A stretch of 64,000 nucleotides of DNA, taken from positions 1-64,000 of IMG/VR virus record IMGVR_UViG_3300037069_000806. The stretch is one strand, 5' to 3'. This DNA is from a virus. Below the pieces are notes generated by a model. The model was not told where the DNA came from and did no database searches. It saw only the letters and a list, made by a program, of their open reading frames with translations. Shown here one piece after another: positions 1 to 64,000 of the stretch (the stretch's first letter is position 1; each line of letters begins with the position of its first letter). Position numbers and translations under genes: made by a program.

Positions 1-1
1 G

Positions 2-1291
2 GCGGGTGCGGAAGGCCCCGTAGGTGCTACCGGTCCCACCGGGCCGGTGGGATCGGCCGGACCAGCGGGAGTTACCGGAGCAACGGGCCCCGCAGGGTCG
101 GCGGGAGCAACCGGTCCCATTGGTGCAACAGGGCCAGCAGGGTCCGCTGGAGCGGCGGGGGTGACCGGCCCGGCCGGTAGTGCCGGACCCGCTGGGGCAA
201 CTGGTGCTACCGGACCCGCAGGAGCAGCCGGTGCGGCGGGGCCTGCCGGAGCCACGGGAGCCACTGGTCCTGGGGGCGCAGCCGGAGCAGCAGGAGCAGT
301 CGGCGCGACCGGTCCCATCGGCCCGACAGGCGCGACAGGATCCACCGGACCCGTTGGCGCAACCGGTGCAAGCGGCGTGGGAATGGTGTGGGACGGTGAC
401 TGGTCCTCCGCCACGACTTACGTCGTAGACGATGTCGTCTCTCACGGTGGGTCTTCCTACCTCGCGGTGTCAGGAAGCACCAACTACCCGCCCGTCCTTA
501 TCGCCGCGTCCCGGGACTCCTTCACCCGGGCCGACTCCGCTACCTCGGCCGGATCCATGGAGACCGGAGAGCCGTGGACGGCCGTGCAGGGCGTCTGGGG
601 CATCTCCTCGGACCAGTTGTACAACGTGTCGCAAGGCGGTGCGAGCGGGTCCGTCCTGCTCGCGGACGTCGCCGAATCGGACATCGTCCTGGCCTACGAC
701 ATCAACGTGAACGGCACCGGCCAAGCGGACTTCTACTTCCGCTGCGACAGTTCGGGTGCCACAGGGATGGCCGTGATCGTCACCACATCGACCCTGTATC
801 TGTACGACATCGACGCCGCGACGTTCAGGGGAAGCGCGGTGATCAGCGCAGCGGGCGCGCACGCGGTGAAGGTGGTCGCGGTAGGCACGTCGATCACCGT
901 CTACTGGGATGGCTTCTCACAGATCACCTACTCGGGAGACACGCACTCGGGCACCCATGTTGGCCCCCACCTGTTTTCGGGTCTGATCGGCTTCGGAAAC
1001 GTGCGATACGACAATGTCTCCGTGCAACCCGGAGTCTGGCAACTCGTGGCCCAGATAGGAGCCACTGGACCAACCGGCGCGAGCGGTCCGACCGGCGCGG
1101 CCTCCACGGTTTCTGGTCCGGCTGGACCTACCGGCCCCTCTGGAGCAGTAGGACCCACCGGGCCATCGGGCCCGACTGGCGTGGGATCTACGGGTCCTTC
1201 GGGCGCAGCCGGTCTCGGTGTCCTCGTGCTGAACTCCGCCGATCCAGTACCTGGCGGAACGCCTGCCGGGACCGTGATCCTTCGGAGATAG
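2..1291 (+). CDS. Collagen-like tail fibre protein with CBM-like domain (5' end outside window)
   Basis: The reading frame is open from base 2, so the true start lies upstream. It opens with about 110 residues of Gly-X-Y triplets rich in [10 protein letters not shown]-like units, expected to form a collagen-type triple helix. A short aromatic module follows (WDGDW...[13 protein letters not shown]), the pattern of chitin/cellulose-binding type 5/12 modules. Then come about 170 residues of a beta-rich LamG/concanavalin-like domain, a second collagen stretch, and a C-terminal cap ending in [11 protein letters not shown]. The gene at 11950 has the same architecture and cap. Likely a virion fibre that contacts host surface polysaccharide; the role is inferred from domains and tail-cluster position. 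Confidence 0.8.
509..578 (+). repeat. 70-bp direct repeat, copy 1
   Basis: These 70 bases are identical to 12544-12613, at the same place (start of the LamG-like domain) in the second collagen-like fibre gene. Identity at DNA level in otherwise diverged paralogues suggests recent gene conversion or duplication. Confidence 0.9.
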
Positions 1292-1295
1292 TCCC

Positions 1296-1334
1296 GCGTG
1301 TCGCTCGACTCGAACCGGTAAGAGACTGACGGTT
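1296..1334 (+). promoter_or_regulatory. Composite promoter, GCGTGTCG/GAACCGGT/ACGGTT type
   Basis: GCGTGTCG, 8 nt, GAACCGGT, 9 nt, ACGGTT, then 5 nt to the ATG of the glycosyltransferase. The same elements with nearly the same spacing recur at 22288, 37152 and 49988. The short distance to the start codon would give a very short or absent 5' leader. Promoter function is inferred from recurrence before operon-initial genes. Confidence 0.6.
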
Positions 1335-1339
1335 GTCAC

Positions 1340-2461
1340 ATGATTCATCTGGTTGGTCTTCCGCACACGTCCCTGGACGAGGTCCAGTTCTCGACGTGTG
1401 CTTTCACGACCAAGGCCGCCCGGTGGACCCGTGTTCTCAGTATTGCCGGGCGCGAAGTGACCTGCTACTGGGGTGGCGGCACACACACGATCACGGCCGA
1501 GGTGGTCGAGGTCTTCTCGGTAGACGAGCGAGTGGACTGGTTCGGCGGCAACGTCGGACAGAAACTTCCCTCGATCATGTGGGACCGCGACCTTCCCTAC
1601 TGGCGGTCGTTCAACGGCAGGGCCATCGAGGCGGTGCGCGAGCGCATCCAGCCCGGAGACTTCGTCGCCATCATGGGCGGTTCCGTCCAGCAGGAAGTGG
1701 TGGACGCGTTCAAGGACGACTACACGGTCATCGAACCCGCAGTCGGGTACGAGGGGCTGGCGCAGGGGACCTTCGCCTGCTTTGAGTCCTACGCCTGGAT
1801 GCACAACCGGTACGGAGCCCACGGGATCAACGACGGTCGGTCCTTCGACGCAGTCATCCCGAACTTCCTGGATCCGTACGACTTCCGGATCGGTGAGACC
1901 CAGGGGTACGCCCTGTTCATGGGGCGGCTCATCCAGCGCAAAGGCCCCCACGTCGCGGCCGACATCGCCCGGCTGACGGGGCTCGACCTCATCGTGGCGG
2001 GTGCTGGTGTGGCTCAGCAGACGAACAACATGCTCGTCGCGGAGGACGGCACGGCCATAGGACCGTGCATCTACGCTGGCGTGGTCGACCCATTCCAGCG
2101 GCGTGATCTTCTAGCCAACGCCGCTCTGCTGATCGTCCCCACTCTCTACATCGAGCCCTTCGGCACGGTTCATGCCGAGGCCCTCATGTCCGGGACCCCC
2201 GTGCTGACTCCCGACTACGGGGTCTTCACCGAGACCGTACGTCACGGAATCGACGGATTCCGGTACCGCACGCTGGGCGAGGCGGCCGACTTCGCGAAGG
2301 CGATCAGTGTCGACTGGTGGGACCGGCAGGCAATCCGGTCGGCAGCCAACGAGCGATTCTCACTTCAGGCAGTGGCCCCCAAGTTCGACCGCTGGCTGTG
2401 GAACCTGGAGAGTCTCCGCGACGGCTCCGGCGGCTGGTACGCCATGGGAAGAAGCCGCTAA
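1340..2461 (+). CDS. GT4-family glycosyltransferase
   Basis: A 373-residue protein with a GT-B glycosyltransferase C-terminal half: FMGRLIQRKGPH near residue 193, LIVAGAG near 218, and the E-x7-E donor-sugar motif EPFGTVHAE at 272-280 followed by ALMSGTPVL. These are hallmarks of retaining family 4 enzymes that use nucleotide-activated sugars. The N-terminal acceptor half is divergent. It sits alone between fibre and tail genes behind its own promoter. It may decorate virion fibres, phage DNA or a host surface glycan; the sequence does not decide which. Confidence 0.8.
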   Translation: MIHLVGLPHTSLDEVQFSTCAFTTKAARWTRVLSIAGREVTCYWGGGTHTITAEVVEVFSVDERVDWFGGNVGQKLPSIMWDRDLPYWRSFNGRAIEAVRERIQPGDFVAIMGGSVQQEVVDAFKDDYTVIEPAVGYEGLAQGTFACFESYAWMHNRYGAHGINDGRSFDAVIPNFLDPYDFRIGETQGYALFMGRLIQRKGPHVAADIARLTGLDLIVAGAGVAQQTNNMLVAEDGTAIGPCIYAGVVDPFQRRDLLANAALLIVPTLYIEPFGTVHAEALMSGTPVLTPDYGVFTETVRHGIDGFRYRTLGEAADFAKAISVDWWDRQAIRSAANERFSLQAVAPKFDRWLWNLESLRDGSGGWYAMGRSR

Positions 2462-2466
2462 CTTCG

Positions 2467-2514
2467 AACCGGTTCCCCCTGTCACACTGGGGATGCGCTC
2501 AACAACCGCCCATA
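2467..2514 (+). promoter_or_regulatory. AACCGGTT-containing intergenic region, candidate promoter
   Basis: AACCGGTT at 2467-2474 is followed 8 nt later by CACACT at 2483-2488, similar to the CACACT -10 at 56433. It lies in the 107-nt gap before the structural gene at 2569. No GCGTGTCG element is present, so this is a weaker member of the family. Confidence 0.4.
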
Positions 2515-2568
2515 CCGACGTCCTGAGGTCTGTGCTGTTTCGCGCGCGCTCCGTCGGTGTGAGGGTAG

Positions 2569-3216
2569 GTGATCCGGTTGCCTTGGCTGCTCAATGAGGA
2601 CGCCGCGATCAAGGCACACCTGGGTGGTCTCACCGTAGAAGACGTGGCGCAGCCTGGTGGTCGACCGGTGGTGGTTCGTTTCCGTCTCCCAGAGACCGAA
2701 CTCGCGAACATGTCCTTCCCGCTGATCGTCATTGAGCACAACGGAATCGAGAAGGACTCGGAGCGAGAGTCTCGCGGGTACACGTACCTCCCCTACCGTC
2801 CCGAGGGCTTCGCTCCTGTGACCCTGTCACCCGACCAGTACGCGCTGAGCGACGTCGCGCTGAAGAGCGAGATGCCGATCCCGTACAACATCGACTACCT
2901 GATCACGGTCTACTCCCGCAAGGCACTGCACGGGATGTCTCTGATCAGCGCACTGGCTCAGTGGGACCGGCTCCCGGCCCGCAACGGCTTTCTCCCCGTC
3001 GGGCAAGACGGGACGGTACGACGCCTGGACCTTCTCGGAACCATCGGGATGGAAGCGGCGAAAGACGACGATGGAAAGCGAATCTTCCGTTCCATCTATG
3101 CTGTAAGGGTATCGACGGAACTCTTCCAGGCCGACATCGACTCGGTCCTGAAGGTGCTGTCGGTCTCCCTGGACTTCGACCTGAACTACCTGTCTGACAC
3201 ATATGACGTGGCATGA
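2569..3216 (+). CDS. Tail terminator/neck-like virion protein (putative)
   Basis: A 215-residue protein starting at GTG, preceded by a GAGGGTAG ribosome site 2-9 nt upstream of the start. No catalytic motif is evident. It is a mixed alpha/beta soluble protein with no signal or membrane segment. In contractile-tailed phages the gene directly before the sheath is often a tail terminator or neck completion protein, and its size suits that role. The assignment is positional only. Confidence 0.5.
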   Translation: MIRLPWLLNEDAAIKAHLGGLTVEDVAQPGGRPVVVRFRLPETELANMSFPLIVIEHNGIEKDSERESRGYTYLPYRPEGFAPVTLSPDQYALSDVALKSEMPIPYNIDYLITVYSRKALHGMSLISALAQWDRLPARNGFLPVGQDGTVRRLDLLGTIGMEAAKDDDGKRIFRSIYAVRVSTELFQADIDSVLKVLSVSLDFDLNYLSDTYDVA

Positions 3217-3259
3217 GTCGGCGCTGACGTGAACCAACTTCCTGGAATGAGGAACAAGG

Positions 3260-5005
3260 ATGCCTAACTACATGCGTCCTGGTGTCTACGTGGAGGAGTA
3301 CCTCCAGCCGCTGACCCAGGCAGCCTCCGCTTCGGGGGACGCTGACTACGCGTTCGTCGGCCCCGTTGCTCGGGGTCCCGTCGGTCCGGTCCAGGTCTCG
3401 TCCTGGTCGCAGTTCGTCGGCATGTACGGCGGGCTCGACGGCGACTACCTGGCCTACGCGGTCTACCAGTTCTTCAACAACGGTGGGCGGGCCTGCTACG
3501 TCGTCCGCTCGATCCGGAGTGACGCGGTTGCGGGCACGCTGCACGTGGCGGACCGGCAGGCCATCGCGGCTCCCACGACCAAGGCGCGCGCAGGGACGAC
3601 TGCGACCATCACGACGGGCGCGCCACACGGGCTCCTGATCGGTCAGACGGTCACCGTCACGGGCGTGGACGCCGCGCTCGACGGCACTTGGCCGGTTCTC
3701 TCCACCCCGACAAGCACGACCTTCACGTACGCGACAACGGCCTCAGGCACCATCGCCTCGGCAGCGGCCACCGGCACCATCGTGGTCAACGCCATGGCGG
3801 TCTCCGCCGTCTCGGCGGGCGCGTGGGCTGGCAACGTCTACGTCGAGGTCCGCGACTCCGCGACTGCGGGCCCGGGTACCGGCCGGTTCGATCTGGTCGT
3901 TCGGTACGGCGGCACGGCGGACAGCAACGTGGTGGAGCGCTTCGCCGACGTCACGCTGAACCCGTTGGACAGCCGCTACGTCGTCGGCATCGTCAACAGC
4001 GCCCAGTCAGGTTCGACCTACATCAACCTGACCAACCTGGAGGTTGGCACCTGGGCGGTCACCGAGACCCCCGTCGTGCTCGCTCCGGCTGCGCTTGCCG
4101 GTGCTGCGGACGGTTCGGGCAGTTACAACCGGGTCGCGGACACGCAGGCTCTGGAAGCGGTGGGGACGGTCCTGGACGTCAACCTCCCGGGCTACACCAA
4201 CCAGACTGACCTGAACACCCTGATTGCCTGGGCCGAGACCAACAACAACTACTTCCTGGTGATCGACAGTCCGGCCACCGCCGCGACTGAGGCGGCGACC
4301 ATGTCCGCTATCCAGGCCTACCTCGTGGGCGGTGGCTCGGCGCTGACGCCGACCTCCAAGGCCGCGATCTACGGCCCGTGGCTGAACGTGGACGACCCGC
4401 TCCAGCAGATCCCCGGCTCGATCAAGCCGCTGCCCCCGGGCGGCGCGGTGCTCGGCCGGTTCTCGCAGAGCGACGCGACCCGTGGGGTGCAGAAGGCTCC
4501 GGCGGGAATCGACATTCCGCTACGCGGCATCGTCAGCGTCACCCAGCGGTTCGTGTCCTCCAACCAGGACACCCTGAACCAGGCGGGTTTCAACCTGATC
4601 AAGCCGATCCCGGGCGCAGGCATCTGCGTCATGGGCGCGCGCACCCTGAAGTCAGGTACTCCGGACCGCTACGTCAGCATCCGACGCAGCCTTCAGGTGA
4701 TCGAGAAGTCGCTGGTGGACAACACCCGGTTCGCGATCTTCGAGCCGAACGACAGCGACCTGTGGGACACCATCGGGGCGATCCTCACTCAGTACCTCAC
4801 TGCGATGTTGCAGATCGGGGTCCTGAAGGGGGCCAGTCCCGAGGAGGCGTTCTACGTCAAGTGCGACAACGAGAACAACTCAGCCTCCGACGCGGCGAGC
4901 GGAATCGTCAACGTCGAGGTGGGCGTGGCTCTCGCATCTCCTGCGGAGTTCATCGTGATCCGCATCGGCCAGTTCGACGGTGGCACCGCCACCTCTACTT
5001 CGTAA
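3260..5005 (+). CDS. Tail sheath protein
   Basis: A 581-residue protein beginning MPNYMRPGVYVEEY, the diagnostic PGVYVEE N-terminus of contractile sheath subunits that links neighbouring protomers. The C-terminal half has the conserved sheath core (PPGGAVLGRF...RGVQKAPAG near residue 395, then a VSIRRSLQVIEKSL segment). A beta-rich insertion of about 120 residues (roughly 95-240), with TGTIVVNA-like strands, probably forms an outward domain. The tube protein follows 14 nt later, the usual pairing. The sheath polymer contracts to drive the tube through the host envelope. Confidence 0.95.
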   Translation: MPNYMRPGVYVEEYLQPLTQAASASGDADYAFVGPVARGPVGPVQVSSWSQFVGMYGGLDGDYLAYAVYQFFNNGGRACYVVRSIRSDAVAGTLHVADRQAIAAPTTKARAGTTATITTGAPHGLLIGQTVTVTGVDAALDGTWPVLSTPTSTTFTYATTASGTIASAAATGTIVVNAMAVSAVSAGAWAGNVYVEVRDSATAGPGTGRFDLVVRYGGTADSNVVERFADVTLNPLDSRYVVGIVNSAQSGSTYINLTNLEVGTWAVTETPVVLAPAALAGAADGSGSYNRVADTQALEAVGTVLDVNLPGYTNQTDLNTLIAWAETNNNYFLVIDSPATAATEAATMSAIQAYLVGGGSALTPTSKAAIYGPWLNVDDPLQQIPGSIKPLPPGGAVLGRFSQSDATRGVQKAPAGIDIPLRGIVSVTQRFVSSNQDTLNQAGFNLIKPIPGAGICVMGARTLKSGTPDRYVSIRRSLQVIEKSLVDNTRFAIFEPNDSDLWDTIGAILTQYLTAMLQIGVLKGASPEEAFYVKCDNENNSASDAASGIVNVEVGVALASPAEFIVIRIGQFDGGTATSTS

Positions 5006-5019
5006 GGGTGAGGTAACTG

Positions 5020-5589
5020 ATGGCTGGGGCTACGAGCGTCACTGTCAAGCCGACCATCGCACACATCGCGACGGATCCGCTTCGCAACTTCAAGTTCATC
5101 GTCCAGATCTATCACCCCCGCATTCGTGGGTTCGCCACGATGGGCTTCATGTCCGTCAGTGGTCTGAACATCACGACGGAGGTGATCCCGTACCGGCAGG
5201 GTGGGTTCAACACCACCACCCAGAAGATGCCTGGGCAGAGCGACTTCGCGCCGCTCACCTTGTCCAAGGGCCTTGCGGTCGGGTCGGACTCGGCGGCCTA
5301 CCAGTGGATGAGCGAACTGTTCACGGTCATGCAGGGCACAGGCACGGGCTCTCCCGGCCAGGACTTCCGGCAGACCGTCGATGTCAAGGTGCTCGACCAC
5401 CCCGTGACCACCAAGATCGTGCCGGTGAAGGCAGCCTTCCGCGTGTACAACGCGTGGCCGACCGCCATCGCCTTCAGCGACCTGGACGCGGGCGCGAACG
5501 CGATCATCATCAACCAGATGACGCTGGCTCACGAGGGCTGGCAGATGAAGTTGGCCGACAAGGTCGGCCCGCACGGGGTCTCGTTCTAG
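5020..5589 (+). CDS. Tail tube protein (gp19-like)
   Basis: 189 residues, the normal size for a myovirus tube subunit. Family signatures are DPLRNFKFIVQI near residue 20, GFMSVSGLN near 42, and GGFNTTTQKMPGQ near 62 followed by PLTLSKGL. Hexameric rings of this protein form the rigid inner tube inside the sheath. It immediately follows the sheath gene with a GGTGAGG ribosome site. Start and length agree with the family. Confidence 0.93.
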   Translation: MAGATSVTVKPTIAHIATDPLRNFKFIVQIYHPRIRGFATMGFMSVSGLNITTEVIPYRQGGFNTTTQKMPGQSDFAPLTLSKGLAVGSDSAAYQWMSELFTVMQGTGTGSPGQDFRQTVDVKVLDHPVTTKIVPVKAAFRVYNAWPTAIAFSDLDAGANAIIINQMTLAHEGWQMKLADKVGPHGVSF

Positions 5590-5631
5590 TCCTGACCCCC
5601 GCACAACCCGTCGCACACTTAGGAGCACCTG

Positions 5632-6483
5632 ATGGAGTTTGCCAACGACCCGTTTGAGGACGAAGACAGCAAGACCGTGGACGCCACGGCACCCGGGGCC
5701 GACACGGCCGCGATCAACGCAGCGGCTGCGTCTGTCACGTCCGGCACTGTTCATCAGGCTCCGACACTGGCTGGCCCGGAGGACGGATACGTCCGTCTTC
5801 CGGGTGGTCTTGTCATCGACGGGGAACTGGTGCAGTCAGCCGAGGTCCGGGAACTGACCGGCGAGGACGAGGAGTACATCGCTCGGGCGCGTGGTCACGT
5901 AACCCGGTACCTCAGCGCCATCCTGGATCGGGGCGTCGTGCGCATTGGTGACACCCCCGCAAACCCCACACTGCTGAAGGAACTCCTGCTCGGCGACCGG
6001 GACGCACTGCTGCTCGGGATCCGGGTGGTCACCTTCGGTCGGACGATCCCGGTGGAGAAGTACTCCTGCACCGGCTGCCAGCAGTCCATGGACATCGAGG
6101 TCGACGTGACCACGATCCCGGTGCGCGACGGCGACGAGGCAGGCAAGGCGTACGAGGTTCCGCTGCGTAAGGGCGGGGTCGCCATGGTGCGGCTGCCTGT
6201 CGGTGCGGACCAGCGCGCGGTCTTCGAGAACCAGGATCTGAATCCGGCGGAGGCCAACACGATCCTGCTCGCCCGCGTGGTCGATTCGCTCGACGGCAAG
6301 AAGGTCAAGCGGTCAACCGACACCGTGAAGCGTCTCGGTGTTGCGGACAGGAAGCGCATCCTGGACTTCATCTCCGAGAAGCAGCCTGGACCGCTGTACG
6401 ATGAGATCACCTTCGTCCACGAGGAGTGCGAAACCGAGAACCACGTGTTCCTCGGAGTGGTGGACTTGTTTCGGGATCTCTGA
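5632..6483 (+). CDS. Tail assembly chaperone (upstream frame, G-like)
   Basis: A 283-residue protein in the canonical slot between tube and tape measure. It has an acidic, low-complexity N-terminus (FEDEDSKTVDATAPG), then a core with LPGGLVIDGEL and RELTGEDEEYIARA, and a Cys pair (CTGCQQ, about residue 146). The frame ends at a TGA at 6481. Just before it lies TTG TTT CGG; a +1 slip at TTT C would join the next frame (see 6470-6631) and make a G-T style fusion. Chaperones of this type coat the tape measure during tail assembly. No separate start for the downstream frame is convincing. Confidence 0.75.
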   Translation: MEFANDPFEDEDSKTVDATAPGADTAAINAAAASVTSGTVHQAPTLAGPEDGYVRLPGGLVIDGELVQSAEVRELTGEDEEYIARARGHVTRYLSAILDRGVVRIGDTPANPTLLKELLLGDRDALLLGIRVVTFGRTIPVEKYSCTGCQQSMDIEVDVTTIPVRDGDEAGKAYEVPLRKGGVAMVRLPVGADQRAVFENQDLNPAEANTILLARVVDSLDGKKVKRSTDTVKRLGVADRKRILDFISEKQPGPLYDEITFVHEECETENHVFLGVVDLFRDL

Positions 6484-6631
6484 TCCCAGGGATGCGCATC
6501 ACGAGATCGTCGCAATCATCGAGGAACACCCCGGCTGGAGCCTGACGGAAGTTCGCCGGTTGTCGGTGCGGGAGCGCGCCTTCTGGTACCAGAAGGCCCT
6601 CTATGACCTTGAGCGAAGGACGAACTCGTGA
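6470..6631 (+). CDS. Tail assembly chaperone frameshift extension (T-like)
   Basis: The +1 frame relative to the upstream chaperone gene encodes a coherent segment starting near GISDPRDAHHE and including IVAIIEEHPGWSLTEVRR and ending YDLERRTNS. It runs into the tape-measure start. No start codon with a ribosome site precedes it in a sensible place, and the only long in-frame ATG (6338) yields a Ser/Arg-rich shadow sequence. Expression is therefore probably by +1 frameshifting at TTT CGG (6469-6474). The fused product would end about 50 residues after the slip. Confidence 0.65.
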   Translation, partial: FGISDPRDAHHEIVAIIEEHPGWSLTEVRRLSVRERAFWYQKALYDLERRTNS

Positions 6632-9567
6632 GCGATGAGACGCCGGTAGGCGCTGGCCGCATCGCGGGTTCGAACAATCTCCAGCATTCCATTGACGCCA
6701 ACACCCGCGCGGTTCAGTCGCAGGCTGGTGTCCTCTCCCGTGTGGCCCAGGGCCTGTCCACCATGACCCGCAACAGCGGGGGCACCGGCACGATCCGCAG
6801 CCAGGGCATGTCCGGCGGTATCGCCAACGGAGGCGGCGCGTCCTTCGGCTCTCTTGGTGGCATCCTTCGCATGGGCGGGGGCGTCGCCAGCGGTGGTGGC
6901 TTCCCTCGTATCGGTGGGGGCCTCGGATACGCCGGGGTCGCGGCTGATGTCGCTTCCTCCTACGGTGACATGCACATGGCCAACCAGGCCATGCGGGACT
7001 ACAACGCCAACCTGTTCGGGTCGGGTCCGTTCCGCTCGACCAACGGCGGCTACCGTGGCGCGCTCTACGGCATGTCCTACAACAAGAACTACGGCCAGGG
7101 CACCGCTGACATGCAGTCCGCTCAGTGGACCCTGGGATGGGCCTCCAACCAGCAGGTCGGCTCGAACCGGTGGAACGCGATCCAGCAGTCGGTGGGTTCG
7201 TTCGGAACCATCGCCCGCTGGCGTTCGGCCTCTGACATCGCTGCCACCCAGGCGCGGCTCAACAGCGCCCAGGGCTACTACCAGATGTCCCAGTTCGGCA
7301 TCCGAACGGACGTCCGAGGCCAGCAGCAGAGCATGGGCCAGATCAACAACCAGATCCTCGCTCGGTCCGGAGTCAGCCTCGGGGGGATGAACCAGGCGCA
7401 GATCAAGGCCACGTTCTCAGACAACTCCGCGCTGGCTGGCAACTACGCCCGGATGGGCTTCTCCCAGGACGACATCCGGATGTTCATGCAGAACAACGCC
7501 GCCAAGGCGCAGGCGATGTCCAAGGGCATGAGCGCCTCTGAGTACGACAAGAACGTCGCGGCGATGGCCAACAACGACTCCGGCGCGCGCAAGCGGCTGG
7601 AGGGTGCCATCGGCAAGAGCATGGTCGACTCCATCGGGAGCCGTCAGACCTCGGCCGAGAACCAGCAGGTCCAGCAGACCCAGGCCTTTGCCAACGCAAC
7701 GATTGCTGCGACCGACGCGGTCAAGAAGTTCTCCGACATGCTCAATGTGGTCCTGGCCAAGTCGGGCCTGTCCATGCTTATGGGCGGTGGAGCGGGAGGT
7801 AGCAGCGTCCTCGACAGCGCGCTCGGCATGGGCAACCAGTTGAGTGGTCTGGGCGGCAGCCGAATGATGAGCAAGATCCCGGGTGTCGGCCGGTTGCTGG
7901 GTCGCTTCGGTGGAATCGCCGGGGAGGCTGAGCAGGGAGCGGGCCTCCTTGGTCGACTGGGTGGGCTGGGAAAGTTCGCCGGAGTTGGTGGGAAGTTGCT
8001 TCGGGGAGCGAGCATCGCAGGGTGGGCGTCCCTCGCTGGTGGCGCTATCGGAGGCATGATCTCTGACGGCCACGGCGGGGCTCGGGACAAGTGGGGACAT
8101 GCCCTCAGCGGGGCAGCCACAGGCGCAGGCATCGGCGCGGCGGCCGGGTCCTTCATCCCCGGTGTGGGCACGGCCATCGGCGCGGGCATCGGTGGACTGA
8201 TCGGCGCGGGCTGGTCTCTGTTCGGCGGCGGTAAGGGTGGCCCCAGCACCGGCCAGGCGGCGGGCGGCGGCCAGGGCAGTGGCACTATCCGCTCAGCCGG
8301 TGACGCGGTGTCCTGGGCTGAGCAGGAGGCCTACCACCCGTCGCAGAACTACTTCGACATGTGCGACTACTTCGTCGCGTCTTGCTTCGGCTTGTCCGCA
8401 TCTGGATACGCCAGCGCCAAGGCGCACTGGAACAACATCCCGAACAAGATGAAGCACACGGACCGGAACCCTCCGGCCGGGGCCATGGTCTTCTGGGACA
8501 TCGGATCGTACGGACACATCGCGCTGTCCGTCGGCGGCGGCAAGGTCGCGTCGACCGACATCATGGAGCGGGGCAAGGTCTCTGTGGTCCCGCTCGGGAC
8601 CATCGAGAAGAAGTGGCGTGCCAAGTACCTGGGATGGGCTCCGCCCTACTACCAGGGCCGCACCGGCAGCGTCGGCGGCAACGCGGGCTCCTCCGGCGCA
8701 TCGGTAAACGGGTCGCTGGCTGCCACCACCATCGGTTCGGCCGGTGCGACAGCGGCTGGTGGGTACTCCGACCTAGGGGGCAACAGTGAGGCAGCGATCA
8801 TCGCGGCGGCCCTGGGTCGCTCGGCTTCCGGCACTCGCAGCGGCGTGAGCGCAGGCACCGGATCCCCGTCCGGCGGGCGCACCTCCGGCGGGCAAGCGGC
8901 GGCTGGTGGCGCACCTGGCAAGGCACCGACCGGAACCCTGGCCTCGTGGATCAACCAGGCCTTGAGCGACATGGGCATGAGCGGCGCGGGCAACGCGGCG
9001 ATCCTGAACACGATCATCAAGCACGAGTCAGGGGGCAACCCGCGCGCGATCAACAACTGGGACAGCAACGCCAAGGCTGGACACCCGTCCGAGGGTCTGA
9101 TGCAGGTGATCGGCCCAACATTCAAGGCGCACATGATGTCCGGGCACGGAGACATCTGGAACCCGGTCGACAACATCATCGCCGGGACCCGCTACGCCCT
9201 GGGCCGCTACCACTCGCTGAACAACGTCCCTGGAATCGTCTCGCTGCGAAACGGCGGCAAGTACGTGGGGTACAAGGACGGTGCCTGGCGGATCGGTGAA
9301 GATCAGGTCGCCCCGATCCACAAGGGCGAGATGGTCCTGGACGCCCGCTCTGCGGAGACCGTCCGGCAGGCCCTGATGCGTGACACCCACGGAAGCGCCA
9401 GCGGTGGCAAGGGTGGTGGAAGCGGCGCGGTTCTCGTGTTCAAGGAGGGCAGCGTAGTCATCCACGCTCGGGGCACCTCCGACGATGACATGCGCCAGGC
9501 CGCCAAGGTCTTCGCGGAGAACGTCGCGAACGACAACCGGATCAAGCAACTCCAGGACGGTTTCTGA
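6628..9567 (+). CDS. Tape measure protein with CHAP/NlpC-like and transglycosylase domains
   Basis: 979 residues, starting at a GTG overlapping the chaperone stop. The N-terminal half is Gly/Ser/Gln-rich and alpha-helical. A glycine-zipper membrane-active segment (about residues 480-535) is followed by a cysteine amidase/peptidase-like domain with candidate catalytic Cys in MCDYFVASC (about 578) and His in YGHIALSVG (about 629). A lytic transglycosylase domain has its Glu in IKHESGG (about 798) and GLMQVIGPTF. Tape measures set tail length and are ejected first; the two domains would open peptidoglycan at the injection site. At under 1000 residues the tail should be short to medium. Confidence 0.88.
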   Translation: MSDETPVGAGRIAGSNNLQHSIDANTRAVQSQAGVLSRVAQGLSTMTRNSGGTGTIRSQGMSGGIANGGGASFGSLGGILRMGGGVASGGGFPRIGGGLGYAGVAADVASSYGDMHMANQAMRDYNANLFGSGPFRSTNGGYRGALYGMSYNKNYGQGTADMQSAQWTLGWASNQQVGSNRWNAIQQSVGSFGTIARWRSASDIAATQARLNSAQGYYQMSQFGIRTDVRGQQQSMGQINNQILARSGVSLGGMNQAQIKATFSDNSALAGNYARMGFSQDDIRMFMQNNAAKAQAMSKGMSASEYDKNVAAMANNDSGARKRLEGAIGKSMVDSIGSRQTSAENQQVQQTQAFANATIAATDAVKKFSDMLNVVLAKSGLSMLMGGGAGGSSVLDSALGMGNQLSGLGGSRMMSKIPGVGRLLGRFGGIAGEAEQGAGLLGRLGGLGKFAGVGGKLLRGASIAGWASLAGGAIGGMISDGHGGARDKWGHALSGAATGAGIGAAAGSFIPGVGTAIGAGIGGLIGAGWSLFGGGKGGPSTGQAAGGGQGSGTIRSAGDAVSWAEQEAYHPSQNYFDMCDYFVASCFGLSASGYASAKAHWNNIPNKMKHTDRNPPAGAMVFWDIGSYGHIALSVGGGKVASTDIMERGKVSVVPLGTIEKKWRAKYLGWAPPYYQGRTGSVGGNAGSSGASVNGSLAATTIGSAGATAAGGYSDLGGNSEAAIIAAALGRSASGTRSGVSAGTGSPSGGRTSGGQAAAGGAPGKAPTGTLASWINQALSDMGMSGAGNAAILNTIIKHESGGNPRAINNWDSNAKAGHPSEGLMQVIGPTFKAHMMSGHGDIWNPVDNIIAGTRYALGRYHSLNNVPGIVSLRNGGKYVGYKDGAWRIGEDQVAPIHKGEMVLDARSAETVRQALMRDTHGSASGGKGGGSGAVLVFKEGSVVIHARGTSDDDMRQAAKVFAENVANDNRIKQLQDGF

Positions 9568-10448
9568 TGCCTGTTCCCCCGCCCCAGGACAACAACATCG
9601 GCAGCGGCGACGCCACGATTGGCTCAGCCACCTACGACTACATCGTCGGCACCGGATCCAACGGCAAGCCGTCTAAGCAGGGACTGGTGTACTACCAGCC
9701 TGCCTTCGACCCGCGCATCCTCACGACCCCGCACTGGGGCGGCGTTCCGGTGCAGCGCGGTCGGATCCGCACGGACCCTCAGTTCGCTCCCGACCCTATC
9801 TACACCAACCTGGGTCTGAACTTCCTGTACAACCCCACCCAGTTGGACGAGTCCTTCTCGGTCGACCCGACCGCTCAGCCTGCTGACGTGAAGAGCCAGT
9901 ACGACACGTCCAAGCAGATCGGCGCGATGGGGCAGATGAACTTCAGCCTGCTCTTCGACCGCACCTACGAACTGTGGGACCGCAAGTACGTCAACACCCC
10001 AGTGGGGCAACTCGGCGTCTACACCGACGTTCGTCAGTTGTACGCCATGGTAGGGATGATCGACGCCCAGAAGATCTTCAGCGAGAACATCGAGCCCATC
10101 GCATACCCCATGACCGGCGTCTCATGCTGGTTCTTCTTCGGCAACCAGTACGGGGACCCCCCTCACCGGAACCGTGGTCCCCAGCCGGTGAAGAGGGGCG
10201 CGCAGAACCGCTCCCTGATCTACTACGGCCGAATCATCGGTCTCGACGTGACGTACTCCTCGTGGACCGAGTCGATGACTCCCAAGCGGGCGGCCGTGAG
10301 CCTCACGGTGCAGATGATGACCCCGTCCCAGTCTCACATCGACTTCACCAACCCTCCGTGGAGCAACAACAACTCCGGGGGCGGCGCAGCCAGTCCGACC
10401 AAGCCCGCACCAAAGGCATCACCGCCTGTCTACTTCCGGGGGCACTGA
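9567..10448 (+). CDS. Baseplate/tail protein, unknown type
   Basis: A 293-residue protein whose ATG overlaps the tape-measure stop by one base. It has a conserved-looking core (WGGVPVQRGRIRTDP, NLGLNFLYNP, SLLFDRTYELWDRKY) and a Pro/Gly-rich C-terminal tail. No enzyme motif. Position between tape measure and hub genes suggests a baseplate hub or tail-tube initiator component. The family was not recognised with certainty. Confidence 0.6.
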   Translation: MPVPPPQDNNIGSGDATIGSATYDYIVGTGSNGKPSKQGLVYYQPAFDPRILTTPHWGGVPVQRGRIRTDPQFAPDPIYTNLGLNFLYNPTQLDESFSVDPTAQPADVKSQYDTSKQIGAMGQMNFSLLFDRTYELWDRKYVNTPVGQLGVYTDVRQLYAMVGMIDAQKIFSENIEPIAYPMTGVSCWFFFGNQYGDPPHRNRGPQPVKRGAQNRSLIYYGRIIGLDVTYSSWTESMTPKRAAVSLTVQMMTPSQSHIDFTNPPWSNNNSGGGAASPTKPAPKASPPVYFRGH

Positions 10449-10726
10449 TGATCTCGACACGATCCCGATACCGCACCAGTCCGCTCGGCCGCGTGGCCGA
10501 CCGCAACGGTGTCCTCCAGACCGCGATCCTGCCCTCCTTCCCGTCCACGATGATCGTGAACTACACGGAGTACCAGTGGGCGTCGGGCGACCGACCGGAC
10601 CTTCTAGCGACAGCCTTCTTCGGCGACCCCGCGTCGTGGTGGCGCATCGCCAACACCAATCCAGAGATCCTCATCTGGGACGAGGTGCTGGCGGGCACCG
10701 TCATCAGGATCCCTGATGTCAGTTAG
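10448..10726 (+). CDS. LysM-like baseplate protein (gp53-like)
   Basis: 92 residues, ATG overlapping the upstream TGA. The sequence QWASGDRPDLLATAFFGDPASWWRIANTNPE-like pattern, then an LAGTVIRIP ending, matches the small LysM-type proteins found in baseplates of contractile phages (T4 gp53 group). These help attach the wedge or hub to the tail tube. It overlaps the next gene by 11 nt. Confidence 0.75.
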   Translation: MISTRSRYRTSPLGRVADRNGVLQTAILPSFPSTMIVNYTEYQWASGDRPDLLATAFFGDPASWWRIANTNPEILIWDEVLAGTVIRIPDVS

Positions 10727-11957
10727 CCCTCCGATGCTCAACCGGTACCTGGCGACCCGCCCGTTCCTGTCTCCCCGGATCGTCGTCGGACAGATTGCTG
10801 AGAGTCGAGATGTGGTCGGCTTCGACCTCATCGAGGAAGACGGCAAGCACGACGTTGCGATGATCACGATTCGCTACCCTCTGCCCGCACGGGGGAACCG
10901 TCCCACGGTGTCCTCGGCCGCCCTCTGGCCCACGAGCACCCCGGTGTCTGTCACGTGGGACCCGAAGGGGATCTACACCGACACCTTCTATGGCTACGTG
11001 CGCGGGCACACCGCCAAGCGGGACATCACCAAGACTCTGAACCGAGTCCTCTACGACGTGACCTACATCTGCACCGGCTCCTCTTTCCCCATGATGTCTA
11101 CCAACTCCAAGGACTGGGGAACCGTCTCGGCGTCGTACATCGCGACCACGCTTGCCAAGGCTTATGGACTCCGTGCCGTGGTCGACCCGCACCCCCTGGT
11201 CCAGCCGTTCAACCAGTTCCGCACCAGCGACTACAAGTTCCTGGCTGACCTGGCCAATCGAATCGGCTACCGGTTCCGGGTGACCGGCGGCACGCTCTAC
11301 TTCACCAACCCGATGCGCGAGTTCGAGATGGGACGTCGCCAGGGCGTGGCGGAGTTCTCGATGTATCAAAGGCCTAACCAGACAGACACCCTGCGCACCT
11401 TCCAGACCGTAGAAGGCGAGACCCTTTCCGACGGGGGAGTAGCAGCCAAGCACGAGATCACTCTGTCTCGCGGGAACGGCCGACCGCTGAAGGCAACCAG
11501 TGCGGCGTACCAGCACACAGTCTTCGGGGAGTCCGAGGGCGGCGGCCCGAACCTGAACCTGACCTTGGCATCTACCCAGTACACGCCGACCAACTACGCC
11601 GAGGCTCAGGCCCTGGTCGACGCTGAAGCGCTGAAGAACTTCTACTGGGTCGCTGCCACCGCAACGACAGCCGGTGACGCTCGCGTTCATCCTGGCGGTG
11701 TGGTCATGCTCGACGGTGACGCGCTTAACACGGAGTACCAAGGATCGTGGATGGTTAAGAGAGCGCACCACCGCATCTCGCGCAGCACATACGGGCGAAC
11801 CTGGCGGGAGGCATACGACATGGACCTGACCTTGGGACGCAACGCAACGGCCCAGAGTGTGACCCGCGTGATCCCCGCCGAGTGGTTGGCAGCGGTGGCA
11901 GAGGTTCCCGTCGTGCAGCAGAACGGCTTGTGGATCGCAGGAGCCCCCGGTGGCTGA
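10716..11957 (+). CDS. Baseplate hub protein (gp27/gpD-like)
   Basis: 413 residues. Size, position before the spike-like gene and a beta-rich layout fit the hub family that forms the trimeric base of the central spike. Recognisable stretches include [16 protein letters not shown] at the N-terminus, [17 protein letters not shown] near residue 175 and [12 protein letters not shown] near 340, typical of late-control protein D-like hubs. The start lies within the preceding gene, indicating translational coupling. Function is assigned by family resemblance and gene order. Confidence 0.7.
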
Positions 11958-13632
11958 CCTCTGCCTGTATCACGCCGTGGTTGTCACCGCTCGCACTGAC
12001 GGCTCAGTTCGCGTCCGCATCCCCTCTCTCCTGGGCAGCGGCCTCAGTGGGTGGGTCAAGCCAAGCACTTCGGGAGCCACCGCACCGGCCCGGGGCACGG
12101 GTGTCTACATCGCGTTCGAGGGCGGCGATGTAACCAAGCCCGTCTACTTCACAGGTGGAGGAGGAGGTGGTGGCGGGGGAGGCGCAACCGGTCCGACCGG
12201 CCCCACCGGACCGACAGGCCCCCCGGGTGCTACTGGCCCAGCAGGTGCCACAGGGGCAACTGGCGCGCCTGGCACACCCGGTGCCGCTGGTGCGGCCGGG
12301 GCTGCCGGAGCAACTGGTCCTGCGGGAGCCGCAGGCCCCACGGGCTCGGCCGGGTCCGCAGGATCTACCGGGCCGACCGGGCCGACCGGGTCCACCGGAC
12401 CGACAGGGCCAGCCGGGATGATCTGGGACGGGGCCTGGGCGTCGACCGTGTCGTACGTGCCGACCGACGTTGTGTCGTACGGCGGTTCCTCCTTCATCGC
12501 AATGCTCGCCAACCTCAACTACACCCCCGTGGTGGAGATGGTCTCCCGGGACTCCTTCACCCGGGCCGACTCCGCTACCTCGGCCGGATCCATGGAGACC
12601 GGAGAGCCGTGGAACGCAGCGGCTGGTGTCTGGGGAATCTCCGGCGGCCAGTTGTATAGCGTGTCTCAGTCAGGGGCCGGGTCGCTGCTGATCGCCGATG
12701 TGGCCAAGAGCGATCTGACGTTGTCCTACGACATCTTCCTGAACGGGTGTGGGCAGGCAGACTTTCGCTTTCGTTCCGATGTCACGGGGACCACCGGACT
12801 GGAGATCCTCCTAACCGCTACCACCCTCTTCCTTTACGACATCGACGCGGCGGTGACCCGGGCGAGTGCGGCGGTCAGTACCGGGGGAACGCACACCGTC
12901 AAGGTGGTCGCCGTCGGCACCAGCATCCAGGTGTACTGGGACGGCGGGCTCGCGATCACCTACTCCGGGGACACCCACTCCGGAACCTACATCGGTCCTC
13001 ACCTCTACAACGCGGACCCGTTCTTCGGCGACGCCCGGTTCGACAATGTCGTCGCGGCCCCGGCTGTCTGGGAACTGGTGGCGGAGGGTGGGACCACCGG
13101 CTCAGTAGGTGCCACCGGGCCCGCTGGTGTGACCGGTCCCGTGGGGGCAACCGGTCCCGTCGGGGCCACCGGCTCCATCGGGGCAACCGGAGCGATTGGC
13201 CCCACCGGATCCACCGGTCCTGTGGGAGCAGGGGCTACTGGCGCAACCGGACCCGCCGGTCCAGCAGGTGCTACGGGCGCAACCGGACCAGCCGGTGCTG
13301 GCTCGACCGGACCGACCGGCCCTGCGGGCCCCGCTGGCGCTACCGGCGCGACCGGTCCTGCGGGGGCGGGATCGACCGGGCCTACTGGTCCGGCTGGTCC
13401 TGCCGGGGCTACCGGACCTACCGGTGCGGGAGCGACCGGGCCGACCGGCCCTGCGGGGCCTGCCGGGGCTACCGGCGCGACCGGGCCAACCGGGGCAGGG
13501 CTCACTGGAGCCACTGGACCGACTGGTGCGACGGGCCCCGCCGGGAGCACCGGACCCGGTGTTCTCGTCCTGAACTCTGGCGCGGCAGTGCCGGGCGGTA
13601 CCCCAGCGGGCACCGTCATCCTTCGGAGGTAG
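11950..13632 (+). CDS. Central spike/fibre: gp5-like OB fold plus collagen-like repeats and CBM-like domain
   Basis: 560 residues from a GTG overlapping the hub gene. The first 70 residues ([16 protein letters not shown]...GWVKPST...[12 protein letters not shown]) resemble the OB-fold of gp5/VgrG spike proteins. A glycine run is followed by collagen triplets, a chitin-binding-like WDGAW...[12 protein letters not shown] module, a LamG-like domain nearly identical in plan to the first gene of the window, a long second collagen region and the same [11 protein letters not shown] cap. It probably anchors a host-binding fibre to the baseplate hub. The many near-identical triplets make it prone to length variation. 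Confidence 0.78.
12544..12613 (+). repeat. 70-bp direct repeat, copy 2
   Basis: Identical to 509-578; it encodes the same segment ([19 protein letters not shown]) at the start of the LamG-like domain. Confidence 0.9.
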
Positions 13633-13636
13633 GCCA

Positions 13637-14374
13637 GTGCAATACATCGGATCGGTAGGAAGCAAGGCGGAAACCGCAACCAGCCCAACCTGCGTGATCA
13701 CCGTCGGTATCGCGGTGCCCAAGGGATCCAAGGTGTGCGTGGCGGCTGTCCACAACGCATCCGCTCTCCCCACCGGGATCGCCGACTCGCGCGGGAACAC
13801 CTACACCCTGGACAAGACCGCCTCACCCTCCGGCGCACCGGTTACCCAGACGACGGTTGGCGCTTCGACATTGAGCGTTGCCCTCCAGGTGGGTGACACG
13901 ATCACGGTTACTTGGGCCACCGGACAGTCCCGCCTGTGCGCCGTGGCTGACGCTTTCTCCCCGGCCGGGGCGTTGGATGTGAGTGCCGAGGCCACGGGAT
14001 CATCGACGGCACCCAGTGCCGGATCGTCCGGCACCCTGGGTCACGCGGATGAAGTTGTCTATGTCGCTCACGGCGTTGGGGCGAGCACCGTCCCCACGAT
14101 GACTGGGGGATTCAGCGCGGCCTCCTCGGTAGCCACAGCCAGGGGGTCTAACGAGCGGGCAGTGGCGGCCGGGTACCAGTTCACCACGGCCACCACAGCG
14201 GTCACCGGATCGGCGACCCTGTCAGCCTCGGCCTCGTGGTGCTCGGCCATGGTCTCTTACCCGATGACTCCCCAGTGGAGCGAGTGGAACGGCACAACAG
14301 AGGCACCCCTCACGGTCGACGGCGAGTGGAATGGAACCGCCATCGGAGCCCTCTCATTCGACTTCGTGACTTAG
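13637..14374 (+). CDS. Beta-rich virion protein, unknown
   Basis: A 245-residue protein from GTG 4 nt after the fibre gene. It is Ser/Thr/Ala/Val-rich with short alternating hydrophobic strands, has few charged residues and no catalytic signature. The C-terminus has paired EWNG motifs. The composition resembles secreted or adhesin-like beta-sandwich domains. It is probably an accessory fibre or decoration protein, judged by context only. Confidence 0.55.
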   Translation: MQYIGSVGSKAETATSPTCVITVGIAVPKGSKVCVAAVHNASALPTGIADSRGNTYTLDKTASPSGAPVTQTTVGASTLSVALQVGDTITVTWATGQSRLCAVADAFSPAGALDVSAEATGSSTAPSAGSSGTLGHADEVVYVAHGVGASTVPTMTGGFSAASSVATARGSNERAVAAGYQFTTATTAVTGSATLSASASWCSAMVSYPMTPQWSEWNGTTEAPLTVDGEWNGTAIGALSFDFVT

Positions 14375-14502
14375 CACCTGGGCAACCGGTTCAGATAGCC
14401 TGGAACCCGGGATCCCAACATCGAAGCACCTCTCGAAGCACTTCCTGATCTCCCCGTTGCATACACGGATCCGGCCAACACCTCGACCGACGGAGATCAC
14501 GC
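14375..14502 (+). promoter_or_regulatory. Intergenic region with AACCGGTT, candidate promoter for wedge operon
   Basis: A 128-nt gap. AACCGGTT lies at 14384-14391, followed after CAGA by TAGCCT as a possible -10. The upstream GCGTGTCG element is absent. It precedes the gp25/gpJ baseplate genes. No RNA gene or open frame was found in the gap. Confidence 0.4.
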
Positions 14503-14952
14503 ATGGGATTCACAGCGTCTCTTCCCTTCCGCCTGGGCCCTGATGGCTCGGTGGCGCTGGAGACCGATCCCAACGTCCAGACGGACCAGCGGATTCGTGC
14601 GCTCGTGGGGACCGTCCCGACCCAGCGCCTCATGCGTCTCGACTACGGGGTGAACCTTCCGGCCCTGGTCTTCGAGGACGAAGACATTGCCGAGGGAGAA
14701 CTCCTACAGATGGTGACCAACTCCATGGCGATGTGGGAGCCGGGGGTCCAGGTCCAGAGCGTGGACGCGGTCCGTTCCAGCACATCCGCTGACATTCCCA
14801 GCGAGGGTTGGGGACCCGATGACCCCATCGTGGACGTCTCTGTCCGCTACCAGCGAGTCGACTCGTACACCAGCCCGGTGTCCGTGGCCAAGAAGTTGCA
14901 CACGGCTGTGATCCGCGTCGGCGGAGAGGTGATGGAGGTTCTCGGTGGCTAA
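14503..14952 (+). CDS. Baseplate wedge protein (gp25/GPW family)
   Basis: 149 residues, the size of the gp25 lysozyme-like wedge family. The segment QTDQRIRALVGTVPTQRLMRLDYGVNLPALVFE (read in short pieces: RALVGT, RLMRLDYG) is the family core, with the usual LVGT...R...YG pattern. The protein nucleates sheath polymerisation on the baseplate. It overlaps the gpJ-like gene by 8 nt, as in many contractile systems. Confidence 0.88.
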   Translation: MGFTASLPFRLGPDGSVALETDPNVQTDQRIRALVGTVPTQRLMRLDYGVNLPALVFEDEDIAEGELLQMVTNSMAMWEPGVQVQSVDAVRSSTSADIPSEGWGPDDPIVDVSVRYQRVDSYTSPVSVAKKLHTAVIRVGGEVMEVLGG

Positions 14953-16459
14953 CGTCAACGCCGACTACACCAGCAAGGACTACGACGGCTTCCGGGCCTC
15001 TTTGCTGTCGTACGCCCGCGCTACCTACCCCGACTGGTCCGGTGCTCAGACGGAGCACCCCAGCGACTTCGGCGTGATGCTGGTCGAGTTGTTCTCGTAC
15101 ATGGGTGACATCCTGTCCTTCTACGGAGACCGGGCCGTGCTGGAATCCTTCCTCAGCACCGCCACCCTGCGCTCTTCGGTCCTGGCGCACGCCGAGACCC
15201 TGGGCTACGTACCCGTGGGTCGGGTGGCTGCAACTGGAACGGTCACCGTGAACAACCAGAGCACGGTTGCCTCGGTCATTCCGGCGGGCACCAAGTTCAT
15301 GACCGACTTCGTCACGGACCTCGACAGCCCGATCTTCTTCGAGTCCACGGCCGACGTGACTATCGCCCCCTCCAGCAACGGCAACGTCACTGTGAGCGAG
15401 GGATCCAGCCAGGGCACGATGACCATCACCGTGAACGATGGCACCGCCTCGCAGCAGAACGTCCTGGTCGAACTGCTCGGCACCTCGGACGGAACGATTG
15501 ATCAGGTCTTCGTTCTTCGCGCCGCGAACGCTATTGATGCCAGCGTTCGGGTCTTCTCCGATGAGATCAACCCGAACACGTTGACCACCAAGGAGGAGTA
15601 CACACGCTTCCTCTTCATCGTCAACGCGACCCCGCTGGACCTGGCCTACGAACTCCGGTACGACGACAAGGGCATCGCCTCCATCACCTTCGGGGACGGC
15701 GTCAACGGCATCGTCCCTCCCGCCGGGACGCAGGTCTACGCGGCCTACCAAGTGGGCGTTGGCGTTCGGGGCAACCTACCGTCCGCCGCCATCACAGAGA
15801 TCGCCAGCGCGGTGGACGACGGGATCTCACTGGTGACCAGCAGTGCCACAACGGGGGGCACGGACGAAGAAGACACACAGTCGATCCGGACCAACGCCCC
15901 GCTCGTGTGGCAGACACAGAACCGGGCCGTCACCGTCCAGGACTACGCAAACCTGGCGCTGGCCACACCCAGCGTGTCCAAGGCGAAGGCCGTGTCCGCC
16001 AGTGCTGGAAGCGTGTCCATCTTCATCTTGGGGCCGGGTGGGAACCCCGCCTCCTCGTCCCTCATGGGTAGCGTCCAGTCGTTCGTGCAGGACCGCTGCA
16101 TGGCAGGGACCACCGTCTCCTGCCTCGCGGGTACTGCCGTCCCGGTGAACCTAGGAACTGCGGGCAGCCCGGTGGTCATCGGTGTCAACGACCGTGCCAT
16201 CGCGACAGTCACCAAGGACTCAGTCAACCAGGCCCTGATCACTCTGCTGAGCCCCATCAACCGAGACTTCGGCAAGCGCGTGACGATCTCGGAGATCTAC
16301 CGCGCCATCGCCAACGTCCCGGGCGTGGACTACGCCATCGTCACGATGATGGCCCGCGCCGACGCGACCCAGTCCGGAACCAGCGATGCCGTCATGGCGG
16401 ACTGGGAGATCCCTTCCCCCGGCACCTTCTACCTGACCGCCGAGGGCGGCATTGCGTAA
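14945..16459 (+). CDS. Baseplate J-like protein (gp6-like wedge)
   Basis: 504 residues from a GTG inside the gp25-like gene. The N-terminus (YTSKDYDGFRASLLSYA...PDWSGAQTEHPSDFGVMLVELFSYMGD) and AETLGYVP near residue 90 are typical of baseplate J/gp47 proteins, as is the C-terminal DRDFGKRVTISEIYRAI-like stretch. Dimers form the iris-like ring that triggers baseplate opening. Confidence is high from motifs plus the gp25 neighbour. Confidence 0.88.
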   Translation: MANVNADYTSKDYDGFRASLLSYARATYPDWSGAQTEHPSDFGVMLVELFSYMGDILSFYGDRAVLESFLSTATLRSSVLAHAETLGYVPVGRVAATGTVTVNNQSTVASVIPAGTKFMTDFVTDLDSPIFFESTADVTIAPSSNGNVTVSEGSSQGTMTITVNDGTASQQNVLVELLGTSDGTIDQVFVLRAANAIDASVRVFSDEINPNTLTTKEEYTRFLFIVNATPLDLAYELRYDDKGIASITFGDGVNGIVPPAGTQVYAAYQVGVGVRGNLPSAAITEIASAVDDGISLVTSSATTGGTDEEDTQSIRTNAPLVWQTQNRAVTVQDYANLALATPSVSKAKAVSASAGSVSIFILGPGGNPASSSLMGSVQSFVQDRCMAGTTVSCLAGTAVPVNLGTAGSPVVIGVNDRAIATVTKDSVNQALITLLSPINRDFGKRVTISEIYRAIANVPGVDYAIVTMMARADATQSGTSDAVMADWEIPSPGTFYLTAEGGIA

Positions 16460-16471
16460 GGACGAGGAATC

Positions 16472-17077
16472 ATGAGTGCTGTCTGGCCTGCTGGCATCAA
16501 GTCGTTCACCACCAAGGTGAACAACGTCAACGTCGTGGACGCTGGCGATGTCGACTCGCTCCAGGACGAGGTCAACGCCCTGGAGACGATCCTCGGCGTG
16601 AACCCCCACGGCTCTTACCTGACCGTGGCGGATCGCCTTGCCGCCCTGAACCCGGGCGCGTACCCCACCCCGATAACAGTGGTTGGGCCAGCACAGAGCA
16701 TCACGGCCACGGAGTGGGCCTACCTCCCGTCGCAGGTCTCGACCATCTTCACCTTGCCCGCCCCGGCCATCGTCCAGGCCTCATACGGTGCCTGGCTGTC
16801 GCTTGGTCCGACGCCCTCCACCAACGACGTCCGGCTAGGTTGCGTGATCTCGACCGGCGCAACCATCTCTCCGACCGACCCGTCGTGGGGGGCCGTCCCA
16901 TACTTGTTCAACTCCTCCAGTACGGACACGGCTGCGAGCCAGGGCTTCGCGACGAAGACCTTCACCTGCAACGCAGGAGCATCCGCTGCGGCGCTCTATG
17001 CCTACCGGACCAACACCTCCTCCACGGCTGCCGTGAGTTACGCCTTCCTCACCATCACCGTCCTGCGCTGGCTGTAA
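16472..17077 (+). CDS. Tail fibre/baseplate-associated protein
   Basis: 201 residues. The N-terminal 55 residues hold a short amphipathic helix (DVDSLQDEVNALETILGVNP) common at the attachment end of phage fibre proteins. The rest is beta-rich, Thr/Ser/Ala-heavy and ends TVLRWL. It sits between the J-like and I-like baseplate genes. The role is inferred from these features. Confidence 0.6.
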   Translation: MSAVWPAGIKSFTTKVNNVNVVDAGDVDSLQDEVNALETILGVNPHGSYLTVADRLAALNPGAYPTPITVVGPAQSITATEWAYLPSQVSTIFTLPAPAIVQASYGAWLSLGPTPSTNDVRLGCVISTGATISPTDPSWGAVPYLFNSSSTDTAASQGFATKTFTCNAGASAAALYAYRTNTSSTAAVSYAFLTITVLRWL

Positions 17078-17080
17078 CCC

Positions 17081-19525
17081 ATGGCCGTCTATGGGGTCGA
17101 CTACTACGGGACCGTCCGGTACGGAAGCGGCTCGGGCGGCAGTGGCAGCAGCGCATTCACCGTCGAGGACATCCGTGGCGCTAGCGTTGCTCCTCTCAGC
17201 GCGGTCCTCAATGACTTCGGCGTCGTCACGCTCAACTGGACATCCCCGGACACGCTGGGGGCCCAGGGATCCATCTACCAGATGGTCCGGATCGTTCGCA
17301 GCCTGCGCGGGTACCCGATCTCGTTCGATGACGGAGACCTTGCCTTCCAGTCCGCGTACCCGGCCACGTCCTACACCGACTCAGGGCTGCTGCCGGGTCG
17401 GTTCTACTACTACTCGGCCTTCATCGGTCTGACGCCGGTCAAGTGGGACAGCACCATCACGTACATCCAGAACGAGTTGGTCACGGGTTCCGACGGACAC
17501 CCCTACCTCGCGCTGGCGAACAACACGGCCACCGATCCCACTACGAACCCGGGCACATGGGAACTCCTCGCGGACGGTGCGGTTGTCTGGGTCAAGGCCG
17601 AGGGGATCACGGTGCTGCCGACCGCCAACCACTACTACAAGAATGCGGTCTACCAGAGCATCCCCGCCCCATACCGCGCGCTGAGCGACAGCGTCGGCAC
17701 CTCTCCGGCCGAGGTCGACAACCCGGACCTGCGCAAGTTCACCGACGTCTTCGCCTTCGCCCTGGATCAGATCCGCACCGACTACGACCAAATCCCTTTG
17801 TCTAGGGACGTAGACAAGATGCGGGCGTCTCTTCTCGACGTCCTCGCGGCTGACCTGGGCGATGGCACCTACCCGTCGGTTCCGTACCGGCAACGGCGGG
17901 CGCGCGCGAAGTCCTTCAGCATGATCAGCAGGCTGAAGGGCTCAGTGGAGGGCATCCGTTCGTCGGTCAACTCGGTCACCGACTGGGACATCGTGATCGA
18001 CCCCGGCACCAACATGATGCTTGACCTGGACGTGGCGGAGTTCCGGTACCCGATTGTTCCCGTGTGGAGCCTGGCGGTCTCTTACCCAGCCGGAGCCGTC
18101 GTGAAGGACGGGGCCTACTACTACCAGTGCAAGACCGGCGGGGCCCTTGGGACGGGCCAGGCACCCAGCGGGGCGGCCACCACCAATACGTGGTGGACCT
18201 ACCTGACCGAGGCGAACACGGAGTACCCGTACGTCGGGGACTACAGCCCGAACACCATCTACGGGAAGAGTTGCGTGGTCTCGTACAGCGGCCACTTCTA
18301 CCTCTCGGCGAACACCGGGCTGCTCGGCTCTGCTCCGACCGGGGCCGCGACCAGCAACGCGAACTGGACCTACCTGACGGACGACCTCGGTGTCCTCAAC
18401 GACGGCAACGTGGACACCGGAGGGTTCAGCGGCTGGGAGGCAGGTATCGGGACGCTGGACAAGGTCGCGACCGATCCCTACATCTTCAACTACTTCATGA
18501 CGAAGGCGCACAACCAAACAGGGCCCGACGGCAGCGCCAACGCGTCGAACCTGCTGAAGGTCACAAACCTGTCGGGTAGCACGCAGTCCGTCGGAGCGCG
18601 ATCCGTTCCTCGCATGTTGTCGACGGCCGCCCTCTCGAACGTGCTCACCCAGGGAGACGTGGCCAAGTGGGGTGTACCGATCCCCACGCCTGAAGACTGG
18701 GCGAGCAACAAGAAGTACCACGCGGCGGACGTGGTCCAGTGGGGGCCCTCTCGGTACGTCTGCGTCGCCGACAACGTCGGAGTCTCCCCAACGGGAACCA
18801 CCAACGGCAACCTCTACTGGGCATACCTCAGCCGGGTTGAGGACGTGGCATACACGGCTTCGTACTCGACCCAGAAGGCCGGGGCGACGGGGCGGGTGGC
18901 CCGCGCGCAGATCGAGTGGTACTCCGGCGATGGCGTCCTCATCGCAACCGCTGCTGAGTGGCTGGATAACACCGACATCGGGATGCAGTACGCCGACACT
19001 TTCGCGGGCTTCGGGATCCTCGACGTCCGGCATCTTCCGTTCCGGGCAGGTACCGCCGTGGATGCGACTTGGACCACGGTCGCCTCGTCGGCATGGCGGG
19101 TCGGGTACAACGTGGCCTACCTCGATCCTTCGGTTGCTGGCCAGCCCACTAGGGACTTCGCGTGGTTCACAGGCGAGACCAACGGGACAGTGGCCATCAC
19201 CTTCCGCGACATCCCGGCGTCTGCTACGCGGGGCTCCGGCGTGCTCTTTCGAGGGTCAGACGACTCCAACTACTGGTACGCGACCAGCAGGGCGCTGGTG
19301 AAGGTCGTGGCGGGGACAGCGACCACTCTTGCTACCTGGACACCCCTTAGCCCGGGCGACCGGATGAGGGTGAACTTCTCTGACAGCGCCGGGGGCGTCG
19401 AGGTTCTTAAGTACAACTCGGTCGACCAGTGGGTGGCGAACGGACGCTTCACGTCCCTGGCTATTTCCGCTGACACGTTCAACCAGACCGCGACCCGCGT
19501 CGGGGTCTACGCCGACTTCCTATAG
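17081..19525 (+). CDS. Baseplate I-like protein fused to repeated carbohydrate-binding modules
   Basis: 814 residues. A fibronectin-like N-terminal region (residues 20-130) precedes a segment with the tail protein I pattern (LRKFTDVFAFALDQIRTDYDQ... then SLLDVLAADLG near 250). At least four aromatic modules of the W....Y..G.VV...G..Y.....G..P....NWTYL type occur near residues 125, 330, 380 and 545, resembling chitin/cellulose-binding type 5/12 modules. The C-terminal 150 residues look like a jelly-roll. It probably links the wedge to side fibres and binds host glycans. Confidence 0.7.
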   Translation: MAVYGVDYYGTVRYGSGSGGSGSSAFTVEDIRGASVAPLSAVLNDFGVVTLNWTSPDTLGAQGSIYQMVRIVRSLRGYPISFDDGDLAFQSAYPATSYTDSGLLPGRFYYYSAFIGLTPVKWDSTITYIQNELVTGSDGHPYLALANNTATDPTTNPGTWELLADGAVVWVKAEGITVLPTANHYYKNAVYQSIPAPYRALSDSVGTSPAEVDNPDLRKFTDVFAFALDQIRTDYDQIPLSRDVDKMRASLLDVLAADLGDGTYPSVPYRQRRARAKSFSMISRLKGSVEGIRSSVNSVTDWDIVIDPGTNMMLDLDVAEFRYPIVPVWSLAVSYPAGAVVKDGAYYYQCKTGGALGTGQAPSGAATTNTWWTYLTEANTEYPYVGDYSPNTIYGKSCVVSYSGHFYLSANTGLLGSAPTGAATSNANWTYLTDDLGVLNDGNVDTGGFSGWEAGIGTLDKVATDPYIFNYFMTKAHNQTGPDGSANASNLLKVTNLSGSTQSVGARSVPRMLSTAALSNVLTQGDVAKWGVPIPTPEDWASNKKYHAADVVQWGPSRYVCVADNVGVSPTGTTNGNLYWAYLSRVEDVAYTASYSTQKAGATGRVARAQIEWYSGDGVLIATAAEWLDNTDIGMQYADTFAGFGILDVRHLPFRAGTAVDATWTTVASSAWRVGYNVAYLDPSVAGQPTRDFAWFTGETNGTVAITFRDIPASATRGSGVLFRGSDDSNYWYATSRALVKVVAGTATTLATWTPLSPGDRMRVNFSDSAGGVEVLKYNSVDQWVANGRFTSLAISADTFNQTATRVGVYADFL

Positions 19526-19533
19526 GACTACTG

Positions 19534-21570
19534 ATGACTGTCTTCTTCCCTGGCCCCCTGAGCGGCCACGTCGGGCTCTCCGGTGACATCACGCTGCGCA
19601 AGTTCGTGCCCGCCAACAGCCTGTCCGACTTCGCCTACTGGCACACCAAGCGCAGCCAGATCACCGCAGGGAACGACCGGCCGGACCCGATCATGACGCT
19701 GGTCACGCAGTCCGACGAGTACACCAACACGACCTGGGTCCGGCCCGCTGTGGCCGCGACCGCTCCCCGCGAGTACTACAAGACCTTCGACCCAGTTAAC
19801 CCGGACTCCTCGGTTCTGCTCTGGCCACGGGCGAAGTTCGCGGCGGTCAAGGCGATCTGGGATGCGGTCCCCAACAACGAGGCGCACCTGCTGACGGACG
19901 TCCAGTTCGAGCAGTCCCAGGGCAGCCTTCGCAACCTGCTGTCCTTCGAGGCCGCGACCATGGAGGGGCGCGTCTTCCCCTACGTGGAGTGGGTCGGGGG
20001 CGGCACCGCCACGCTTGACGTCAATGGGTACCCCGGCGTGGACCAGAGCACTGACCGGGCCTTCTCCGGCACGCACTCCTGCAAGGTGCTCGGGGCTTCG
20101 GACGGAGCGAACTACTCCCCGATCACCACTCCCTTCTTGGGAATGGGGGACGTCGCTGGGATGGATGGCGAGTACATCACGGGCCAAGCGATGATCAGCG
20201 CTTCCACCAGCGGCAGGCAGTACGAGTTGAACGTTCGGTTCTACGACGCGAACGGTGCGGCCCTCGGCACCGTGACCTCCTCGACCATGACGAGCAACGG
20301 CACCGACACCTGGATTCCGGTGACCATGATCGCTCTCGTCCCGGCTGGAGCCATCTGGGCTTCGGTGGTGGGCGTCGGGCTGGCGCAGAAGTACAAGTCT
20401 GCGACGGCAGCCTCCTGGTCGTACGACTCCACCAGCGGCAAGAACACAGTCACGACCACAGCCGCCCACAACTTCGACGCTGGGCAGGAGGTCATAGTCA
20501 ACACGAGCGAGGCCGACATCAACGGCACCTTCGTGATCACCGACGTGACCAGCACCACCTTCTCGTACCGGGTCTCACCGGCCCCCGTCTCGTCGGGAAC
20601 CTGCACCGGGACCGCGCAGGCATACGACGTGTTCTACGTGGATGACACCCGGCTGCTAGCGCCGCAGGCTTCCTACGGCCCTCGCGCCTACCAGTCGCCC
20701 CGCTCGTTCAACATCAAGGTGCGCCCTCAGAGCATCAACCGGGTCCGGAATCCCAGCATCGAGGACGCGACCATCGGAACACGCGGCTACGCGGCCTTCG
20801 GTCCTGGCACCCCGGCGGTCAGTCGCGACACGACAGTAGCCAAGAGCGGCGCGGCGTCCCTCCACGTTCACGTCCCCTACAACGCGGGAGCGACGACCGA
20901 CACCTACGGGGTTCGAACGACCACGTCAGCCGACGGGGTCAACAACTCGCTGGTGACCGGTCTGAAGCCCTCCACGACGTACACCTTCAGCACCTGGCTC
21001 AAGCAGGGACCCGGCTGCCCCAACGTCCGGACGCTCTTCGGAGTGGGGGAGGACCGGTTCAGCGGGCTAACCGCAGCAGACATCCGGGCCATGCATTCCA
21101 ACAACCCCATGTACGTGGATGGGGACTGGACCCGGCTCTTCTACACCTTCACGACCTCCGACAGCGAACTCACGGGCGAGTGCTTCCTCAAGGCCTACAT
21201 CGCCAACGACGACCAGCAGTCTGGGGTCAACTCCGACTTCTGGATCGACATGACCATGGTCATCGAGGGCAACCTGCCGGGCGACTACTTCGACGGCGGC
21301 ACCAGCATCGACACGATGTGGACCGGCACCCCGTCCTGGTCACGCAGCCATTACTACCCGGGGCTCCGCGAGCGGTCAACCGTCTTGACCGAACTGGTTA
21401 CGAATGCGCTTCCCAGAGATGCGGCTTTCACTGTTACATTCGGAGTGGACGAAGACCAGTACATCCCGTCCGTCGGAACACCCGCTGCCCCCGGCGCACC
21501 TGGACCGCGCTACCTCGGGCGCGACTCGCCATACCCGGAGCGGCTCATCGCCGCCCTGTCGTCGTACTAG
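19534..21570 (+). CDS. Tail fibre with jelly-roll carbohydrate-binding domains
   Basis: 678 residues in a tail-distal position. Two CBM-like beta-sandwich units are visible: one around residues 150-260 (FSGTHSCKVLGASDGANYS), another beginning INRVRNPSIEDATIG near 405 with KSGAASLHVHV and GLKPSTTYTFSTWLK. A small Ig/ubiquitin-like insertion, AHNFDAGQEVIVN, lies near 310. No hydrolase motif was recognised. It probably determines receptor specificity together with the collagen-like fibres. Confidence 0.68.
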   Translation: MTVFFPGPLSGHVGLSGDITLRKFVPANSLSDFAYWHTKRSQITAGNDRPDPIMTLVTQSDEYTNTTWVRPAVAATAPREYYKTFDPVNPDSSVLLWPRAKFAAVKAIWDAVPNNEAHLLTDVQFEQSQGSLRNLLSFEAATMEGRVFPYVEWVGGGTATLDVNGYPGVDQSTDRAFSGTHSCKVLGASDGANYSPITTPFLGMGDVAGMDGEYITGQAMISASTSGRQYELNVRFYDANGAALGTVTSSTMTSNGTDTWIPVTMIALVPAGAIWASVVGVGLAQKYKSATAASWSYDSTSGKNTVTTTAAHNFDAGQEVIVNTSEADINGTFVITDVTSTTFSYRVSPAPVSSGTCTGTAQAYDVFYVDDTRLLAPQASYGPRAYQSPRSFNIKVRPQSINRVRNPSIEDATIGTRGYAAFGPGTPAVSRDTTVAKSGAASLHVHVPYNAGATTDTYGVRTTTSADGVNNSLVTGLKPSTTYTFSTWLKQGPGCPNVRTLFGVGEDRFSGLTAADIRAMHSNNPMYVDGDWTRLFYTFTTSDSELTGECFLKAYIANDDQQSGVNSDFWIDMTMVIEGNLPGDYFDGGTSIDTMWTGTPSWSRSHYYPGLRERSTVLTELVTNALPRDAAFTVTFGVDEDQYIPSVGTPAAPGAPGPRYLGRDSPYPERLIAALSSY

Positions 21571-21578
21571 GAGAACCC

Positions 21579-22025
21579 ATGTCTTCTCAGACCATTCAAC
21601 TCATCACCTGGGCCATCACCGTTGTGGCTCCCCTGATCGTCGGGCTCGTCACCAAGTCCTCCACCAACAGCCGGGTCAAGTCCCTGCTGCTCGCGGCCCT
21701 AAGCCTGGCAGTCGGTGTCGGCAACCAGGCCGTGACCGCAGCCAACGCGCACGCCGCGTTCAACCTAACCGGCGCGCTGTACGCATCGACAACGGCCCTG
21801 GTGACCTCGGTGGCCCTGCACTACGGCGTGTTCAAGCCGACCGGTGCCGCTGCGGCCGTGGCCAGCACCCTGGTCAAGGATGTTCCGGCCCTGGCCCCCG
21901 TTGTTGCCGACATCGAGGCGGCCCTTCCTGCGGCTCCGGCCCCGGCGGACGTGGCGACAGAGTCTGCGGATGTCGCGTCGGCCGTGGCGGCTGACCCGGC
22001 GGTCGCCTCCGACCACGGTGCTTGA
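21579..22025 (+). CDS. Holin-like membrane protein
   Basis: 148 residues. Three hydrophobic stretches (ITWAITVVAPLIVGLVT, LLLAALSLAVGVG, YASTTALVTSVALHYGVF) fill the first 95 residues; the rest is an Ala/Pro/Val-rich acidic tail. The GAGAAC ribosome region lies just after the fibre stop. It overlaps the next membrane gene by 8 nt. Size, topology and pairing fit a holin/antiholin pair, but the endolysin is 26 kb away, so a lysis role is only a proposal. Confidence 0.55.
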   Translation: MSSQTIQLITWAITVVAPLIVGLVTKSSTNSRVKSLLLAALSLAVGVGNQAVTAANAHAAFNLTGALYASTTALVTSVALHYGVFKPTGAAAAVASTLVKDVPALAPVVADIEAALPAAPAPADVATESADVASAVAADPAVASDHGA

Positions 22026-22284
22026 TCTGATCCTGCTCGTCCTCGCAGTGTTCTGGGCCTGGGAGGGGCTGCTCCCGCTGCTCCCCTCCTGGGTGCCGGA
22101 CGCCGCCAAGGCCGGGCTCGTTGCCGCCCTCGCCTTCGGGTTCACCTACCTCCCGCGCAGCGTCCTCCTGGCCCTGGCGGGCGCAGGCGCTGTGGGGCTG
22201 CTGCACGTCGCGTTCGTCCGTCCCAAGGAGCAGGCAACCACTGTCGCCCGGGCCGGTCGAGGACGGATCCCCGGTCTCCCATAG
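22018..22284 (+). CDS. Small membrane protein, possible holin partner
   Basis: 88 residues from GTG at 22018, overlapping the previous gene by 8 nt. Hydrophobic segments LDLILLVLAVFWAWEGLLPLL, AAKAGLVAALAFGF and SVLLALAGAGAVGLLHVAFV suggest three membrane passes, followed by a basic tail (RPKEQ...RAGRGRIPG). No homologue was recognised. The overlap indicates coupled translation with the upstream membrane protein. Confidence 0.55.
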   Translation: MLDLILLVLAVFWAWEGLLPLLPSWVPDAAKAGLVAALAFGFTYLPRSVLLALAGAGAVGLLHVAFVRPKEQATTVARAGRGRIPGLP

Positions 22285-22287
22285 GGG

Positions 22288-22327
22288 GCGTGTCGGTGGA
22301 CTTCGAACCGCTTCTTCCGTTACGGTT
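22288..22327 (+). promoter_or_regulatory. Composite promoter, GCGTGTCG/GAACCGCT/ACGGTT type
   Basis: GCGTGTCG, 9 nt, GAACCGCT (one mismatch to the palindrome), 9 nt, ACGGTT. It lies 39 nt before the TTG start at 22366 and at the junction between tail and DNA metabolism genes. Same architecture as 1296, 37152 and 49988. Confidence 0.6.
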
Positions 22328-22365
22328 TCTGGTGGAGTGTATTAACTACCACCAGGGAGCACCCA

Positions 22366-23508
22366 TTGGCTGACCAGAAGATTCTGTTGGGCTTCTACGG
22401 ACCCGGCGACTCAACCACGGCGAACACCGCCGAACTGCTTGACGACTTCCTTGATCATGAGGACGAGATCACCGTCGTGGTCCCGGCCGCCAAGCGCCCT
22501 AGCAAGGGCATCCAGTCCGTCTACGACTGGATCATGGAGGGCCAGGCCCCGCTCCAACAGGTCATCATCACTGGCGACGAGGATCTGCCCCGGGACTACC
22601 CGGAGGAAGACCTGGCGGACGCCCGGGACGACGACCCGTTCGGCGTGGTGTTCTCCGCCGAGGCGGACGAGGCCTACGACAAGGTCTTCCTCATCGTCTT
22701 GTGGGGCGAGGACGGCGACGAGGCCACTGAGTCCCTGGTCCTGAGCGCCCAGCGCGCCGTGGGCATCAAGGTGCTCGATCTGACCTCCGGCCTGGACGTC
22801 ATCGTGCTCGCGCCCCCGGCTGCCGAACCGGCTGAGGATGAGGCAACAGCGCCCGCTCCGGCCCCGCTGAAGAAGAAGCGTCCCTCCGTGGCGGAGAAGG
22901 CAGCCGAGGCCGCAGAGGCCGCTGTAGAGGCTCCCCCTCCGGACGACGAAAGGGCCGCTGCGCCGGACAACCCCGACGAGGACGCTGCGCCACGGTCGGC
23001 ACGGGAGATCCGCGAGGCCATCGAGGCGACGACGTGCAAGTTCTCTGACGAAGAGCGGGCTGCTGATCGCCTTCGGCTCCAGTCCCTTCAGGACGGAGCG
23101 GCCTACGAGCCAGTCGACCTGCCGCACGACGGTGGCGGTGCTCACGTCGAGCGCAACTACCTGACTGAGTTCGAGGAGTCCTACGAGCGGATGATGGCCG
23201 CCGCCCGGGCGCTGATCGCGGACAACATGGAGCGGGCAGTCCAGCACGAGCAGGAGATGGCTGACCTGCACTTCTCCCACACCGGGGAGCGGACACCGGC
23301 TGAGGCCCCCGCCAAGACCCGTGGACGGCCCCGCAAGGACGGTTCCCCGGCGCAGCCCAGGGACACCCGCGTGCGGGTGCTGGTGGACGCCTCAGGGCAG
23401 GTCATCGGTAAGCGCGGATCGGGTCGGCCACCGGCTGACACCACGACCCTGAGCCTCGACCCGGAGGAGTACGCCGTGCTCGCCGGTCACCTCGGACTGG
23501 AGGACTGA
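22366..23508 (+). CDS. Acidic protein with AT-hook-like motifs
   Basis: 380 residues from TTG, with AGGGAG 13-18 nt upstream; no better in-frame start was seen. The N-terminal 150 residues look like an alpha/beta nucleotide-binding fold (ILLGFYGPGDSTTAN, then VYDWIMEGQAPLQQVIITGDED). A long Ala/Glu/Pro linker follows. Near the C-terminus are RGRPRKDG and KRGSGRPP, both AT-hook-like minor-groove-binding motifs. Probably a DNA-associated phage regulator or nucleoid-like protein. The fold call for the N-terminus is tentative. Confidence 0.6.
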   Translation: MADQKILLGFYGPGDSTTANTAELLDDFLDHEDEITVVVPAAKRPSKGIQSVYDWIMEGQAPLQQVIITGDEDLPRDYPEEDLADARDDDPFGVVFSAEADEAYDKVFLIVLWGEDGDEATESLVLSAQRAVGIKVLDLTSGLDVIVLAPPAAEPAEDEATAPAPAPLKKKRPSVAEKAAEAAEAAVEAPPPDDERAAAPDNPDEDAAPRSAREIREAIEATTCKFSDEERAADRLRLQSLQDGAAYEPVDLPHDGGGAHVERNYLTEFEESYERMMAAARALIADNMERAVQHEQEMADLHFSHTGERTPAEAPAKTRGRPRKDGSPAQPRDTRVRVLVDASGQVIGKRGSGRPPADTTTLSLDPEEYAVLAGHLGLED

Positions 23509-23654
23509 TGTCCATGTGGGACGTACTAATCAAGAAGGCAGAGAAGGCTGACGGGACCAACCTCGTCGTGGCTCTCCTGCTGTTCGCGCTGGTGGCTTGT
23601 GGCGCTGTCTTGGGGTTCGTCGCAGTGCTGGCTGCTTGGTCGAATCACCACTGA
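23508..23654 (+). CDS. Small single-pass membrane protein
   Basis: 48 residues, ATG overlapping the upstream TGA. A charged N-terminus (MWDVLIKKAEKADG) is followed by one clear transmembrane segment (LVVALLLFALVACGAVLGF) and a short tail. Function unknown. It precedes a strong terminator. Confidence 0.55.
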   Translation: MSMWDVLIKKAEKADGTNLVVALLLFALVACGAVLGFVAVLAAWSNHH

Positions 23655-23664
23655 CAGGAAAGGG

Positions 23665-23704
23665 GAGAGGGCCCGGGAGCAATGCGCTCAGACCGGGCCC
23701 TCTC
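23665..23704 (+). terminator. Transcription terminator hairpin
   Basis: A perfect 12-bp GC-rich stem: GAGAGGGCCCGG (23665-23676) pairs with CCGGGCCCTCTC (23693-23704), with a 16-nt loop. There is no U-run, as is common for actinomycete terminators. It separates the 22.3-kb operon from the replication initiator. Confidence 0.8.
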
Positions 23705-23760
23705 ATTGGCCAGCGAGCCCACCACAAACCCGCCGAACCGACACGAGAGAAGCGTATCAG

Positions 23761-24687
23761 ATGACACATCAAACAGAAGCGACACGCCGGGACTGGAAGA
23801 GGTGGGCCTTGAACTTCGACGGACTCACGACGACCCAGAAGATGGTGCTCATCGTCCTGGCAGATCACGTCAACGACGTCGCTTCCTGCTTCCCTTCCAT
23901 CGCCAGCATTGCGCACACCTCGGGACTGAAGGAGCGGGCCGTCTACATGGCCCTGAACGACCTCGAAGCGGCCGGTGCCATCAAACGCGAGAGCCGGTCA
24001 GCGGACCGCAAGTCGACCGTCTACCACCTGCTGATCCCGGTCACGGTGGAGGGCGATTGGACCGATGAGGACCCCCTGCATGACGTGCATCCCCTGCATC
24101 AGATGCACCCTTCCGAACCGGTTCAAAGAAGGGCAAACCGGACAGACCCCCTGCATCAGATGCACCCTAAGGTAACTGATGTATCTAAGGATCAGATGGT
24201 AGGGACTTCGTCCCTACTGCCGACTACGTCGGCAGGTTCTGGAACCAGAGTTCGTTCGAAGCCCAAGAGGAACCAGCCGGTCCTGGATGAGGATCCCCAG
24301 TCGGTTGCCCTGCGGGACATCGAGTCGACCGGCCAACCAGCGGTCCCGGAGATCCGCGAACGGCCCCGGCCTTCCGGCCGCCGGGATGTCGATCCGGACA
24401 CCGGTCTCGGGCTGGCTCAGTACCTGACCAAGGCCGCCAACCAGCGGGTCCCGTCGTTCGGCGACGAGAACATCCTCGCTTCGAAGATCAAGACCTGGGG
24501 CCAGGACCCTGCGGTCGTCCGGCTCATGGCGGACGTGTACGTGGCGAGCGGCTACCACCGTGGCGCGCGGTCGATCTGGCTGGACTTCATCAGCCGCCGG
24601 GAGGAACTACTCCGGCTGGTCGAGGGCCGTGTCGAGCGGGACCAGGACGAGTCGAACCGGGATGACCCGACGCGCTGGGTCTGGTGA
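23761..24687 (+). CDS. Winged-helix replication initiator
   Basis: 308 residues from ATG with GAGAGAAG upstream. Residues 18-95 form a winged-helix/HTH (TTTQKMVLIVLADHVN, CFPSIASIAHTSGLKERAVYMALNDLEAAGAI), as in phage DnaD/O-type initiators. A variable linker carries the repeated peptide PLHQMHP encoded by DNA iterons. The C-terminal part (YLTKAANQRVPSFGDENILASKIKTW) may contact the loader or helicase. It is followed by a DnaC-like loader and DnaB helicase. An origin inside this gene is likely (see iterons). Confidence 0.75.
   Translation: MTHQTEATRRDWKRWALNFDGLTTTQKMVLIVLADHVNDVASCFPSIASIAHTSGLKERAVYMALNDLEAAGAIKRESRSADRKSTVYHLLIPVTVEGDWTDEDPLHDVHPLHQMHPSEPVQRRANRTDPLHQMHPKVTDVSKDQMVGTSSLLPTTSAGSGTRVRSKPKRNQPVLDEDPQSVALRDIESTGQPAVPEIRERPRPSGRRDVDPDTGLGLAQYLTKAANQRVPSFGDENILASKIKTWGQDPAVVRLMADVYVASGYHRGARSIWLDFISRREELLRLVEGRVERDQDESNRDDPTRWVW
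24073..24167 (+). repeat. Iterons inside initiator gene (candidate origin)
   Basis: Two identical 20-bp copies (CCCCTGCATCAGATGCACCC) lie at 24091-24110 and 24148-24167. A degenerate copy, CCCCTGCATGACGTGCAT, lies at 24073-24090. Each contains an interrupted palindrome, TGCAT-N3-ATGCA or a variant. They encode the linker of the initiator protein. An AACCGGTT site (24116-24123) lies between the exact copies. Confidence 0.75.
24199..24235 (+). other. Two tandem perfect hairpins next to iterons
   Basis: GTAGGGAC-TTC-GTCCCTAC (24199-24217) is followed directly by CTGCCGAC-TAC-GTCGGCAG (24217-24235). Each has an 8-bp perfect stem and 3-nt loop. They lie 32 nt after the last iteron in the linker-coding region of the initiator. 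They may act in origin melting or primer synthesis. Confidence 0.65.
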
Positions 24688-24697
24688 GCCAAGCCAA

Positions 24698-24720
24698 GAA
24701 CCGGTTCTTCTGGTACGGTT
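24698..24720 (+). promoter_or_regulatory. Candidate promoter GAACCGGT-N9-ACGGTT
   Basis: GAACCGGT (24698-24705), 9 nt, ACGGTT (24715-24720), 32 nt before the helicase loader ATG. The downstream half matches the composite promoters; the GCGTGTCG element is absent. Confidence 0.5.
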
Positions 24721-24752
24721 CATGGGAACCACCACGAACGGAGCATGCCACC

Positions 24753-25424
24753 ATGGAGAAGTCCAGCGACACCATCGCCCCGGCGACGATGCTCCGGGTA
24801 TATCAAGGCGAGGCCAAGATTCCCGTGGCCTACCGAGGTGCCCGGCTAACCCCGGACTCTCCGCGCGAGGCGTGGCAGTTCGTGGATCATCTCCGTGACC
24901 ACTACGTGACCAAGCACCGCCCGTTGGACGAGTACCCCGACGACCCCCGCAAGATCGGTCGCGGTCTTTGGCTCGCGGGCCCCGCCGGTACCGGCAAGAC
25001 ATGGCTGGCCTGCGCCATTCTCAACGAGATCATCATCAACAAGCGGCACGCCGACGGTAAGCGCCTCGACCCGTACTTCATGCGAATCCAGGACTACTTC
25101 GCAGCCCGGCTCCGCCTCCCCAAACTCCGCGACGATGACATCGAGGGCTTCTACCTCTCCCGGGAGGTCGCCAACGTCGAGCAGTCCTGCGTCGTGGTGC
25201 TGGACGACCTCGGCAAGGAGCACTCCAACGAGCGCGGCTGGTCCCAGACGGAGATCAACCGGATCGTCCGAGCGCGGCAGATGGACGGTATGCCCACGAT
25301 CATCACGACCAACCTGAAGCATTCCGACTTGGCCGAGAGGTACCGGGACCCGGCGTTCGCTGACTTCGTGACCGGGGCATTCACTCCCGTCGGTCTCGCG
25401 GGTGGCTCTAGGCGGCGTGACTGA
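24753..25424 (+). CDS. DnaC-like helicase loader (AAA+ ATPase)
   Basis: 223 residues. Start chosen at ATG 24753 because an ACGGAGC ribosome site lies 10 nt upstream and the upstream frame extension crosses the promoter. Walker A is GPAGTGKT (76-83), Walker B CVVVLDDLG (about 148-156), with a sensor-like TTNLKHSDL near 188. The layout matches DnaC/DnaI/IstB-type ATPases that load the replicative helicase. It sits between initiator and DnaB helicase genes, supporting that role. Confidence 0.85.
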   Translation: MEKSSDTIAPATMLRVYQGEAKIPVAYRGARLTPDSPREAWQFVDHLRDHYVTKHRPLDEYPDDPRKIGRGLWLAGPAGTGKTWLACAILNEIIINKRHADGKRLDPYFMRIQDYFAARLRLPKLRDDDIEGFYLSREVANVEQSCVVVLDDLGKEHSNERGWSQTEINRIVRARQMDGMPTIITTNLKHSDLAERYRDPAFADFVTGAFTPVGLAGGSRRRD

Positions 25425-25600
25425 TGTCCTTCGTCAACTTCTCGGAGGGCCTTTTACACGACGGGGTGTGTCTCTGGTGTCTCACGGTCTTCGACAAGCG
25501 CGAGAGCAAGCGGGAGCACTACTGCTCCCTCTACTGCGAGCGGACGTACAAGGCCGCCACGGCCTGGCAGATCGAGGAGGCGTCACGTGCTGAAGGGTGA
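25424..25600 (+). CDS. Small zinc-finger-like protein
   Basis: 58 residues, ATG overlapping the loader stop. CLWC and YCSLYC form a probable four-Cys zinc site, followed by a basic, aromatic C-terminus. Codon 11 is TTA (25454-25456), the rare leucine codon read by bldA tRNA in Streptomyces and the only one I noticed in a supported gene here. Function unknown. It overlaps the next gene by 14 nt. Confidence 0.6.
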   Translation: MSFVNFSEGLLHDGVCLWCLTVFDKRESKREHYCSLYCERTYKAATAWQIEEASRAEG

Positions 25601-26036
25601 CATCGACAACGCTGTCGAGCCGCGTCTGCTGCTTGTGTGGGAGAACCTTGTGGCGCTCCCTCCGCAGGAGGCCGAGGGCGTCAAGCGCTGGTTCCAGCGG
25701 AAGACCCTGGCCAAGGCGGTCAACGCCTGGACCCTGAACAGCCCGCTCGCCCTGCGGCTGTACGACATCACGTACCGCAAGGGCTACAACGTCGACGTCG
25801 TCTCGTTCATGGACCATGAGTTCGAAGAGGCCATCCGGGACTGGTGTGAGGACCGGCATCATCTACCCGTCGGCCAGGTCTACACCACCGACCCCGACAT
25901 CCTGGCCCGTGAGATCGCGTGGCGTCCCGAGGTCGCCGCGATCTACGACCCGAACCCCGGGCACATCTTCACCTGGGGGAGCAAGGGACGCATCGTCAAC
26001 TCTGCTGCTCCTGACCTATTTGGCCTCGGCCGATGA
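25587..26036 (+). CDS. Unknown protein, possible HAD-like fold
   Basis: 149 residues from GTG. Segments LLVWENLVALP, YRKGYNVDVVSFMDHEF and VAAIYDPNPGHIFTWGSKGRIV recall HAD-like small phage proteins, but the Asp nucleophile is not obvious. It lies between the zinc-finger gene and DnaB, with a 4-nt overlap into the helicase. The gene at 52773 has a similar ending logic. Confidence 0.5.
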   Translation: MLKGDIDNAVEPRLLLVWENLVALPPQEAEGVKRWFQRKTLAKAVNAWTLNSPLALRLYDITYRKGYNVDVVSFMDHEFEEAIRDWCEDRHHLPVGQVYTTDPDILAREIAWRPEVAAIYDPNPGHIFTWGSKGRIVNSAAPDLFGLGR

Positions 26037-27313
26037 GTCAGGACTTCGAGCACCTACTCATCCGGAAGATCCTCGGCGAAGAGGACTTCGGCCCGGTCGC
26101 GGACGCAGGCGTCACCCGCAAGTTCTTCCTGAACAAGGGTCACCGCGACGTCTTCGACATGATCGTGTCGCACAAGGCCGAGTACGGCGTAGTACCCACG
26201 GTCGAGACAGTGCAGGCCGACTTCCCCACGTACAACCTGAAGGAAGCCGCAACCGAGGCCTACCCGTTCCTGATCGAGCGGCTTCAACACCGGCACGCCA
26301 TGGCCCTCGCCGAGCACGGCCTGGCCGAGGCAGCCGAGGCGCACGATGACGGGGACCTGGAGACCTTCAAGGCGAAGATCGCCTCCACTCTGTACGAGAT
26401 AGAGAAGGACGTACCCCGAGCCCGCGACACCGACATCACGAAGACTCGTGAGGACCGGTGGGCTCGCTACATGCAACTGAAGAACCAGAAGGACGGCCTG
26501 CGCGGGATCCCCACCGGCTTCCGCACCATCGACAAGGCGACTCAGGGTCTCCAGCCAAAGCAGTTGGTCACCTTCATCGGGCCGCCGAAGGCTGGCAAGT
26601 CCACCCTCATGCTGCTTGCTGGTATGAGTGCGGCGCGTGACCTCAACCGTGTGTTGTTCGTCGGGTTCGAGATGTCCAACGATGAGCAGGAGGAGCGCTT
26701 CGACGCGATCCATGCGGGCATCTCCCACTCGCACCTGCGTGGCGGTCAGATGACCGCCGAGGAGGAGAAACGGCTGGTCCGCTCGATGAAGATCATCGAG
26801 GAGTACCCCGACTACATCCTCAGCAACGACACCTCGGGGGCCATGACGCTGACCGGGATCGCCTCGAAGGTCGAGCACTACCGACCAGAGATCCTGTTCG
26901 TGGACGGAATGTACATGATGCACGACGAGCAGTCCGGCGAGACCAACACCTCGCAGGCGCTGACGAACCTGACCCGTGGCTTCAAGCGGCTGGCACAGAG
27001 CCTGGACATCCCCATCGTCATCAGCACCCAGGTGCTGGAGTGGAAGATGGACAAGAAGAAGGGCGTCACCAGCCAGAGCATCGGCTACTCGTCCTCGTTC
27101 GCACAGGACTCCGACGTGATCCTCGGTGTCGAGCGCGTGGACCCGGAGATCGAGGAGAACCTCAACAAGGTCAAGGTCGTCCTGTCCCGAAACTGCCCGC
27201 CCATGGAGTCCTACATCCGCTGGGACTGGGAGCACGGCAAGTTCCAGGAGCAGGCCGAGGACTACGTGCCCGGCGGCGACGACGAGAGCGGTGTTCCTCG
27301 TGCGGCGTTCTAA
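26033..27313 (+). CDS. dnaB: DnaB-like replicative helicase
   Basis: 426 residues with a DnaB N-terminal helical domain (to about 125) and a RecA-like motor domain. Walker A is GPPKAGKST (183-191), Walker B ILFVDGMYMM near 286, followed by an arginine- and Gln-containing stretch, PIVISTQVLEW. DnaB-type helicases form hexamers that unwind DNA 5' to 3' at the fork and recruit primase. Neighbouring loader and primase genes confirm the assignment. Confidence 0.88.
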   Translation: MSQDFEHLLIRKILGEEDFGPVADAGVTRKFFLNKGHRDVFDMIVSHKAEYGVVPTVETVQADFPTYNLKEAATEAYPFLIERLQHRHAMALAEHGLAEAAEAHDDGDLETFKAKIASTLYEIEKDVPRARDTDITKTREDRWARYMQLKNQKDGLRGIPTGFRTIDKATQGLQPKQLVTFIGPPKAGKSTLMLLAGMSAARDLNRVLFVGFEMSNDEQEERFDAIHAGISHSHLRGGQMTAEEEKRLVRSMKIIEEYPDYILSNDTSGAMTLTGIASKVEHYRPEILFVDGMYMMHDEQSGETNTSQALTNLTRGFKRLAQSLDIPIVISTQVLEWKMDKKKGVTSQSIGYSSSFAQDSDVILGVERVDPEIEENLNKVKVVLSRNCPPMESYIRWDWEHGKFQEQAEDYVPGGDDESGVPRAAF

Positions 27314-28334
27314 GCGGGGGCCTGGTTACGACAATCTCCCGATCTTCGACACGCCCATCCCTGGCAACGTCCAAGCGTGTCTGGATGAGTTGGGCGTGGA
27401 GATCCTCCGCATCATCGGTGATGAGGCGACCGGCAAGTGCCCGGGTCACGTGGCTCGCCTGGGCAAGCAGGACCGCCACCCGTCCTGGTCCGTCAACCTG
27501 GACTCCGGCGTTCACAACTGCTTCTCCTGCGGGTTCGCCGGACCCTTCGTGACCATAGTCCAGGAGGTGCTGGGCTGCGACCGGCTGACTGCTGTCGAGT
27601 GGGTCCGCGCGCGCGGCGGCATCGAGCGGGTCAGAGCGATCCTCAACAAGAACAAGGTTTCCGCCGCCGACCTTGCTGATACGACCAAGCAGATGAACGA
27701 GGCCAGCCTGGCGCTGTTCGTGGACCCGCCCGACAAGCAGTTGACGAAGCGCAAGATGACGCTGCGGGCCGCCCGTCACTACGGCGTGCTGTGGGACGCG
27801 GACGCCAAGATGTGGATCCTCCCCATCCGCGAGCCGGAGACGGGGAAGTTGCGGGGCTGGCAGGAGAAGGCTCCCGGCCACTTCAAGAACTACCCCTTCA
27901 ACATGGAGAAGAAGGACTGCCTGTTCGGCTACGAGTGGCTGGCCGACCAGGGCCTGGCAATCCTCGTTGAGTCACCGCTCGACGTGCCACGCATGTACGC
28001 GTCGGGAATCGAGGGCGCTGTCGCGTCGTACGGGGCCAAGGTCAGCGACGAGCAGTTGGACCTGATCGCTGCGAAGACGGACCGACTCATCGTGGCTCTG
28101 GACAACCCGTACATCGACCCCGAGGGAAGCGAGCAGGCAGAGAAGATCCTCGTCCGGGCGGCCGGGCGGTTCCGTCTGTGGTTCCTCAACTACGAGGGGC
28201 TCGACGCCAAAGACCCGGGGGAGATGAGCGATGAGCAACTTGCTGGGGCCATCCGCACTTCAATCAAGTCGTCCTACGTTCGCGGAGGAAAGCGGCGAGA
28301 GCGTTCCGTGCGCGCACTGCGGGACCGATCTTGA
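27300..28334 (+). CDS. DNA primase (CHC2 zinc finger plus Toprim-like)
   Basis: 344 residues from GTG 27300, chosen because a GAGAG site lies about 11 nt upstream; GTG 27291 is an alternative. A zinc ribbon (CPGHVARLGKQDRHPSW then CFSCGFAG) matches the CHC2 primase finger. A Toprim-like region follows, with LAILVESPLDVPRMYASG and DRLIVALDNP. It makes RNA primers for lagging-strand synthesis. It overlaps the helicase by 14 nt. Confidence 0.82.
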   Translation: MRRSKRGPGYDNLPIFDTPIPGNVQACLDELGVEILRIIGDEATGKCPGHVARLGKQDRHPSWSVNLDSGVHNCFSCGFAGPFVTIVQEVLGCDRLTAVEWVRARGGIERVRAILNKNKVSAADLADTTKQMNEASLALFVDPPDKQLTKRKMTLRAARHYGVLWDADAKMWILPIREPETGKLRGWQEKAPGHFKNYPFNMEKKDCLFGYEWLADQGLAILVESPLDVPRMYASGIEGAVASYGAKVSDEQLDLIAAKTDRLIVALDNPYIDPEGSEQAEKILVRAAGRFRLWFLNYEGLDAKDPGEMSDEQLAGAIRTSIKSSYVRGGKRRERSVRALRDRS

Positions 28335-28479
28335 CCGGCAAGCAGCGACCGTTTCTCGGACCTGGAGCCGGACCGAACTTCGAGACCCGCTCCGATGGAT
28401 CCCGAACTGGTCAACGACCATCTCGGAGCACCGATACTTCTGCGACCGGGAGTGCGCAGACCGGTTCCATAGGCCCTGA
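28231..28479 (+). CDS. Small Cys-rich zinc-binding protein
   Basis: 82 residues from ATG with a strong GGGGGAG site 9 nt upstream. It overlaps the primase C-terminus by 104 nt in another frame. CAHC and FCDRECADRFHRP make a zinc site of the TRASH/MYM-like kind. The long overlap is unusual; a shorter product starting later is possible but no good start codon was seen. Function unknown. Confidence 0.55.
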   Translation: MSNLLGPSALQSSRPTFAEESGESVPCAHCGTDLDRQAATVSRTWSRTELRDPLRWIPNWSTTISEHRYFCDRECADRFHRP

Positions 28480-28482
28480 CCT

Positions 28483-30084
28483 ATGTTGAGTCTCAGCCTC
28501 TACCCCTACCAGGACTCTGCGGTCGACAAGTTTCTCGACCGTGGTTCCCTCCTGGTCGCGTACGAGATGGGCCTGGGCAAGTCCATCATCGCCACCGCTG
28601 CCGCTGAGGAACTGTTCGGCGAGGACGAGATCGACATGTGCGCCCTGGTCGTCCCGGCCGCACTGAAGTACCAGTGGGCCAAGAACCTGGCCAAGTACAC
28701 CGACGTGGACACCCGGACCATCAAGGTCCAGGGCGAGCAGATAGTCGTCCCCACGGAGGAGTACTGCTCCATCATCGACGGCACCCCCAAGCAGCGCGAG
28801 GCCGCGTACCGCATGGCTGCGCTTCGCCGGGTCGACTACGTGATCCTCGGGTACGAAAACGTGGTCAACGACTGGCTTCTCGTCAAGAGGCTGGACCCCG
28901 GCATGATCGTGCTGGACGAGGCCACCGCCATCAAGTCGTTCAAGGCGCAGCGGAGCAAGAAGGTGAAGCGGTGGGACGCCCCGTACCGAATGGCCCTGAC
29001 CGGGACCCCTGTTGAGAACCGACCCGAGGAACTCTTCTCGATCATGCAGTGGGTGGACCCCGACCTCCTCGGCCGGTTCGATCTGTTCGACAAGTCCTTC
29101 ATCGTCCGCAACCACTTCGGCGGAGTGAAGGCCTACAAGAATCTGCCCACCCTGCACGGCAAGGTCCAGCAGGTCGTGTCCAGGAAGAAGCGCCTCGACC
29201 CTGACGTCCGGGACTACCTGCCTGAGGTGAGCGAGGACGTATGGCGCGTGAAGGTCGACCCCCGGATCCGGGAGACGTACACCAAGATCGCCGACGATCT
29301 GCTGGCTGAACTGGAGTCCATCAACATGTCGGGGGGCTTCGACGTGGGGGCCTACTACTCCGGGAAGATGCAGCCGGATGAGAACACGGCTCTCGGGAAG
29401 ATCATGTCCCGTCAGCAGGCGATGGAGATGCTGCTCGACCACCCTGCCCTGGTCGTGGCCTCAGCCACCAAGTACAACGATCCGGCCAGCAAGGAGGGAT
29501 CGAAGTACGCGGCCGAACTCCTGGCAGGTGGCTGGCTGGAGGGACTGAAGTCCAGTGCCAAGTTGGACCGGGTCTACGAAGAGGTGGTCGACATCCTGGA
29601 CAGCCACCCCGGCAACAAGGTGGTCATCTTCAGCGTCTACCGGGAGATGGGCCGGGTGCTGGCCGTGACCCTGCCCTACAAGAGCGTCCTGTTCCACGGA
29701 GAGATGAACGCCGGGCAGAAGGCGGCAGCCCAGGCCCAGTTCGAGAAGGACCCGGATACCCGGCTCTTCCTGTCATCCCATGCCGGAGGTTACGGGGTCG
29801 ACCTGTTCATGGCCAACCACCTGATCAACTACGACCTCGCCTGGTCGGCAGGCAAGCAGGATCAGATCAACGCCCGACACGTCCGGGCCAGCAGCGAGTT
29901 CTCCAACGTCTTCATCCACAACGTGCTGGTGGCCAACACGGTGGAGGACCGGAAGTACCAGATGCTGGCCCACAAGCGCCGGGTCGCGGGGTCGATCATC
30001 GACGGCATCGGGTCGGACACCAAAGGAAAGATCGAGAACGACCTCGTGTCGCTGTCAGAGTTCCTTCGTGGCCGGGTATCTTAG
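28483..30084 (+). CDS. SNF2-family helicase/ATPase
   Basis: 533 residues. Motif I is EMGLGKS (28-34), motif II IVLDEATAIKS near 147, motif III ALTGTPVENRPEE near 172. The C-terminal lobe has FLSSHAGGYGVDL and DQINARHVRASS in place of motifs V and VI. Such single-protein SNF2-like enzymes are common next to phage replication genes and remodel or translocate on duplex DNA, for instance at forks. An ACCGGTTCC palindrome half lies 26 nt upstream. A second, different SNF2 gene is at 58531. Confidence 0.85.
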   Translation: MLSLSLYPYQDSAVDKFLDRGSLLVAYEMGLGKSIIATAAAEELFGEDEIDMCALVVPAALKYQWAKNLAKYTDVDTRTIKVQGEQIVVPTEEYCSIIDGTPKQREAAYRMAALRRVDYVILGYENVVNDWLLVKRLDPGMIVLDEATAIKSFKAQRSKKVKRWDAPYRMALTGTPVENRPEELFSIMQWVDPDLLGRFDLFDKSFIVRNHFGGVKAYKNLPTLHGKVQQVVSRKKRLDPDVRDYLPEVSEDVWRVKVDPRIRETYTKIADDLLAELESINMSGGFDVGAYYSGKMQPDENTALGKIMSRQQAMEMLLDHPALVVASATKYNDPASKEGSKYAAELLAGGWLEGLKSSAKLDRVYEEVVDILDSHPGNKVVIFSVYREMGRVLAVTLPYKSVLFHGEMNAGQKAAAQAQFEKDPDTRLFLSSHAGGYGVDLFMANHLINYDLAWSAGKQDQINARHVRASSEFSNVFIHNVLVANTVEDRKYQMLAHKRRVAGSIIDGIGSDTKGKIENDLVSLSEFLRGRVS

Positions 30085-30099
30085 GAAGCGATTCCCAAG

Positions 30100-30107
30100 A
30101 ACCGGTT
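30100..30107 (+). promoter_or_regulatory. AACCGGTT site before gene at 30122
   Basis: AACCGGTT lies 14 nt upstream of the ATG at 30122, with the ribosome site GGAGGGTG between. It lacks a clear ACGGTT element, so it may be an operator or a weak promoter element. Confidence 0.35.
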
Positions 30108-30121
30108 TCGGAGGGTGCTCG

Positions 30122-30493
30122 ATGGCCTCACCGCTCGACATGCCCGGCCGTCGTCCCGCCGCTATCACCTCGACGCCGTCCGCTCCGTCTCCCCGACGGC
30201 AGGAGTTCGAGGGTGGGTACCGGCCCTCCCATCACCTGATGAAGAAGGCCCGCAGCCAGAACATAGACCTCGTTCCCGTGCTGCGCGCGGCCAACGACCC
30301 GAGCCACACCTACCCGAACCTCGGACGGCCCGGCCAGTTCCGGCACGTGCGCGACGGGGTGGTCGCCGTGGTTGACCCCACTGTGAAGCACGTCATCACC
30401 ACGTACAAGGACCAAGTCGAGACGCCGATCCGACAGGACCAGCGTGGTGACCGCCGGGCGCAGGCCTTCGAGCACAGCCGTACTCAGAGATAG
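30122..30493 (+). CDS. Unknown basic protein with DUF4258/ParE-like C-terminal part
   Basis: 123 residues from ATG with GGAGGGTG upstream. The N-terminal 45 residues are Pro/Ser-rich and basic. The C-terminal half (GQFRHVRDGVVAVVDPTVKHVITTYKDQVETPIR, seen as RHVRDG, VVDP, VITTY) resembles the small alpha/beta DUF4258/RelE-ParE-like fold. No antitoxin partner is adjacent, so a toxin role is not supported. Confidence 0.5.
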   Translation: MASPLDMPGRRPAAITSTPSAPSPRRQEFEGGYRPSHHLMKKARSQNIDLVPVLRAANDPSHTYPNLGRPGQFRHVRDGVVAVVDPTVKHVITTYKDQVETPIRQDQRGDRRAQAFEHSRTQR

Positions 30494-30509
30494 GAAGCGA
30501 CACGCCGAG

Positions 30510-30586
30510 AACCGGTTCGGAATGGTGATTGTCGGAAGTACCTACTACGATCAGTTCATCGGAACCGCCACTGATCGGAGCAAACA
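30510..30586 (+). promoter_or_regulatory. AACCGGTT site and 5' region of gene at 30587
   Basis: AACCGGTT at 30510-30517, preceded by GACACGCCGAG, whose GACACGCC is the reverse complement of GGCGTGTC in the composite promoters. TACCTACTACGAT, 23-35 nt downstream, could hold a -10. The gap contains no gene. Confidence 0.4.
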
Positions 30587-31039
30587 TTGTCGACTGCAAC
30601 CGTCCCCGCCCGGGCCTCCCGCTCCAGGGTCGTCCCCATCGAGCGCCAGGCCGTGGAGTTCCTCACCCTGAAGCGCGAGTCCGACCTCATCGGCAAGCGC
30701 ATGACCGACATCAAGAAGTCGATCATGGAGGTGCTCGCCAATCAAGAGGAGACGGACGAGAAGGGCAGCAAGTTCTACGGGCTGTCCAAGCCCATCGAGT
30801 CCGGCGGCAAGACGTACACCACCCTGAAGCGCGAGCGGGTGCTCACGCAGATGGTGGACGAGGACGAGGCCGAGACGATCCTCACCAAGAAGGGCCTCTA
30901 CGACGAGTGCCTCGTTCTTGAGCCGCGCCTCGATCATGACAAGGTCTATGCCCTGTACCAGGAGGGCAAGATCTCCGAGGCCGAGATCGACCGGATCTTC
31001 ACCTACAAGGAGTCGTTCCGGCTCCAGACACTCGTGTGA
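30587..31039 (+). CDS. Unknown helical protein
   Basis: 150 residues from TTG with CGGAG 6 nt upstream. Long charged helices (EFLTLKRESDLIGKRMTDIKKSIMEVL) suggest a coiled coil; the C-terminus (LVLEPRLDHDKVYALYQEGKISEAEIDRIF) resembles helix-hairpin subunits of phage recombination or inhibitor proteins. No firm family. It is coupled to the MerR-like gene by an ATGA-type overlap. Confidence 0.5.
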   Translation: MSTATVPARASRSRVVPIERQAVEFLTLKRESDLIGKRMTDIKKSIMEVLANQEETDEKGSKFYGLSKPIESGGKTYTTLKRERVLTQMVDEDEAETILTKKGLYDECLVLEPRLDHDKVYALYQEGKISEAEIDRIFTYKESFRLQTLV

Positions 31040-31461
31040 TGGGGGTCCTGGACCGCTTCTCGGAGGACACCGAGTACTTCCCGGGAAGCAACCGCCCTGT
31101 CGTCCGCGAACCGGCCGCGCCCAAGGACGAGACCGCGTGGGATGCCAAGCCCAAGGTGTACGTGGTGGCTGGTCGTGAGGTGGAGTTCTTCACCGTCGGC
31201 ATGCTCGCACGCGCGCTTCATCGCGAGGCCGTGACCATCCGGAAGTGGGAGCGCGAGGGGATCATCCCCAAGGCCACCTACCGGGGCCAGTCGGTGGACC
31301 CGCGCGGCAAGCGGCGTCTGTACACCCGCGATCAGGTCGAGGGAATGCTCAAGATCGCGTGGGCCGAGGGTCTGATGTCCGGCCGCAAGGTGCAGATCCG
31401 CAGGACCCAGTTCACCAAGCGCGTGGTCGACCTGTTCAAGTCGCTTGGGGGCCCGGCATGA
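31039..31461 (+). CDS. MerR-like DNA-binding protein
   Basis: 140 residues; the ATG overlaps the previous stop, with in-frame GTG 31036 as an alternative. Residues about 50-105 form a MerR-type winged helix (FTVGMLARALHREAVTIRKWEREGIIPKATYR, then GKRRLYTRDQVEGML). The N-terminus is Pro-rich and there is no ligand-binding domain. It may be a transcription regulator or excisionase-like architectural protein. Confidence 0.7.
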   Translation: MGVLDRFSEDTEYFPGSNRPVVREPAAPKDETAWDAKPKVYVVAGREVEFFTVGMLARALHREAVTIRKWEREGIIPKATYRGQSVDPRGKRRLYTRDQVEGMLKIAWAEGLMSGRKVQIRRTQFTKRVVDLFKSLGGPA

Positions 31462-31676
31462 AGGTCTGCAAGTCAGTCACGCACCACATCTCCATGGGCG
31501 AGTACGAGTGGGTCGAGTTGCGGGCCTACGTCGAACTGAACCCCGAGGACCACGAGGGCCAGAACCCTGAAGCGGTCATGGCCACCGAGATCACCGCGCT
31601 CCTCGCTGACGACATCAAGCAGGCCCGCGCGCTCACCGCACGAGACGACTCGTACATCATCGAATGGAAGGGCTGA
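31458..31676 (+). CDS. Unknown small protein
   Basis: 72 residues, ATG overlapping the MerR-like stop. A single alpha/beta unit (EYEWVELRAYVELNPEDHEG, then ATEITALLADDIKQARAL). No motif recognised. Its place directly before the SSB-like gene suggests a replication or recombination accessory. Confidence 0.5.
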   Translation: MKVCKSVTHHISMGEYEWVELRAYVELNPEDHEGQNPEAVMATEITALLADDIKQARALTARDDSYIIEWKG

Positions 31677-31681
31677 ACCCT

Positions 31682-32545
31682 ATGGCACGCACAGCACTGC
31701 GGTCCCGCAGCCGGGACGACGAAGACATCCGGGACGATGAGGAGCCGCGCTCCAGCCGTCGGCGTGACGAGGACGAGGCCCCGGCCACCGCACGTCGGCG
31801 CAGGCCCGTGCGCACCGATGAGGAGCCCGAGGACGACGAGGCCGACCGGCCCCGCAGGTCCCGGTCCCTCGCTGACGATGACGCGGAGGAAACCCCTCGC
31901 CGTCGCAGGCGCACCGAGGATGACGACGACGAGCGGCCCCGCGAGCGGAGCAAGTCCAGTGTCCGCCGGTCGTCCGGAGGCTTCGACTCCTTCGACAAGG
32001 CCAAGGCTCAAGGCAGCGGCAAGTACCCGGAGCGCTTCAAGCCGGAGGTGGACGAGGAGAAGATCGTCAAGTTCCGGGACAAGGTGCCATTCACCTCGGT
32101 GTTCCAGCACTGGATCAACAAGAAGCCGTACACCTGCATCGCGGACGATGAAGGCGAGGGCTGCCCGCTCTGCGACAAGGGCGACGTGGCTCAGGGCCAG
32201 TGGTACTTCCATGTGATCGACATGTCCGAGACGAAGCCGGTCCTCAAGGTCTGGCAGGCGGGCATGCGCCCGACCGGGCTGATCAAGAAGATCAACGAGA
32301 AGGGCAAGTTGGCTCCGGTCGACCGCGAAGACCTGTACTTCATGGTCACCAAGCCGGACAACAACTCGTTCACCATCTCCGCCATCAAGGAGCGGGACCT
32401 GGACGAGGAGTGGGGCGTCGACCCGCTGACCGAGAAGCAGATCGCGGCGTTCGATGAGAGGCGGTGGGACGACTCGATCATCTACGAGCCCACCAAGGAT
32501 GAACTGCGGAAGGCAGCGCGGCTGCTCACCGACGCGGACGACTGA
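31682..32545 (+). CDS. Probable ssDNA-binding protein (gp32-like)
   Basis: 287 residues from ATG 31682; ATG 31664 is also in frame. The first 95 residues are an Asp/Glu/Arg-rich disordered region. The core (KFRDKVPFTSVFQHWINKKPYTCIADDEGEGCPLCDKGD) has a C-x8-C-x2-C zinc-like cluster comparable to phage gp32-type proteins, followed by a beta-rich OB-like domain and an acidic C-terminus. It sits directly before DNA polymerase. The charged tail is N-terminal rather than C-terminal, which is unusual for SSBs. Confidence 0.6.
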   Translation: MARTALRSRSRDDEDIRDDEEPRSSRRRDEDEAPATARRRRPVRTDEEPEDDEADRPRRSRSLADDDAEETPRRRRRTEDDDDERPRERSKSSVRRSSGGFDSFDKAKAQGSGKYPERFKPEVDEEKIVKFRDKVPFTSVFQHWINKKPYTCIADDEGEGCPLCDKGDVAQGQWYFHVIDMSETKPVLKVWQAGMRPTGLIKKINEKGKLAPVDREDLYFMVTKPDNNSFTISAIKERDLDEEWGVDPLTEKQIAAFDERRWDDSIIYEPTKDELRKAARLLTDADD

Positions 32546-32571
32546 ACACCTAGTCGCCCTCCCGCAGTCCC

Positions 32572-32609
32572 GAGGCCCCCGGCTGACCCCTTCCCCGGCC
32601 GGGGGCCTC
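32572..32609 (+). terminator. Transcription terminator hairpin
   Basis: A perfect 12-bp stem, GAGGCCCCCGGC (32572-32583) with GCCGGGGGCCTC (32598-32609), and a 14-nt loop. It lies between the SSB-like gene and the polymerase, where it could limit or attenuate read-through. Confidence 0.8.
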
Positions 32610-32636
32610 ACCTCCCACCACCACATGAGGAGTCTT

Positions 32637-34571
32637 GTGTCCAACATCGTCACCGACCCGAACCACCTGCGCGAGGTGCTCGCGTACTTCGAGCGGCAGG
32701 ATGCGTTCGCGTTCGACGTCGAGTCCTTCGGCGAGAACCGGGGCGAGCCGACGCAGAACACCCTCAACTGGCTGTCTATGGCCACCAAGGGCATGGCCGT
32801 GGCGATCCCCTTCGGTCACCCCAACGGGGACCGGCTCATCTCCAAGGCGACCCGTCGCATGGACAAGGCGACGCGGAAGTTCACCCAGATCCCGGCGCGC
32901 TACGAAGACCCGCCCGCACAGATGCGGCCGAGTGAGGTCTTCGGGACGCTGCGCCCGCTGTTCTTCGGGGACCAGATCAAGATCGCGCACAACGCGACGT
33001 TCGACCTCGTGTCCGTGGCCAAGTACTTCGGCGGCGAGTGCCCGACAGGTCCCTACGAGGACACCATCGTTATGCAATGGCTCCTGGACGAGAACCTGAA
33101 GACCAAGGGCCTGAAGGACATGACCATCAAGCGCTACGGCGTGTCCTACGACGACGAACACGTCGGCCGGATGGTGGAGGCCCACCCGTTCAGCAAGGTC
33201 GGCCGGTACGCCTACCTCGACGCCAAGTACACCTGGCTTCATCGCCAGCGGATGCGTCCGCTGCTGGAGGAGCAGGGTCTGTGGCCTGTGTTCGACCTGG
33301 AGATGGACGTCCTCAAGGTTCTGCTGGGCATGAAGATGCACGGTGCAGTCGTGGATGAGGAGGCCATCCGCAACCTGGAGGTGGACCTGTCCGAGCGGCT
33401 GGTCGACATCGAGGCCACCATCTACCAGCGCGCCGGTCGACGGTTCAACATCAACTCGACGGCCGACAAGGTCAAGGTGCTCTACGACCCCAAGGACGAG
33501 GGTGGGCAGGGACTCCGTCCCCTGAAGGAGACGCCCGGCGGCCAACCCAGCACCGACCGGGAGTCGCTGGAGGCGCACGAGTCCAACCCCCTGGTCCAGG
33601 CGTTGTTGGAGTACGCGGAGATCAACAAGTTGCTGGGCACCTACGTGCGCGGCTACCTGGGGGACCCCGAGGACCCGAAGAAACCGAGCATCATCTACGA
33701 CGGGCGGATCCACGCGGACCTCGTCCAGTACGGCACGGTCACCGGCCGATTCTCCTGTCGCGAGCCCAACCTCCAGAACATCCCTCGCCCGGACAGTGAC
33801 CTGGGCAAGAAGATCCGAGGCCTGTTCGTTGCCCCTCCGGGGTACAAGATGATCGTCGCGGACTACGGGCAGATCGAGATGGTCCTGCTCGCCCACTACA
33901 TCGGCAAGGGCCGCCTATTCAACGACCTGCTCGACGGTGGAGACCCGCACTCAGCCACGGCCGCCGCCCTGATGGGGCTGGACTACGCCGAGTTCATCGA
34001 GCGGATGGATGGTGGCGACGCTGAGTGCAAGCAGATGCGACAGGTCGCCAAGGGCCTCAACTTCGCCATCGTCTACGGCGCGGGCCCAGACAAGGTCGCT
34101 GCGATGGCTGGCATCTCCGTGAAGGAGGCCAAGCGCTTCCTCAAGATGCATGCTGAGACCTTTCCCGAGATCCACAAGTTCAAGGACCGGGTGATCGAGA
34201 CCTGCAAGGCCCGCCGCCCGGCCCACATCGTCACCCTCCTGGGCCGCAAGCGTCGCCTCCCGACCATCTTCTCCAAGGACTGGAGCGTCGCGGGCTACGC
34301 CGAGCGCCAGGCGGTGAACTCCCTGGTCCAAGGGAGCGCAGCAGACATCATCAAGTTGGCCATGGTCCGGCTAGACGCGGCCCTGCCCGAGGACATGCAC
34401 CTGATCCTCTCGGTCCATGACGAACTCGTAACCCTTGCGCCGGAACATCGGGTCGAGGAGGCCGTCGAACTGGTCCGAGAGGCTATGCTAGGAACCGGTA
34501 TTAAAGAACTGATTCACGTGCCCCTGAAGTCCGACATCAAGGTCGTTGACCGGTGGGCTGAGGCCAAGTGA
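32637..34571 (+). CDS. polA: DNA polymerase I (family A)
   Basis: 644 residues from GTG 32637, chosen because AGGAG at 32627-32631 is correctly spaced for it and lies inside the alternative ATG 32625. The N-terminus is a 3'-5' exonuclease-like domain (FAFDVESFG, later HNATFDL). Polymerase motif A is MIVADYGQIEM, motif B RQVAKGLNFAIVYGAG, motif C LSVHDELV. No 5'-3' exonuclease domain is present. It replicates the phage genome with the DnaB, primase and SSB encoded upstream. Confidence 0.93.
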   Translation: MSNIVTDPNHLREVLAYFERQDAFAFDVESFGENRGEPTQNTLNWLSMATKGMAVAIPFGHPNGDRLISKATRRMDKATRKFTQIPARYEDPPAQMRPSEVFGTLRPLFFGDQIKIAHNATFDLVSVAKYFGGECPTGPYEDTIVMQWLLDENLKTKGLKDMTIKRYGVSYDDEHVGRMVEAHPFSKVGRYAYLDAKYTWLHRQRMRPLLEEQGLWPVFDLEMDVLKVLLGMKMHGAVVDEEAIRNLEVDLSERLVDIEATIYQRAGRRFNINSTADKVKVLYDPKDEGGQGLRPLKETPGGQPSTDRESLEAHESNPLVQALLEYAEINKLLGTYVRGYLGDPEDPKKPSIIYDGRIHADLVQYGTVTGRFSCREPNLQNIPRPDSDLGKKIRGLFVAPPGYKMIVADYGQIEMVLLAHYIGKGRLFNDLLDGGDPHSATAAALMGLDYAEFIERMDGGDAECKQMRQVAKGLNFAIVYGAGPDKVAAMAGISVKEAKRFLKMHAETFPEIHKFKDRVIETCKARRPAHIVTLLGRKRRLPTIFSKDWSVAGYAERQAVNSLVQGSAADIIKLAMVRLDAALPEDMHLILSVHDELVTLAPEHRVEEAVELVREAMLGTGIKELIHVPLKSDIKVVDRWAEAK

Positions 34572-35011
34572 TGGGCGACCCCGAGGAGAACGACATGACG
34601 GATGACTTGACGCATCTCGAAGAGGGCCTCAGTAACCTCCAGATCGAGAACTACGACACCCTCCGTCGGAAGTTGATGTACGACCTCTTCCCTCACACCA
34701 TGCTGACCGAGGGCTTCGCCGCTTTGGGTATCGTGCCCGGCTCTGACGAGGTAGTCGACCTGGAGCACATGGCATCCCATGTCCGCGACGCGAAGATGAG
34801 CAGCACCCTTCATCAGGTGACCCTCTTCATTGGGGCCATAGCGGGTGAGGTTCTAGCGTCCGCCCAGTTGATGGGCTCCGATGCCAAGGGACTCCCTGCC
34901 GAGAAGAAGCAGCAGTACAGGTACGAGATCGCACAGGTCGTTCAGGTCGCGTCCGTCGCAGTGGTGGCGGAACTGCTGGACCTGGGCGTAATCGCGCAGA
35001 TGGGCCAGTGA
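34571..35011 (+). CDS. Unknown helical protein
   Basis: 146 residues; the ATG overlaps the polymerase stop. An in-frame ATG at 34595 has the better GAGGAG site and would give 138 residues. Acidic N-terminus, then helices around MSSTLHQVTLFIGAIAGEVLASAQL and YEIAQVVQVASVAVVAELLDLG. No family recognised. It lies between polymerase and a zinc-ribbon gene. Confidence 0.55.
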   Translation: MGDPEENDMTDDLTHLEEGLSNLQIENYDTLRRKLMYDLFPHTMLTEGFAALGIVPGSDEVVDLEHMASHVRDAKMSSTLHQVTLFIGAIAGEVLASAQLMGSDAKGLPAEKKQQYRYEIAQVVQVASVAVVAELLDLGVIAQMGQ

Positions 35012-35012
35012 C

Positions 35013-35459
35013 ATGGGCTTCTGGGACAACGTAGCCGGATCCGCGCCTCAACAGCAGCCTGCGCAGGCCCGTCAAGAGCCTGTGCGGAACTCCCCGCAGC
35101 CCTGGTGGGCCCCTGCCCCACCGCAGCAAGCGCAGCCGCAAGTACAGGCGATCCCGCAACCTGAGATGAATGAAGATGAGGCCGAGTGGAATGGCTATGT
35201 TGGATCAACGCAGCCGAAGAAGGCCCTGTCTCGCCTGAAGCATGACCGTTGTCCCTCGTGCGATAGCACGAACTACGGTCAGCCCCAAGGGCATCCGAAC
35301 GCTGTCGCGCAGTGCTACGAGTGCGGGTACAACCCTCGCTTCCACCAGGAGACTTCCGCGCTCCCTAGCAACGGTGGGCCCATCCAGGCGACCAAGCAGG
35401 TCAGCACCGCGAACAACTGGAACCCGCAGGGCATCGTCGGCAACGTCAACAGCGTCTGA
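35013..35459 (+). CDS. Zinc-ribbon protein with Pro/Gln-rich N-terminus
   Basis: 148 residues. The first 60 residues are rich in Gln, Pro and Ala. A zinc ribbon follows: CPSC and CYEC, 21 residues apart. The C-terminus is Asn/Gly-rich and probably disordered. It directly precedes the ribonucleotide reductase gene. Function unknown; similar small zinc ribbons appear in phage replication clusters. Confidence 0.55.
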   Translation: MGFWDNVAGSAPQQQPAQARQEPVRNSPQPWWAPAPPQQAQPQVQAIPQPEMNEDEAEWNGYVGSTQPKKALSRLKHDRCPSCDSTNYGQPQGHPNAVAQCYECGYNPRFHQETSALPSNGGPIQATKQVSTANNWNPQGIVGNVNSV

Positions 35460-35507
35460 CCTTCGCCAACCCGATCTAACGCTCGCACAAGGGAGTGCTA
35501 TCTCTTC

Positions 35508-37139
35508 ATGTCTGTTTCCGTTCGCCCTGCCACGTCTATGTCCGACTTTGCGCGCACCATCTACGAGCAGAAGTATCGCCAGCCCGATGAGACCGACTGG
35601 GTGGACACGGCCCGTCGGGTGGTCGCCACGGTGATGGAGCCGTACTTCCCAGAGATGGTCGAGGAGACCGTGGCTCTCGTGGCAGCGCGGAAGTTCATGC
35701 CAGGCGGCAGGTACCTATACGCCACAGGGAAGCGCTTCCACCAGACCCAGAACTGTCTGCTCCTCCGAGTCGAGGACAGTCGCGAGGGTTGGGCCAGCCT
35801 GATGCAGCGGATCACCAACGGGCTCATGACCGGGGCCGGTATCGGCTGCGTCTACTCCGCCTTGCGGCCGAGCGGGGCACTGGTCAAGGGCATGGGCGGG
35901 CTCTCCACCGGACCGCTGGCGCTCATGCAGATGGTCAACGAGTCGGGCCGCCACATCATGCAGGGAGGCTCGCGACGGGCCGCTATCTGGGCGGGTCTTC
36001 ATTGGAACCACGCCGATGTCTTCGACTTCATCCGGATCAAGGACTGGTCCGACGACATCAAGGTGATGAAGGAGCAGGACTACAACTTCCCCGCGCCGAT
36101 GGACATGACCAACATCTCGGTGATCCTGGACGACGACTTCTTCGAGGCTTACGCCAACGCCGACGACCCGATGCATGACTGGGCCCACCGGGTGTACTGG
36201 GAGACGGTCGAGCACATGCTCACCACCGCCGAGCCTGGCTTCTCCGTAGACAGTGGCGCGAACGCGGGGGAGAACCTGCGCAACGCCTGCACCGAGGTCA
36301 CCTCGTCCGACGACAACGACATCTGCAACCTCGGCTCGCTCAACCTCGCCCAGTTCGACACCATCGAGGAGTTCGAGCGCGCGGTCTTCCTGGGCACGGC
36401 CTTTCTCCTCTGCGGCACCCTCTACTCCAAGGTCCCCTACGAGGAGGTGGCTGAGGTTCGGACGAAGAACCGCCGCCTCGGCCTGGGTCTCATGGGCATC
36501 TACGAGTGGCTGGTCACCCGGGGCTACGAGTACAAGGAGAACGACGAACTGGCCCTGTGGCTGGATCAGTACGCGCTCAGCGGGGAGTACGCCAACACTC
36601 TGGCTGACTTCCTCGGCATCTCTCGGCCGGTCAAGACGCGGGCCATCGCGCCGACCGGCACCATCGGCATCCTCGCCGAGACCACGACCGGCATCGAGCC
36701 CCTGTTCGCGACCGCGCTGAAGCGTCGGTACCTCAAGGGCACCGAGTGGAAGTTCCAGTACGTCGTGGATGCCACCGCACAGCGGCTGCTGGACAAGGGC
36801 GTGGACCAGTCCCTCCTAGTGGACGCCTACGACCTGGCGGAGAACCCAGAGCAGCGCGTTGCGTTCCAGGCATGGGTGCAGCAGTGGGTGGACCACGGAA
36901 TCTCCAGCACCCTCAACCTCCCGGCCCGCGACCAGCAGTCGTTCACCACCCGGGAGTTCGGGGACATGCTGATGGGCTACCTGCCACGCCTTCGCGGGGT
37001 CACGTGCTACCCCGACGGCGCGCGCGGTGGACAGCCGTTGACCAAGGTCCCACTCGCCGAGGCCATGGAGTGGGAAGGCCTGGAGTGGGATGAGGTCGGC
37101 AACGGACTTGCGTGTGTGTCAGGGGTCTGTGGTATTTGA
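35508..37139 (+). CDS. nrdJ: Ribonucleotide reductase, class II-like (adenosylcobalamin-dependent)
   Basis: 543 residues. Signatures are FMPGGRYLYATG and NCLLLRVEDS (first active-site Cys), the NACTEV radical-site motif and DICNLGSLNL, the APTGTIGILAETTTGIEP nucleotide-binding segment, and a C-terminal CVSGVC redox Cys pair. A single chain with no adjacent small subunit or activase points to class II, which uses coenzyme B12. It makes dNTPs for phage DNA synthesis, acting with ThyX and the dNMP kinase downstream. Actinomycete hosts supply cobalamin. Confidence 0.87.
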   Translation: MSVSVRPATSMSDFARTIYEQKYRQPDETDWVDTARRVVATVMEPYFPEMVEETVALVAARKFMPGGRYLYATGKRFHQTQNCLLLRVEDSREGWASLMQRITNGLMTGAGIGCVYSALRPSGALVKGMGGLSTGPLALMQMVNESGRHIMQGGSRRAAIWAGLHWNHADVFDFIRIKDWSDDIKVMKEQDYNFPAPMDMTNISVILDDDFFEAYANADDPMHDWAHRVYWETVEHMLTTAEPGFSVDSGANAGENLRNACTEVTSSDDNDICNLGSLNLAQFDTIEEFERAVFLGTAFLLCGTLYSKVPYEEVAEVRTKNRRLGLGLMGIYEWLVTRGYEYKENDELALWLDQYALSGEYANTLADFLGISRPVKTRAIAPTGTIGILAETTTGIEPLFATALKRRYLKGTEWKFQYVVDATAQRLLDKGVDQSLLVDAYDLAENPEQRVAFQAWVQQWVDHGISSTLNLPARDQQSFTTREFGDMLMGYLPRLRGVTCYPDGARGGQPLTKVPLAEAMEWEGLEWDEVGNGLACVSGVCGI

Positions 37140-37151
37140 TCACGAGTCCGG

Positions 37152-37190
37152 GCGTGTCGGCTGACTTGAACCGGTTCCAGGGATACGGTT
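37152..37190 (+). promoter_or_regulatory. Composite promoter GCGTGTCG-N8-GAACCGGT-N9-ACGGTT
   Basis: The best copy of this class: GCGTGTCG (37152-37159), GAACCGGT (37168-37175) and ACGGTT (37185-37190). The next ATG is at 37222 with AGGGAGAA before it. It starts the RecA operon. Confidence 0.65.
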
Positions 37191-37221
37191 CCCCTGATGA
37201 TTCCAAGACAGGGAGAACCGT

Positions 37222-37515
37222 ATGTCTACTCTCGCTGAAGCACTCACCCAGGTCGAGTCCACCACCGACCCCGGGTGGCGGGCCGCCACCGAGATCGTCA
37301 TCGACGGTCTGATCCGGGTCGGCGAGACGTTCACTGCTGACGATGTGTGGGAGGGCTTGGAGGACTACGAGGTCTCCACTCCCGAGCCCCGTGCCATGGG
37401 CGCGGTGCTGACGTCCTACGTCAACGCCGGGAAGATCCGCGCCGTCGGTGGCACCAAGAGCCGTCGGCCCCAGCGGCACTCAGGATGGGTCACCGTCTTC
37501 GAGGTCATTGCATGA
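37222..37515 (+). CDS. Small winged-helix-like protein
   Basis: 97 residues. The region FTADDVWEGLEDYEVSTPEPRAMGAVLTSYVNAGKIRAVGG reads as a compact winged helix. First gene after a composite promoter, overlapping the RecA gene by 4 nt. It may act with RecA or regulate this operon; neither is shown. Confidence 0.55.
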   Translation: MSTLAEALTQVESTTDPGWRAATEIVIDGLIRVGETFTADDVWEGLEDYEVSTPEPRAMGAVLTSYVNAGKIRAVGGTKSRRPQRHSGWVTVFEVIA

Positions 37516-38738
37516 ACGACGAAGCCAAAGCATTGATGGCGAAGATCAACAAGCAACACGGCGACGGCACCGTTGTGCTCGCCTCGGACATGCGGGTCGC
37601 CCGCCGCTTCACCTCCGGCTCCCTGTCTTTGGACATCTCCCTCGGTGGCGGCTGGCCCGCCAACCAGTGGATCGAGGTCCGGGGCCGGGAGAGCCACGGC
37701 AAGACCGCCATCGTCCTGAAGACCATCGCGGCCAATCAGGCTGCGGATCCCAACTTCACGACGCTGTGGATCGCGGCCGAGCACTACGACGTCGACCAAG
37801 CGACAGCCCTTGGCATCGACAACGACCGCATGATCGTGGTCAACACGCAGCAGATGGAGTTCGCATTCACCACGATGCTGGATTTCGCGAACAGCCGGTC
37901 GGTCGACGCCATCGTTCTGGACTCCTACCCGGCACTCATCCCGGACGACGAGGCCGCCAAGGACATGGACGAGATGACTGTGGCGCTAGGTGCCCGGCTC
38001 CTCGGCAAGTTCTTCCGCAAGGCGGGCCCCGCAACCAAGCGCTCGCTTTCGGACACCGAGGACCGGCCCATCGTCGGCTTCGTCATCAACCAGTTCCGTG
38101 ACCAGATCGGTGGCTTCTCACCGCACGGCGTCCCGCAGACCACCCCGGGTGGTAAGGCCAAGAACTATGCCTTCTACGTGCAGGTCGACGTCGCGCGCGC
38201 GGAGTTCATCGAGGAGGCCCGGCCCGGTAAGGGCAAGGTCAAGGTGGGCCAGACCATCAAGGCCACGACCGTCAAGAACAAGAGCGCCCCGCCCCGTCAG
38301 GTGGCCACGGTCGACTTCTACTTCCGCGACGCCCCCTTCCTCGGATTCGTCCGGGGTGAGTACGACGAGGTCAAGGAGATCGTGACCCTCGGCGTCGTGT
38401 TCGACGTCATCACCCGGCGCGGTGCCTACTTCGAGTTCGAGGGCGGCCGTTGGCAGGGCAAGGAGTCCATGATCCAGGCGTTCCGAGAAGACCTGGGCCT
38501 GCGGGCTACCGCACGTGAACGCATTCTCATCGCAGCGACCGAGCCCGACGCCCCCGTGCTGGAGGAGTCAGTGGTTGCTGCTGCCACCACCGCTGGGGTC
38601 CGGACTATCAGGAGGACCAGTGGACCGACAGATCAAGAGGTCGCGGCAGCAGGAGACGAGGCTGGCGAAGGACATCGGGGGCAGCCGGAACGCGATGAGC
38701 GGAGCGGGTTGGCTCCGGAAGAACGACGTGCAATCTGA
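37512..38738 (+). CDS. recA: RecA-like recombinase
   Basis: 408 residues from ATG 37512 (GTCATTGC upstream, 4-nt overlap). Walker A is GRESHGKT (58-65), a Walker B-like strand is DAIVLDSYPAL near 138, and loop regions include VGFVINQFRDQIGG and TTPGGKAKNYAFYVQVDVAR. It should catalyse strand exchange in phage recombination and repair. The last 40 residues, rich in Glu, Arg and Gly, are encoded by DNA that also encodes the start of the resolvase gene in another frame. Confidence 0.88.
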   Translation: MNDEAKALMAKINKQHGDGTVVLASDMRVARRFTSGSLSLDISLGGGWPANQWIEVRGRESHGKTAIVLKTIAANQAADPNFTTLWIAAEHYDVDQATALGIDNDRMIVVNTQQMEFAFTTMLDFANSRSVDAIVLDSYPALIPDDEAAKDMDEMTVALGARLLGKFFRKAGPATKRSLSDTEDRPIVGFVINQFRDQIGGFSPHGVPQTTPGGKAKNYAFYVQVDVARAEFIEEARPGKGKVKVGQTIKATTVKNKSAPPRQVATVDFYFRDAPFLGFVRGEYDEVKEIVTLGVVFDVITRRGAYFEFEGGRWQGKESMIQAFREDLGLRATARERILIAATEPDAPVLEESVVAAATTAGVRTIRRTSGPTDQEVAAAGDEAGEGHRGQPERDERSGLAPEERRAI

Positions 38739-38982
38739 AGATGTTTCGGTCGAGGCCAAGTACACCGACAAGAAGTCGTTCAGCCTGAAGGTGGACGACC
38801 TTCTCCTCGCCGAGAAGTACGCGCTCTTGGACGACCGCGACCTCGTCTTCGCCATCGAGTTCTCCACGGCTGGCCGCACCTTCGCGGTCATCTCGTGGGA
38901 GGACTACCTCGGACTCAAGGCCACATCGAATCTCATCGGGGGTGAACGCCATGGTAATGCGCCTGAGAACACCGGCTCCTGA
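38620..38982 (+). CDS. PDDEXK Holliday-junction resolvase-like nuclease
   Basis: 120 residues from GTG with a GGAGG site 5 nt upstream. It overlaps the RecA gene by 119 nt. RLAKDIGGSRNAMSGAGWLRKNDV is followed by VEAKYTDKKSFSL; the Asp of KNDV and the Glu and Lys of VEAK make a D...E-x-K nuclease site. This pattern is typical of small phage resolvases that cut branched DNA. Pairing with RecA supports a recombination or packaging role. Confidence 0.65.
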   Translation: MDRQIKRSRQQETRLAKDIGGSRNAMSGAGWLRKNDVQSEDVSVEAKYTDKKSFSLKVDDLLLAEKYALLDDRDLVFAIEFSTAGRTFAVISWEDYLGLKATSNLIGGERHGNAPENTGS

Positions 38983-39337
38983 CTGGAGCAGGGCCAAGTG
39001 CGTCCGCTTCCCACCCAAGCGGGACGCTGACCCCTGGTACGACGACATGGACGAGGCTATTCAGGTCTGCAACGGGGACGCCGACGGCATCGTCTGCCCG
39101 CTCCGCCAGCAGTGCCTGGAGTTCGCGCTCGTCAACAACCTGGCGCACGGGATCTTCGGTGGCATGTACGAGCATGACCGCCGCCGCCTGCGACGCGACG
39201 CCCGCGAGGTCAAGAAGCCGTGGCATCAGGCCATCGAGGACGGTGATTGGACATGGCAGGAGCCAACCGAGTTGTGCGACGACGCACCGGAGGAAGTGGA
39301 GCCGGAGGAGGACGAGTACGACCCCGAGGCAGCCTAG
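38942..39337 (+). CDS. WhiB-like Fe-S transcription factor
   Basis: 131 residues from GTG (ATG 38951 possible), overlapping the resolvase by 41 nt. Four Cys at about 20, 43, 52 and 58, then GIFGG at 70-74 and the basic tail HDRRRLRRD, match the WhiB plan: iron-sulfur cluster, G-x-x-GG turn, DNA-binding tail. The spacing between the second and third Cys is 8 residues, against the usual 2, so the cluster loop is expanded. WhiB proteins bind sigma factors and are confined to actinobacteria and their phages, which supports the host assignment. An acidic C-terminal extension follows. Confidence 0.8.
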   Translation: MNAMVMRLRTPAPDWSRAKCVRFPPKRDADPWYDDMDEAIQVCNGDADGIVCPLRQQCLEFALVNNLAHGIFGGMYEHDRRRLRRDAREVKKPWHQAIEDGDWTWQEPTELCDDAPEEVEPEEDEYDPEAA

Positions 39338-40377
39338 AGGCCCTGGCCACCGCCCGGAACAAGGAGTCGATCCTCGGCGACATGGAGGAGCACCTCCTAG
39401 CCAAGTACCAGGAGGAGAACGACCGGCGGCAGGACGTCATCCATCCCTCGGAGATGGCCAAGGCTGACTGGTGTCCTCGTGCTACCTACTACCGGATCCG
39501 CGACGCACGTCTGGGTCTGTACACGAACACGGCTGAGAAGTTCAGCGGCCAGCGCGAGCGCATCTTCCAAGAGGGCCACGACATCCATCACAAGTACCAG
39601 GGCTACCTGCGCGCGATGGGTGTGCTCTGGGGCAAGTGGACGCGGCTCGACAAGGCCGACACCTACGTGGGTCTACCCCCCGAGAAGGAGATGCGGCCAG
39701 GACAGTGGCGCTACGACGAGGTCCCCCTGTCGTCGCCCCGGCTGCTGATCTCTGGCCACGCCGACGGGGGGCTGCCGTACCGTTCCGGGATCCTTGAGGT
39801 CAAGTCCATCGGCACCGGGACGCTGCGGTTCGAGAACCCCACGTTGCTGACCAAGCACACCGTCGAGGCGACCACCGTGACCGGGGTCACCAAGAAGATC
39901 GTGGATCTGGACGGGCTCTGGCGTGACATCAAGCGCCCCCTCGGCAGCCACCTCAAGCAGACCTTCATCTACGGAGTGCTCGCCACCGAGATGGGGCTCC
40001 CGTTCGACAAGACGATCTTCATCTACGAGAACAAGGCCACCCAGGCGGTGAAGCAGTTCGAAGTGAAGTTCGATCCCGAAGCGGTTGACAAGCAGATCGG
40101 CGCGGCGCTTGACATCAAAGCAGCGCTGGACGATTCTGGACATCTACCCAAGAGGCCCCGCCACACGGGCACCGACACCAAGATCTGCAAGGCCTGCCCG
40201 TTCCTGAAGGAGTGCTACGAGAATGAGCCGACGGACGACCGCGAGACGAGCGCCCATGAAGATGGGGTCGAGCAGCCGCGCCGCGTCCGAGTCGTTGACG
40301 ACTCAGGGACTTCATCTGCCGGAGCGCCCGAGAGGCGACGTGCCCGGGTTGCCCGACGACCCTACCGGCCTGACTGA
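39253..40377 (+). CDS. Cas4/RecB-type Fe-S exonuclease
   Basis: 374 residues from ATG 39253; the start is uncertain, with TTG 39247, GTG 39274 and ATG 39382 also in frame. The core has WCPRATYYRI (first Cys), ISGHADGG and ILEVKSI (active-site Asp and E-x-K), QTFIYGVLA, and a CKACPFLKEC cluster. This is the RecB-like nuclease plus 4Fe-4S arrangement of Cas4 and phage exonucleases. No CRISPR array or other cas gene is present, so it probably generates single-stranded ends for RecA. The C-terminus is basic and probably disordered. Confidence 0.8.
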   Translation: MAGANRVVRRRTGGSGAGGGRVRPRGSLEALATARNKESILGDMEEHLLAKYQEENDRRQDVIHPSEMAKADWCPRATYYRIRDARLGLYTNTAEKFSGQRERIFQEGHDIHHKYQGYLRAMGVLWGKWTRLDKADTYVGLPPEKEMRPGQWRYDEVPLSSPRLLISGHADGGLPYRSGILEVKSIGTGTLRFENPTLLTKHTVEATTVTGVTKKIVDLDGLWRDIKRPLGSHLKQTFIYGVLATEMGLPFDKTIFIYENKATQAVKQFEVKFDPEAVDKQIGAALDIKAALDDSGHLPKRPRHTGTDTKICKACPFLKECYENEPTDDRETSAHEDGVEQPRRVRVVDDSGTSSAGAPERRRARVARRPYRPD

Positions 40378-40738
40378 CAGCCAACTGATGTCGCTGTTCG
40401 TCCAGTTGACGGAGTGGGCGGCGTACATGGGCACGCAACTCGCCGTGGCCGAGGTCGATGAGCGACACGACCTGTCTGTGGTCGAGAGGTGCCGCGCCAT
40501 CAGCACGTCAGCCAACAGCGGAGGCAAGACCACGGTCACTGCCGCCAAGGCACAGGCATACAACGACCCCGAGTTCCTGGAGTCCACAGAGAAGGCAGCC
40601 ACCAGCCACGCGTATCGCAAGTTGGTGGAGGCGCTGTACAACGCGACCGACCGCAAGGCACAGGTGCTGTCCCGGGAACTGACCCGTCGGGTAGGCCGCG
40701 AGCCGCGCGAGAACCGAAGGGACAGGTACACCGCATGA
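40223..40738 (+). CDS. Unknown helical protein, possible recombination accessory
   Basis: 171 residues if started at ATG 40223, overlapping Cas4 by 155 nt. GTG 40340 with GAGAGG just upstream gives a more compact 132-residue protein beginning MPGLPDDPTGLTDSQLM. The rest is helical and charged (VVERCRAISTSANSGGKT, KAATSHAYRKLVEALYNATDRKAQVLSREL). Its position after a Cas4-type nuclease suggests a DNA repair accessory, but no family was recognised. Confidence 0.5.
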   Translation: MSRRTTARRAPMKMGSSSRAASESLTTQGLHLPERPRGDVPGLPDDPTGLTDSQLMSLFVQLTEWAAYMGTQLAVAEVDERHDLSVVERCRAISTSANSGGKTTVTAAKAQAYNDPEFLESTEKAATSHAYRKLVEALYNATDRKAQVLSRELTRRVGREPRENRRDRYTA

Positions 40739-40914
40739 GTGAGCACGTTCATGACTGGAAGTCCGAGGGCATCTTTGACCTCGGCAAGTACGAGAAGCAG
40801 TCCTGTCAGAAGCCGTTCTGCGACGCGGTGCAGTGGTTCTCCGGCCCCGTTGGACTGCTGCCTAACGTCCCCCCGGGGTTCCCGGTCGACGCCCCTGCAT
40901 GGGCCACATCATGA
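40735..40914 (+). CDS. Unknown small protein
   Basis: 59 residues, ATG overlapping the previous stop. It begins SEHVHDWKSEGIFDLGKYEKQSCQKPFC; the HxHxW start and two Cys may bind a metal. The C-terminus is Pro-rich. Function unknown. Confidence 0.5.
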   Translation: MSEHVHDWKSEGIFDLGKYEKQSCQKPFCDAVQWFSGPVGLLPNVPPGFPVDAPAWATS

Positions 40915-41264
40915 CCAGCATCTGGCGTGCTCAGGTCACTCGTCCCACTGAGCCCTGGCGGTTCAGTGGCGAATACGGCGCGCTCCTCAATGTGGACGTC
41001 GCCCTCTCCCCGGACTACGGGTCGGATTGGGCGGTCTTCTGGAGCGGTGGCGAAACGTTGACCCACGTCCGGTTCACCGAGGAGGGGGTCCGTCCTGCGA
41101 GTCCCCAGGTCCGGATCCCAGAGGAGGCGGCCAGGGCCCTGTATGACGCGCTGGGCTACTACTTCGGCGGCCACTCCACCCCCAACCAGGCCGCCCTGGC
41201 TGATGCGCTGAAGGTCGAGCGCGGCCGGGTGGACCTCGTCCTGAAGAAACTCCTGGAGGACTGA
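40911..41264 (+). CDS. Unknown protein
   Basis: 117 residues from ATG inside the previous gene. Beta-rich N-terminus (ALLNVDVALSPDYGSDWAVFWSGGE) and helical C-terminus (PEEAARALYDALGYYFGG, then ERGRVDLVLKKLLED). The TGA overlaps the Pup-like start. No enzyme motif recognised. Confidence 0.55.
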   Translation: MTSIWRAQVTRPTEPWRFSGEYGALLNVDVALSPDYGSDWAVFWSGGETLTHVRFTEEGVRPASPQVRIPEEAARALYDALGYYFGGHSTPNQAALADALKVERGRVDLVLKKLLED

Positions 41265-41461
41265 TGAGCGAGCAGACGTTCAAGAACACCCAGTCCTCGA
41301 AGACGGAGGAAGCGGATGTGGTGGCTCCGGTTCCCACCGAGAGCATCGCGGATCAAGAACTGATGAAGAGCACCGACGACCTGCTGGACGAGATCGACAC
41401 GCTGCTGGAGCCCAACGCCCAGGAGTTCGTGGACGGTTTCGTTCAGAAGGGCGGCGAGTGA
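41264..41461 (+). CDS. pup: Prokaryotic ubiquitin-like protein (Pup)
   Basis: 65 residues, the normal size of Pup. The N-terminal half is disordered and polar. The C-terminal half is the Pup signature, with STDDLLDEIDTLLEPNAQEF followed by VDGFVQKGGE. The central helix binds the Mpa/ARC proteasomal ATPase coiled coil; the C-terminal Gly-Gly-Glu is the residue linked by PafA to substrate lysines. Because it ends in Glu, no Dop deamidation should be needed. No PafA, Dop, Mpa or proteasome gene is visible, so it would have to use host enzymes. It overlaps its neighbours by 1 nt on each side, so it is co-translated with ThyX. Confidence 0.9.
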   Translation: MSEQTFKNTQSSKTEEADVVAPVPTESIADQELMKSTDDLLDEIDTLLEPNAQEFVDGFVQKGGE

Positions 41462-42162
41462 TGCGGCTGCGCTCTGACATGACCGTCGAACTGGTCCAGA
41501 AGATGGGGGACGACGAGACCCTGTGCAAGGCCGCTCGCGTGTCCACGCTGGGTACCGCCAGCCTTGAGACGACCGAGAGCAGTGGCCTCCTCAACTTCCT
41601 GATGAAGGGGAGGCACGGAAGCCCGTTCGAACACGGGTCCATGACGTTCCTGATCGAGGCCCCGATCTTCGTGTTCCGGGAGTTCCACCGGCACAGGGTC
41701 GGCTGGTCGTACAACGAGACGTCGGGTCGGTACCGGCAACTGGAGCCGGTCTTCTACGTGCCCCCGACCAACCGCCCCCTCAAGCAGGTGGGTAAGGCCG
41801 GGGAGTACTCGTTCGAGCCGGGAACGTCCGAGCAGAGGGGCCTCATCGCGAAGGCCGCCGGAGTTTGCTACGGGACGGCGTGGAGCGCGTACAAGTCGAT
41901 GCTCGCAGAGGGTGTCGCCAAAGAGGTCGCCCGGATGGTGCTGCCTGTCGGCATCTACTCCTCGATGTACGCCACCTGCAACCCGCGCTCGCTGATGCAC
42001 TTCCTCAGCCTGCGGACCACCGAGCCGTCCCCGTCGGCCACCTTCCCCTCGCACCCGCAGTACGAGATCGAGTTGGTCGCCCGGCAGATGGAGTTCATCT
42101 TCGCCGACCTCTTCCCGCTCACCACGGTGGCCTGGAACCTCAACGGAAGGGTGGCACCCTGA
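41461..42162 (+). CDS. thyX: Flavin-dependent thymidylate synthase ThyX
   Basis: 233 residues. The ThyX signature RHRVGWSYNETSGRY (77-91) supplies RHR and the S-x-N-E-x-S-x-R-Y residues that bind dUMP and FAD. GSPFEHGSMTF near 53 and NPRSLMHFLSLR near 175 are also family blocks. It methylates dUMP to dTMP using methylenetetrahydrofolate and FADH2. It works with the ribonucleotide reductase and nucleotide kinase encoded nearby. The ATG shares a base with the Pup stop. Confidence 0.93.
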   Translation: MRLRSDMTVELVQKMGDDETLCKAARVSTLGTASLETTESSGLLNFLMKGRHGSPFEHGSMTFLIEAPIFVFREFHRHRVGWSYNETSGRYRQLEPVFYVPPTNRPLKQVGKAGEYSFEPGTSEQRGLIAKAAGVCYGTAWSAYKSMLAEGVAKEVARMVLPVGIYSSMYATCNPRSLMHFLSLRTTEPSPSATFPSHPQYEIELVARQMEFIFADLFPLTTVAWNLNGRVAP

Positions 42163-42434
42163 TGGCGAAGCAGACGTTCTACGCGGTGGCTGAGCCTGTG
42201 TTCAGCAAGTGGGCCAGGGACAAGGACGGCGACCCTCGGCTTGACTCGTTCAGGGTGACCAAGGTGTTGCAGACCCGCCCGGTCGGCACACTCAAGGCCG
42301 GGTCTCTGGCCGTCAAGTTGACGATGGAGATTCCAGACCGGGCCTTCGCCCCGTTGCGCCCTGAGGTCAACATCGTCATCCCCGAGGAACTGGTGCAGTA
42401 CCCGGTGGCTGTGGTCGCGGCGGACGAAGGATGA
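42162..42434 (+). CDS. Unknown small beta-rich protein
   Basis: 90 residues; ATG overlaps the ThyX stop. Sequence AKQTFYAVAEPVFSKWARDKDG, then LKAGSLAVKLTMEIPDRAF. Alternating strands and no catalytic motif. Function unknown. Confidence 0.5.
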   Translation: MAKQTFYAVAEPVFSKWARDKDGDPRLDSFRVTKVLQTRPVGTLKAGSLAVKLTMEIPDRAFAPLRPEVNIVIPEELVQYPVAVVAADEG

Positions 42435-42751
42435 TCCACCCCCGTCGCTGGCGCATTGTGCGCTCGATCCGCCGCCGTCTCGGTCTTCCGTGCCTGTCCG
42501 GTGCATGCGTTCGCAGCGGTCAGTGGGGCGCGCATCACACGAAGTGGTGTCACTGCGAGGACACGGACCTGACGCTCCGCGACCGCGCCATGACCTGGCC
42601 GAGCCTGACCCTCGGCGTCGAGGTGCTGCCCTGGAACTGGGAGTTCCGGTGGTGGCAGGACTGGGACATGACGTCATCCTTCGACCTTCGGTTCCTGTTC
42701 CTGCGGGTTGCGTGGTTCGCCAACCGACCGATGTTCCGGGACACGCCGTGA
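42431..42751 (+). CDS. Unknown Trp/Arg-rich protein
   Basis: 106 residues, 4-nt overlap with the gene before. Basic N-terminus (RRWRIVRSIRRRLG), four Cys within residues 21-42 (CLSGAC, CHC), and many Trp in the second half (WNWEFRWWQDWD). It may bind a metal or associate with membranes; no family recognised. Confidence 0.5.
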   Translation: MIHPRRWRIVRSIRRRLGLPCLSGACVRSGQWGAHHTKWCHCEDTDLTLRDRAMTWPSLTLGVEVLPWNWEFRWWQDWDMTSSFDLRFLFLRVAWFANRPMFRDTP

Positions 42752-43182
42752 TCGAACTGGTCGTGGTCCTGTTCATCCTGCTTGTGCTGGCGGGGGCCCT
42801 CTGGCTCCGCAGCAGCATCGTCAACAACCATCTCGAAGACATGATCGACTTGATGTCCGAACGCCTGGTCGCTGGACAGGATCGCGAGGCGGTGTGGAAG
42901 CGCCAGATGCAGAAGGTGGTCAACACCTTCGAAGAGGCCAACAAGAACATGAACCCGAACGCTCGTGGTGCGGCGCTGGCCAGTGCCCTGGCCTACAGCC
43001 AGGAAGCACAGCGGGTCACTTGGGAGCGGGACGTCATGTACGCCTGCGAGGCCGTTCCCGGCATCGTCACCACCCGCCACATGAGAGCCCGCAAGGCAGT
43101 GGCGCTTGCGTCCGACGCAGAAGCCGCGCGCCAGGGGATCACTCCCGCCCAACTCTTCTTCTCGTCCCTCAAACCCCTTTAG
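42748..43182 (+). CDS. Membrane-anchored protein, unknown
   Basis: 144 residues from GTG overlapping the previous gene. One N-terminal transmembrane helix (IELVVVLFILLVLAGALWL) leads to a long helical cytoplasmic domain (NHLEDMIDLMSERLVAGQ, MQKVVNTFEEANKNM). Function unknown. Confidence 0.55.
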   Translation: MIELVVVLFILLVLAGALWLRSSIVNNHLEDMIDLMSERLVAGQDREAVWKRQMQKVVNTFEEANKNMNPNARGAALASALAYSQEAQRVTWERDVMYACEAVPGIVTTRHMRARKAVALASDAEAARQGITPAQLFFSSLKPL

Positions 43183-43192
43183 GAGGTCCCGC

Positions 43193-43870
43193 ATGCCAAT
43201 GGTCGTCGGTCTTCATGGTTACGCCCAGTCCGGCAAGGACACCGTGGCGAAGGTGCTCATCGAGCGCTACGGCTTCAAGCGACTGGCCTTCGCCGATGCC
43301 CTGCGGGAGGCGCTCTACCGGCTCAACCCCTGGGTCTGCGTCGTGTTGCCCTTCAACTTCGACGTTCCCAAGGAAGACTACGTTCGGCTCCGCGACTTGG
43401 TCGACACCTACGGGTGGGACGAGGCCAAGCAATACCACGAGGTCCGTGTCCTCCTCCAGGCTATGGGAACCGAGGTCGGCCGGGAGGTCATCAGCGACAC
43501 GGTCTGGATCGACATCGTCCTTCGGCAGATCGAGCAGCAGTGGGACGGCCGGTTCGTGATCACCGACGTCCGGTTCGAGAACGAGGCCCAGGCGCTGGAC
43601 GATGCGTTCGGAAACACCTCCGGGGCGTCCCTGGTCCTGGCCAAGATTGTCCGCCCGGGCGTTGGGCCCGTGAACGCCCACGTGTCGGACGCCGGACTCC
43701 CCGACTTCTACTTCGATGAGACGATCAACAACGACGGGACCCTGGAAGATCTGGGGCGCGAGGTCACCGCCCTCCTGGGCCCCCTCGTCACCGGCCCCCC
43801 GGCCTCCTCTCTGCCGGTCGACCCGGTGGCGCTTGAGGCCAACGCCCTCTTCGATTCGTACGTTGGCTAG
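43193..43870 (+). CDS. Deoxynucleoside monophosphate kinase
   Basis: 225 residues, preceded by a perfect AGGAGGT ribosome site. P-loop GLHGYAQSGKDTVA is at residues 6-19, followed by FADALREALYRLNP; a LLQAMGTEVGREVISDTVW stretch near 88 and VITDVRFENEAQAL near 122 match T4 gp1-type dNMP kinases and phage adenylate-kinase-like enzymes. It feeds dNDP/dNTP synthesis along with RNR and ThyX. Confidence 0.8.
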   Translation: MPMVVGLHGYAQSGKDTVAKVLIERYGFKRLAFADALREALYRLNPWVCVVLPFNFDVPKEDYVRLRDLVDTYGWDEAKQYHEVRVLLQAMGTEVGREVISDTVWIDIVLRQIEQQWDGRFVITDVRFENEAQALDDAFGNTSGASLVLAKIVRPGVGPVNAHVSDAGLPDFYFDETINNDGTLEDLGREVTALLGPLVTGPPASSLPVDPVALEANALFDSYVG

Positions 43871-44204
43871 TCGGTCACGGGTTCATCGGGGGCGCAAGAC
43901 CCAGGAACTCGTCGCTCAGTGGTTCGAGAAGAGGGGCTGGCCCCGGGCGTACTCCAAGGGAGCGAGCGCGTCTGGCAAGGACATCATGAGGATGACCGGT
44001 CTATCCCCTGAGGTGAAGGCCACCACGGGCAGTGACTATCTCGGGGCCCTTCGCCAGGCGGAGGCGAATGCGGAGCCCGGAGACGTCTCCTTCGTTGTCC
44101 ACCGGCCCAACGGATACGGACCCGAGAAGATCGACCGATGGCTCATGATCCTCCGCCTGGAGGACGGGACCGAACTGCTGAAGAAGGCTGGTTACCAAGA
44201 CTGA
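43863..44204 (+). CDS. PDDEXK nuclease, Holliday-junction resolvase/VRR-like
   Basis: 113 residues from TTG overlapping the kinase by 8 nt. RGRKTQELVAQWFEKRGWPRAYSKGASASGKDI is followed by PEVKATT; the Asp of GKDI and E-x-K of EVKA form a nuclease site. This is the second such small nuclease in the window, distinct in sequence from that at 38620. A role in resolving replication intermediates is likely. Confidence 0.65.
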   Translation: MASRSRVHRGRKTQELVAQWFEKRGWPRAYSKGASASGKDIMRMTGLSPEVKATTGSDYLGALRQAEANAEPGDVSFVVHRPNGYGPEKIDRWLMILRLEDGTELLKKAGYQD

Positions 44205-44212
44205 CCGAATCC

Positions 44213-44258
44213 TTCGTACCCTCGTTTCGGGAATCACTTGACAACCGAGGGGTACGAA
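44213..44258 (+). promoter_or_regulatory. Inverted repeat overlapping the ribosome site of the SpoVS-like gene
   Basis: TTCGTACCCTCG (44213-44224) pairs with CGAGGGGTACGAA (44246-44258), with a one-base bulge and 21-nt loop containing TTGACA. The right arm includes the GAGGGG ribosome site and ends one base before the ATG. It could be an operator or an RNA hairpin that hides the ribosome site. Confidence 0.6.
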
Positions 44259-44549
44259 ATGGGCGCACAAGTTGATCGTGATGAGGAGAACCTGCTGCGG
44301 GTAGCCGCTACCAGCGCTCCCTCTGAGTTGGCCGCCGCTATCTCCCATGCGTTGTACGACAGCAAGCGCGTGGTTCTGCGGGCCATTGGAGCAGGAGCCG
44401 TCAACCAGTCGGTGAAGGCCATCGCCATCGCTCAGTCCTACGTGGGCCAGCGGGGGCTGTACCTGACCTGCCGACCAGGCTTTGCCACCGTGAAGATGCC
44501 GGACGGCAAAGAGGTCTCGGCCATCGTCTTCCGCGTTGAGGCGAACTGA
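44259..44549 (+). CDS. spoVS: SpoVS-family (Alba-like) protein
   Basis: 96 residues. The start at ATG 44259 follows GAGGGG; an upstream TTG (44238) is also in frame. LRVAATSAPSELAAAISHAL, then RAIGAGAVNQSVKAIAIAQ and VSAIVFRVEA match the SpoVS family, whose members have an Alba-like fold and form dimers that may bind nucleic acid. The IGAGAVNQ.VKA core is very characteristic. In Bacillus SpoVS affects sporulation. In the phage it may modify host development or coat DNA/RNA. Confidence 0.85.
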   Translation: MGAQVDRDEENLLRVAATSAPSELAAAISHALYDSKRVVLRAIGAGAVNQSVKAIAIAQSYVGQRGLYLTCRPGFATVKMPDGKEVSAIVFRVEAN

Positions 44550-44557
44550 TACTTCCC

Positions 44558-44580
44558 AACCGGTTCCTCCTACACTTCAA
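44558..44580 (+). promoter_or_regulatory. Candidate promoter AACCGGTT/TACACT
   Basis: AACCGGTT (44558-44565) is followed after 5 nt by TACACT, 29 nt before the GTG start at 44605. It begins the block of small unknown genes. Confidence 0.45.
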
Positions 44581-44604
44581 GTAGGCCTATGCCTGGAGGA
44601 ACTT

Positions 44605-44886
44605 GTGGACGGAACCAACCCATACCAGGGCCCGAGTACGGGTCAGGGTCGTCGGGCTGCGTTCATTCAGCAGGCGCTGGCGCACACAGCGCCGTACCAG
44701 CGTCGATCTGTTCTCGACTCGACTCCTTCAGGCACCGGCTACGCAGCGGCCGACCGGTCTCGGATGCTCCCGAGCGGCGACTTCTTGCACACCCCCAACG
44801 GGGTCGCCCAGGACACCTGGCAGACACGCCAGAACTCCTACCTGGACGCCCCCGCATCGAAGTTCTCGTACCGGCCGTTCGGCTAA
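44605..44886 (+). CDS. Unknown protein
   Basis: 93 residues from GTG with GGAGGA 5-10 nt upstream. Gly/Gln/Ser-rich and basic (NPYQGPSTGQGRRAAFIQQAL; RQNSYLDAPASKFSYRPFG). It appears largely disordered. First gene after a palindromic promoter-like element. Function unknown. Confidence 0.5.
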   Translation: MDGTNPYQGPSTGQGRRAAFIQQALAHTAPYQRRSVLDSTPSGTGYAAADRSRMLPSGDFLHTPNGVAQDTWQTRQNSYLDAPASKFSYRPFG

Positions 44887-44897
44887 GGAGTCCGCGC

Positions 44898-45293
44898 ATG
44901 TCTGCTTCCGCTTCCCTCAACCGTCCTGCTGGGTCTTGGACGGGCTACCCCGACCCGAGCAAGACCAACCTGATCTCCGACGCCGACGTGCGCGGCGGCA
45001 GCGCGAACTTCCCGGCCGAGGGCACCGAGGTCGCGACCCGGGTTTCCAACGTGTCCGCTGCGCCGAGCAAGAACACCAAGCCGCGCAAGAAGGGCAACGC
45101 GTCCGGCGGTGCCATCGAGGCCGCGACCGCGACCCACAAGGCCAACATCGCCGAGCGCCTGGGTGCCAAGTGTGCCCCGACGGTCCCGATGTACAAGGCG
45201 AACGCGCCCGAGGCTGGGCTGACCGGCCGCAACGTCCGCATCCTTCCTTCCTCGATGGGTAGCCGGGACTTCTACGACCGTCGCGACGCGTAG
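44898..45293 (+). CDS. Unknown Ala/Ser/Lys-rich protein
   Basis: 131 residues with AAGGAG 8 nt upstream. Low-complexity, basic middle (SKNTKPRKKGNASGGAIEAATATHK) and a C-terminus ending GSRDFYDRRDA. It could be a DNA-binding or virion-associated protein. No family recognised. Confidence 0.5.
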   Translation: MSASASLNRPAGSWTGYPDPSKTNLISDADVRGGSANFPAEGTEVATRVSNVSAAPSKNTKPRKKGNASGGAIEAATATHKANIAERLGAKCAPTVPMYKANAPEAGLTGRNVRILPSSMGSRDFYDRRDA

Positions 45294-45295
45294 CC

Positions 45296-45802
45296 GTGGC
45301 TGCGGTCCAGCGGCCTACGACAAGGAGTCGCCGGGCCCACTTCGACACGGGCGTGACCCGGGATCATGCGCAGGAAGCCACCGAGGCCATATCTCGGTTG
45401 CAGTCGGCTGATCCCTCGTCGTACTGGCGCGTAAGCCCTCCCGAGCCCGGGGCCGCCGTTCATCCGATTCATGGTGCGCGGGGAGAGACGGCTGGCTTCG
45501 TCGCTCTCAAGCCTGAGGGCAACCACAAGGTCAACATCGGCGGTCTCGTCGCGAAGCCCGGGCACAGCGGCATCACCCGCGCTGCGCTGGAGGTCGCAGA
45601 CCGTCGGCACCCCGACCGGTCACAGCACCTTGACGCGTTCGACGGCCACCTGCCCCAGATCTACGCCAAGCACGGCTTCCAGGAGACCGGCCGCCTTCCC
45701 TTCGATGAGAAGTACGCGCCCGCCTCGTGGAAGCCCGAGTTCGGCAAGCCCGACGTCGTCTTCATGTCCCGGCCTTCGGCCCGCGAGCGAGGTGTGGGAT
45801 GA
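45296..45802 (+). CDS. GNAT-like acetyltransferase (putative)
   Basis: 168 residues from GTG. The segment VNIGGLVAKPGHSGITRAAL...HLDAFDGHLPQIYAKHGFQETGR recalls the C-terminal half of GNAT enzymes, where an acetyl-CoA-binding loop is followed by Y..HGF. The usual Q-x-x-G-x-G/A motif is not clear (GHSGITRAAL is a weak match). Substrate unknown. Confidence 0.45.
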   Translation: MAAVQRPTTRSRRAHFDTGVTRDHAQEATEAISRLQSADPSSYWRVSPPEPGAAVHPIHGARGETAGFVALKPEGNHKVNIGGLVAKPGHSGITRAALEVADRRHPDRSQHLDAFDGHLPQIYAKHGFQETGRLPFDEKYAPASWKPEFGKPDVVFMSRPSARERGVG

Positions 45803-46329
45803 GCGCCCAGAACTGGCTTTCGACCCAGGATGGGCTTCCGAGTACCCCCGTTCGCTCCAACGGCGGTGGGGGAACTCAGATTGTCGGCTTCCGGTCGGTC
45901 CTGGACGCGCGCCGGGCGATGTTGGGCCAGCGGGCCCCATCTGCTGAGTACCCCGACGGCTACCTCGGCACGATCATCGACCGTCGCCAGGACAAGTTGC
46001 TCAAGGAAGTCCAGAACCGACTGACCAGCCGGTCCTATCAGCGCGGAGTCCACAAGGGGGAGCGCGTTGATCCCCGCGACTACCGCTGGAACGGGGACGT
46101 CGATCCCCAGGCCGGTCTGCGGGCTGAGGCGCGCGGTGAGAAGTGGACCGCCGCCGGAGCCACCCCGCAAGAGAAGTTGGCGCACATGGGCAAGGTCGAC
46201 GCCCTGACGCCGCAAGAGATGGACGCGCTCTACCAGAAGTTCGGGGTGGATCCGTCCATGCGTGACCTCACCGTGGCATCGCCAGAACGGCAGTCACGTC
46301 TCGCCGAACTGCGACCCCGCTGGAGGTAA
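45799..46329 (+). CDS. Unknown protein
   Basis: 176 residues, 4-nt overlap with the gene before. Helical, charged C-terminal half (TPQEKLAHMGKVDALTPQEMDALYQKFGVDPSMRDL). Gly-rich N-terminus. Found in the block of unknown genes between replication and lysis. No motif. Confidence 0.5.
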   Translation: MSAQNWLSTQDGLPSTPVRSNGGGGTQIVGFRSVLDARRAMLGQRAPSAEYPDGYLGTIIDRRQDKLLKEVQNRLTSRSYQRGVHKGERVDPRDYRWNGDVDPQAGLRAEARGEKWTAAGATPQEKLAHMGKVDALTPQEMDALYQKFGVDPSMRDLTVASPERQSRLAELRPRWR

Positions 46330-46335
46330 GCCAAC

Positions 46336-47694
46336 ATGGCCCGGCAACGTAACCCTCAAGAGCCCCTCCAGTGGGACAACCTGTCCTCGGCGGACCAGAG
46401 GACTGGCGCGCAGAACGTTCGCGCGTACGGCCAGCACCTGGGCGACCTTGCCAACAAGCAGGCCGACAGCAAGGAGCGCCAGGCGGAGAAGTCCAAGCCG
46501 TCCTCGGCCAAGACCCAGCGTGTCGCCGCTGCTCGCATGCGCAAGGCGGCCGACGCCATCGGCGGTGTCGACCTGACCCTGGGACGAGCCACCCGTAACC
46601 GAGTCTCGGCGGTCGAGGATGCAGCGACCTCGCACCGGATGCCCCACGAGTCGGTTGCTGGCGCGGGATGGTACTTCGACGCGCATCGTGCAGTCCGTGA
46701 GGCCGCCCCGAACCTTCCAGTTCACCGGGCCATCGGTGCCTCCTCCTCTCTGTCTCCGGGCGCACGGCCCGAGGACGAGCGCAAGGCTCTGGGTGGGATC
46801 GCGGACGCGAACGAGAAGGGCTCCGTCACCATGCACCCCCGCCTGGTGCAGCACCTGGAGTCGCGCGGCGTCAGTGTCCCGGACGAGGTCAAGGGCAAGT
46901 CCGTGAAGTTCTCCGACCTGCCCGGCCACGTGGTCGGTGCAATGGCGGCTCCGGAGTCGCGGGCCTCGGTAGCCAAGCACTCGCGTGGTGTGGAGTGGGA
47001 CCGTATCAGCGCTGTCTCGAACCCGCTGACCCTTGGCAAGGCGCACGACGTCGTCCGTGGTCACATCGAGCAGGCGCAGGACCCGAGTGCGGCCCCCAAG
47101 ACGTGGTCCTACACGCAGAACCAGGAGCACTCCGTTCCTGGAACGCCCGAGCATCACGAGTACATGGACCGCGCCGACGACCTGGGCAAGCGGATTCGTG
47201 GCGAAGTCCCGAAGGGCCAGGCGACTCTGGACCTGTATGGCCGTCACCAGTCCAACGAGGGTCCGCTGTCCAACCACGGCCACACTGCCGAGGACTCCTG
47301 GCAGCGCTCGATCTCCATCGACCGCAAGCACCCGAATCTCTCCAAGTCACTGGGTGACCAGGCCCCTCCGCCCAAGGGCGCGGTCGGCAAGGGTGACACC
47401 TCGGTCACGGCGGGCGGCGTATACCACGCCTGGAACAACGAGGCGACGCGCCGTGCCTCCGTCCACCTTCAGGACAAGCACGGGATGGACCGGACCGTGC
47501 CGACCACGCTGGTGCAGGAGACGGGCTGGACATCGACGCGCCGACGGGCGGCCAACGAGGGTCGTGGCGAAGCAGGCAGCAAGGACCCGCAGTGGAACGC
47601 GCACGTGCGAAGCCGCAACGCCGAGGCGAAGGCCGGGGCTGACGCGCTGAAGGCCGACGCGAAGCCCATCAAAGGCCAAGGAAAGTTGTTCTGA
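46336..47694 (+). CDS. Unknown 452-residue protein ending in QGKLF
   Basis: A large soluble protein. N-terminal 100 residues are helical and basic (RQRNPQEPLQWDNLSSADQRTG, ARMRKAADAIGG). The middle and C-terminal parts contain no recognised motif. It ends GQGKLF, matching the Q-x-x-L-F form of beta sliding-clamp-binding peptides; the proteins ending at 52567 and 53653 have related tails. Function unknown. Confidence 0.6.
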   Translation: MARQRNPQEPLQWDNLSSADQRTGAQNVRAYGQHLGDLANKQADSKERQAEKSKPSSAKTQRVAAARMRKAADAIGGVDLTLGRATRNRVSAVEDAATSHRMPHESVAGAGWYFDAHRAVREAAPNLPVHRAIGASSSLSPGARPEDERKALGGIADANEKGSVTMHPRLVQHLESRGVSVPDEVKGKSVKFSDLPGHVVGAMAAPESRASVAKHSRGVEWDRISAVSNPLTLGKAHDVVRGHIEQAQDPSAAPKTWSYTQNQEHSVPGTPEHHEYMDRADDLGKRIRGEVPKGQATLDLYGRHQSNEGPLSNHGHTAEDSWQRSISIDRKHPNLSKSLGDQAPPPKGAVGKGDTSVTAGGVYHAWNNEATRRASVHLQDKHGMDRTVPTTLVQETGWTSTRRRAANEGRGEAGSKDPQWNAHVRSRNAEAKAGADALKADAKPIKGQGKLF

Positions 47695-48008
47695 TGATCG
47701 GCGGCGGCCCGGGACCGTGGGAGAGCAACCAGGAGCGGCTGGTATCCGACTCTCTGTACGCGAACACACACGAGAACCGGCTGATCGAGCAGGCCCTGGC
47801 GGAGTACACCGCCTCCAACGATGAGATCCGGGGAATCCGACCCCCGCTCCCGCAGATCCAGATGTGGCCGGACCGGAACCAGCCGAACCGACCGGTGATC
47901 GGCATTGAGGACATTGCGCGACTGGACGACCTGTACCAGCGGATCGACTTCTCGGGCAGTCAGAGCGGTTACCAGGGAACTGGATACCCCGCTCTCGGCG
48001 TGTCCTAG
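47694..48008 (+). CDS. Unknown protein
   Basis: 104 residues; ATG overlaps the previous TGA. Polar, with ENRLIEQALAEYTASNDEIRGI and a Pro-rich PPLPQIQMWPDRNQPNRP. No motif recognised. Confidence 0.5.
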   Translation: MIGGGPGPWESNQERLVSDSLYANTHENRLIEQALAEYTASNDEIRGIRPPLPQIQMWPDRNQPNRPVIGIEDIARLDDLYQRIDFSGSQSGYQGTGYPALGVS

Positions 48009-48045
48009 TACCGGTTCAATAGAACCGTAGGGGAGAATCGGTTCC
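48009..48045 (+). promoter_or_regulatory. Palindrome-rich gap before gene at 48046
   Basis: TACCGGTT (48009-48016), then AGAACCG and AATCGGTTCC follow within 37 nt. GGGGAG at 48030-48035 could be the ribosome site for ATG 48046. The repeated half-sites resemble the region at 51774. Confidence 0.4.
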
Positions 48046-48213
48046 ATGAGTCGTCGTCCTCTGAAGTCAACCGACAAGCGTCGGACGAAGTCTGGTTCCG
48101 ATGGTGGCGGTCGCCACAAGATCGAAGCCTCGGAGAACGGATCGGGCGGTGGGTTCTCCCTCTTCAACGACCGCCGCAAGGGCAAGAACGGAACCGGAAA
48201 GAGAGCGTCCTGA
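48046..48213 (+). CDS. Small basic protein
   Basis: 55 residues, about one quarter Arg/Lys (MSRRPLKSTDKRRTKSG... FNDRRKGKNGTGKRAS), Gly/Ser-rich. It may bind nucleic acid. The stop overlaps the next ATG. Function unknown. Confidence 0.5.
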   Translation: MSRRPLKSTDKRRTKSGSDGGGRHKIEASENGSGGGFSLFNDRRKGKNGTGKRAS

Positions 48214-48491
48214 TGGCATACCCCCGATCTCGTTCCATGAACCTCGACCTGAGCGAGGGCATGACAGACGGCAAGTACAAGAAGGTCACTCGCGACCGTG
48301 GCGGTGATGTCGAGCGCACCACACAGGAGTCCCGCAAGGACTTGGACGACACGTGGTTCGGCATTCACGAGCAGCAGCCCAAGGTGCTGCCGGATGGCGT
48401 TCAGCACGCCACCCCGCAGTTCATTCCGACCAAGCCTGTCGACCCCATGACCGTGGCATCGCTTCGTGGTCAGGCAAACGACGGGCGCTAA
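48213..48491 (+). CDS. Unknown protein
   Basis: 92 residues. Charged N-terminus (LDLSEGMTDGKYKKVTRDRGGD) and a short WFGIHEQQPKVLPDG stretch. It precedes the endolysin by 11 nt. No motif recognised. Confidence 0.5.
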   Translation: MAYPRSRSMNLDLSEGMTDGKYKKVTRDRGGDVERTTQESRKDLDDTWFGIHEQQPKVLPDGVQHATPQFIPTKPVDPMTVASLRGQANDGR

Positions 48492-48502
48492 GGAGCAACC
48501 GC

Positions 48503-49465
48503 ATGGCGACCTACAACGGCTTCCCCTACATCCCCGCTTCGCACTACGGTCCGCTGCGCTCGCGCACGCGGCTCGTGGTGGTTCATACCGCCGAGACCCC
48601 TCTCCAGGAGGGCATCGCCCGGGCCGTGGCGAACTTCTTCCACAACCAGCCCGCGAACGACCCGAACCCGACCAGCGCGCACGCGATGGCGGACGACAAG
48701 AGCCTCATCCGTATGGTCCCTGACGAGAACATGGCCTGGGCCGCTGGCCCGCATGGCAACGTCGTTGGCCTCCACATCGAGCACGCAGGCGAGGCTTCCT
48801 TCTCGGCGGCACAGTGGAGCGGTCCGTACGCCAAGGAGATGCTCGTCTACTCCGCCCACCAGATCGCAATGTGGTGCGTCAAGTACCACATCCCCGTCGT
48901 GAAACTGACCTCGGCTGAGGTCGCTCGCGGCTACGCGGGGATCTGCGGACACGTGGACCTGTCCCACGCCTATCCCCAGGACACGAGCCACACCGATCCG
49001 GGCGCTGACTGGCCATGGGCCCTGCACCTCAGCCTGATCCGGGCCGAGGTTGCGCGGCTGACCAAGCCACCTACGCATGCCAAGCCGAAGCCCGACGCGC
49101 ACGCCCTGGCGGTCCTGCACCGGCTTCACCTCAAGAGCAAGGGCATCGTCAGCAAGATCATCCATCCCTTGAGGCCGACCGTTGTGTCGCTGTCCCGTCT
49201 CCAGGCGGCTGCGCACCACGACCCGGCTGCACCTGGCACGCCCAAGGAGTACGCGTCAACTGTGCTCCCCGTCGAGAAGGCTCTCGCTGCTGAGGGTCTC
49301 CTGCCCAAGCAGTACGTCGATGGCTCCTACGGAACCCTGACAGTGAAGGCTTACGCCGGGTGGCAGCACCGCCTCGGCTACACCGGGAACGCCGCTGACG
49401 GCATCCCCGGTCCCGCCTCACTAGCCGCCCTCGGGAAGCGGCGCGGTTTCGTAGTCGGTAAGTGA
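48503..49465 (+). CDS. Endolysin: N-acetylmuramoyl-L-alanine amidase
   Basis: 320 residues with AAGGAG upstream. The N-terminal amidase_2 domain has the zinc ligand His28 in VVVHTAET, AWAAGPHGN near 75, ICGHVDLSHAYPQ and DTSHTDPGADWPW near 160, supplying the other ligands. A Lys/Pro/His linker leads to a peptidoglycan-binding-like C-terminal unit (VDGSYGTLTVKAYAGWQHRLGY...DGIPGPASLAAL). It cleaves the amide between MurNAc and the peptide. No signal peptide, so a holin is required. Confidence 0.88.
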   Translation: MATYNGFPYIPASHYGPLRSRTRLVVVHTAETPLQEGIARAVANFFHNQPANDPNPTSAHAMADDKSLIRMVPDENMAWAAGPHGNVVGLHIEHAGEASFSAAQWSGPYAKEMLVYSAHQIAMWCVKYHIPVVKLTSAEVARGYAGICGHVDLSHAYPQDTSHTDPGADWPWALHLSLIRAEVARLTKPPTHAKPKPDAHALAVLHRLHLKSKGIVSKIIHPLRPTVVSLSRLQAAAHHDPAAPGTPKEYASTVLPVEKALAAEGLLPKQYVDGSYGTLTVKAYAGWQHRLGYTGNAADGIPGPASLAALGKRRGFVVGK

Positions 49466-49983
49466 GGGTCGGCCGCGTCCTGGCGGGCGCGCTCATCCCC
49501 CTGACGGTTCTGTTCGGTGCTGCTCTTGACGAGCGGACACCGACAGAACTGGCTGCGGGGCCTCAGGTAACCCCACCGATCAGCGAGACCTTCGTGCATC
49601 CCAAGGCGGCGGCCAAGCCACGGGTTCGCAGCCCTCGCCGGGTGCGACCGAAACCCCGACCGAAGCCGGTAGCGCATCTGCTACCGAAACACGCCGCGTC
49701 CCCGCCACCGATTCCGGGCTACGGGACATCGGCATGGGTCAACCGAGTTCGGCTGTGCATCATGCACTTCGAGAGCCACGGAAACTATCGGGCTCAGAAC
49801 CCGACTGACACCGCGTCGGGTGCCTACCAGTTCGTCAACACGACATGGATGGCGATCACCGGGCTGCCCGGACCGGCCAAGGCGTACAGCCCGGCCATTC
49901 AGGACCACGCCTTCTACGTCCTGTTCGCCAACGGTCGCGGGGCGCACAACTGGGCGACTTGGCCGCTCTGTGCCTCCCTATAG
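49462..49983 (+). CDS. Secreted Rpf/transglycosylase-like protein
   Basis: 173 residues from GTG overlapping the endolysin by 4 nt. A signal-like N-terminus (GRVLAGALIPLTVLFGAAL) is followed by a Pro/Arg-rich linker and a C-terminal muralytic domain (CIMHFESHGNYRAQNPTDTASGAYQFVNTTW), with catalytic Glu in HFESHG. This fits resuscitation-promoting-factor/lysozyme-like folds. It is probably an extra lysis enzyme that works outside the membrane, complementing the amidase. Confidence 0.75.
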   Translation: MRVGRVLAGALIPLTVLFGAALDERTPTELAAGPQVTPPISETFVHPKAAAKPRVRSPRRVRPKPRPKPVAHLLPKHAASPPPIPGYGTSAWVNRVRLCIMHFESHGNYRAQNPTDTASGAYQFVNTTWMAITGLPGPAKAYSPAIQDHAFYVLFANGRGAHNWATWPLCASL

Positions 49984-49987
49984 TCGG

Positions 49988-50025
49988 GCGTGTCGCTAGC
50001 GTCGAACCGGTTTCGAAGTACCGTT
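49988..50025 (+). promoter_or_regulatory. Composite promoter GCGTGTCG-N8-GAACCGGT-N8-ACCGTT
   Basis: GCGTGTCG (49988-49995), GAACCGGT (50004-50011), ACCGTT (50020-50025). ATG 50056 follows 30 nt later with AAGGAG. Same plan as 1296, 22288 and 37152, with one base less in the second spacer. Confidence 0.6.
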
Positions 50026-50055
50026 TCACTTGAGCCGAACACAAGGAGCACATAC

Positions 50056-50439
50056 ATGGCGCATCACAACAGCACGCCCCAAAGCGTCCTGGACGCCCCG
50101 ACTATCACGCGCACGTGGGAGTCCAAGCGCGGGGCCGACGATGGCCCGGTGGTCACCGTTCATACGGACGGGGAGACCGGACTCCAGACCTGGGACCCGA
50201 AGGCACCGCGCCGGTACCGCAGGCAGTCGACCATCCTCGGTCGCCGTCAGGCGCGCCGGAGCATGGAGCGGATGCTCGTGGAGAACCCGTCGCCCGAGCA
50301 CAAGGTCAACCTGAAGTCTCCGCATTGGCTGCGCGTGCTCAAGTTCGAGAAGGCTCGCGCCGCTGCGATGCAGGCTATGGCCGACCGCGACCTGGACACC
50401 CAGGCCCGCGCCGCGTTGGAGAAGTTGCGCAATGGCTGA
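50056..50439 (+). CDS. Unknown basic protein
   Basis: 127 residues, with AAGGAG 8-13 nt upstream. Basic, with RRYRRQSTILGRRQARRSMERML in the middle and a helical KFEKARAAAMQAMADRDL end. First gene after a composite promoter. No motif recognised. Confidence 0.55.
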   Translation: MAHHNSTPQSVLDAPTITRTWESKRGADDGPVVTVHTDGETGLQTWDPKAPRRYRRQSTILGRRQARRSMERMLVENPSPEHKVNLKSPHWLRVLKFEKARAAAMQAMADRDLDTQARAALEKLRNG

Positions 50440-50956
50440 GGCCAAGGTCCGCCTCCTCATCTGTCTCAAGTGCAAGAGCCTGGAGGAACTGCCGGACTAC
50501 GAGGGCCCGGTCGAGAACGACCACCTGCTGGAGCACCTCGCCTCTGAGCACGCGCGCCGTCATCCGCACGCCATGAACAGCGGCAACCTCGTCAAGGTTC
50601 CTGCTGCGGCGTGGGACCTGCCCGAGACGCGCGCGCAGATCCAGGACGAGATCCGCAAGGCCATCGGCGGCGGTGAGACCGGTCTGGGATCAGCGTTCTA
50701 CGAGGCCCGCAACACGTTCCTGGAAGACGCGATGACCTGCTTCGCGGCGCACCAGCGCAACCCGGCGTGCAGCGACTACAAGGACGACAGCAAGGCCCTC
50801 GGCGTCACCGAGGACATCAAGCAGACCTGGAAGGACGCGGGCATCAAGCGGACCAAGTACGTGGACCGCGCGCAGCGTCGCTTCCTCTGTGAGTTCTGCC
50901 CGGTCCACTCACTCGTGCAGCAAGCAGCCCGCCGCAAGGCCGGGCTCGACAAGTAG
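50432..50956 (+). CDS. Zinc-binding protein, unknown
   Basis: 174 residues, overlapping the previous gene by 8 nt. LLICLKCKSLEELPDYEG with a later HLASEH makes a zinc-finger-like N-terminus; a second pair, CEFC, lies near the C-terminus with DRAQRRFL before it. It may bind DNA or protein. Function unknown. Confidence 0.55.
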   Translation: MAEAKVRLLICLKCKSLEELPDYEGPVENDHLLEHLASEHARRHPHAMNSGNLVKVPAAAWDLPETRAQIQDEIRKAIGGGETGLGSAFYEARNTFLEDAMTCFAAHQRNPACSDYKDDSKALGVTEDIKQTWKDAGIKRTKYVDRAQRRFLCEFCPVHSLVQQAARRKAGLDK

Positions 50957-50969
50957 AACGGAGCACCAC

Positions 50970-51368
50970 ATGCCCAACCTCGCTGGAGTCATCGACCTGT
51001 CCTCGCTCTCTGCTGACGACCAGGCGGCGGTCGATGTCATGGCGGAAGGCGTCGAGCCCGAGTCGGAGTCCGAGACCGCCGGGCTGGACGCCCGCCAGCC
51101 GGTGGACACCCTGTTCGTCGTCTTCCGCGCGCTCGATGGCCAGGTCATCGGGACAGCCGACCCGGACATCCTCAACGTGATCCGACCGCTGCGTCAGGCC
51201 ACGGCCGACGACCTGTACGGCATGTCCGCCGTCGTCCAGAAGGACATCACCGCTGCGGAGTCCGGCCAGGCCGCAGGACAGGCGGTCCAGGCGGCACTGA
51301 TGCAGCAGATGCAGCAGGTCAAGGCCGCGCAGGAGGAAGCCCAGATCCGCTCCCGTCTCAAGATCTGA
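50970..51368 (+). CDS. Unknown acidic protein
   Basis: 132 residues, with ACGGAGC upstream. Acidic N-terminus (SADDQAAVDVMAEGVEPESES), a strand-helix core (VDTLFVVFRALDGQVIG) and a Gln/Ala coiled-coil-like C-terminus (AALMQQMQQVKAAQEEAQ). No family recognised. Confidence 0.5.
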   Translation: MPNLAGVIDLSSLSADDQAAVDVMAEGVEPESESETAGLDARQPVDTLFVVFRALDGQVIGTADPDILNVIRPLRQATADDLYGMSAVVQKDITAAESGQAAGQAVQAALMQQMQQVKAAQEEAQIRSRLKI

Positions 51369-51383
51369 GAGGAGGGAATCACC

Positions 51384-51560
51384 ATGGCTATTCAGAAGCG
51401 AACTGTCATCTCACTGAACGTGTGGACCGCTGGGTCACCCGTCACTCTCGGCGACCTCCAGGAGTTCATCAACACGGCGCGCACAGCGGGGCTAGACGAG
51501 TCGACCGCTCTCCATTACGCGGGCAGCGGCTCCATCGAGGTCGCACTCCCAGAGGCGTGA
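51384..51560 (+). CDS. Small unknown protein
   Basis: 58 residues with an excellent GAGGAGGGA ribosome site. Sequence AIQKRTVISLNVWTAG, then TLGDLQEFINTARTAGLDEST and IEVALPEA, a beta-alpha-beta pattern. No homologue recognised. Confidence 0.55.
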   Translation: MAIQKRTVISLNVWTAGSPVTLGDLQEFINTARTAGLDESTALHYAGSGSIEVALPEA

Positions 51561-51565
51561 CGCCC

Positions 51566-51796
51566 ATGCTCTGGTCCTTCCTTCTCACCATCATCGGAGT
51601 CTTCGGGCTCTGGTTGGTGGGTAGGAAGGACTGGCGCGGGTTCGTCGTCGGTATCTGTGCTCAGGTGCTCTGGGCCACGTACGCCACGGCCACCCATCAG
51701 TGGGGCTTCTACATCTCGTGCATCGCCTATGGGTGGATCAACCTCAAGAACCTTCGGGGTTGGCACTCATCGGAACCGGTTCTCAGAAACCGGTAG
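51566..51796 (+). CDS. Small membrane protein
   Basis: 76 residues. Two hydrophobic helices (WSFLLTIIGVFGLWLVG; GFVVGICAQVLWATYATA) plus a shorter third (GFYISCIAYGWI), of the type often found in actinophage genomes. Could be an accessory holin given the lysis genes 2 kb upstream. Not proven. Confidence 0.6.
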   Translation: MLWSFLLTIIGVFGLWLVGRKDWRGFVVGICAQVLWATYATATHQWGFYISCIAYGWINLKNLRGWHSSEPVLRNR

Positions 51797-51805
51797 ACTT
51801 GCGGT
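51774..51805 (+). promoter_or_regulatory. Double AACCGGT element before metalloprotease gene
   Basis: AACCGGTT (51774-51781) and AACCGGTA (51788-51795) are 14 bp apart. TAGACT (51794-51799) follows as a possible -10, with 6 nt before ATG 51806, the same gap as in the right-end promoters. Confidence 0.5.
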
Positions 51806-52567
51806 ATGTCACGACGCTCCCGACCCGAGTTCGACATGAGGTCGAACATCAAGGCCGCGCCGGGCAGCCAAGGCACCCTCTTCCAAGGCGGACAGAAGTC
51901 CGGCAATAAGTGGGCCCGTGGCTACGCGCCCGAGCGACTGGCCGAGGTTCGTGACGCCCTGGCACACACACCCGTCGTCGGAGGCGACCGACCACGCCAG
52001 GTGGGAGTGAACGAGGCCGGAGAACCACGCTACGACAGCCCACAGTTGCGCTCATTCGTCACTCAGGAACTGGCACGCTCGTCTGTCCCCGCGCAGCAGA
52101 TGCAGGGCATCGCGCGCATCGGCGCAGCGACAGGTGAGGGTCGTCAAGGTGCCTACTGGCCGAAGACCCGGACCATGGACCTCAAGGTCGGTCCCGACGT
52201 CTCGATCCACAAGGCGGGTGCCACCCTGATCCACGAACTGGGGCACCACGTCGACCTGAGCGAGGGCCACACGGCTACTACCCTGGATCCCCTGCTCCAG
52301 CAGGACCACCGGACCTACGCCCCGCAGGCCAAGGGCCGCGCCGAGGGGTTCGCGGACACCTTCATGGAGAACCACTTCGTCCCCCACCCCAATAGCCCGT
52401 ACCAGGACGCGAAGCACGTCCCCGGTGGCACGTACGACCAGCGATTCAACACCCGGGAGTTAGCCAGCCACTACCCCGGCTACCTCACCACGCGGCCGGG
52501 CCCCCGGCGCACGCTCGACCACCTGGGTCCGCAGTTCGGCCAGCACCAGCAGCAGGAACTATTCTGA
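51806..52567 (+). CDS. Zinc metallopeptidase (HELGH)
   Basis: 253 residues. HELGHH at 143-148 is a zincin active site, with a downstream Glu in KGRAEGFADTF near 180 as a likely third ligand. The N-terminus has SQGTLF and the C-terminus ends QQQELF; both fit Q-x-x-L-F. Such peptidases could process virion proteins or degrade host proteins. No signal peptide. A leaderless or near-leaderless promoter probably precedes it. Confidence 0.72.
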   Translation: MSRRSRPEFDMRSNIKAAPGSQGTLFQGGQKSGNKWARGYAPERLAEVRDALAHTPVVGGDRPRQVGVNEAGEPRYDSPQLRSFVTQELARSSVPAQQMQGIARIGAATGEGRQGAYWPKTRTMDLKVGPDVSIHKAGATLIHELGHHVDLSEGHTATTLDPLLQQDHRTYAPQAKGRAEGFADTFMENHFVPHPNSPYQDAKHVPGGTYDQRFNTRELASHYPGYLTTRPGPRRTLDHLGPQFGQHQQQELF

Positions 52568-52776
52568 TGGCCGCCTCCGATCACCTGAGCCCACGACAGT
52601 TTAACGAGTACGGCTTCAGCAAGGACCGCAGGTGCTACTCGTCGGACTGCCACAACCCTGTCAGTGGGTGGACGCCCAGGTCGGCCATCGTAGCGGGGGC
52701 CAAGGGTGACGACGCGGTCCACACCTGCTCGTCCTGCCACAAGTTCTACACCGGGGAAGAGAGGCCGAAGAAGTGA
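52567..52776 (+). CDS. Small Cys-rich protein
   Basis: 69 residues; ATG overlaps the peptidase TGA. Four Cys as CYSSDC and CSSC make a zinc-ribbon-like site. Ends YTGEERPKK. Function unknown. Confidence 0.55.
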   Translation: MAASDHLSPRQFNEYGFSKDRRCYSSDCHNPVSGWTPRSAIVAGAKGDDAVHTCSSCHKFYTGEERPKK

Positions 52777-53261
52777 GCGCCGTCGTGCTCTCGGTTGAGG
52801 GCATCCTCAAGGACCACCGTGGAACCCCCATCGACGGGGGCATCATGCTCTTCGAGTCCCTGAAGAAGGGATTCTCGGTGGTGCTGGTCAGCAGCGAGAC
52901 CAACCTCGACAAGGTCAACCAGTGGTTGCAGATTGCGGGAGTCAAGGGCGCGCACTACCTGCTGGTCGCGAAGCCTGAGGACTCCGAGGAGGACGAGAAG
53001 CGCTGGCTCGCACAGATGAAGCGGGCCGAGGCGACCCTGACGGACATCCGGTTCGTGGTGGTGGCCGACCCTGGCGTCGCCGCCGTTCTTACCGACCACT
53101 CCTTCCCCGTACTGCTGTCGGTGCGGCCCGAGTACCTACGTCCCGAGTTTCGTCCGGATCACAAGCATGAAGTAACTCCGTGGGACACTTTGGTTGCGAA
53201 CGTAGACCGCCAGCGGACCATGCGCGCGGCCGACTCGCGGCCCTATGAGGAGGTTCTGTGA
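52773..53261 (+). CDS. HAD-like protein (putative)
   Basis: 162 residues from GTG. VVLSVEGILKDHRGTPIDGGIMLFESL, then VVLVSSETNLDKVNQWL and FVVVADPGVAAVLTDHSFPVLL follow the Rossmann-like HAD layout of phage proteins. In motif I the nucleophile Asp (expected in hhhDhDGT) is replaced (VLSVEG), so catalysis is doubtful. May be a degenerate phosphatase used for binding. Confidence 0.5.
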   Translation: MSAVVLSVEGILKDHRGTPIDGGIMLFESLKKGFSVVLVSSETNLDKVNQWLQIAGVKGAHYLLVAKPEDSEEDEKRWLAQMKRAEATLTDIRFVVVADPGVAAVLTDHSFPVLLSVRPEYLRPEFRPDHKHEVTPWDTLVANVDRQRTMRAADSRPYEEVL

Positions 53262-53653
53262 GCGGCATCCTGAACGTGCATCAGTTCGTCACCAATGCTC
53301 AGAATCAGTGGTGGACCCGCGAGCACCCGAGGTCGGTCCAGCCCATGAACGTGCAGGCGCAGCGGTCCATCGAGATCGAGCAGAGCGAGTTGGGGAACAT
53401 CGAGCACCTGCGTCAGAACGACGACGCCGACCACACGGGCTCGACCCCTCCGTCCGTCCCGTCCGAGTCTGCGACTCCGGCTCCCAGGAAGACCCTGCCG
53501 TCTCTGAAGGCGTCCGCCCGGCGCAAGGCCAACGTCCCGGTCATGCCGTCATCCCGGGGTCGGGTCGCATCCCCTGGCATGACCGTGTCCTCTCGCACAC
53601 CCCGACCGAATCCGAAGAAGCAGGCTGGACCCGGACAGGGGTCCATGTTCTAG
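53258..53653 (+). CDS. Unknown disordered protein ending QGSMF
   Basis: 131 residues from GTG. Short helical N-terminus (ILNVHQFVTNAQNQWWTRE; RSIEIEQSELGNIEHL) and a long Ser/Pro/Arg-rich tail. It ends QGSMF, comparable to QGKLF (47694) and QQELF (52567). Function unknown. Confidence 0.5.
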   Translation: MSGILNVHQFVTNAQNQWWTREHPRSVQPMNVQAQRSIEIEQSELGNIEHLRQNDDADHTGSTPPSVPSESATPAPRKTLPSLKASARRKANVPVMPSSRGRVASPGMTVSSRTPRPNPKKQAGPGQGSMF

Positions 53654-53693
53654 CGAATCCCTGATCCAACGAAGAACCGACCTGGGGAACGAC

Positions 53694-55202
53694 ATGAAGA
53701 TCTGGTACGGCGGGAGCGAGATCCCTGGCTGGCGCACGCTCCTGGAAGAGGAGCAGATCCCGCATGTCGCCCTGTCCTTCGTCGGCCTCGGCCGCAGGAA
53801 CAAGTTCACCAAGCCTTGGATCGTCGCCGAGCGGTACCCGGACTGGCAGCAGGTCTTCCTCGACTCAGGTGCGCACTCGCTGAACAAGCGGGACGACATC
53901 GAAGAGGACACCCTCCTGGACCTGTACGAGAAGTACCGATCTCTGGTCATGGCCAACCTGGACCGGATCGCGATGGTCTCCGAGTTCGACGCCCTGGCCC
54001 TCGGGACCGATTGGATGGAGCGGCAGCGGACCGACTTCTGGGCTGACATCCCGACCGATAAGTTCGTCCCCATCTGGCACGCTGAACAAGGCCTGGGGGC
54101 GCTGGAGGCGCTGTGCGACCGCTTCCCCCAGGTCGGCGTGACCGCCTCAGCGATGGGCGGTAGGGACCTCGCGCCGTTCCTCGGCAGGCTTCACCGCACC
54201 TACGGGACGTGGCTGCACGGGGTCAACATGTCCAAGGTCGAGGAGATGCAGACCCTCCCGTGGCACTCCATCTCGACAATCTCGTGGCTCTCCCCGGCCC
54301 AGTACGGCGACACCATTGTGTGGACCGGTCGGGAACTCAAGCGCTACCCGAAGAAGATGAAGGAGCAGGCGCGAAAGCGGCACCGCACCGTCATTTCCGG
54401 AGCCGGTCTGAATCCGGAACTGATAGAGAACGACGACCCCAAAGAGGTGCTTCGACTGTCGCTGTGGTCCTGGCGTCAACTGGAGGCCAAGATCGACCGC
54501 CGACACCTCGCGGTGGTCCCGGAGGGCGAAAGTAGTAACTCTTTCGCCGAACAGACGTCAGGAGCGAACGTGGTCACCGACGACACAGATGTTGATACGA
54601 AGGCTCCGGAGGCTGCGTACGAAGGTACAACTTCGGCGGTGCTGAAGGTTCGCGAACGTATCAACTTGCCCATCTTCGGACAGATCACGAAGACGGTCCC
54701 TGGGTTCGGGGAGGACGGGGCCCCGGAGGAGCAGGAGATCACCCTCCTGAACAGCCGTTCGGAGTCCCTCCGGATGTGCGACACCTGCTTCCTGGCGTCC
54801 AAGTGTCCGGCAATGGAGCCCAAGAGCAACTGCGTCTATGACATCCCGATGGAGATCCGCACCAAGGACCAACTGGACGCTCTCCAGGACTCCCTCATCG
54901 AAATCCAGGCCCAGAGGGTCGCTTTCATGCGGATGTCGGAGGATCTGGAGGGCGGATATGCGGATCCCAACCTCTCCAACGAACTCGACCGCCTCGGCAA
55001 GATGATCCAGCGCAAGCAGGACAGCCAGGACGAGCGGGTCTCGATCAACATCCAGGCACAGGCTCGTGGCCAGGCCGGGATGATCTCGCGAATCTTCGGG
55101 AGGGACGCTGGGGACTCCGTCCGAGCACTCCCCGGCGGCCCTATCTCGGTCGAGCGGGCCATGGAGGACTCACCGATTCTGGACGCTGAGGTCATCGACT
55201 GA
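53694..55202 (+). CDS. TGT/DpdA-like TIM-barrel protein fused to Cys-rich domain
   Basis: 502 residues. Residues 1-250 show a TGT-like pattern: VFLDSGAHSL near 56, SEFDALALG near 92, IWHAEQ near 126, VGVTASAMGGRDL near 146, LHGVNMSK near 175 and SISTISWLS near 193. These resemble the DSG, QGG, GGL and barrel-end motifs of tRNA-guanine and DNA 7-deazaguanine transglycosylases. Residues 360-395 hold a Cys cluster (CDTCFLASKCP...C), followed by helices (NELDRLGKMIQRKQD). No deazaguanine synthesis genes are in the window. The fold is a moderate-confidence call. Confidence 0.5.
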   Translation: MKIWYGGSEIPGWRTLLEEEQIPHVALSFVGLGRRNKFTKPWIVAERYPDWQQVFLDSGAHSLNKRDDIEEDTLLDLYEKYRSLVMANLDRIAMVSEFDALALGTDWMERQRTDFWADIPTDKFVPIWHAEQGLGALEALCDRFPQVGVTASAMGGRDLAPFLGRLHRTYGTWLHGVNMSKVEEMQTLPWHSISTISWLSPAQYGDTIVWTGRELKRYPKKMKEQARKRHRTVISGAGLNPELIENDDPKEVLRLSLWSWRQLEAKIDRRHLAVVPEGESSNSFAEQTSGANVVTDDTDVDTKAPEAAYEGTTSAVLKVRERINLPIFGQITKTVPGFGEDGAPEEQEITLLNSRSESLRMCDTCFLASKCPAMEPKSNCVYDIPMEIRTKDQLDALQDSLIEIQAQRVAFMRMSEDLEGGYADPNLSNELDRLGKMIQRKQDSQDERVSINIQAQARGQAGMISRIFGRDAGDSVRALPGGPISVERAMEDSPILDAEVID

Positions 55203-55296
55203 GGTTCGCAAGGTAGTTGGTATTTCACCGACCGAACCCCTGCGTACTGGTGTCGCGCGAGCCCGACCGATTCGGGGACCGATGAGCACACAGGCT

Positions 55297-55342
55297 GGGC
55301 TACAGTCCGCGACCGATCTGGGCTACAGAACGCGGTCGATGG
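55297..55342 (+). repeat. 23-bp tandem repeat, two copies
   Basis: GGGCTACAG-N2-CGCG-N2-CGAT occurs at 55297 and 55320, period 23 bp (about two helical turns). It lies in the non-coding junction. It may be a protein-binding array or part of an end or origin structure. Confidence 0.7.
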
Positions 55343-55351
55343 GACACGCCG

Positions 55352-55378
55352 AACCGTAAACCGGCTAACCGTAAACCG
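55352..55378 (+). repeat. AACCGTAAACCG direct repeats
   Basis: AACCGTAAACCG at 55352-55363 and 55367-55378, 15 bp apart. The AACCG core resembles the half-sites of the AACCGGTT palindrome used in the promoters. Confidence 0.65.
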
Positions 55379-55538
55379 ATTTACCAGAAGCGCGCCACTT
55401 GGGGCACCGGCCATCAGAAAGTGATTGCCGAAGACATCTCGACATTCTCCTTTCGGGATCTTGCTGCCCTGGCCCGCCTTGACTCCCTGCCCCGGCCATT
55501 GGCTGACCCCTCACACGCAACACACCGGGCGAAACCCC

Positions 55539-55573
55539 TTGACAACCGGTTCACGGGGCCTCAACCTGGAGGC
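55539..55573 (+). promoter_or_regulatory. Leaderless promoter 1
   Basis: TTGACA (55539-55544), 17 nt, CAACCT (55562-55567), 6 nt, ATG 55574. AACCGGTT (55544-55551) overlaps the -35. First of seven with the same geometry. Confidence 0.75.
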
Positions 55574-55816
55574 ATGTCAACCGGACGCCGCGCCATCATG
55601 AACCGCAAGTCGGGCACCTGCCACTGCGGTGCCCACGTCCCGAGCGGGACCGGTCTCGCAGTCGCCCCCAGCGGTTACGGCCGGAAGCCCTGGGAGGTGC
55701 TCTGCCCCACCCACGCCGCTGACCACCAGCGCCAGTACCAGGCCGTCGAGGACGACCGGCTGGCGTACTACGGCAGCGCCGAGCGGGCCGACTCCTTCGC
55801 CCCGAGTGGCTGGTGA
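55574..55816 (+). CDS. Small zinc-binding protein
   Basis: 80 residues from ATG placed 6 nt after the -10 of promoter 1; earlier in-frame starts would pass through the promoter. CHCG and LCPTHAADH suggest a zinc site. The C-terminus is acidic and polar. Function unknown. Confidence 0.6.
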   Translation: MSTGRRAIMNRKSGTCHCGAHVPSGTGLAVAPSGYGRKPWEVLCPTHAADHQRQYQAVEDDRLAYYGSAERADSFAPSGW

Positions 55817-55917
55817 CCGTGGACGACTTCGGGCTCTGCCCTCACCTCGACAACCAGTGCGACCCAGCCTCTGCACCGTGCGGCGGCTGCCGACAGGACC
55901 AGGAGACAACGTCATGA
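55813..55917 (+). CDS. Tiny Cys-rich protein
   Basis: 34 residues from GTG in a GTGA overlap. Four Cys: CPHLDNQC and CGGC, a compact zinc-binding pattern. The stop overlaps the next ATG. Probably a real mini-gene because both ends are coupled. Confidence 0.45.
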   Translation: MTVDDFGLCPHLDNQCDPASAPCGGCRQDQETTS

Positions 55918-56075
55918 GCAAGACCTACCGGGACGCTCACGTGGACCGCGTGCAGGAACTGCGCCGGGGGAGCCGGACCGACCGGTTCAGCCCGACCAAG
56001 GACCGCCGGGTCAAGGGCGGCCGTTCCGACCAGCGGCGGATCCTCGCCACCCTCAACCTGAAGGGCGAGTACTGA
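55914..56075 (+). CDS. Small basic protein
   Basis: 53 residues in an ATGA overlap. Highly basic (RVQELRRGSRTDRFSPTKDRR, KGGRSDQRRIL). May bind nucleic acid. Function unknown. Confidence 0.5.
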   Translation: MSKTYRDAHVDRVQELRRGSRTDRFSPTKDRRVKGGRSDQRRILATLNLKGEY

Positions 56076-56077
56076 TC

Positions 56078-56299
56078 ATGTACCCGAACTCCTCCTCCTG
56101 CCCCTACGGCGAGACGTGCTGCCCCCGCGAGGGGTCGTCCTGGCCTCTCACCACCGTTCACCTCAAGGACGGCGACAACGGTGTCCAGGTCCGGGGTCGG
56201 CTGACCACCACGGACGACGAGGTCACCCTGACCACGAAGAGCGGACGGCGTTACGTCTTCCCGCGCGAGGGTGTCGCGTACTGGATCGTGGAGGCCTGA
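56078..56299 (+). CDS. Unknown small protein
   Basis: 73 residues, 2 nt after the previous stop. Three Cys in the first 15 residues, then a beta-hairpin-like region (GVQVRGRLTTTDDEVTLTTKSGRRYVFP). The stop overlaps the next ATG. Confidence 0.5.
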   Translation: MYPNSSSCPYGETCCPREGSSWPLTTVHLKDGDNGVQVRGRLTTTDDEVTLTTKSGRRYVFPREGVAYWIVEA

Positions 56300-56388
56300 T
56301 GCTCGACCGGCCCTTTGCCGTCGCGCTGTTCATCGTGTCCGTCGTCGCCTTCCTCTGGGTGATTCTTCGCGACGACAGCATCGACTGA
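56299..56388 (+). CDS. Tiny single-pass membrane protein
   Basis: 29 residues: MLDRP, a transmembrane helix (FAVALFIVSVVAFLWVIL) and RDDSID. The ATG overlaps the previous TGA. Probably an early membrane-active peptide; unknown. Confidence 0.5.
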   Translation: MLDRPFAVALFIVSVVAFLWVILRDDSID

Positions 56389-56409
56389 CAAGCCTTTCTG
56401 TGAAACCTA

Positions 56410-56444
56410 TTGACCACCACCCACGGAAGCCCCACACTGGAGCC
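56410..56444 (+). promoter_or_regulatory. Leaderless promoter 2
   Basis: TTGACC (56410-56415), 17 nt, CACACT (56433-56438), 6 nt, ATG 56445. The AACCGGTT palindrome is replaced by ACCACCCA here. Confidence 0.75.
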
Positions 56445-57254
56445 ATGGACCTCACCACGCCCGCTCAGATCGACACCCGCCTCGCCGCCATCTACTGGGA
56501 GGAGGCCAAGGTCCGCGCCGAGCGCGACCAGGCGCTCGCCAACCTCCGCCGGATCGTCGCGGCGCAGGGCACTTACGAGGCGGCGTACTACTGGAACAGC
56601 CCGGAGAAGCAGGCCGAGGCCGAGCGCGTGATCAACGCGGCCGACGCCGAGATCACCCGCCTGGGGAACGAGGCCGAGCCGCTGGAGGCGCAGTACGCCG
56701 CACGTCGCTGGACCCGGTACTACCTCGTGACCAACAGCAACGGGCACGTCCACTCCTCCACCTCGTGCGACACCTGCTTCCCGACGACCCAGTACGCGTG
56801 GCTGACCGAGCAGTCCGGCATGACAGCCGAGGCGCTGGTCGACCTGGCGGGCGAGTCGGCATGCACCGTCTGCTTCCCGTGGGCACCGGTCGCGGTGCTC
56901 GCGCGCCCCTCGGTGCTGGAGGCCCCGGAGCGAAAGGCGGCGCGCGAGGAGCGCGAGGCCAAGCGGGCAGCGCGGGACGCGAAGAAGGTCGAGAAGGCGC
57001 TCTTCACCGACGAGCCCGACCGGGTGATCAAGATCGACGTCCACTACCTGGGCACCGTGGCTGCTGCCCGCTCGTGGCTGACCGATGCGGCGCAGTGGAA
57101 GGGCTGGTACGAGGCCGATGGGCGCGAGGGCGGCCACCCCTCCTACCCGCCGGAGGGCGTCGCCCAGGTCGCCCAGGCCGTCGCTGCCAAGGAAGGCAAG
57201 ACCACCGAGACCGTGCTGGACGAGGCTGCCAAGCGCGCAGCGAAGAGGAAGTGA
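56445..57254 (+). CDS. Coiled-coil protein with zinc-binding core
   Basis: 269 residues. N-terminal coiled coil (IYWEEAKVRAERDQALANL), a core with CDTCFP near 110 and CTVCFPWAP near 145 forming a four-Cys zinc site, then a charged helix (RKAAREEREAKRAARDAKK) and a C-terminal DVHYLGTVAAARSWL segment. The ATG follows promoter 2 directly. Function unknown; possibly a host take-over protein. Confidence 0.6.
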   Translation: MDLTTPAQIDTRLAAIYWEEAKVRAERDQALANLRRIVAAQGTYEAAYYWNSPEKQAEAERVINAADAEITRLGNEAEPLEAQYAARRWTRYYLVTNSNGHVHSSTSCDTCFPTTQYAWLTEQSGMTAEALVDLAGESACTVCFPWAPVAVLARPSVLEAPERKAAREEREAKRAARDAKKVEKALFTDEPDRVIKIDVHYLGTVAAARSWLTDAAQWKGWYEADGREGGHPSYPPEGVAQVAQAVAAKEGKTTETVLDEAAKRAAKRK

Positions 57255-57258
57255 CATC

Positions 57259-57567
57259 ATGATCACGTACAGCCTGTTCCTCCCGGTGCTGACCCGGGAC
57301 CCGGACGCGATCCGGCGCGCGCTCTACGCGCACTCGTCGGTGGTCAAAGAGGTCGAGGTCAGCGCCAACCACGCCGCCCTCATCGTCCGCGTGGACGCGG
57401 CCACCAACGACGCCGAGGTCGGCCCGGTCAGGAGCCGGGCGCAGTTTCTGGCCGAGTACCAGCGCGGTCGGCTGCTCTCGTTCCTGGGCACCGCCGTGAT
57501 CGAGCCCCAGGAGACCGAGGAGACGGCGTACGCCCTCCTGGTCGATCTGGTCGGCGCGCTGGTCTGA
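57259..57567 (+). CDS. Unknown protein
   Basis: 102 residues, 4 nt after the previous stop. Hydrophobic/strand-helix pattern (TYSLFLPVLTRDPDAIRRAL; HAALIVRVDAATNDAEV). No motif recognised. Confidence 0.5.
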   Translation: MITYSLFLPVLTRDPDAIRRALYAHSSVVKEVEVSANHAALIVRVDAATNDAEVGPVRSRAQFLAEYQRGRLLSFLGTAVIEPQETEETAYALLVDLVGALV

Positions 57568-57602
57568 CCTTCACCGGTAGTCAAGGATCTCCGCGAAACC
57601 CC

Positions 57603-57637
57603 TTGACCACCGGTTCGGACGGCCCCATACTGGACAC
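57603..57637 (+). promoter_or_regulatory. Leaderless promoter 3
   Basis: TTGACC (57603-57608), 17 nt, CATACT (57626-57631), 6 nt, ATG 57638. CACCGGTT (57607-57614) overlaps the -35. Confidence 0.78.
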
Positions 57638-58027
57638 ATGACGAACCGCGCCCAGGCCCCGCAGGACTTCATCGGCTCGTACGGCTCGACCTGGCGCGCA
57701 GGCGTCATCTCCGAGCACGTCCCCGCGTTCGTGGCAGCAGGCGGCCAGGTCCGCCCGGCCGCATCCGGCTCCGGTCTCTCGTGGGCGGTCATGACCGACG
57801 CCAACGGCTGGGCGCTCCCCGTCGTGTGCTCTGCCCTGGTGGCGGTCTACACCGAGGACGGCGCGCAGACGGGTCGCTGCGGCGCGGACGCCACGGTCGA
57901 CGGCTCGTGCCCCGGTCACGCCGAGGAGGCCGCCTCCTGGCTGGCAGCCAGCGAGGCCGAGCGCGTCCGCTGGGAGAAGGACGCCGACGCGTGGGCCGTC
58001 CAGGTCGCACCCGGGCTGTGGGTGTGA
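57638..58027 (+). CDS. Unknown protein
   Basis: 129 residues directly behind promoter 3. Globular, with three Cys (VVCSAL, GRCG, SCPGH) and GLSWAVMTDANGWALP. C-terminal helix EAASWLAASEAERVRWEK. Function unknown. Confidence 0.55.
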   Translation: MTNRAQAPQDFIGSYGSTWRAGVISEHVPAFVAAGGQVRPAASGSGLSWAVMTDANGWALPVVCSALVAVYTEDGAQTGRCGADATVDGSCPGHAEEAASWLAASEAERVRWEKDADAWAVQVAPGLWV

Positions 58028-58320
58028 CCACGCTCGCGCGCAACAGCCGACGGGCCGACCTGGCCGCGATGGGGACGCCGTCCCCGTTCCGCGCCAAGGC
58101 CGACAGCCGTCGCGCCCGTGAGGCGCAGGCCATGATCAACAAGCGGGTCGCCGAGGTCGCCTGGCTCCGCACCCTGCTCGACCAGCCGATGCCTGCGGCC
58201 CGCCGTCGCATCGCCCAGCAGCGGCTGTCCGCCACCCAGGCCAGCCTGGCGTCGTGGGTCACGTACCTGGACGACGGTGCCGAGCGCGAACCCCGAGCCG
58301 TGGCGAAGGTGACGCGGTGA
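58024..58320 (+). CDS. Unknown basic helical protein
   Basis: 98 residues from GTG in a GTGA overlap. Arg/Ala-rich helices (SRRAREAQAMINKRVAEVAWL; ARRRIAQQRLSATQASL). May bind nucleic acid. Stop overlaps the next GTG. Confidence 0.5.
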   Translation: MTTLARNSRRADLAAMGTPSPFRAKADSRRAREAQAMINKRVAEVAWLRTLLDQPMPAARRRIAQQRLSATQASLASWVTYLDDGAEREPRAVAKVTR

Positions 58321-58466
58321 CCGTCGAGGGCCACGTGTTCCCCGGGCGCGACCAGGCATGCGCCCGAGCGGGCTGCACTGTGACCCAGGCCGAGGTGTGG
58401 CTGGACATCGACTGCGCCCGCGACTCCCACCACCAGGGCAGCCGCTGTGTCGGCTTTCCCCTCTGA
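58317..58466 (+). CDS. Small Cys-containing protein
   Basis: 49 residues from GTG in a GTGA overlap. Cys at CARAGC, CARDSHH and RCVGF suggest a zinc site. Function unknown. Confidence 0.45.
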   Translation: MTVEGHVFPGRDQACARAGCTVTQAEVWLDIDCARDSHHQGSRCVGFPL

Positions 58467-58495
58467 GCGACACGCAAGAAGATTGGGTAAAGTGC

Positions 58496-58530
58496 TTGAC
58501 AACCGGTTGGCCAGGCCTCATTCTGGACAC
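58496..58530 (+). promoter_or_regulatory. Leaderless promoter 4
   Basis: TTGACA (58496-58501), 17 nt, CATTCT (58519-58524), 6 nt, ATG 58531. AACCGGTT (58501-58508) overlaps the -35. Confidence 0.78.
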
Positions 58531-60297
58531 ATGCACCCCACCACTTCAGACTTCGTTGTTGCTCCCGAGGGCGAGATCACCCGCGTCGTGAAGGCCGCCA
58601 AGGTCGTCAAGGACAAGGTCGCGCTCGTCTGGAAGAACGTGGACGAGCGCCAGGACGACGCGCTCTCCCTCAAGGTCCGTGACCTGCCCGGACGCACCTA
58701 CCTGCGCTCGAAGAAGATCAACGTGGTCGACCTCTCCAAGGAGGTTGTCGACTTCCTGTTCGCCGAGCGCTTCCTCGGTCTGGACGAGGTCGAGGCGGCG
58801 TACGCCGCGCTCCTGGCCGCCGAGGCCGCCGAGCGTGCCCGCAAGGCCGCTGCGATTGAGGCCAGCAAGGCCCAGGACACCGACCGCGAGGTCGCGCTGT
58901 CCCAGTTCCTGTACGGCTACCAGAAGGCGGGCGTCGAGTACGTCCTCGACCACGCGGACGGCCGCGCGATCATCGGCGATGAGATGGGGCTGGGCAAGAG
59001 CATCCAGGCCATCGCTGCCATCGAGGACGCCGACGCGTACCCGGCCATGGTCGCCTGCCCCCCGCACCTCGTGCGCAACTGGGTTCGGGAGTTCGGCAAG
59101 TTCAACCCCCAGCGCAAGGTCGTGATCGCCAAGGGCGTCACCCCGGACCCTGCCACCATCGCAGGCGCGGACGTGGTCGTCATCGGCTACGCGGTCCTGT
59201 CAGCGTGGGTCGGCTACCGGGTCGGTGACCCGCTGACCGGCGACCTGCTGTTCAAGAACGTCAAGTCGGTTGTCTTCGATGAGGCGCACTACCTGAAGAA
59301 CGACAAGTCGAGCCGGGCCAAGGCCGCACACGCACTGGCCCAGCGGCTGGACCCGAGCGCCCTGCGCCTGGCCCTGACCGGCACGGCTGTCCTCAACCGG
59401 GCGGACGAGATCCTGTCGCTCATCGAGGTCATCGGTCGCTGGAAGGAGTTCGGCTCCAAGGCCGAGTTCTTCCGCACCTACGTCGAGGGCACGAGCCAGG
59501 AGACCCTGGAAGGCCTGAACGAGCGCCTGCGCAGCCTCTGCTACGTGCGTCGGCTGAAGTGCGACGTGCTGCCCGACCTCCCGGCCAAGCGCCGCGTGGA
59601 CGCGTACTGCGAGGCCCCGGCCGACATCGCGCGCCAGTACGAGCGGGCCGCCAAGGACGTGATCGCGTTCCTGCTGGAGACGGCTGGCGAGAAGAAGGCC
59701 TCTTTCGCGGCGCGCGCCCAGGCGCTGGTTCGCCTCAACCTGCTGCGTCGCCTGGCCGGTCAGGCCAAGGTCGAGGCGGCAGTCGAGTGGGCCGAGGAGT
59801 TCGTCGGCAACAGCGAGCGCTCGCTGGTCGTGTTCGCCACGCACAAGGACGTCCAGGACGGGATCTACGACGGTCTGGTCGACGCCGGTGTCTCGGTCGC
59901 CCGGGTTCACGGCGACGACAACGACACCAAGGTCGAGACCGAGATCGCCCGGTTCCAGGCCAAGGGCGCGCGGGTCATCGTCTGCGGGCTCAAGAAGGCA
60001 GGCACCGGCATCACCCTCACGGCTGCCAGCGACGTGCTGATCGTGGAGCAGGACTGGACCCCGGCCAACCTGAACCAGGCTGAGGACCGGGTCCACAGGA
60101 TCGGCCAGGAAGAGTCCGTCATGGCCACCCACCTCGTGGTGGACCTGCCCATTGATGAGCACCTGCGGTCCGTGGTCGCCCGCAAGCAGGTCATCTGCGA
60201 CGCAGTCAACCAGGGCCAGGGCAGCACCGAGGAACTGACCGAGGGTTCGGTCATGGACGAGGTGATCGACCTCCTCACCGGCCGCAAGGCCTCGTGA
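58531..60297 (+). CDS. SNF2-family helicase (SMARCAL1-like)
   Basis: 588 residues from the ATG 6 nt after promoter 4; the longer frame from 58447 would cross the promoter. Motif I EMGLGKS (151-157), motif II VVFDEAHYLKN near 250, motif III ALTGTAVLNR near 285. The C-terminal lobe has GLKKAGTGITLTAAS and EDRVHRIGQEE, classic motifs V and VI of SWI2/SNF2. N-terminal 120 residues are unique. Unlike the protein at 28483, motif VI is intact. It may act on host chromatin-like complexes or forks early in infection. Confidence 0.85.
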   Translation: MHPTTSDFVVAPEGEITRVVKAAKVVKDKVALVWKNVDERQDDALSLKVRDLPGRTYLRSKKINVVDLSKEVVDFLFAERFLGLDEVEAAYAALLAAEAAERARKAAAIEASKAQDTDREVALSQFLYGYQKAGVEYVLDHADGRAIIGDEMGLGKSIQAIAAIEDADAYPAMVACPPHLVRNWVREFGKFNPQRKVVIAKGVTPDPATIAGADVVVIGYAVLSAWVGYRVGDPLTGDLLFKNVKSVVFDEAHYLKNDKSSRAKAAHALAQRLDPSALRLALTGTAVLNRADEILSLIEVIGRWKEFGSKAEFFRTYVEGTSQETLEGLNERLRSLCYVRRLKCDVLPDLPAKRRVDAYCEAPADIARQYERAAKDVIAFLLETAGEKKASFAARAQALVRLNLLRRLAGQAKVEAAVEWAEEFVGNSERSLVVFATHKDVQDGIYDGLVDAGVSVARVHGDDNDTKVETEIARFQAKGARVIVCGLKKAGTGITLTAASDVLIVEQDWTPANLNQAEDRVHRIGQEESVMATHLVVDLPIDEHLRSVVARKQVICDAVNQGQGSTEELTEGSVMDEVIDLLTGRKAS

Positions 60298-60451
60298 GGA
60301 TCCGGTCTGGCCCCCACGTCGCGACGTGGGACCACCCGCACCGCACACGAGCGATTCGTGCCGACGCTGGTGGGGGCCAGGCCCGGGGGAGAGGGAGTTA
60401 CCGGGGGCTCCCTCTCCCCTCCACCACTGACAAGTGGTAGCCCGAAGAGAC
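60298..60451 (+). other. Structured intergenic region (possible RNA element)
   Basis: Several inverted repeats: an 11-bp outer stem CTGGCCCCCAC (60307-60317) with GTGGGGGCCAG (60370-60380); inside it, an 18-bp perfect palindrome CCCACGTCGCGACGTGGG (60313-60330) that competes with it; and a CACGA-GCGAT-TCGTG hairpin. A terminator stem follows at 60386. No gene was found. It could be an attenuator, protein-binding RNA or a compound terminator. Confidence 0.6.
60386..60419 (+). terminator. Transcription terminator hairpin
   Basis: Perfect 12-bp stem: GGGGAGAGGGAG (60386-60397) with CTCCCTCTCCCC (60408-60419), 10-nt loop. It closes the SNF2 operon just before leaderless promoter 5. Confidence 0.8.
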
Positions 60452-60486
60452 TTGACCACCCTCGCAGGAAGCCTCATACTGAAGAC
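60452..60486 (+). promoter_or_regulatory. Leaderless promoter 5
   Basis: TTGACC (60452-60457), 17 nt, CATACT (60475-60480), 6 nt, ATG 60487. The AACCGGTT palindrome is absent (ACCACCCT). Confidence 0.76.
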
Positions 60487-60657
60487 ATGACCAAGACCTT
60501 CGCCCCCGGCGACCGCGTCCAGTACCGCCTCCCGATGAACCACACCTGGACGACCGGCCTCGTCCTCGACGTCCACCAGGGCGCGGGAACCGCCGCTGCC
60601 TACCTCGTGGACTACGCACCCACCGGTCTCTGGACCTCGACTGTGAAGGCAGCCTGA
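60487..60657 (+). CDS. Small unknown protein
   Basis: 56 residues directly after promoter 5. Beta-rich with an SH3-like look: FAPGDRVQYRLP, TWTTGLVLDVHQGAG, AYLVDYAPTGLW. Function unknown. Confidence 0.55.
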   Translation: MTKTFAPGDRVQYRLPMNHTWTTGLVLDVHQGAGTAAAYLVDYAPTGLWTSTVKAA

Positions 60658-60658
60658 C

Positions 60659-61657
60659 GTGAGCACCTCGACCCTGGACGACGTCTTCGGCGACCTGGAC
60701 TTTGACGACCTGGAGGAAGAGGTCGCGCAGGTCTCGTCCGAGAACGTGTGGGACCGGCACGACCGCCTGAAGAGTGAGATGGAGGCGGCCCAGGCCGCAG
60801 CCGAAGCGGCCCGCGACTCGTGGTTCGAGCGGAAGATCCGCGTGTCCCCGTCGTACTTCAACCGGAGCACCTGGGCGCTTCTAGCGCGCAATCTCGACAA
60901 CCTGGAAGACCGGGACATGGATCGCGCGACGCGCTACTTCAACGGAGACGTTGAGGGCATGTCCGGCCGCCAGGTCGCCGAGCACATCCTGTCGATGGTG
61001 CGCCGCGACCGGGAGGTGCTGCTCGCTGAGACCGAGTCGCAGCAGGTCTACGCCGCCGCCAAGGACGAGGCCGAGAAGGCCGGGTTCCCGGTCGGCTCCG
61101 TGGTCGCATTCAAGACGACCAAGGGTCAGAGCAACCACATGCACGCGGAGGGTGTCGTCCGCGAGGTGACCACCGCCAACTACATCGTGACCATCGACAA
61201 GCAACGCAGCGACTACGACATGCGCGAGCAGGACACAGCGCGGATCAAGATCGCACGGGCCACCAAGTCCGCGTGGTCCGGCGGCCGAGAGATGGTGCTG
61301 GTGTGGGGACCGTCCAGCGCCAGCGCGTACCAGGCCCGGATGGCCGAGGAGGCCCGCAAGGCGCGCGAGGAGCAGCGTCGCAACGCGGCTGCGCAGAACG
61401 CGTGGCGCGCGGCGCAGGCCAAGTGGAGCGAGGTCCAAACCTCGTGGGCAGACTACGAGCAGGCCCAGCGCGCTGTCGTGGGCAACGCCGCTGCGGCAGC
61501 CCTTCAGGTGCTGATCCAGCGCCACCAGGACGAGATGGCCCGGCTGGTGGCCGAGAAGACCAACACCCTGACCGCTAACCTGCGGGTGCCGAACGTCGCC
61601 AAGTACGAGCGCCCGTCCAACCGCTGGCAGGACTACCTGGAGGGTGAGCAGGCATGA
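60659..61657 (+). CDS. Coiled-coil protein, unknown
   Basis: 332 residues from GTG. Begins STSTLDDVFGDLDF; the DDVFGDL motif recurs in the gene at 63850. Middle region VVAFKTTKGQSNHMHAEGVVRE is beta-rich; the C-terminal third is a long Ala/Gln/Arg helix (EEARKAREEQRRNAAAQNAW). The last 4 nt overlap the metallohydrolase gene. Confidence 0.55.
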   Translation: MSTSTLDDVFGDLDFDDLEEEVAQVSSENVWDRHDRLKSEMEAAQAAAEAARDSWFERKIRVSPSYFNRSTWALLARNLDNLEDRDMDRATRYFNGDVEGMSGRQVAEHILSMVRRDREVLLAETESQQVYAAAKDEAEKAGFPVGSVVAFKTTKGQSNHMHAEGVVREVTTANYIVTIDKQRSDYDMREQDTARIKIARATKSAWSGGREMVLVWGPSSASAYQARMAEEARKAREEQRRNAAAQNAWRAAQAKWSEVQTSWADYEQAQRAVVGNAAAAALQVLIQRHQDEMARLVAEKTNTLTANLRVPNVAKYERPSNRWQDYLEGEQA

Positions 61658-62133
61658 GTGACCACCAGCGCCAGCGCGCGTACCGGGCCGAGTGGAAGGT
61701 GCGACACCTCGGTGTCCACCTCCCCAGCGCCGACCACGTCAAGGCCCTGATCAAGATCGCCGAGCGGCTGCCTTGGATCCCCGAGGGCCGCAAGGGCTGC
61801 ATGGTCGAGGTGTCGATGGTCACCACGCGCGCGTACTACGGCGGGGGAGTGATGCACATCCCGGCCAAGAGCATCGGTCCGTCGGGTGACTGGGCGTGGA
61901 CTGACATCGTGGTTCTGCACGAGTACGCGCACCACCTGGCAACTACTGACCACGGTCATGATGACGTCTTCACCAGCACCCTGCTGCGCCTGCTGCGCGG
62001 CGTGGGCAGGGACGAGGTGGCAGATGCCCTGGAAGCGGCCTACAAGGCCACCGGAGCGGCTGTCAGGGACTGCCAAGAGGTTACCCCCAACCCCTTGTCA
62101 ACGGCTTCCGTAGGCCCCACAATGGACTCATGA
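61654..62133 (+). CDS. Zinc metallohydrolase (TIGR04338-like)
   Basis: 159 residues. HEYAHH at 89-94 with a downstream HGHDDVF (100-106) gives an HExxH...H zinc site of the putative metallohydrolase type common in actinobacteria. The stop is one base past the ATG of the next mini-gene, and promoter 6 is embedded in the last codons (NPLSTASVGPTMDS). The substrate is unknown. A host-like acquired gene is plausible. Confidence 0.7.
   Translation: MSDHQRQRAYRAEWKVRHLGVHLPSADHVKALIKIAERLPWIPEGRKGCMVEVSMVTTRAYYGGGVMHIPAKSIGPSGDWAWTDIVVLHEYAHHLATTDHGHDDVFTSTLLRLLRGVGRDEVADALEAAYKATGAAVRDCQEVTPNPLSTASVGPTMDS
62095..62129 (+). promoter_or_regulatory. Leaderless promoter 6 (inside metallohydrolase gene)
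   Basis: TTGTCA (62095-62100), 17 nt, CACAAT (62118-62123), 6 nt, ATG 62130. It lies within the 3' end of the gene at 61654. Confidence 0.7.
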
Positions 62134-62228
62134 CCACCACTGACTTCGGCCCCGTGTACGTCGGCACCGAAACACTGAGCCCCGCATCCGAACGGTACGG
62201 CGAGAACAGCACCACCGGACAGGAGTGA
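62130..62228 (+). CDS. 32-residue leader-type mini-protein
   Basis: The ATG is exactly 6 nt after promoter 6, so it would be the first codon of the transcript. Sequence MTTTDFGPVYVGTETLSP... ends TTGQE at a TGA overlapping the next ATG. It may be a short leader that couples translation of the next gene, which begins with a similar MTTT. Confidence 0.5.
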   Translation: MTTTDFGPVYVGTETLSPASERYGENSTTGQE

Positions 62229-62671
62229 TGACCACCACAGAGCGCACCGTGCCCTGGTGGGTCCGTCACCACCACGAGTTCAGCCAGCAGACCACCACCA
62301 AGGAGAGCGCCGTGCCCACCACTGTCACCCGCGACCAGGCCGAGGCCGCCCTCCAGGCGGTCAAGGACTACTTCGCCAAGTGGACCGCCGACCTGATCCT
62401 GGACGGTGAGAACTTCGGCCCGACCATCGACACCCAGCCGGTGCTCCTCCAGGGGCTGGACGGCGTCTACCAGATCATCTGGGAGGACGGCCCTGACGAC
62501 TGGGCCATGACGCGCATCCACGGGGAGGACACCGAGGAGGACCGCGCACTGCGGGCCGAGGCTGGTCTCCCGAACTACCGCACCACCCCACGCAAGGCGC
62601 TCGTGCTGCCCAAGGGCGTCCACGCCGAGCCCTACATGTCCTTCGTCCTCTCGCTCTACACGGAAGGCTGA
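62228..62671 (+). CDS. Unknown protein
   Basis: 147 residues, ATG overlapping the leader stop. N-terminus MTTTERTVPWWVRHHHEF; core AEAALQAVKDYFAKWTADLILDG and GVYQIIWEDGPDDWAM. An internal GTG (62312) could give a shorter form. No family recognised. Confidence 0.5.
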   Translation: MTTTERTVPWWVRHHHEFSQQTTTKESAVPTTVTRDQAEAALQAVKDYFAKWTADLILDGENFGPTIDTQPVLLQGLDGVYQIIWEDGPDDWAMTRIHGEDTEEDRALRAEAGLPNYRTTPRKALVLPKGVHAEPYMSFVLSLYTEG

Positions 62672-62673
62672 CC

Positions 62674-62904
62674 ATGAGCAAGCAGGTAACCATCTTCCTG
62701 CCCGACGGCTACGAGGACGCGGACTACGCGGTGCTCGTGGACGCCAACCGGCACGTGGGCCCTAAGGCCGAGTGGGCCGCCCACGTGATCCGGCTGAACG
62801 TCGAGCCGGATGCCAACAGCGAGGTCGAGGAGATCGGCATCGCGGGCGCGCTCAATGCGCTCATGCTGGACGCGGCCAAGGTCATCAGGAAGGACGCGTC
62901 ATGA
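62674..62904 (+). CDS. Unknown small protein
   Basis: 76 residues, 2 nt after the previous stop. Sequence KQVTIFLPDGYEDADYAVLVD, then NSEVEEIGIAGALNALMLDAA. Acidic, mixed alpha/beta. Function unknown. Confidence 0.5.
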   Translation: MSKQVTIFLPDGYEDADYAVLVDANRHVGPKAEWAAHVIRLNVEPDANSEVEEIGIAGALNALMLDAAKVIRKDAS

Positions 62905-63092
62905 CGGACAAGGACATCACCCTGACCGCGAGCGACGCGGACACCATCTCCATGCTGCTGGGGCACGCTGTCGACTACTTCAACCAGCAGGCCGTGAACA
63001 TGGAGGACGAAGACGCGGCCGTCGCCGAGTCCTACCGCGACCTGGCCGAGATGGCCCAGCACTACCAGGACAAGATGATGAGGAGCCGGTAG
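62901..63092 (+). CDS. Unknown small acidic protein
   Basis: 63 residues in an ATGA overlap. Helical and acidic (SDADTISMLLGHAVDYFNQQ; AESYRDLAEMAQHYQDKMM). Function unknown. Confidence 0.5.
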   Translation: MTDKDITLTASDADTISMLLGHAVDYFNQQAVNMEDEDAAVAESYRDLAEMAQHYQDKMMRSR

Positions 63093-63094
63093 CC

Positions 63095-63409
63095 ATGACC
63101 ACCCTGCTGCGTTGGCTGACGGGCAAGGAAAAGGAAGCACCGCCTGCCCAGTCGCAGATCGGCACCACGCCGATGACGTCGTACTGGGTCGAAGGCGCGG
63201 TGCCCCACGGCCTGGAGGCGTCGGGCTACGTCGAGGCCGATGGCTGGGAGATCCCGGCCTGGCAGATCAACATCTACCGCGCGCTGCGCGGCCTGGGTTG
63301 GGACCACGACATGGCGTACGCCGGTCTCCAGTTCGCTTCACCGCTGGCCGACGAGGGCATCACGGACGAGAACACGTTGCTGCGCCGCGCGCTGAGGGTG
63401 GGTGACTGA
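63095..63409 (+). CDS. Unknown protein
   Basis: 104 residues, 2 nt after the previous stop. Basic start (LLRWLTGKEKEAP), then YVEADGWEIPAWQINIYRALRGLGWDHD. No motif recognised. Confidence 0.5.
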   Translation: MTTLLRWLTGKEKEAPPAQSQIGTTPMTSYWVEGAVPHGLEASGYVEADGWEIPAWQINIYRALRGLGWDHDMAYAGLQFASPLADEGITDENTLLRRALRVGD

Positions 63410-63410
63410 C

Positions 63411-63554
63411 ATGGGGTGCCTGCACTGCCGTCAGGAGGTCACGAAGAGCGGCCCCTCTGGCTGGTGGATCCACGTCAAGGGTGGAGGCACGTGGTGTACG
63501 TATCCGGGCTTCTACGGCAACCGCGCCGAGCCCACAAAAGAGGTGACGGTCTGA
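63411..63554 (+). CDS. Tiny Cys protein
   Basis: 47 residues. CLHC at the N-terminus and a later Cys in GTWCTYPGFYG may bind zinc. The stop overlaps the next ATG. Function unknown. Confidence 0.45.
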   Translation: MGCLHCRQEVTKSGPSGWWIHVKGGGTWCTYPGFYGNRAEPTKEVTV

Positions 63555-63793
63555 TGGCCACCCGTCCTCTGTCGTCCGATGAGCACTACCGGCGAGCCGA
63601 GTCGATCCTGACGGGGGTCGAGAACGGCGAGTACACGAACCACACGCACATGCTGCGGCTCGCCCAGATCCACGCCACGCTCTCGCTGCGGTCGAACCCG
63701 CTGCGTCCGAACCCGCTGATCACGAGCACCGGGGAGGACTGGGAGCAGAAGGACTGGGAGAAGCGACAGAAGGCGCATCCCCCAACCGGCTGA
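63554..63793 (+). CDS. Unknown small protein
   Basis: 79 residues. Helical, charged (HYRRAESILTGVENGEYTNH; EDWEQKDWEKRQK). Its reading frame carries TLSLRSNPLRPNPLI in the middle. Function unknown. Confidence 0.5.
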   Translation: MATRPLSSDEHYRRAESILTGVENGEYTNHTHMLRLAQIHATLSLRSNPLRPNPLITSTGEDWEQKDWEKRQKAHPPTG

Positions 63794-63814
63794 CAAGAAA
63801 CACCCCGAAACCCC

Positions 63815-63849
63815 TGGACAACCGGTTCCCCCAGCCCCATACTTGAGGC
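63815..63849 (+). promoter_or_regulatory. Leaderless promoter 7
   Basis: TGGACA (63815-63820), 17 nt, CATACT (63838-63843), 6 nt, ATG 63850. AACCGGTT (63820-63827) overlaps the -35. Confidence 0.75.
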
Positions 63850-64000
63850 ATGACCTCCTCTACCACCACCGCTGCCCCTGCTGACGACGTCTTCGGCGAC
63901 CTGGCCGCCATCGAGGCCGAACTTCAGATGGTCGAGGACGCCGCGCAGGCCGAGCGCGAGGACGCCTCCAAGTACACGGGCCGCGTGGGCGGGTCGGCCA
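63850..64000 (+). CDS. Unknown protein, 3' end outside window
   Basis: The first 50 codons are visible, from the ATG 6 nt after promoter 7. It contains DDVFGDL, encoded by the same 22 bases as in the gene at 60659, so the two are probably paralogues. The remainder is helical and acidic. The gene continues past the window. Confidence 0.6.
   Translation, partial: MTSSTTTAAPADDVFGDLAAIEAELQMVEDAAQAEREDASKYTGRVGGSA

Follow-up and report, generated by a model that had tools for sequence, protein, structure and literature searches.

Pup genes carried by tailed phages without the attaching enzymes: most likely a phage-made tag for host protein disposal

Pup is a small tag that actinobacteria join to proteins for delivery to the proteasome; in known Pups, the terminal residue after Gly-Gly is joined to lysines of the target. 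What would a phage do with a Pup gene of its own? The question is raised by a short open reading frame in IMG/VR virus record IMGVR_UViG_3300037069_000806, of which positions 1 to 64,000 form the stretch of DNA analysed here (the window); the whole record has 67,492 bases. The original prediction, made from the letters of the window, was that this frame encodes a Pup ending in Gly-Gly-Glu, in a tight operon with the thymidylate synthase ThyX and with no ligase or proteasome gene in view. We examined the identity of the protein, its genomic setting, its occurrence in other viruses and the explanations that could account for it.

The product of the frame (MSEQTFKNTQSSKTEEADVVAPVPTESIADQELMKSTDDLLDEIDTLLEPNAQEFVDGFVQKGGE) is a true Pup. 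In the profile search that had been proposed as a check, it matched the Pfam Pup family PF05639 (E=8e-17, 62.4 bits, cut-off 27), and it also matched TIGR03687 (E=8.9e-17, 60.8 bits, cut-off 41.45) and solved Pup chains of the PDB at E values of about 4e-09 (e.g. 3m91_B, E=3.8e-09). These matches are far beyond chance. No PHROG match was obtained, and the protein is thus not represented in that library of phage families. The Pup family has been defined by a length of 50–90 residues and a G-[E/Q] end (PMC2588565), and the window Pup has 65 residues and ends in QKGGE. Curated profiles, sequence and phage record thus agree on a phage-encoded Pup with a Gly-Gly-Glu end, as predicted.

The family is further characterized by a disordered N-terminus and a helical C-terminal half. 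AlphaFold predicts both for the window Pup, with moderate confidence only (mean pLDDT 64, pTM 0.31): residues 1–27 are unstructured and residues 28–61 form a helix. The helix is predicted to cover the part of known Pups to which Mpa, PafA and Dop bind, and residues 1–27 occupy what we take to be the position of the threader segment in Mycobacterium tuberculosis Pup. In the latter protein, the Mpa helix comprises residues 21–51 and the N-terminus threads into Mpa (PMC8755798), a layout with which the model of the window Pup appears to be in keeping. The coordinates of these parts and of the neighbouring genes are listed in Table 1.

Table 1. Pup, its parts and other genes of the window phage discussed in the text (positions are those of the window)
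Feature	Position	Strand	Evidence and remarks
Contractile tail sheath	3260..5005	+	phrog_17610 E=1.9e-43, phrog_23 E=1.7e-42
Ribonucleotide reductase, replication-module neighbour	35508..37139	+	phrog_84 E=6.2e-66
Cas4/RecB-like exonuclease, replication-module neighbour	39253..40377	+	phrog_2506 E=1.1e-25
Upstream gene, 121 aa	40899..41264	+	No Pfam/PHROG match; stop overlaps Pup start by one base
Pup gene, 65 aa	41264..41461	+	ATG 41264, stop TGA 41459-41461; end QKGGE; PF05639, TIGR03687, PDB Pup chains
Pup residues 1–27, disordered-type N-terminal stretch	41264..41344	+	AlphaFold pLDDT <50 at 1–6 and 11–22, no helix before 28; bacterial-Pup-like composition
Pup residues 28–61, predicted helix	41345..41446	+	AlphaFold, pLDDT about 70–83, pTM 0.31
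Pup C-terminal Gly-Gly-Glu	41450..41458	+	Sequence
ThyX thymidylate synthase, 233 aa	41461..42162	+	PF02511 E=2.2e-45, TIGR02170 E=2.3e-49; start overlaps Pup stop

One base is shared between the stop of the upstream gene and the start of pup, and likewise between the stop of pup and the start of thyX (TGATG in both cases). These overlaps on both sides place pup in a coupled run with thyX, and the tight operon that had been proposed is borne out. The contractile tail sheath identifies the record as a phage, a soil-type one of 67.5 kb, and it belongs to a set of tailed-phage hallmarks that also includes tube, tape measure, baseplate, DnaB and DNA polymerase (a DNA polymerase I). A RecA/UvsX-type recombinase, the Cas4-type exonuclease and the ribonucleotide reductase (RNR) are encoded as well. 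The host is likely actinobacterial, judging from the tail sheath, which is closest to those of Streptomyces phages (about 46% to GiJojo and BRock, BRock-like being the closest), and from ThyX, whose best relatives are found in Gordonia and Streptomyces phages (60–65%). GiJojo and BRock, to which the sheath relates the window phage most closely, have no Pup.

Pup of M. tuberculosis and Corynebacterium glutamicum resembles the window Pup in profile, length, disordered N-terminus, helical core and Gly-Gly-[Glu/Gln] end, whereas the window copy lies in a phage genome without a PafA/Dop or proteasome gene. PafA/Dop homologues (PF03136) were absent from all 52 viral records, including the full record of the window; the same search recovered two genes in the bacterial contig MT835496, which served as a positive control. 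Proteasome homologues (PF00227) were likewise absent from the whole window record, and none exceeded the family cut-off in the viral contigs checked. The absence of ligase and proteasome genes that had been noted in the window therefore extends over all 67,492 bases. In the Pup-encoding contig L013, a sub-threshold proteasome-like match was seen at 25788-26210 with 16.4 bits (E=1.6e-4).

In most, though not all, bacterial lineages, proteasome subunit genes are found near pup. Bacterial Pup-proteasome clusters are recognized by an adjacent pafA or dop and by proteasome subunits nearby, and the window Pup has neither. PafA/Dop genes lay within the 5 kb flanks of 76 of the 80 bacterial Pup loci, and bacterial pup has been reported to be invariably adjacent to pafA (PMC2588565). 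A second Pup of Saccharopolyspora spinosa (L119, 5001-5186) has no PafA/Dop within 5 kb; that genome has another Pup, and inspection by eye of the L119 surroundings revealed no obvious prophage genes.

Pup is not confined to this phage. Searches with the window Pup itself gave no match, neither by direct tblastn against 50,697 phage records nor in a first single-sequence scan of viral contigs, and alignments were required. The first alignment-based scan of IMG/VR retrieved 27 loci; with later, profile-guided scans, Pup was detected in 52 viral contigs, window included, from many tailed-phage types, and the phage Pups were sorted by eye into about 16 sequence/context groups. Virus hallmarks near the gene were checked for several contigs, L028, L161 and L162 being among those left out. 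The terminase large subunit was close to Pup in L013, L016, L039, L145 and L156, the portal in L041 and L148, a T4-type major capsid protein in L006 and a tail protein in L003. In many groups pup immediately precedes the terminase gene; in a T4-like group it lies between capsid genes and what looks by eye like a UvsW-type helicase gene, and in group C between lysin and primase-polymerase. The nearest viral context is that of L002 and L005, which have helicase and DNA polymerase in common with the window and ThyX in the genome, although 2.6–5 kb from pup rather than adjacent. The L002 Pup is 66% identical to the window Pup over residues 28–65; that of L005 differs in its Gln end and an insert.

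Two candidates were discarded. MT835496, filed as a phage, has two PafA/Dop-family genes beside Pup, as in a bacterial-type locus; Dop, Pup and PafA occur together at 41859-44998 of MT835496.1 (L031, L032), and this 'Bacteriophage sp.' entry looks like a misfiled bacterial contig. The single match in a plasmid collection fell in a Nonomuraea record of 11.85 Mb, evidently a chromosome. Several further observations were made on the Pup-carrying viruses. The capsid proteins of the T4-like contigs L006 and L020-L027 find their closest counterparts in phages of Methylophilales and Pelagibacter, which are not actinobacteria. The Pups of L004, L005, L010, L012, L159 and Streptomyces phage Dagobah contain an extra helix-like stretch of 10–20 residues before the core (e.g. 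ETLANIDDVLDEQ) that resembles an incomplete duplicate of the core helix. In the 174 kb viral contig L008, the open reading frames at 10414, 12143, 14333, 14558, 15151, 15405, 17255 and 18358 encode small proteins with a similar N-terminal stretch, M-x-x-K-x-x-V-D-x-x-L/F-x-E, which recalls the capsid-targeting leader peptides of large phages.

A phage Pup is already present in public annotation. Dagobah (MT711977), which was isolated on Streptomyces coelicolor M600 and forms plaques on S. coelicolor, encodes a 78-residue Pup (HUN42_00036) annotated as 'ubiquitin-like protein Pup'. It is 86% identical to the Pup of viral contig L010, in which the gene order is alike. The Dagobah Pup resembles the window Pup in being phage-encoded, in its Gly-Gly-Glu end and in the absence of an annotated ligase-family gene from the genome. 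It differs in its length, in the extra stretch and in Val at position −4 (counted from the C-terminus), and its gene is flanked by endolysin and primase-polymerase instead of adjoining thyX. Another host-type gene, the sporulation regulator ssgA, is found at 20593-21057 of the Dagobah genome. The words Pup, ubiquitin and pupylation are absent from the main text of the Dagobah genome paper, and a literature search, whose coverage excluded preprints and most subscription papers, retrieved no paper describing a phage Pup or viral use of Pup.

The phage copies are under constraint. The tail Q-x-G-G-[E/Q] was present in 35/35 phage Pups compared and the core L-E-x-N-A in nearly all of them, and the Gly-Gly-[Glu/Gln] end was common to these 35 and to 119/119 bacterial Pups. 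In seven phage Pup groups, pN/pS over the last 29 residues was mostly 0–0.36, apart from a few higher values where counts were small; in most pairs the N-terminal part gave the higher figure. Purifying selection on phage Pups is strongest at the conjugation end, and the low C-terminal pN/pS indicates a protein in use. A tree of 79 Pups based on 46 columns was poorly resolved, with five changes (bootstrap range 3–6); its well-supported branches are compatible with a single origin as well as with several transfers.

Two parts of the original prediction did not survive comparison with bacterial Pups. Deamidation by Dop is an established prerequisite for Pup that ends in Gln (PMC8223512), and the Glu end of the window Pup had been read as a special form selected to bypass this step. 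Glu ends 20 and Gln 14 of 34 viral Pups; the bacterial figures are 32 and 48 of 80, respectively, and 14 and 25 of 39 in a second sample. Between the near-identical phages L044/L045 and L046, the Pups are identical save for the last residue, a single Glu/Gln codon. Since host Pups, too, often end in Glu, this end gives no evidence of a special viral bypass. Nor does the poorly conserved N-terminal half separate marking for degradation from jamming, as had been suggested: at a core identity of 0.5–0.8, N-terminal identity was about equal in phage (0.27–0.28) and bacterial Pups (0.29–0.33), and the two overlap in N-terminal length and disorder-type composition.

Phage and bacterial Pups do differ at two basic positions, with the caveat that these counts ignore relatedness: position −4 (K61 in M. 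tuberculosis) is Lys in 119/119 bacterial but 20/35 phage Pups, being replaced in the other 15, and position −9 (R56) is Arg or Lys in 116/119 bacterial but 15/35 phage Pups, being lost in 20. The window Pup has Asp at −9 and keeps Lys at −4; further departures from near-invariant residues of the core are Leu at −19 and Gln at −13, and position −16 is occupied by Pro. For M. smegmatis, the main site of pupylation on free Pup is reported to be K61, and the K61R variant is joined to PanB about as readily as the wild type (PMC4783102). Loss of this Lys is thus compatible with conjugation and could limit the joining of Pup to Pup, an idea that concerns the phage Pup family and not the window copy, where the Lys is retained.

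Taking these comparisons together, we consider it probable (roughly 0.6) that phage Pup would be conjugated by host PafA and would raise or redirect host pupylation. The infected cell would contain Pup made by the phage, host PafA would attach this Pup through its terminal Glu to lysines of the cell's proteins, and the host Mpa/ARC-proteasome would take up at least part of the proteins so tagged. The Pup pool would be raised or replaced, and pupylation increased or redirected, during replication of the phage genome. Conjugation by PafA, uptake by Mpa and the benefit to the phage are what we infer here. With no ligase, depupylase or proteasome encoded by the phage, its Pup would act on supply. 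Free Pup has been described as unstable and, unless it is overproduced, as rarely observed (PMC5358908), so extra Pup from a phage could plausibly matter for the rate or the targets of tagging. In favour of a supplied tag are the profile matches, the kept tail, the selection on it, the absent partner genes, Dagobah, and the composition and length of the N-terminal part. Counting against it, of 296 genomes sampled from the phylum 127 have Pup and 169 lack it, and the changes in the core of the window Pup (−9, −19, −13, −16) might reduce its affinity for one of the enzymes.

Alternatively, phage Pup would be a decoy that floods the cell, occupies PafA, Dop or Mpa and so blocks pupylation and the proteasome, for example shielding phage proteins. 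No partner enzyme is required for this, the Mpa-, PafA- and Dop-binding region is the best-conserved part of phage Pups, many copies no longer have the basic residues at −9 and −4, and a decoy needing only to bind would also fit strong selection on the C-terminal part alone. We nevertheless regard it as rather unlikely: the Gly-Gly-[Glu/Gln] end, which a pure decoy could do without in its exact form, is present in every one of the 35 phage Pups, and the N-terminal part keeps its usual length and disorder-type composition. It is improbable, too, that the benefit lies in resources, with phage Pup boosting bulk proteasomal turnover of host proteins and freeing amino acids for virions. The window pup sits with the nucleotide-supply genes for RNR, ThyX and dNMP kinase, and recycling of amino acids in starved cells has been proposed as a role of the Pup-proteasome system (cited in PMC8223512); however, the neighbours of pup in many other phages are terminase, lysin or capsid genes, and the association with nucleotide supply is thus not a general one. 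Such positions (in several lineages the gene immediately precedes terminase and portal genes or adjoins capsid genes) would fit a Pup that tags and removes early, scaffold or packaging proteins of the phage at the right time. Gene context differs between lineages, though, and pupylation sites lack a clear motif across many targets (PMC2797603), which makes such control very unlikely. Passive carriage of a recently picked-up host gene with no role, which the small gene size and the poorly resolved tree with bacterial Pups would allow, is scarcely credible given the long divergence and purifying selection inside phage groups (C-terminal pN/pS well below 1 in seven groups), the stable positions within groups and the presence of Pup in 52 viral contigs.

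A more far-reaching suggestion, offered tentatively, is that many unrelated phage lineages may have made Pup a stand-alone host-takeover factor. The conjugation end is kept and the −4 Lys often lost, and an overproduced tag would then not be wasted on itself and could mono-tag host or defence proteins.

Eukaryote viruses exploit ubiquitin, of which Pup is the bacterial counterpart. The recurrence of orphan Pups across many phage types suggests that the Pup-proteasome system matters in phage infection. As Pup is carried by Dagobah, a phage cultured on the standard laboratory host S. coelicolor, the role of phage Pup is now open to simple genetics, and viral Pups that differ at otherwise invariant residues could help sort the residues relevant to PafA, Dop and Mpa. 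Most likely, phages that carry Pup without the attaching enzymes feed their own tag into host protein disposal.

Follow-up and report, generated by a model that had tools for sequence, protein, structure and literature searches.

Leaderless promoters in actinobacteria and their phages

The leaderless route is common in actinobacteria, accounting for 21% of the primary transcription start sites in S. coelicolor (PMC4895711), and in mycobacteria an RTG at the 5' end suffices (PMC4633059). In mycobacteriophages, leaderless promoters PL1, PR2 and PL2 were put forward, as predictions only, for Cluster O, the Corndog group (PMC4351075), with two or three sites per genome in AT-rich intergenic regions, and the 17-bp palindrome of these phages is a separate repeat. 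The Cluster K phage Adephagia carries the ESAS, seven copies of a motif of about 46 bp in which a SigA-like promoter with 17-18 bp spacing is accompanied by an imperfect inverted repeat (PMC11373665); the ESAS stands upstream of the start-associated sequence (SAS), 13 bp adjoining the start codon with a ribosome site 3-9 nt before it. Nothing direct on leaderless promoters of Streptomyces phages was found in the literature.

The locus described here is alike in layout to the Cluster K ESAS, being a multi-copy promoter joined to an imperfectly dyad-symmetric element, but it differs from it by the lack of a SAS-like ribosome site, the ATG following 6 nt after the -10 with no Shine-Dalgarno (SD)-like sequence at a usable distance. 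Compared with Cluster O, it shows one geometry in all seven promoters of the family, together with an upstream element common to relatives. Leaderless mRNAs of Streptomyces and mycobacteria share with it a -10 ending about 6-7 nt before the start codon, the absence of an SD and usually an ATG start; they belong, however, to host genes scattered over the genome, whereas the present promoters form a compact group in a phage, all with the same upstream element. As a whole, the sites can be read with good confidence as seven right-arm operon-head promoters that would give leaderless mRNAs and are attached to an inherited upstream control module, the leader having most likely been lost in this lineage.

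A contractile-tailed phage and its relatives

The window, that is the whole stretch of DNA analysed, comprises 64,000 nt of the 67,492-nt IMG/VR record IMGVR_UViG_3300037069_000806. It belongs to a contractile-tailed phage with genes for tail sheath, baseplate, tape measure, DnaB, polymerase, ribonucleotide reductase, and RecA/UvsX-like and Cas4-like proteins. Among named phages it is related to GiJojo, LuckySocke, Alone3, pSt2308 and BRock, whose tail sheath is about 46% identical; because these infect Streptomyces, the host is likely an actinomycete, presumably one of soil. Three environmental phages, G047, G048 and G049 (loci L104-L106), which like the window are metagenomic IMG/VR records, are closer and syntenic over most of the genome, with identities of 55-57% for DnaB, 59-60% for the polymerase and 65-66% for the RecA-like protein; the same three proteins are 49%, 56% and 57% identical in phage G053, and 36%, 51% and 50% in GiJojo.

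Beside thyX, the window also encodes a Pup-like protein of 65 aa (41264-41461, + strand; Pfam PF05639, E=8e-17) whose last residues, GGE, are those of a conjugation-ready prokaryotic ubiquitin-like protein. It was matched neither in 50,697 phage records nor in ten records of related phages, and nothing direct on phage-encoded Pup was found in the literature.

Seven promoters with one geometry

The right arm consists of small genes and starts after a homologue of DpdA-like tRNA-guanine transglycosylase (53694-55202, + strand), a gene named in GiJojo, which suggests a 7-deazaguanine modification of the DNA. All seven promoters lie in this arm and on the + strand, where the preliminary description had placed them. 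Their layout is gap-free and identical throughout: a CAAG-type block, 17 nt, a TTGAC-type -35, 17 nt, a NANNNT -10, 6 nt, and the ATG. Head-gene starts, except that at 56445, were placed by the position of the ATG and the open frame.

P1 (55518-55576) has its upstream block CAAC at 55518-55521, -35 TTGACA at 55539-55544, -10 CAACCT at 55562-55567 and ATG at 55574, heading an 80-aa gene with no function assigned (55574-55816) and coupled small genes up to 56388. P2 (56389-56447; CAAG 56389-56392, TTGACC 56410-56415, CACACT 56433-56438, ATG 56445), which is orthologous to leadered promoters of the three closer relatives, precedes a gene of 269 aa (56445-57254; phrog_15500, no function assigned). 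At P3 (57582-57640), CAAG at 57582-57585, TTGACC at 57603-57608 and CATACT at 57626-57631 lead to the ATG at 57638 of a 129-aa gene with no function assigned (57638-58027), and at P4 (58475-58533), CAAG at 58475-58478, TTGACA at 58496-58501 and CATTCT at 58519-58524 lead to the ATG at 58531 of a DNA helicase of 588 aa (58531-60297; phrog_62). P5 (60431-60489; CAAG 60431-60434, TTGACC 60452-60457, CATACT 60475-60480, ATG 60487) heads a 56-aa gene with no function assigned (60487-60657), followed by genes 60659-61657 and 61654-62133. P6 (62074-62132; CAAG 62074-62077, TTGTCA 62095-62100, CACAAT 62118-62123, ATG 62130) falls within the 3'-terminal part of ORF 61654-62133, and its 32-aa head ORF (62130-62228) has a stop overlapping the start of gene 62228-62671. 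P7 (63794-63852) comprises CAAG at 63794-63797, TGGACA at 63815-63820, CATACT at 63838-63843 and the ATG at 63850 of a 282-aa DUF6011 gene, which runs from 63850 to the window end at 64000 and on to record position 64698; all these head genes are on the + strand.

The near-exact repetition of TTGAC[A/C] and CA[T/C]ACT hexamers announced previously held for the 17-nt and 6-nt spacings in every copy, while several hexamers are looser: CAACCT at the -10 of 55539, CATTCT at that of 58496, TTGTCA with CACAAT at 62095 and a TGGACA -35 at 63815. The -35 is TTGAC[AC] in five promoters and one mismatch away in the other two, always with the 17-nt spacing, as in main-sigma promoters (TTGACA-like, 16-18 nt). 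The -10 boxes are CAyaCT-like: in all seven, position 2 is A, position 6 is T, and position 1 is a C, never a T; since this departs from TANNNT in each copy, promoter strength is uncertain. The never-T first position was missed in the preliminary description, as was the upstream element.

This arrangement is specific. The strict gapped TTGAC...CT-ATG pattern gave 5 matches where shuffled sequences predict 0.14, and the full pattern with up to three mismatches gave 9, the seven sites included, with 1.92 expected. An ATG at distance 6 was found for 7 of the 28 promoter-like sites of the record, the mean being 0.24 per offset over distances 10-59. In leave-one-out scoring over both strands of the 67.5-kb record, every non-member position scored below each of the seven, and the search for further members across the record, including the last 3.5 kb past the window, yielded none.

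The spacer ACCGGTT is common to four of the promoters, so some copying among the seven sites is possible, and descent may account for part of their identical spacing. In its strong form, with the sites being no more than recent duplicates of a single promoter whose exact spacing was copied rather than constrained, this explanation is unlikely: the shared spacer and the roughly 60 nt of gap-free alignment fit it, but the stretches between blocks are randomised, as in the 8 nt after CAAG, while blocks and spacings are fixed, and the module is older than the lineage, being present in G047-G049.

Ribosome sites and 5' structure of the head genes

The claim that head genes lack ribosome sites was borne out. 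With SD energies counted at a spacer of at least 3 nt, the seven heads range from -2.4 to +0.7 kcal/mol versus -4.5 to -12.3 kcal/mol for 15 downstream genes, two disjoint ranges (Mann-Whitney p=0.0002). Gene 55574 does have a GGAGG, but it stands 1 nt before the ATG, too near for normal SD use. The GGA preceding the ATG was considered as an SD and rejected, being 3 nt away, weak in energy and better explained as a promoter discriminator. Structure over +1 to +40 is also weaker in the heads (mean -4.3 vs -9.1 kcal/mol, p=0.003), a feature to be expected where ribosomes enter an mRNA at its 5' end.

Two helicase genes of phrog_62 are present in the window (28483-30084 and 58531-60297, both +); for the second, behind P4, no equivalent stands at the corresponding position of the relatives compared. 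Positions 60307-60421, which lie between this operon and P5, hold two strong GC-rich hairpins without a T-run, a possible actinobacterial-type terminator; intrinsic terminators with a T-run were sought between the + strand operons and none was found.

An alternative in which the real transcripts start farther upstream, so that the heads are leadered and the TTGAC...CAyACT boxes serve regulation or act as decoys, could draw on the missing first T of the -10 boxes, on the want of T-run intrinsic terminators between operons, and on P6, which sits in a coding region with its ATG overlapping the TGA of ORF 61654-62133 (ATGA). Because of that overlap, transcripts from upstream could offer gene 62130 a second route to translation through coupling, and read-through could serve it. 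Such an origin of the transcripts is nevertheless improbable, as no usable SD precedes any of the seven ATGs whereas 15 of 15 other genes have one, the boxes align gap-free with the promoters of relatives up to the -10, and the strong double hairpin separates the P4 operon from P5.

An upstream element common to four phages

Each promoter carries a 30-bp upstream element with a CAAG-type block beginning exactly 21 nt before the -35, then GAAA. In the window, CAA is invariant and G is found in six of seven copies at -56 to -53, and an AAA block stands directly before the -35. Nine alignment columns reach at least 6/7 identity, while random ATG sets never gave more than five, and the 8 nt after CAAG vary freely among the seven promoters with blocks and spacings fixed. 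The seven promoters of the window and 23 leadered ones of G047, G048 and G049 have CAAG or AAAG, or in a few cases CAA, at exactly 21 nt ahead of the -35, with AAAG mostly replacing CAAG in G049; the window set thus shares the features that define this promoter family in the relatives, CAAG/AAAG at 21 nt and GAAA before the -35. A matrix built only from the relatives' 23 elements, with the -35 excluded, ranked the seven sites of the window among the top 0.003-0.7% of positions, and none of 200,000 random draws attained their summed score.

The element is imperfectly dyad-symmetric (CAAGcGGTT...GAAAccGCTTG), and among all the centres tested the one at -44.5 scored best, whether or not the -35 hexamer was included. 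The relatives' matrix gave a signal again on the window minus strand at four promoters, as a two-fold symmetric site would. Covariation between the dyad arms was tested and none was found beyond the consensus, leaving consensus symmetry as the sole support for the dyad; protein binding sites need not covary. The element is read as an inherited control module, most likely the binding site of one putative regulator, which would overlap the -35 and handle all copies as one regulon; a dimeric regulator is a likely candidate.

It is also possible, though less favoured, that the element is an UP element contacted by the polymerase alpha subunit through AAG, GTT and GAAA steps at -55 to -40 in GC-rich surroundings, a proposal that concerns the element alone and is compatible with leaderless heads. 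Its positions match the UP-element region and its conserved bases are AT-rich versus a 65% GC background; the conservation of specific G and C positions and the dyad-like layout with its best centre, on the other hand, are not needed by an UP element and speak against this proposal.

Two DNA-binding proteins of the window were noted as candidate regulators: a MerR-like protein (31036-31461, +), 45-53% identical in all five compared relatives, and a WhiB-family transcription factor (38942-39337, +), conserved in G047-G049, G053 and GiJojo. The ORFs put through Pfam or PHROGs scans, which took in part of the small ones, yielded no sigma factor.

The same module with and without a leader

The CAAG promoters of G047-G049 resemble those of the window in the element, its distance to TTGACA, their arm and one orthologous promoter, with 17-18 nt to the -10. 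They differ in having mostly a TA-type -10, a leader of 35-58 nt and a strong SD. Leaders of 35-46 nt with a strong SD were found in all ten CAAG promoters of G048 and all seven of G047, and leaders of 37-58 nt in all six of G049. The orthologues of gene 56445 align from residue 1 with the same start codon (MDLTT/MYLTT/MDLKT) and have leaders of 39-42 nt and SD energies of -10.3 to -10.9. P2 aligns gap-free with the G047 and G048 promoters up to the -10, after which about 35 nt are absent, indicating that the module is common and that the leader is the difference. By this comparison, the module's leader appears absent at every detectable copy in the window phage, and its lineage most likely lost the leader at all of them and kept the module; that the change was a loss here and not a gain elsewhere is what we infer from the three relatives.

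As a family, the CAAG element is absent from GiJojo, LuckySocke, pSt2308 and BRock, but one or two promoters in each of them look leaderless. In G053, which lacks the CAAG element, an ATG stands at distance 6 in six cases (0.9 expected), and for this reason leaderless heads and the CAAG element look like separate traits. Leaderless heads therefore probably arose more than once in the phage family, given the leaderless-looking promoters of G053 and the GiJojo group outside the CAAG family. An exact-motif scan of IMG/VR found no other phage, and in genome contigs the exact motif gave six scattered single matches in unrelated bacteria, as by chance.

Two other records showed promoters of related appearance. 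The distant phage record G036 (L096, L097) has three TTGACAAGCAGGCA-type promoters, two of them TTGACA-N17-GATACT-N6-ATG and the third preceding an HTH-like protein. Record G055 (L122-L124) has a multi-copy promoter family like TTGACACTTCACAGTCAAGCCTGTAATGT, whose distance to the start codon is 5-7 nt in some cases and greater in others.

Proposed mechanism and significance

The seven sites would thus be the right-arm operon-head promoters of an actinobacterial myophage related to the Streptomyces phages BRock and GiJojo. The leaderless state of the heads, suggested in the preliminary description, is well supported by the geometry, the absent SD, the weak 5' structure and the leadered orthologues with the same start codon; if the promoters work, leaderless transcription is hard to avoid. 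Carrying its main sigma factor, the host RNA polymerase would bind the TTGAC/NANNNT pair and begin transcription on the A of the ATG or no more than about 2 nt from it; this A is the natural +1 when the -10 ends 6 nt before the ATG, as it does in all seven promoters. The GGA directly after the -10 would act as a promoter discriminator and not as an SD. The mRNA would then begin with AUG and be read by the leaderless route, and the genes behind the heads via SD sites and overlapping stop-start codons. A 70S initiation route is established for leaderless mRNAs, which are also relatively resistant to kasugamycin, and may be taken on these heads, as the preliminary description proposed. The arm genes may be early, judging from gene content and position.

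More speculatively, the phage may have switched a whole co-regulated operon set from SD-led to leaderless initiation with its control element kept, so that translation of the arm genes may proceed in infected cells whose SD-dependent initiation is limiting or impaired. Timing of the set would fall to the dyad element together with a putative phage regulator; this scenario is offered as a tentative one.

What is new is the completeness, all seven detectable promoters of the family having one geometry, the upstream element common to 30 promoters in four phages, and the contrast between leadered and leaderless promoters on a common module. No description of transcription control was found for this phage family, and the conserved element marks the members of a possible regulon. 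Taken together, related phages that have the same module, and at least one orthologous promoter with the same start codon, with and without a leader, constitute a natural experiment on the evolution of leaderless initiation.
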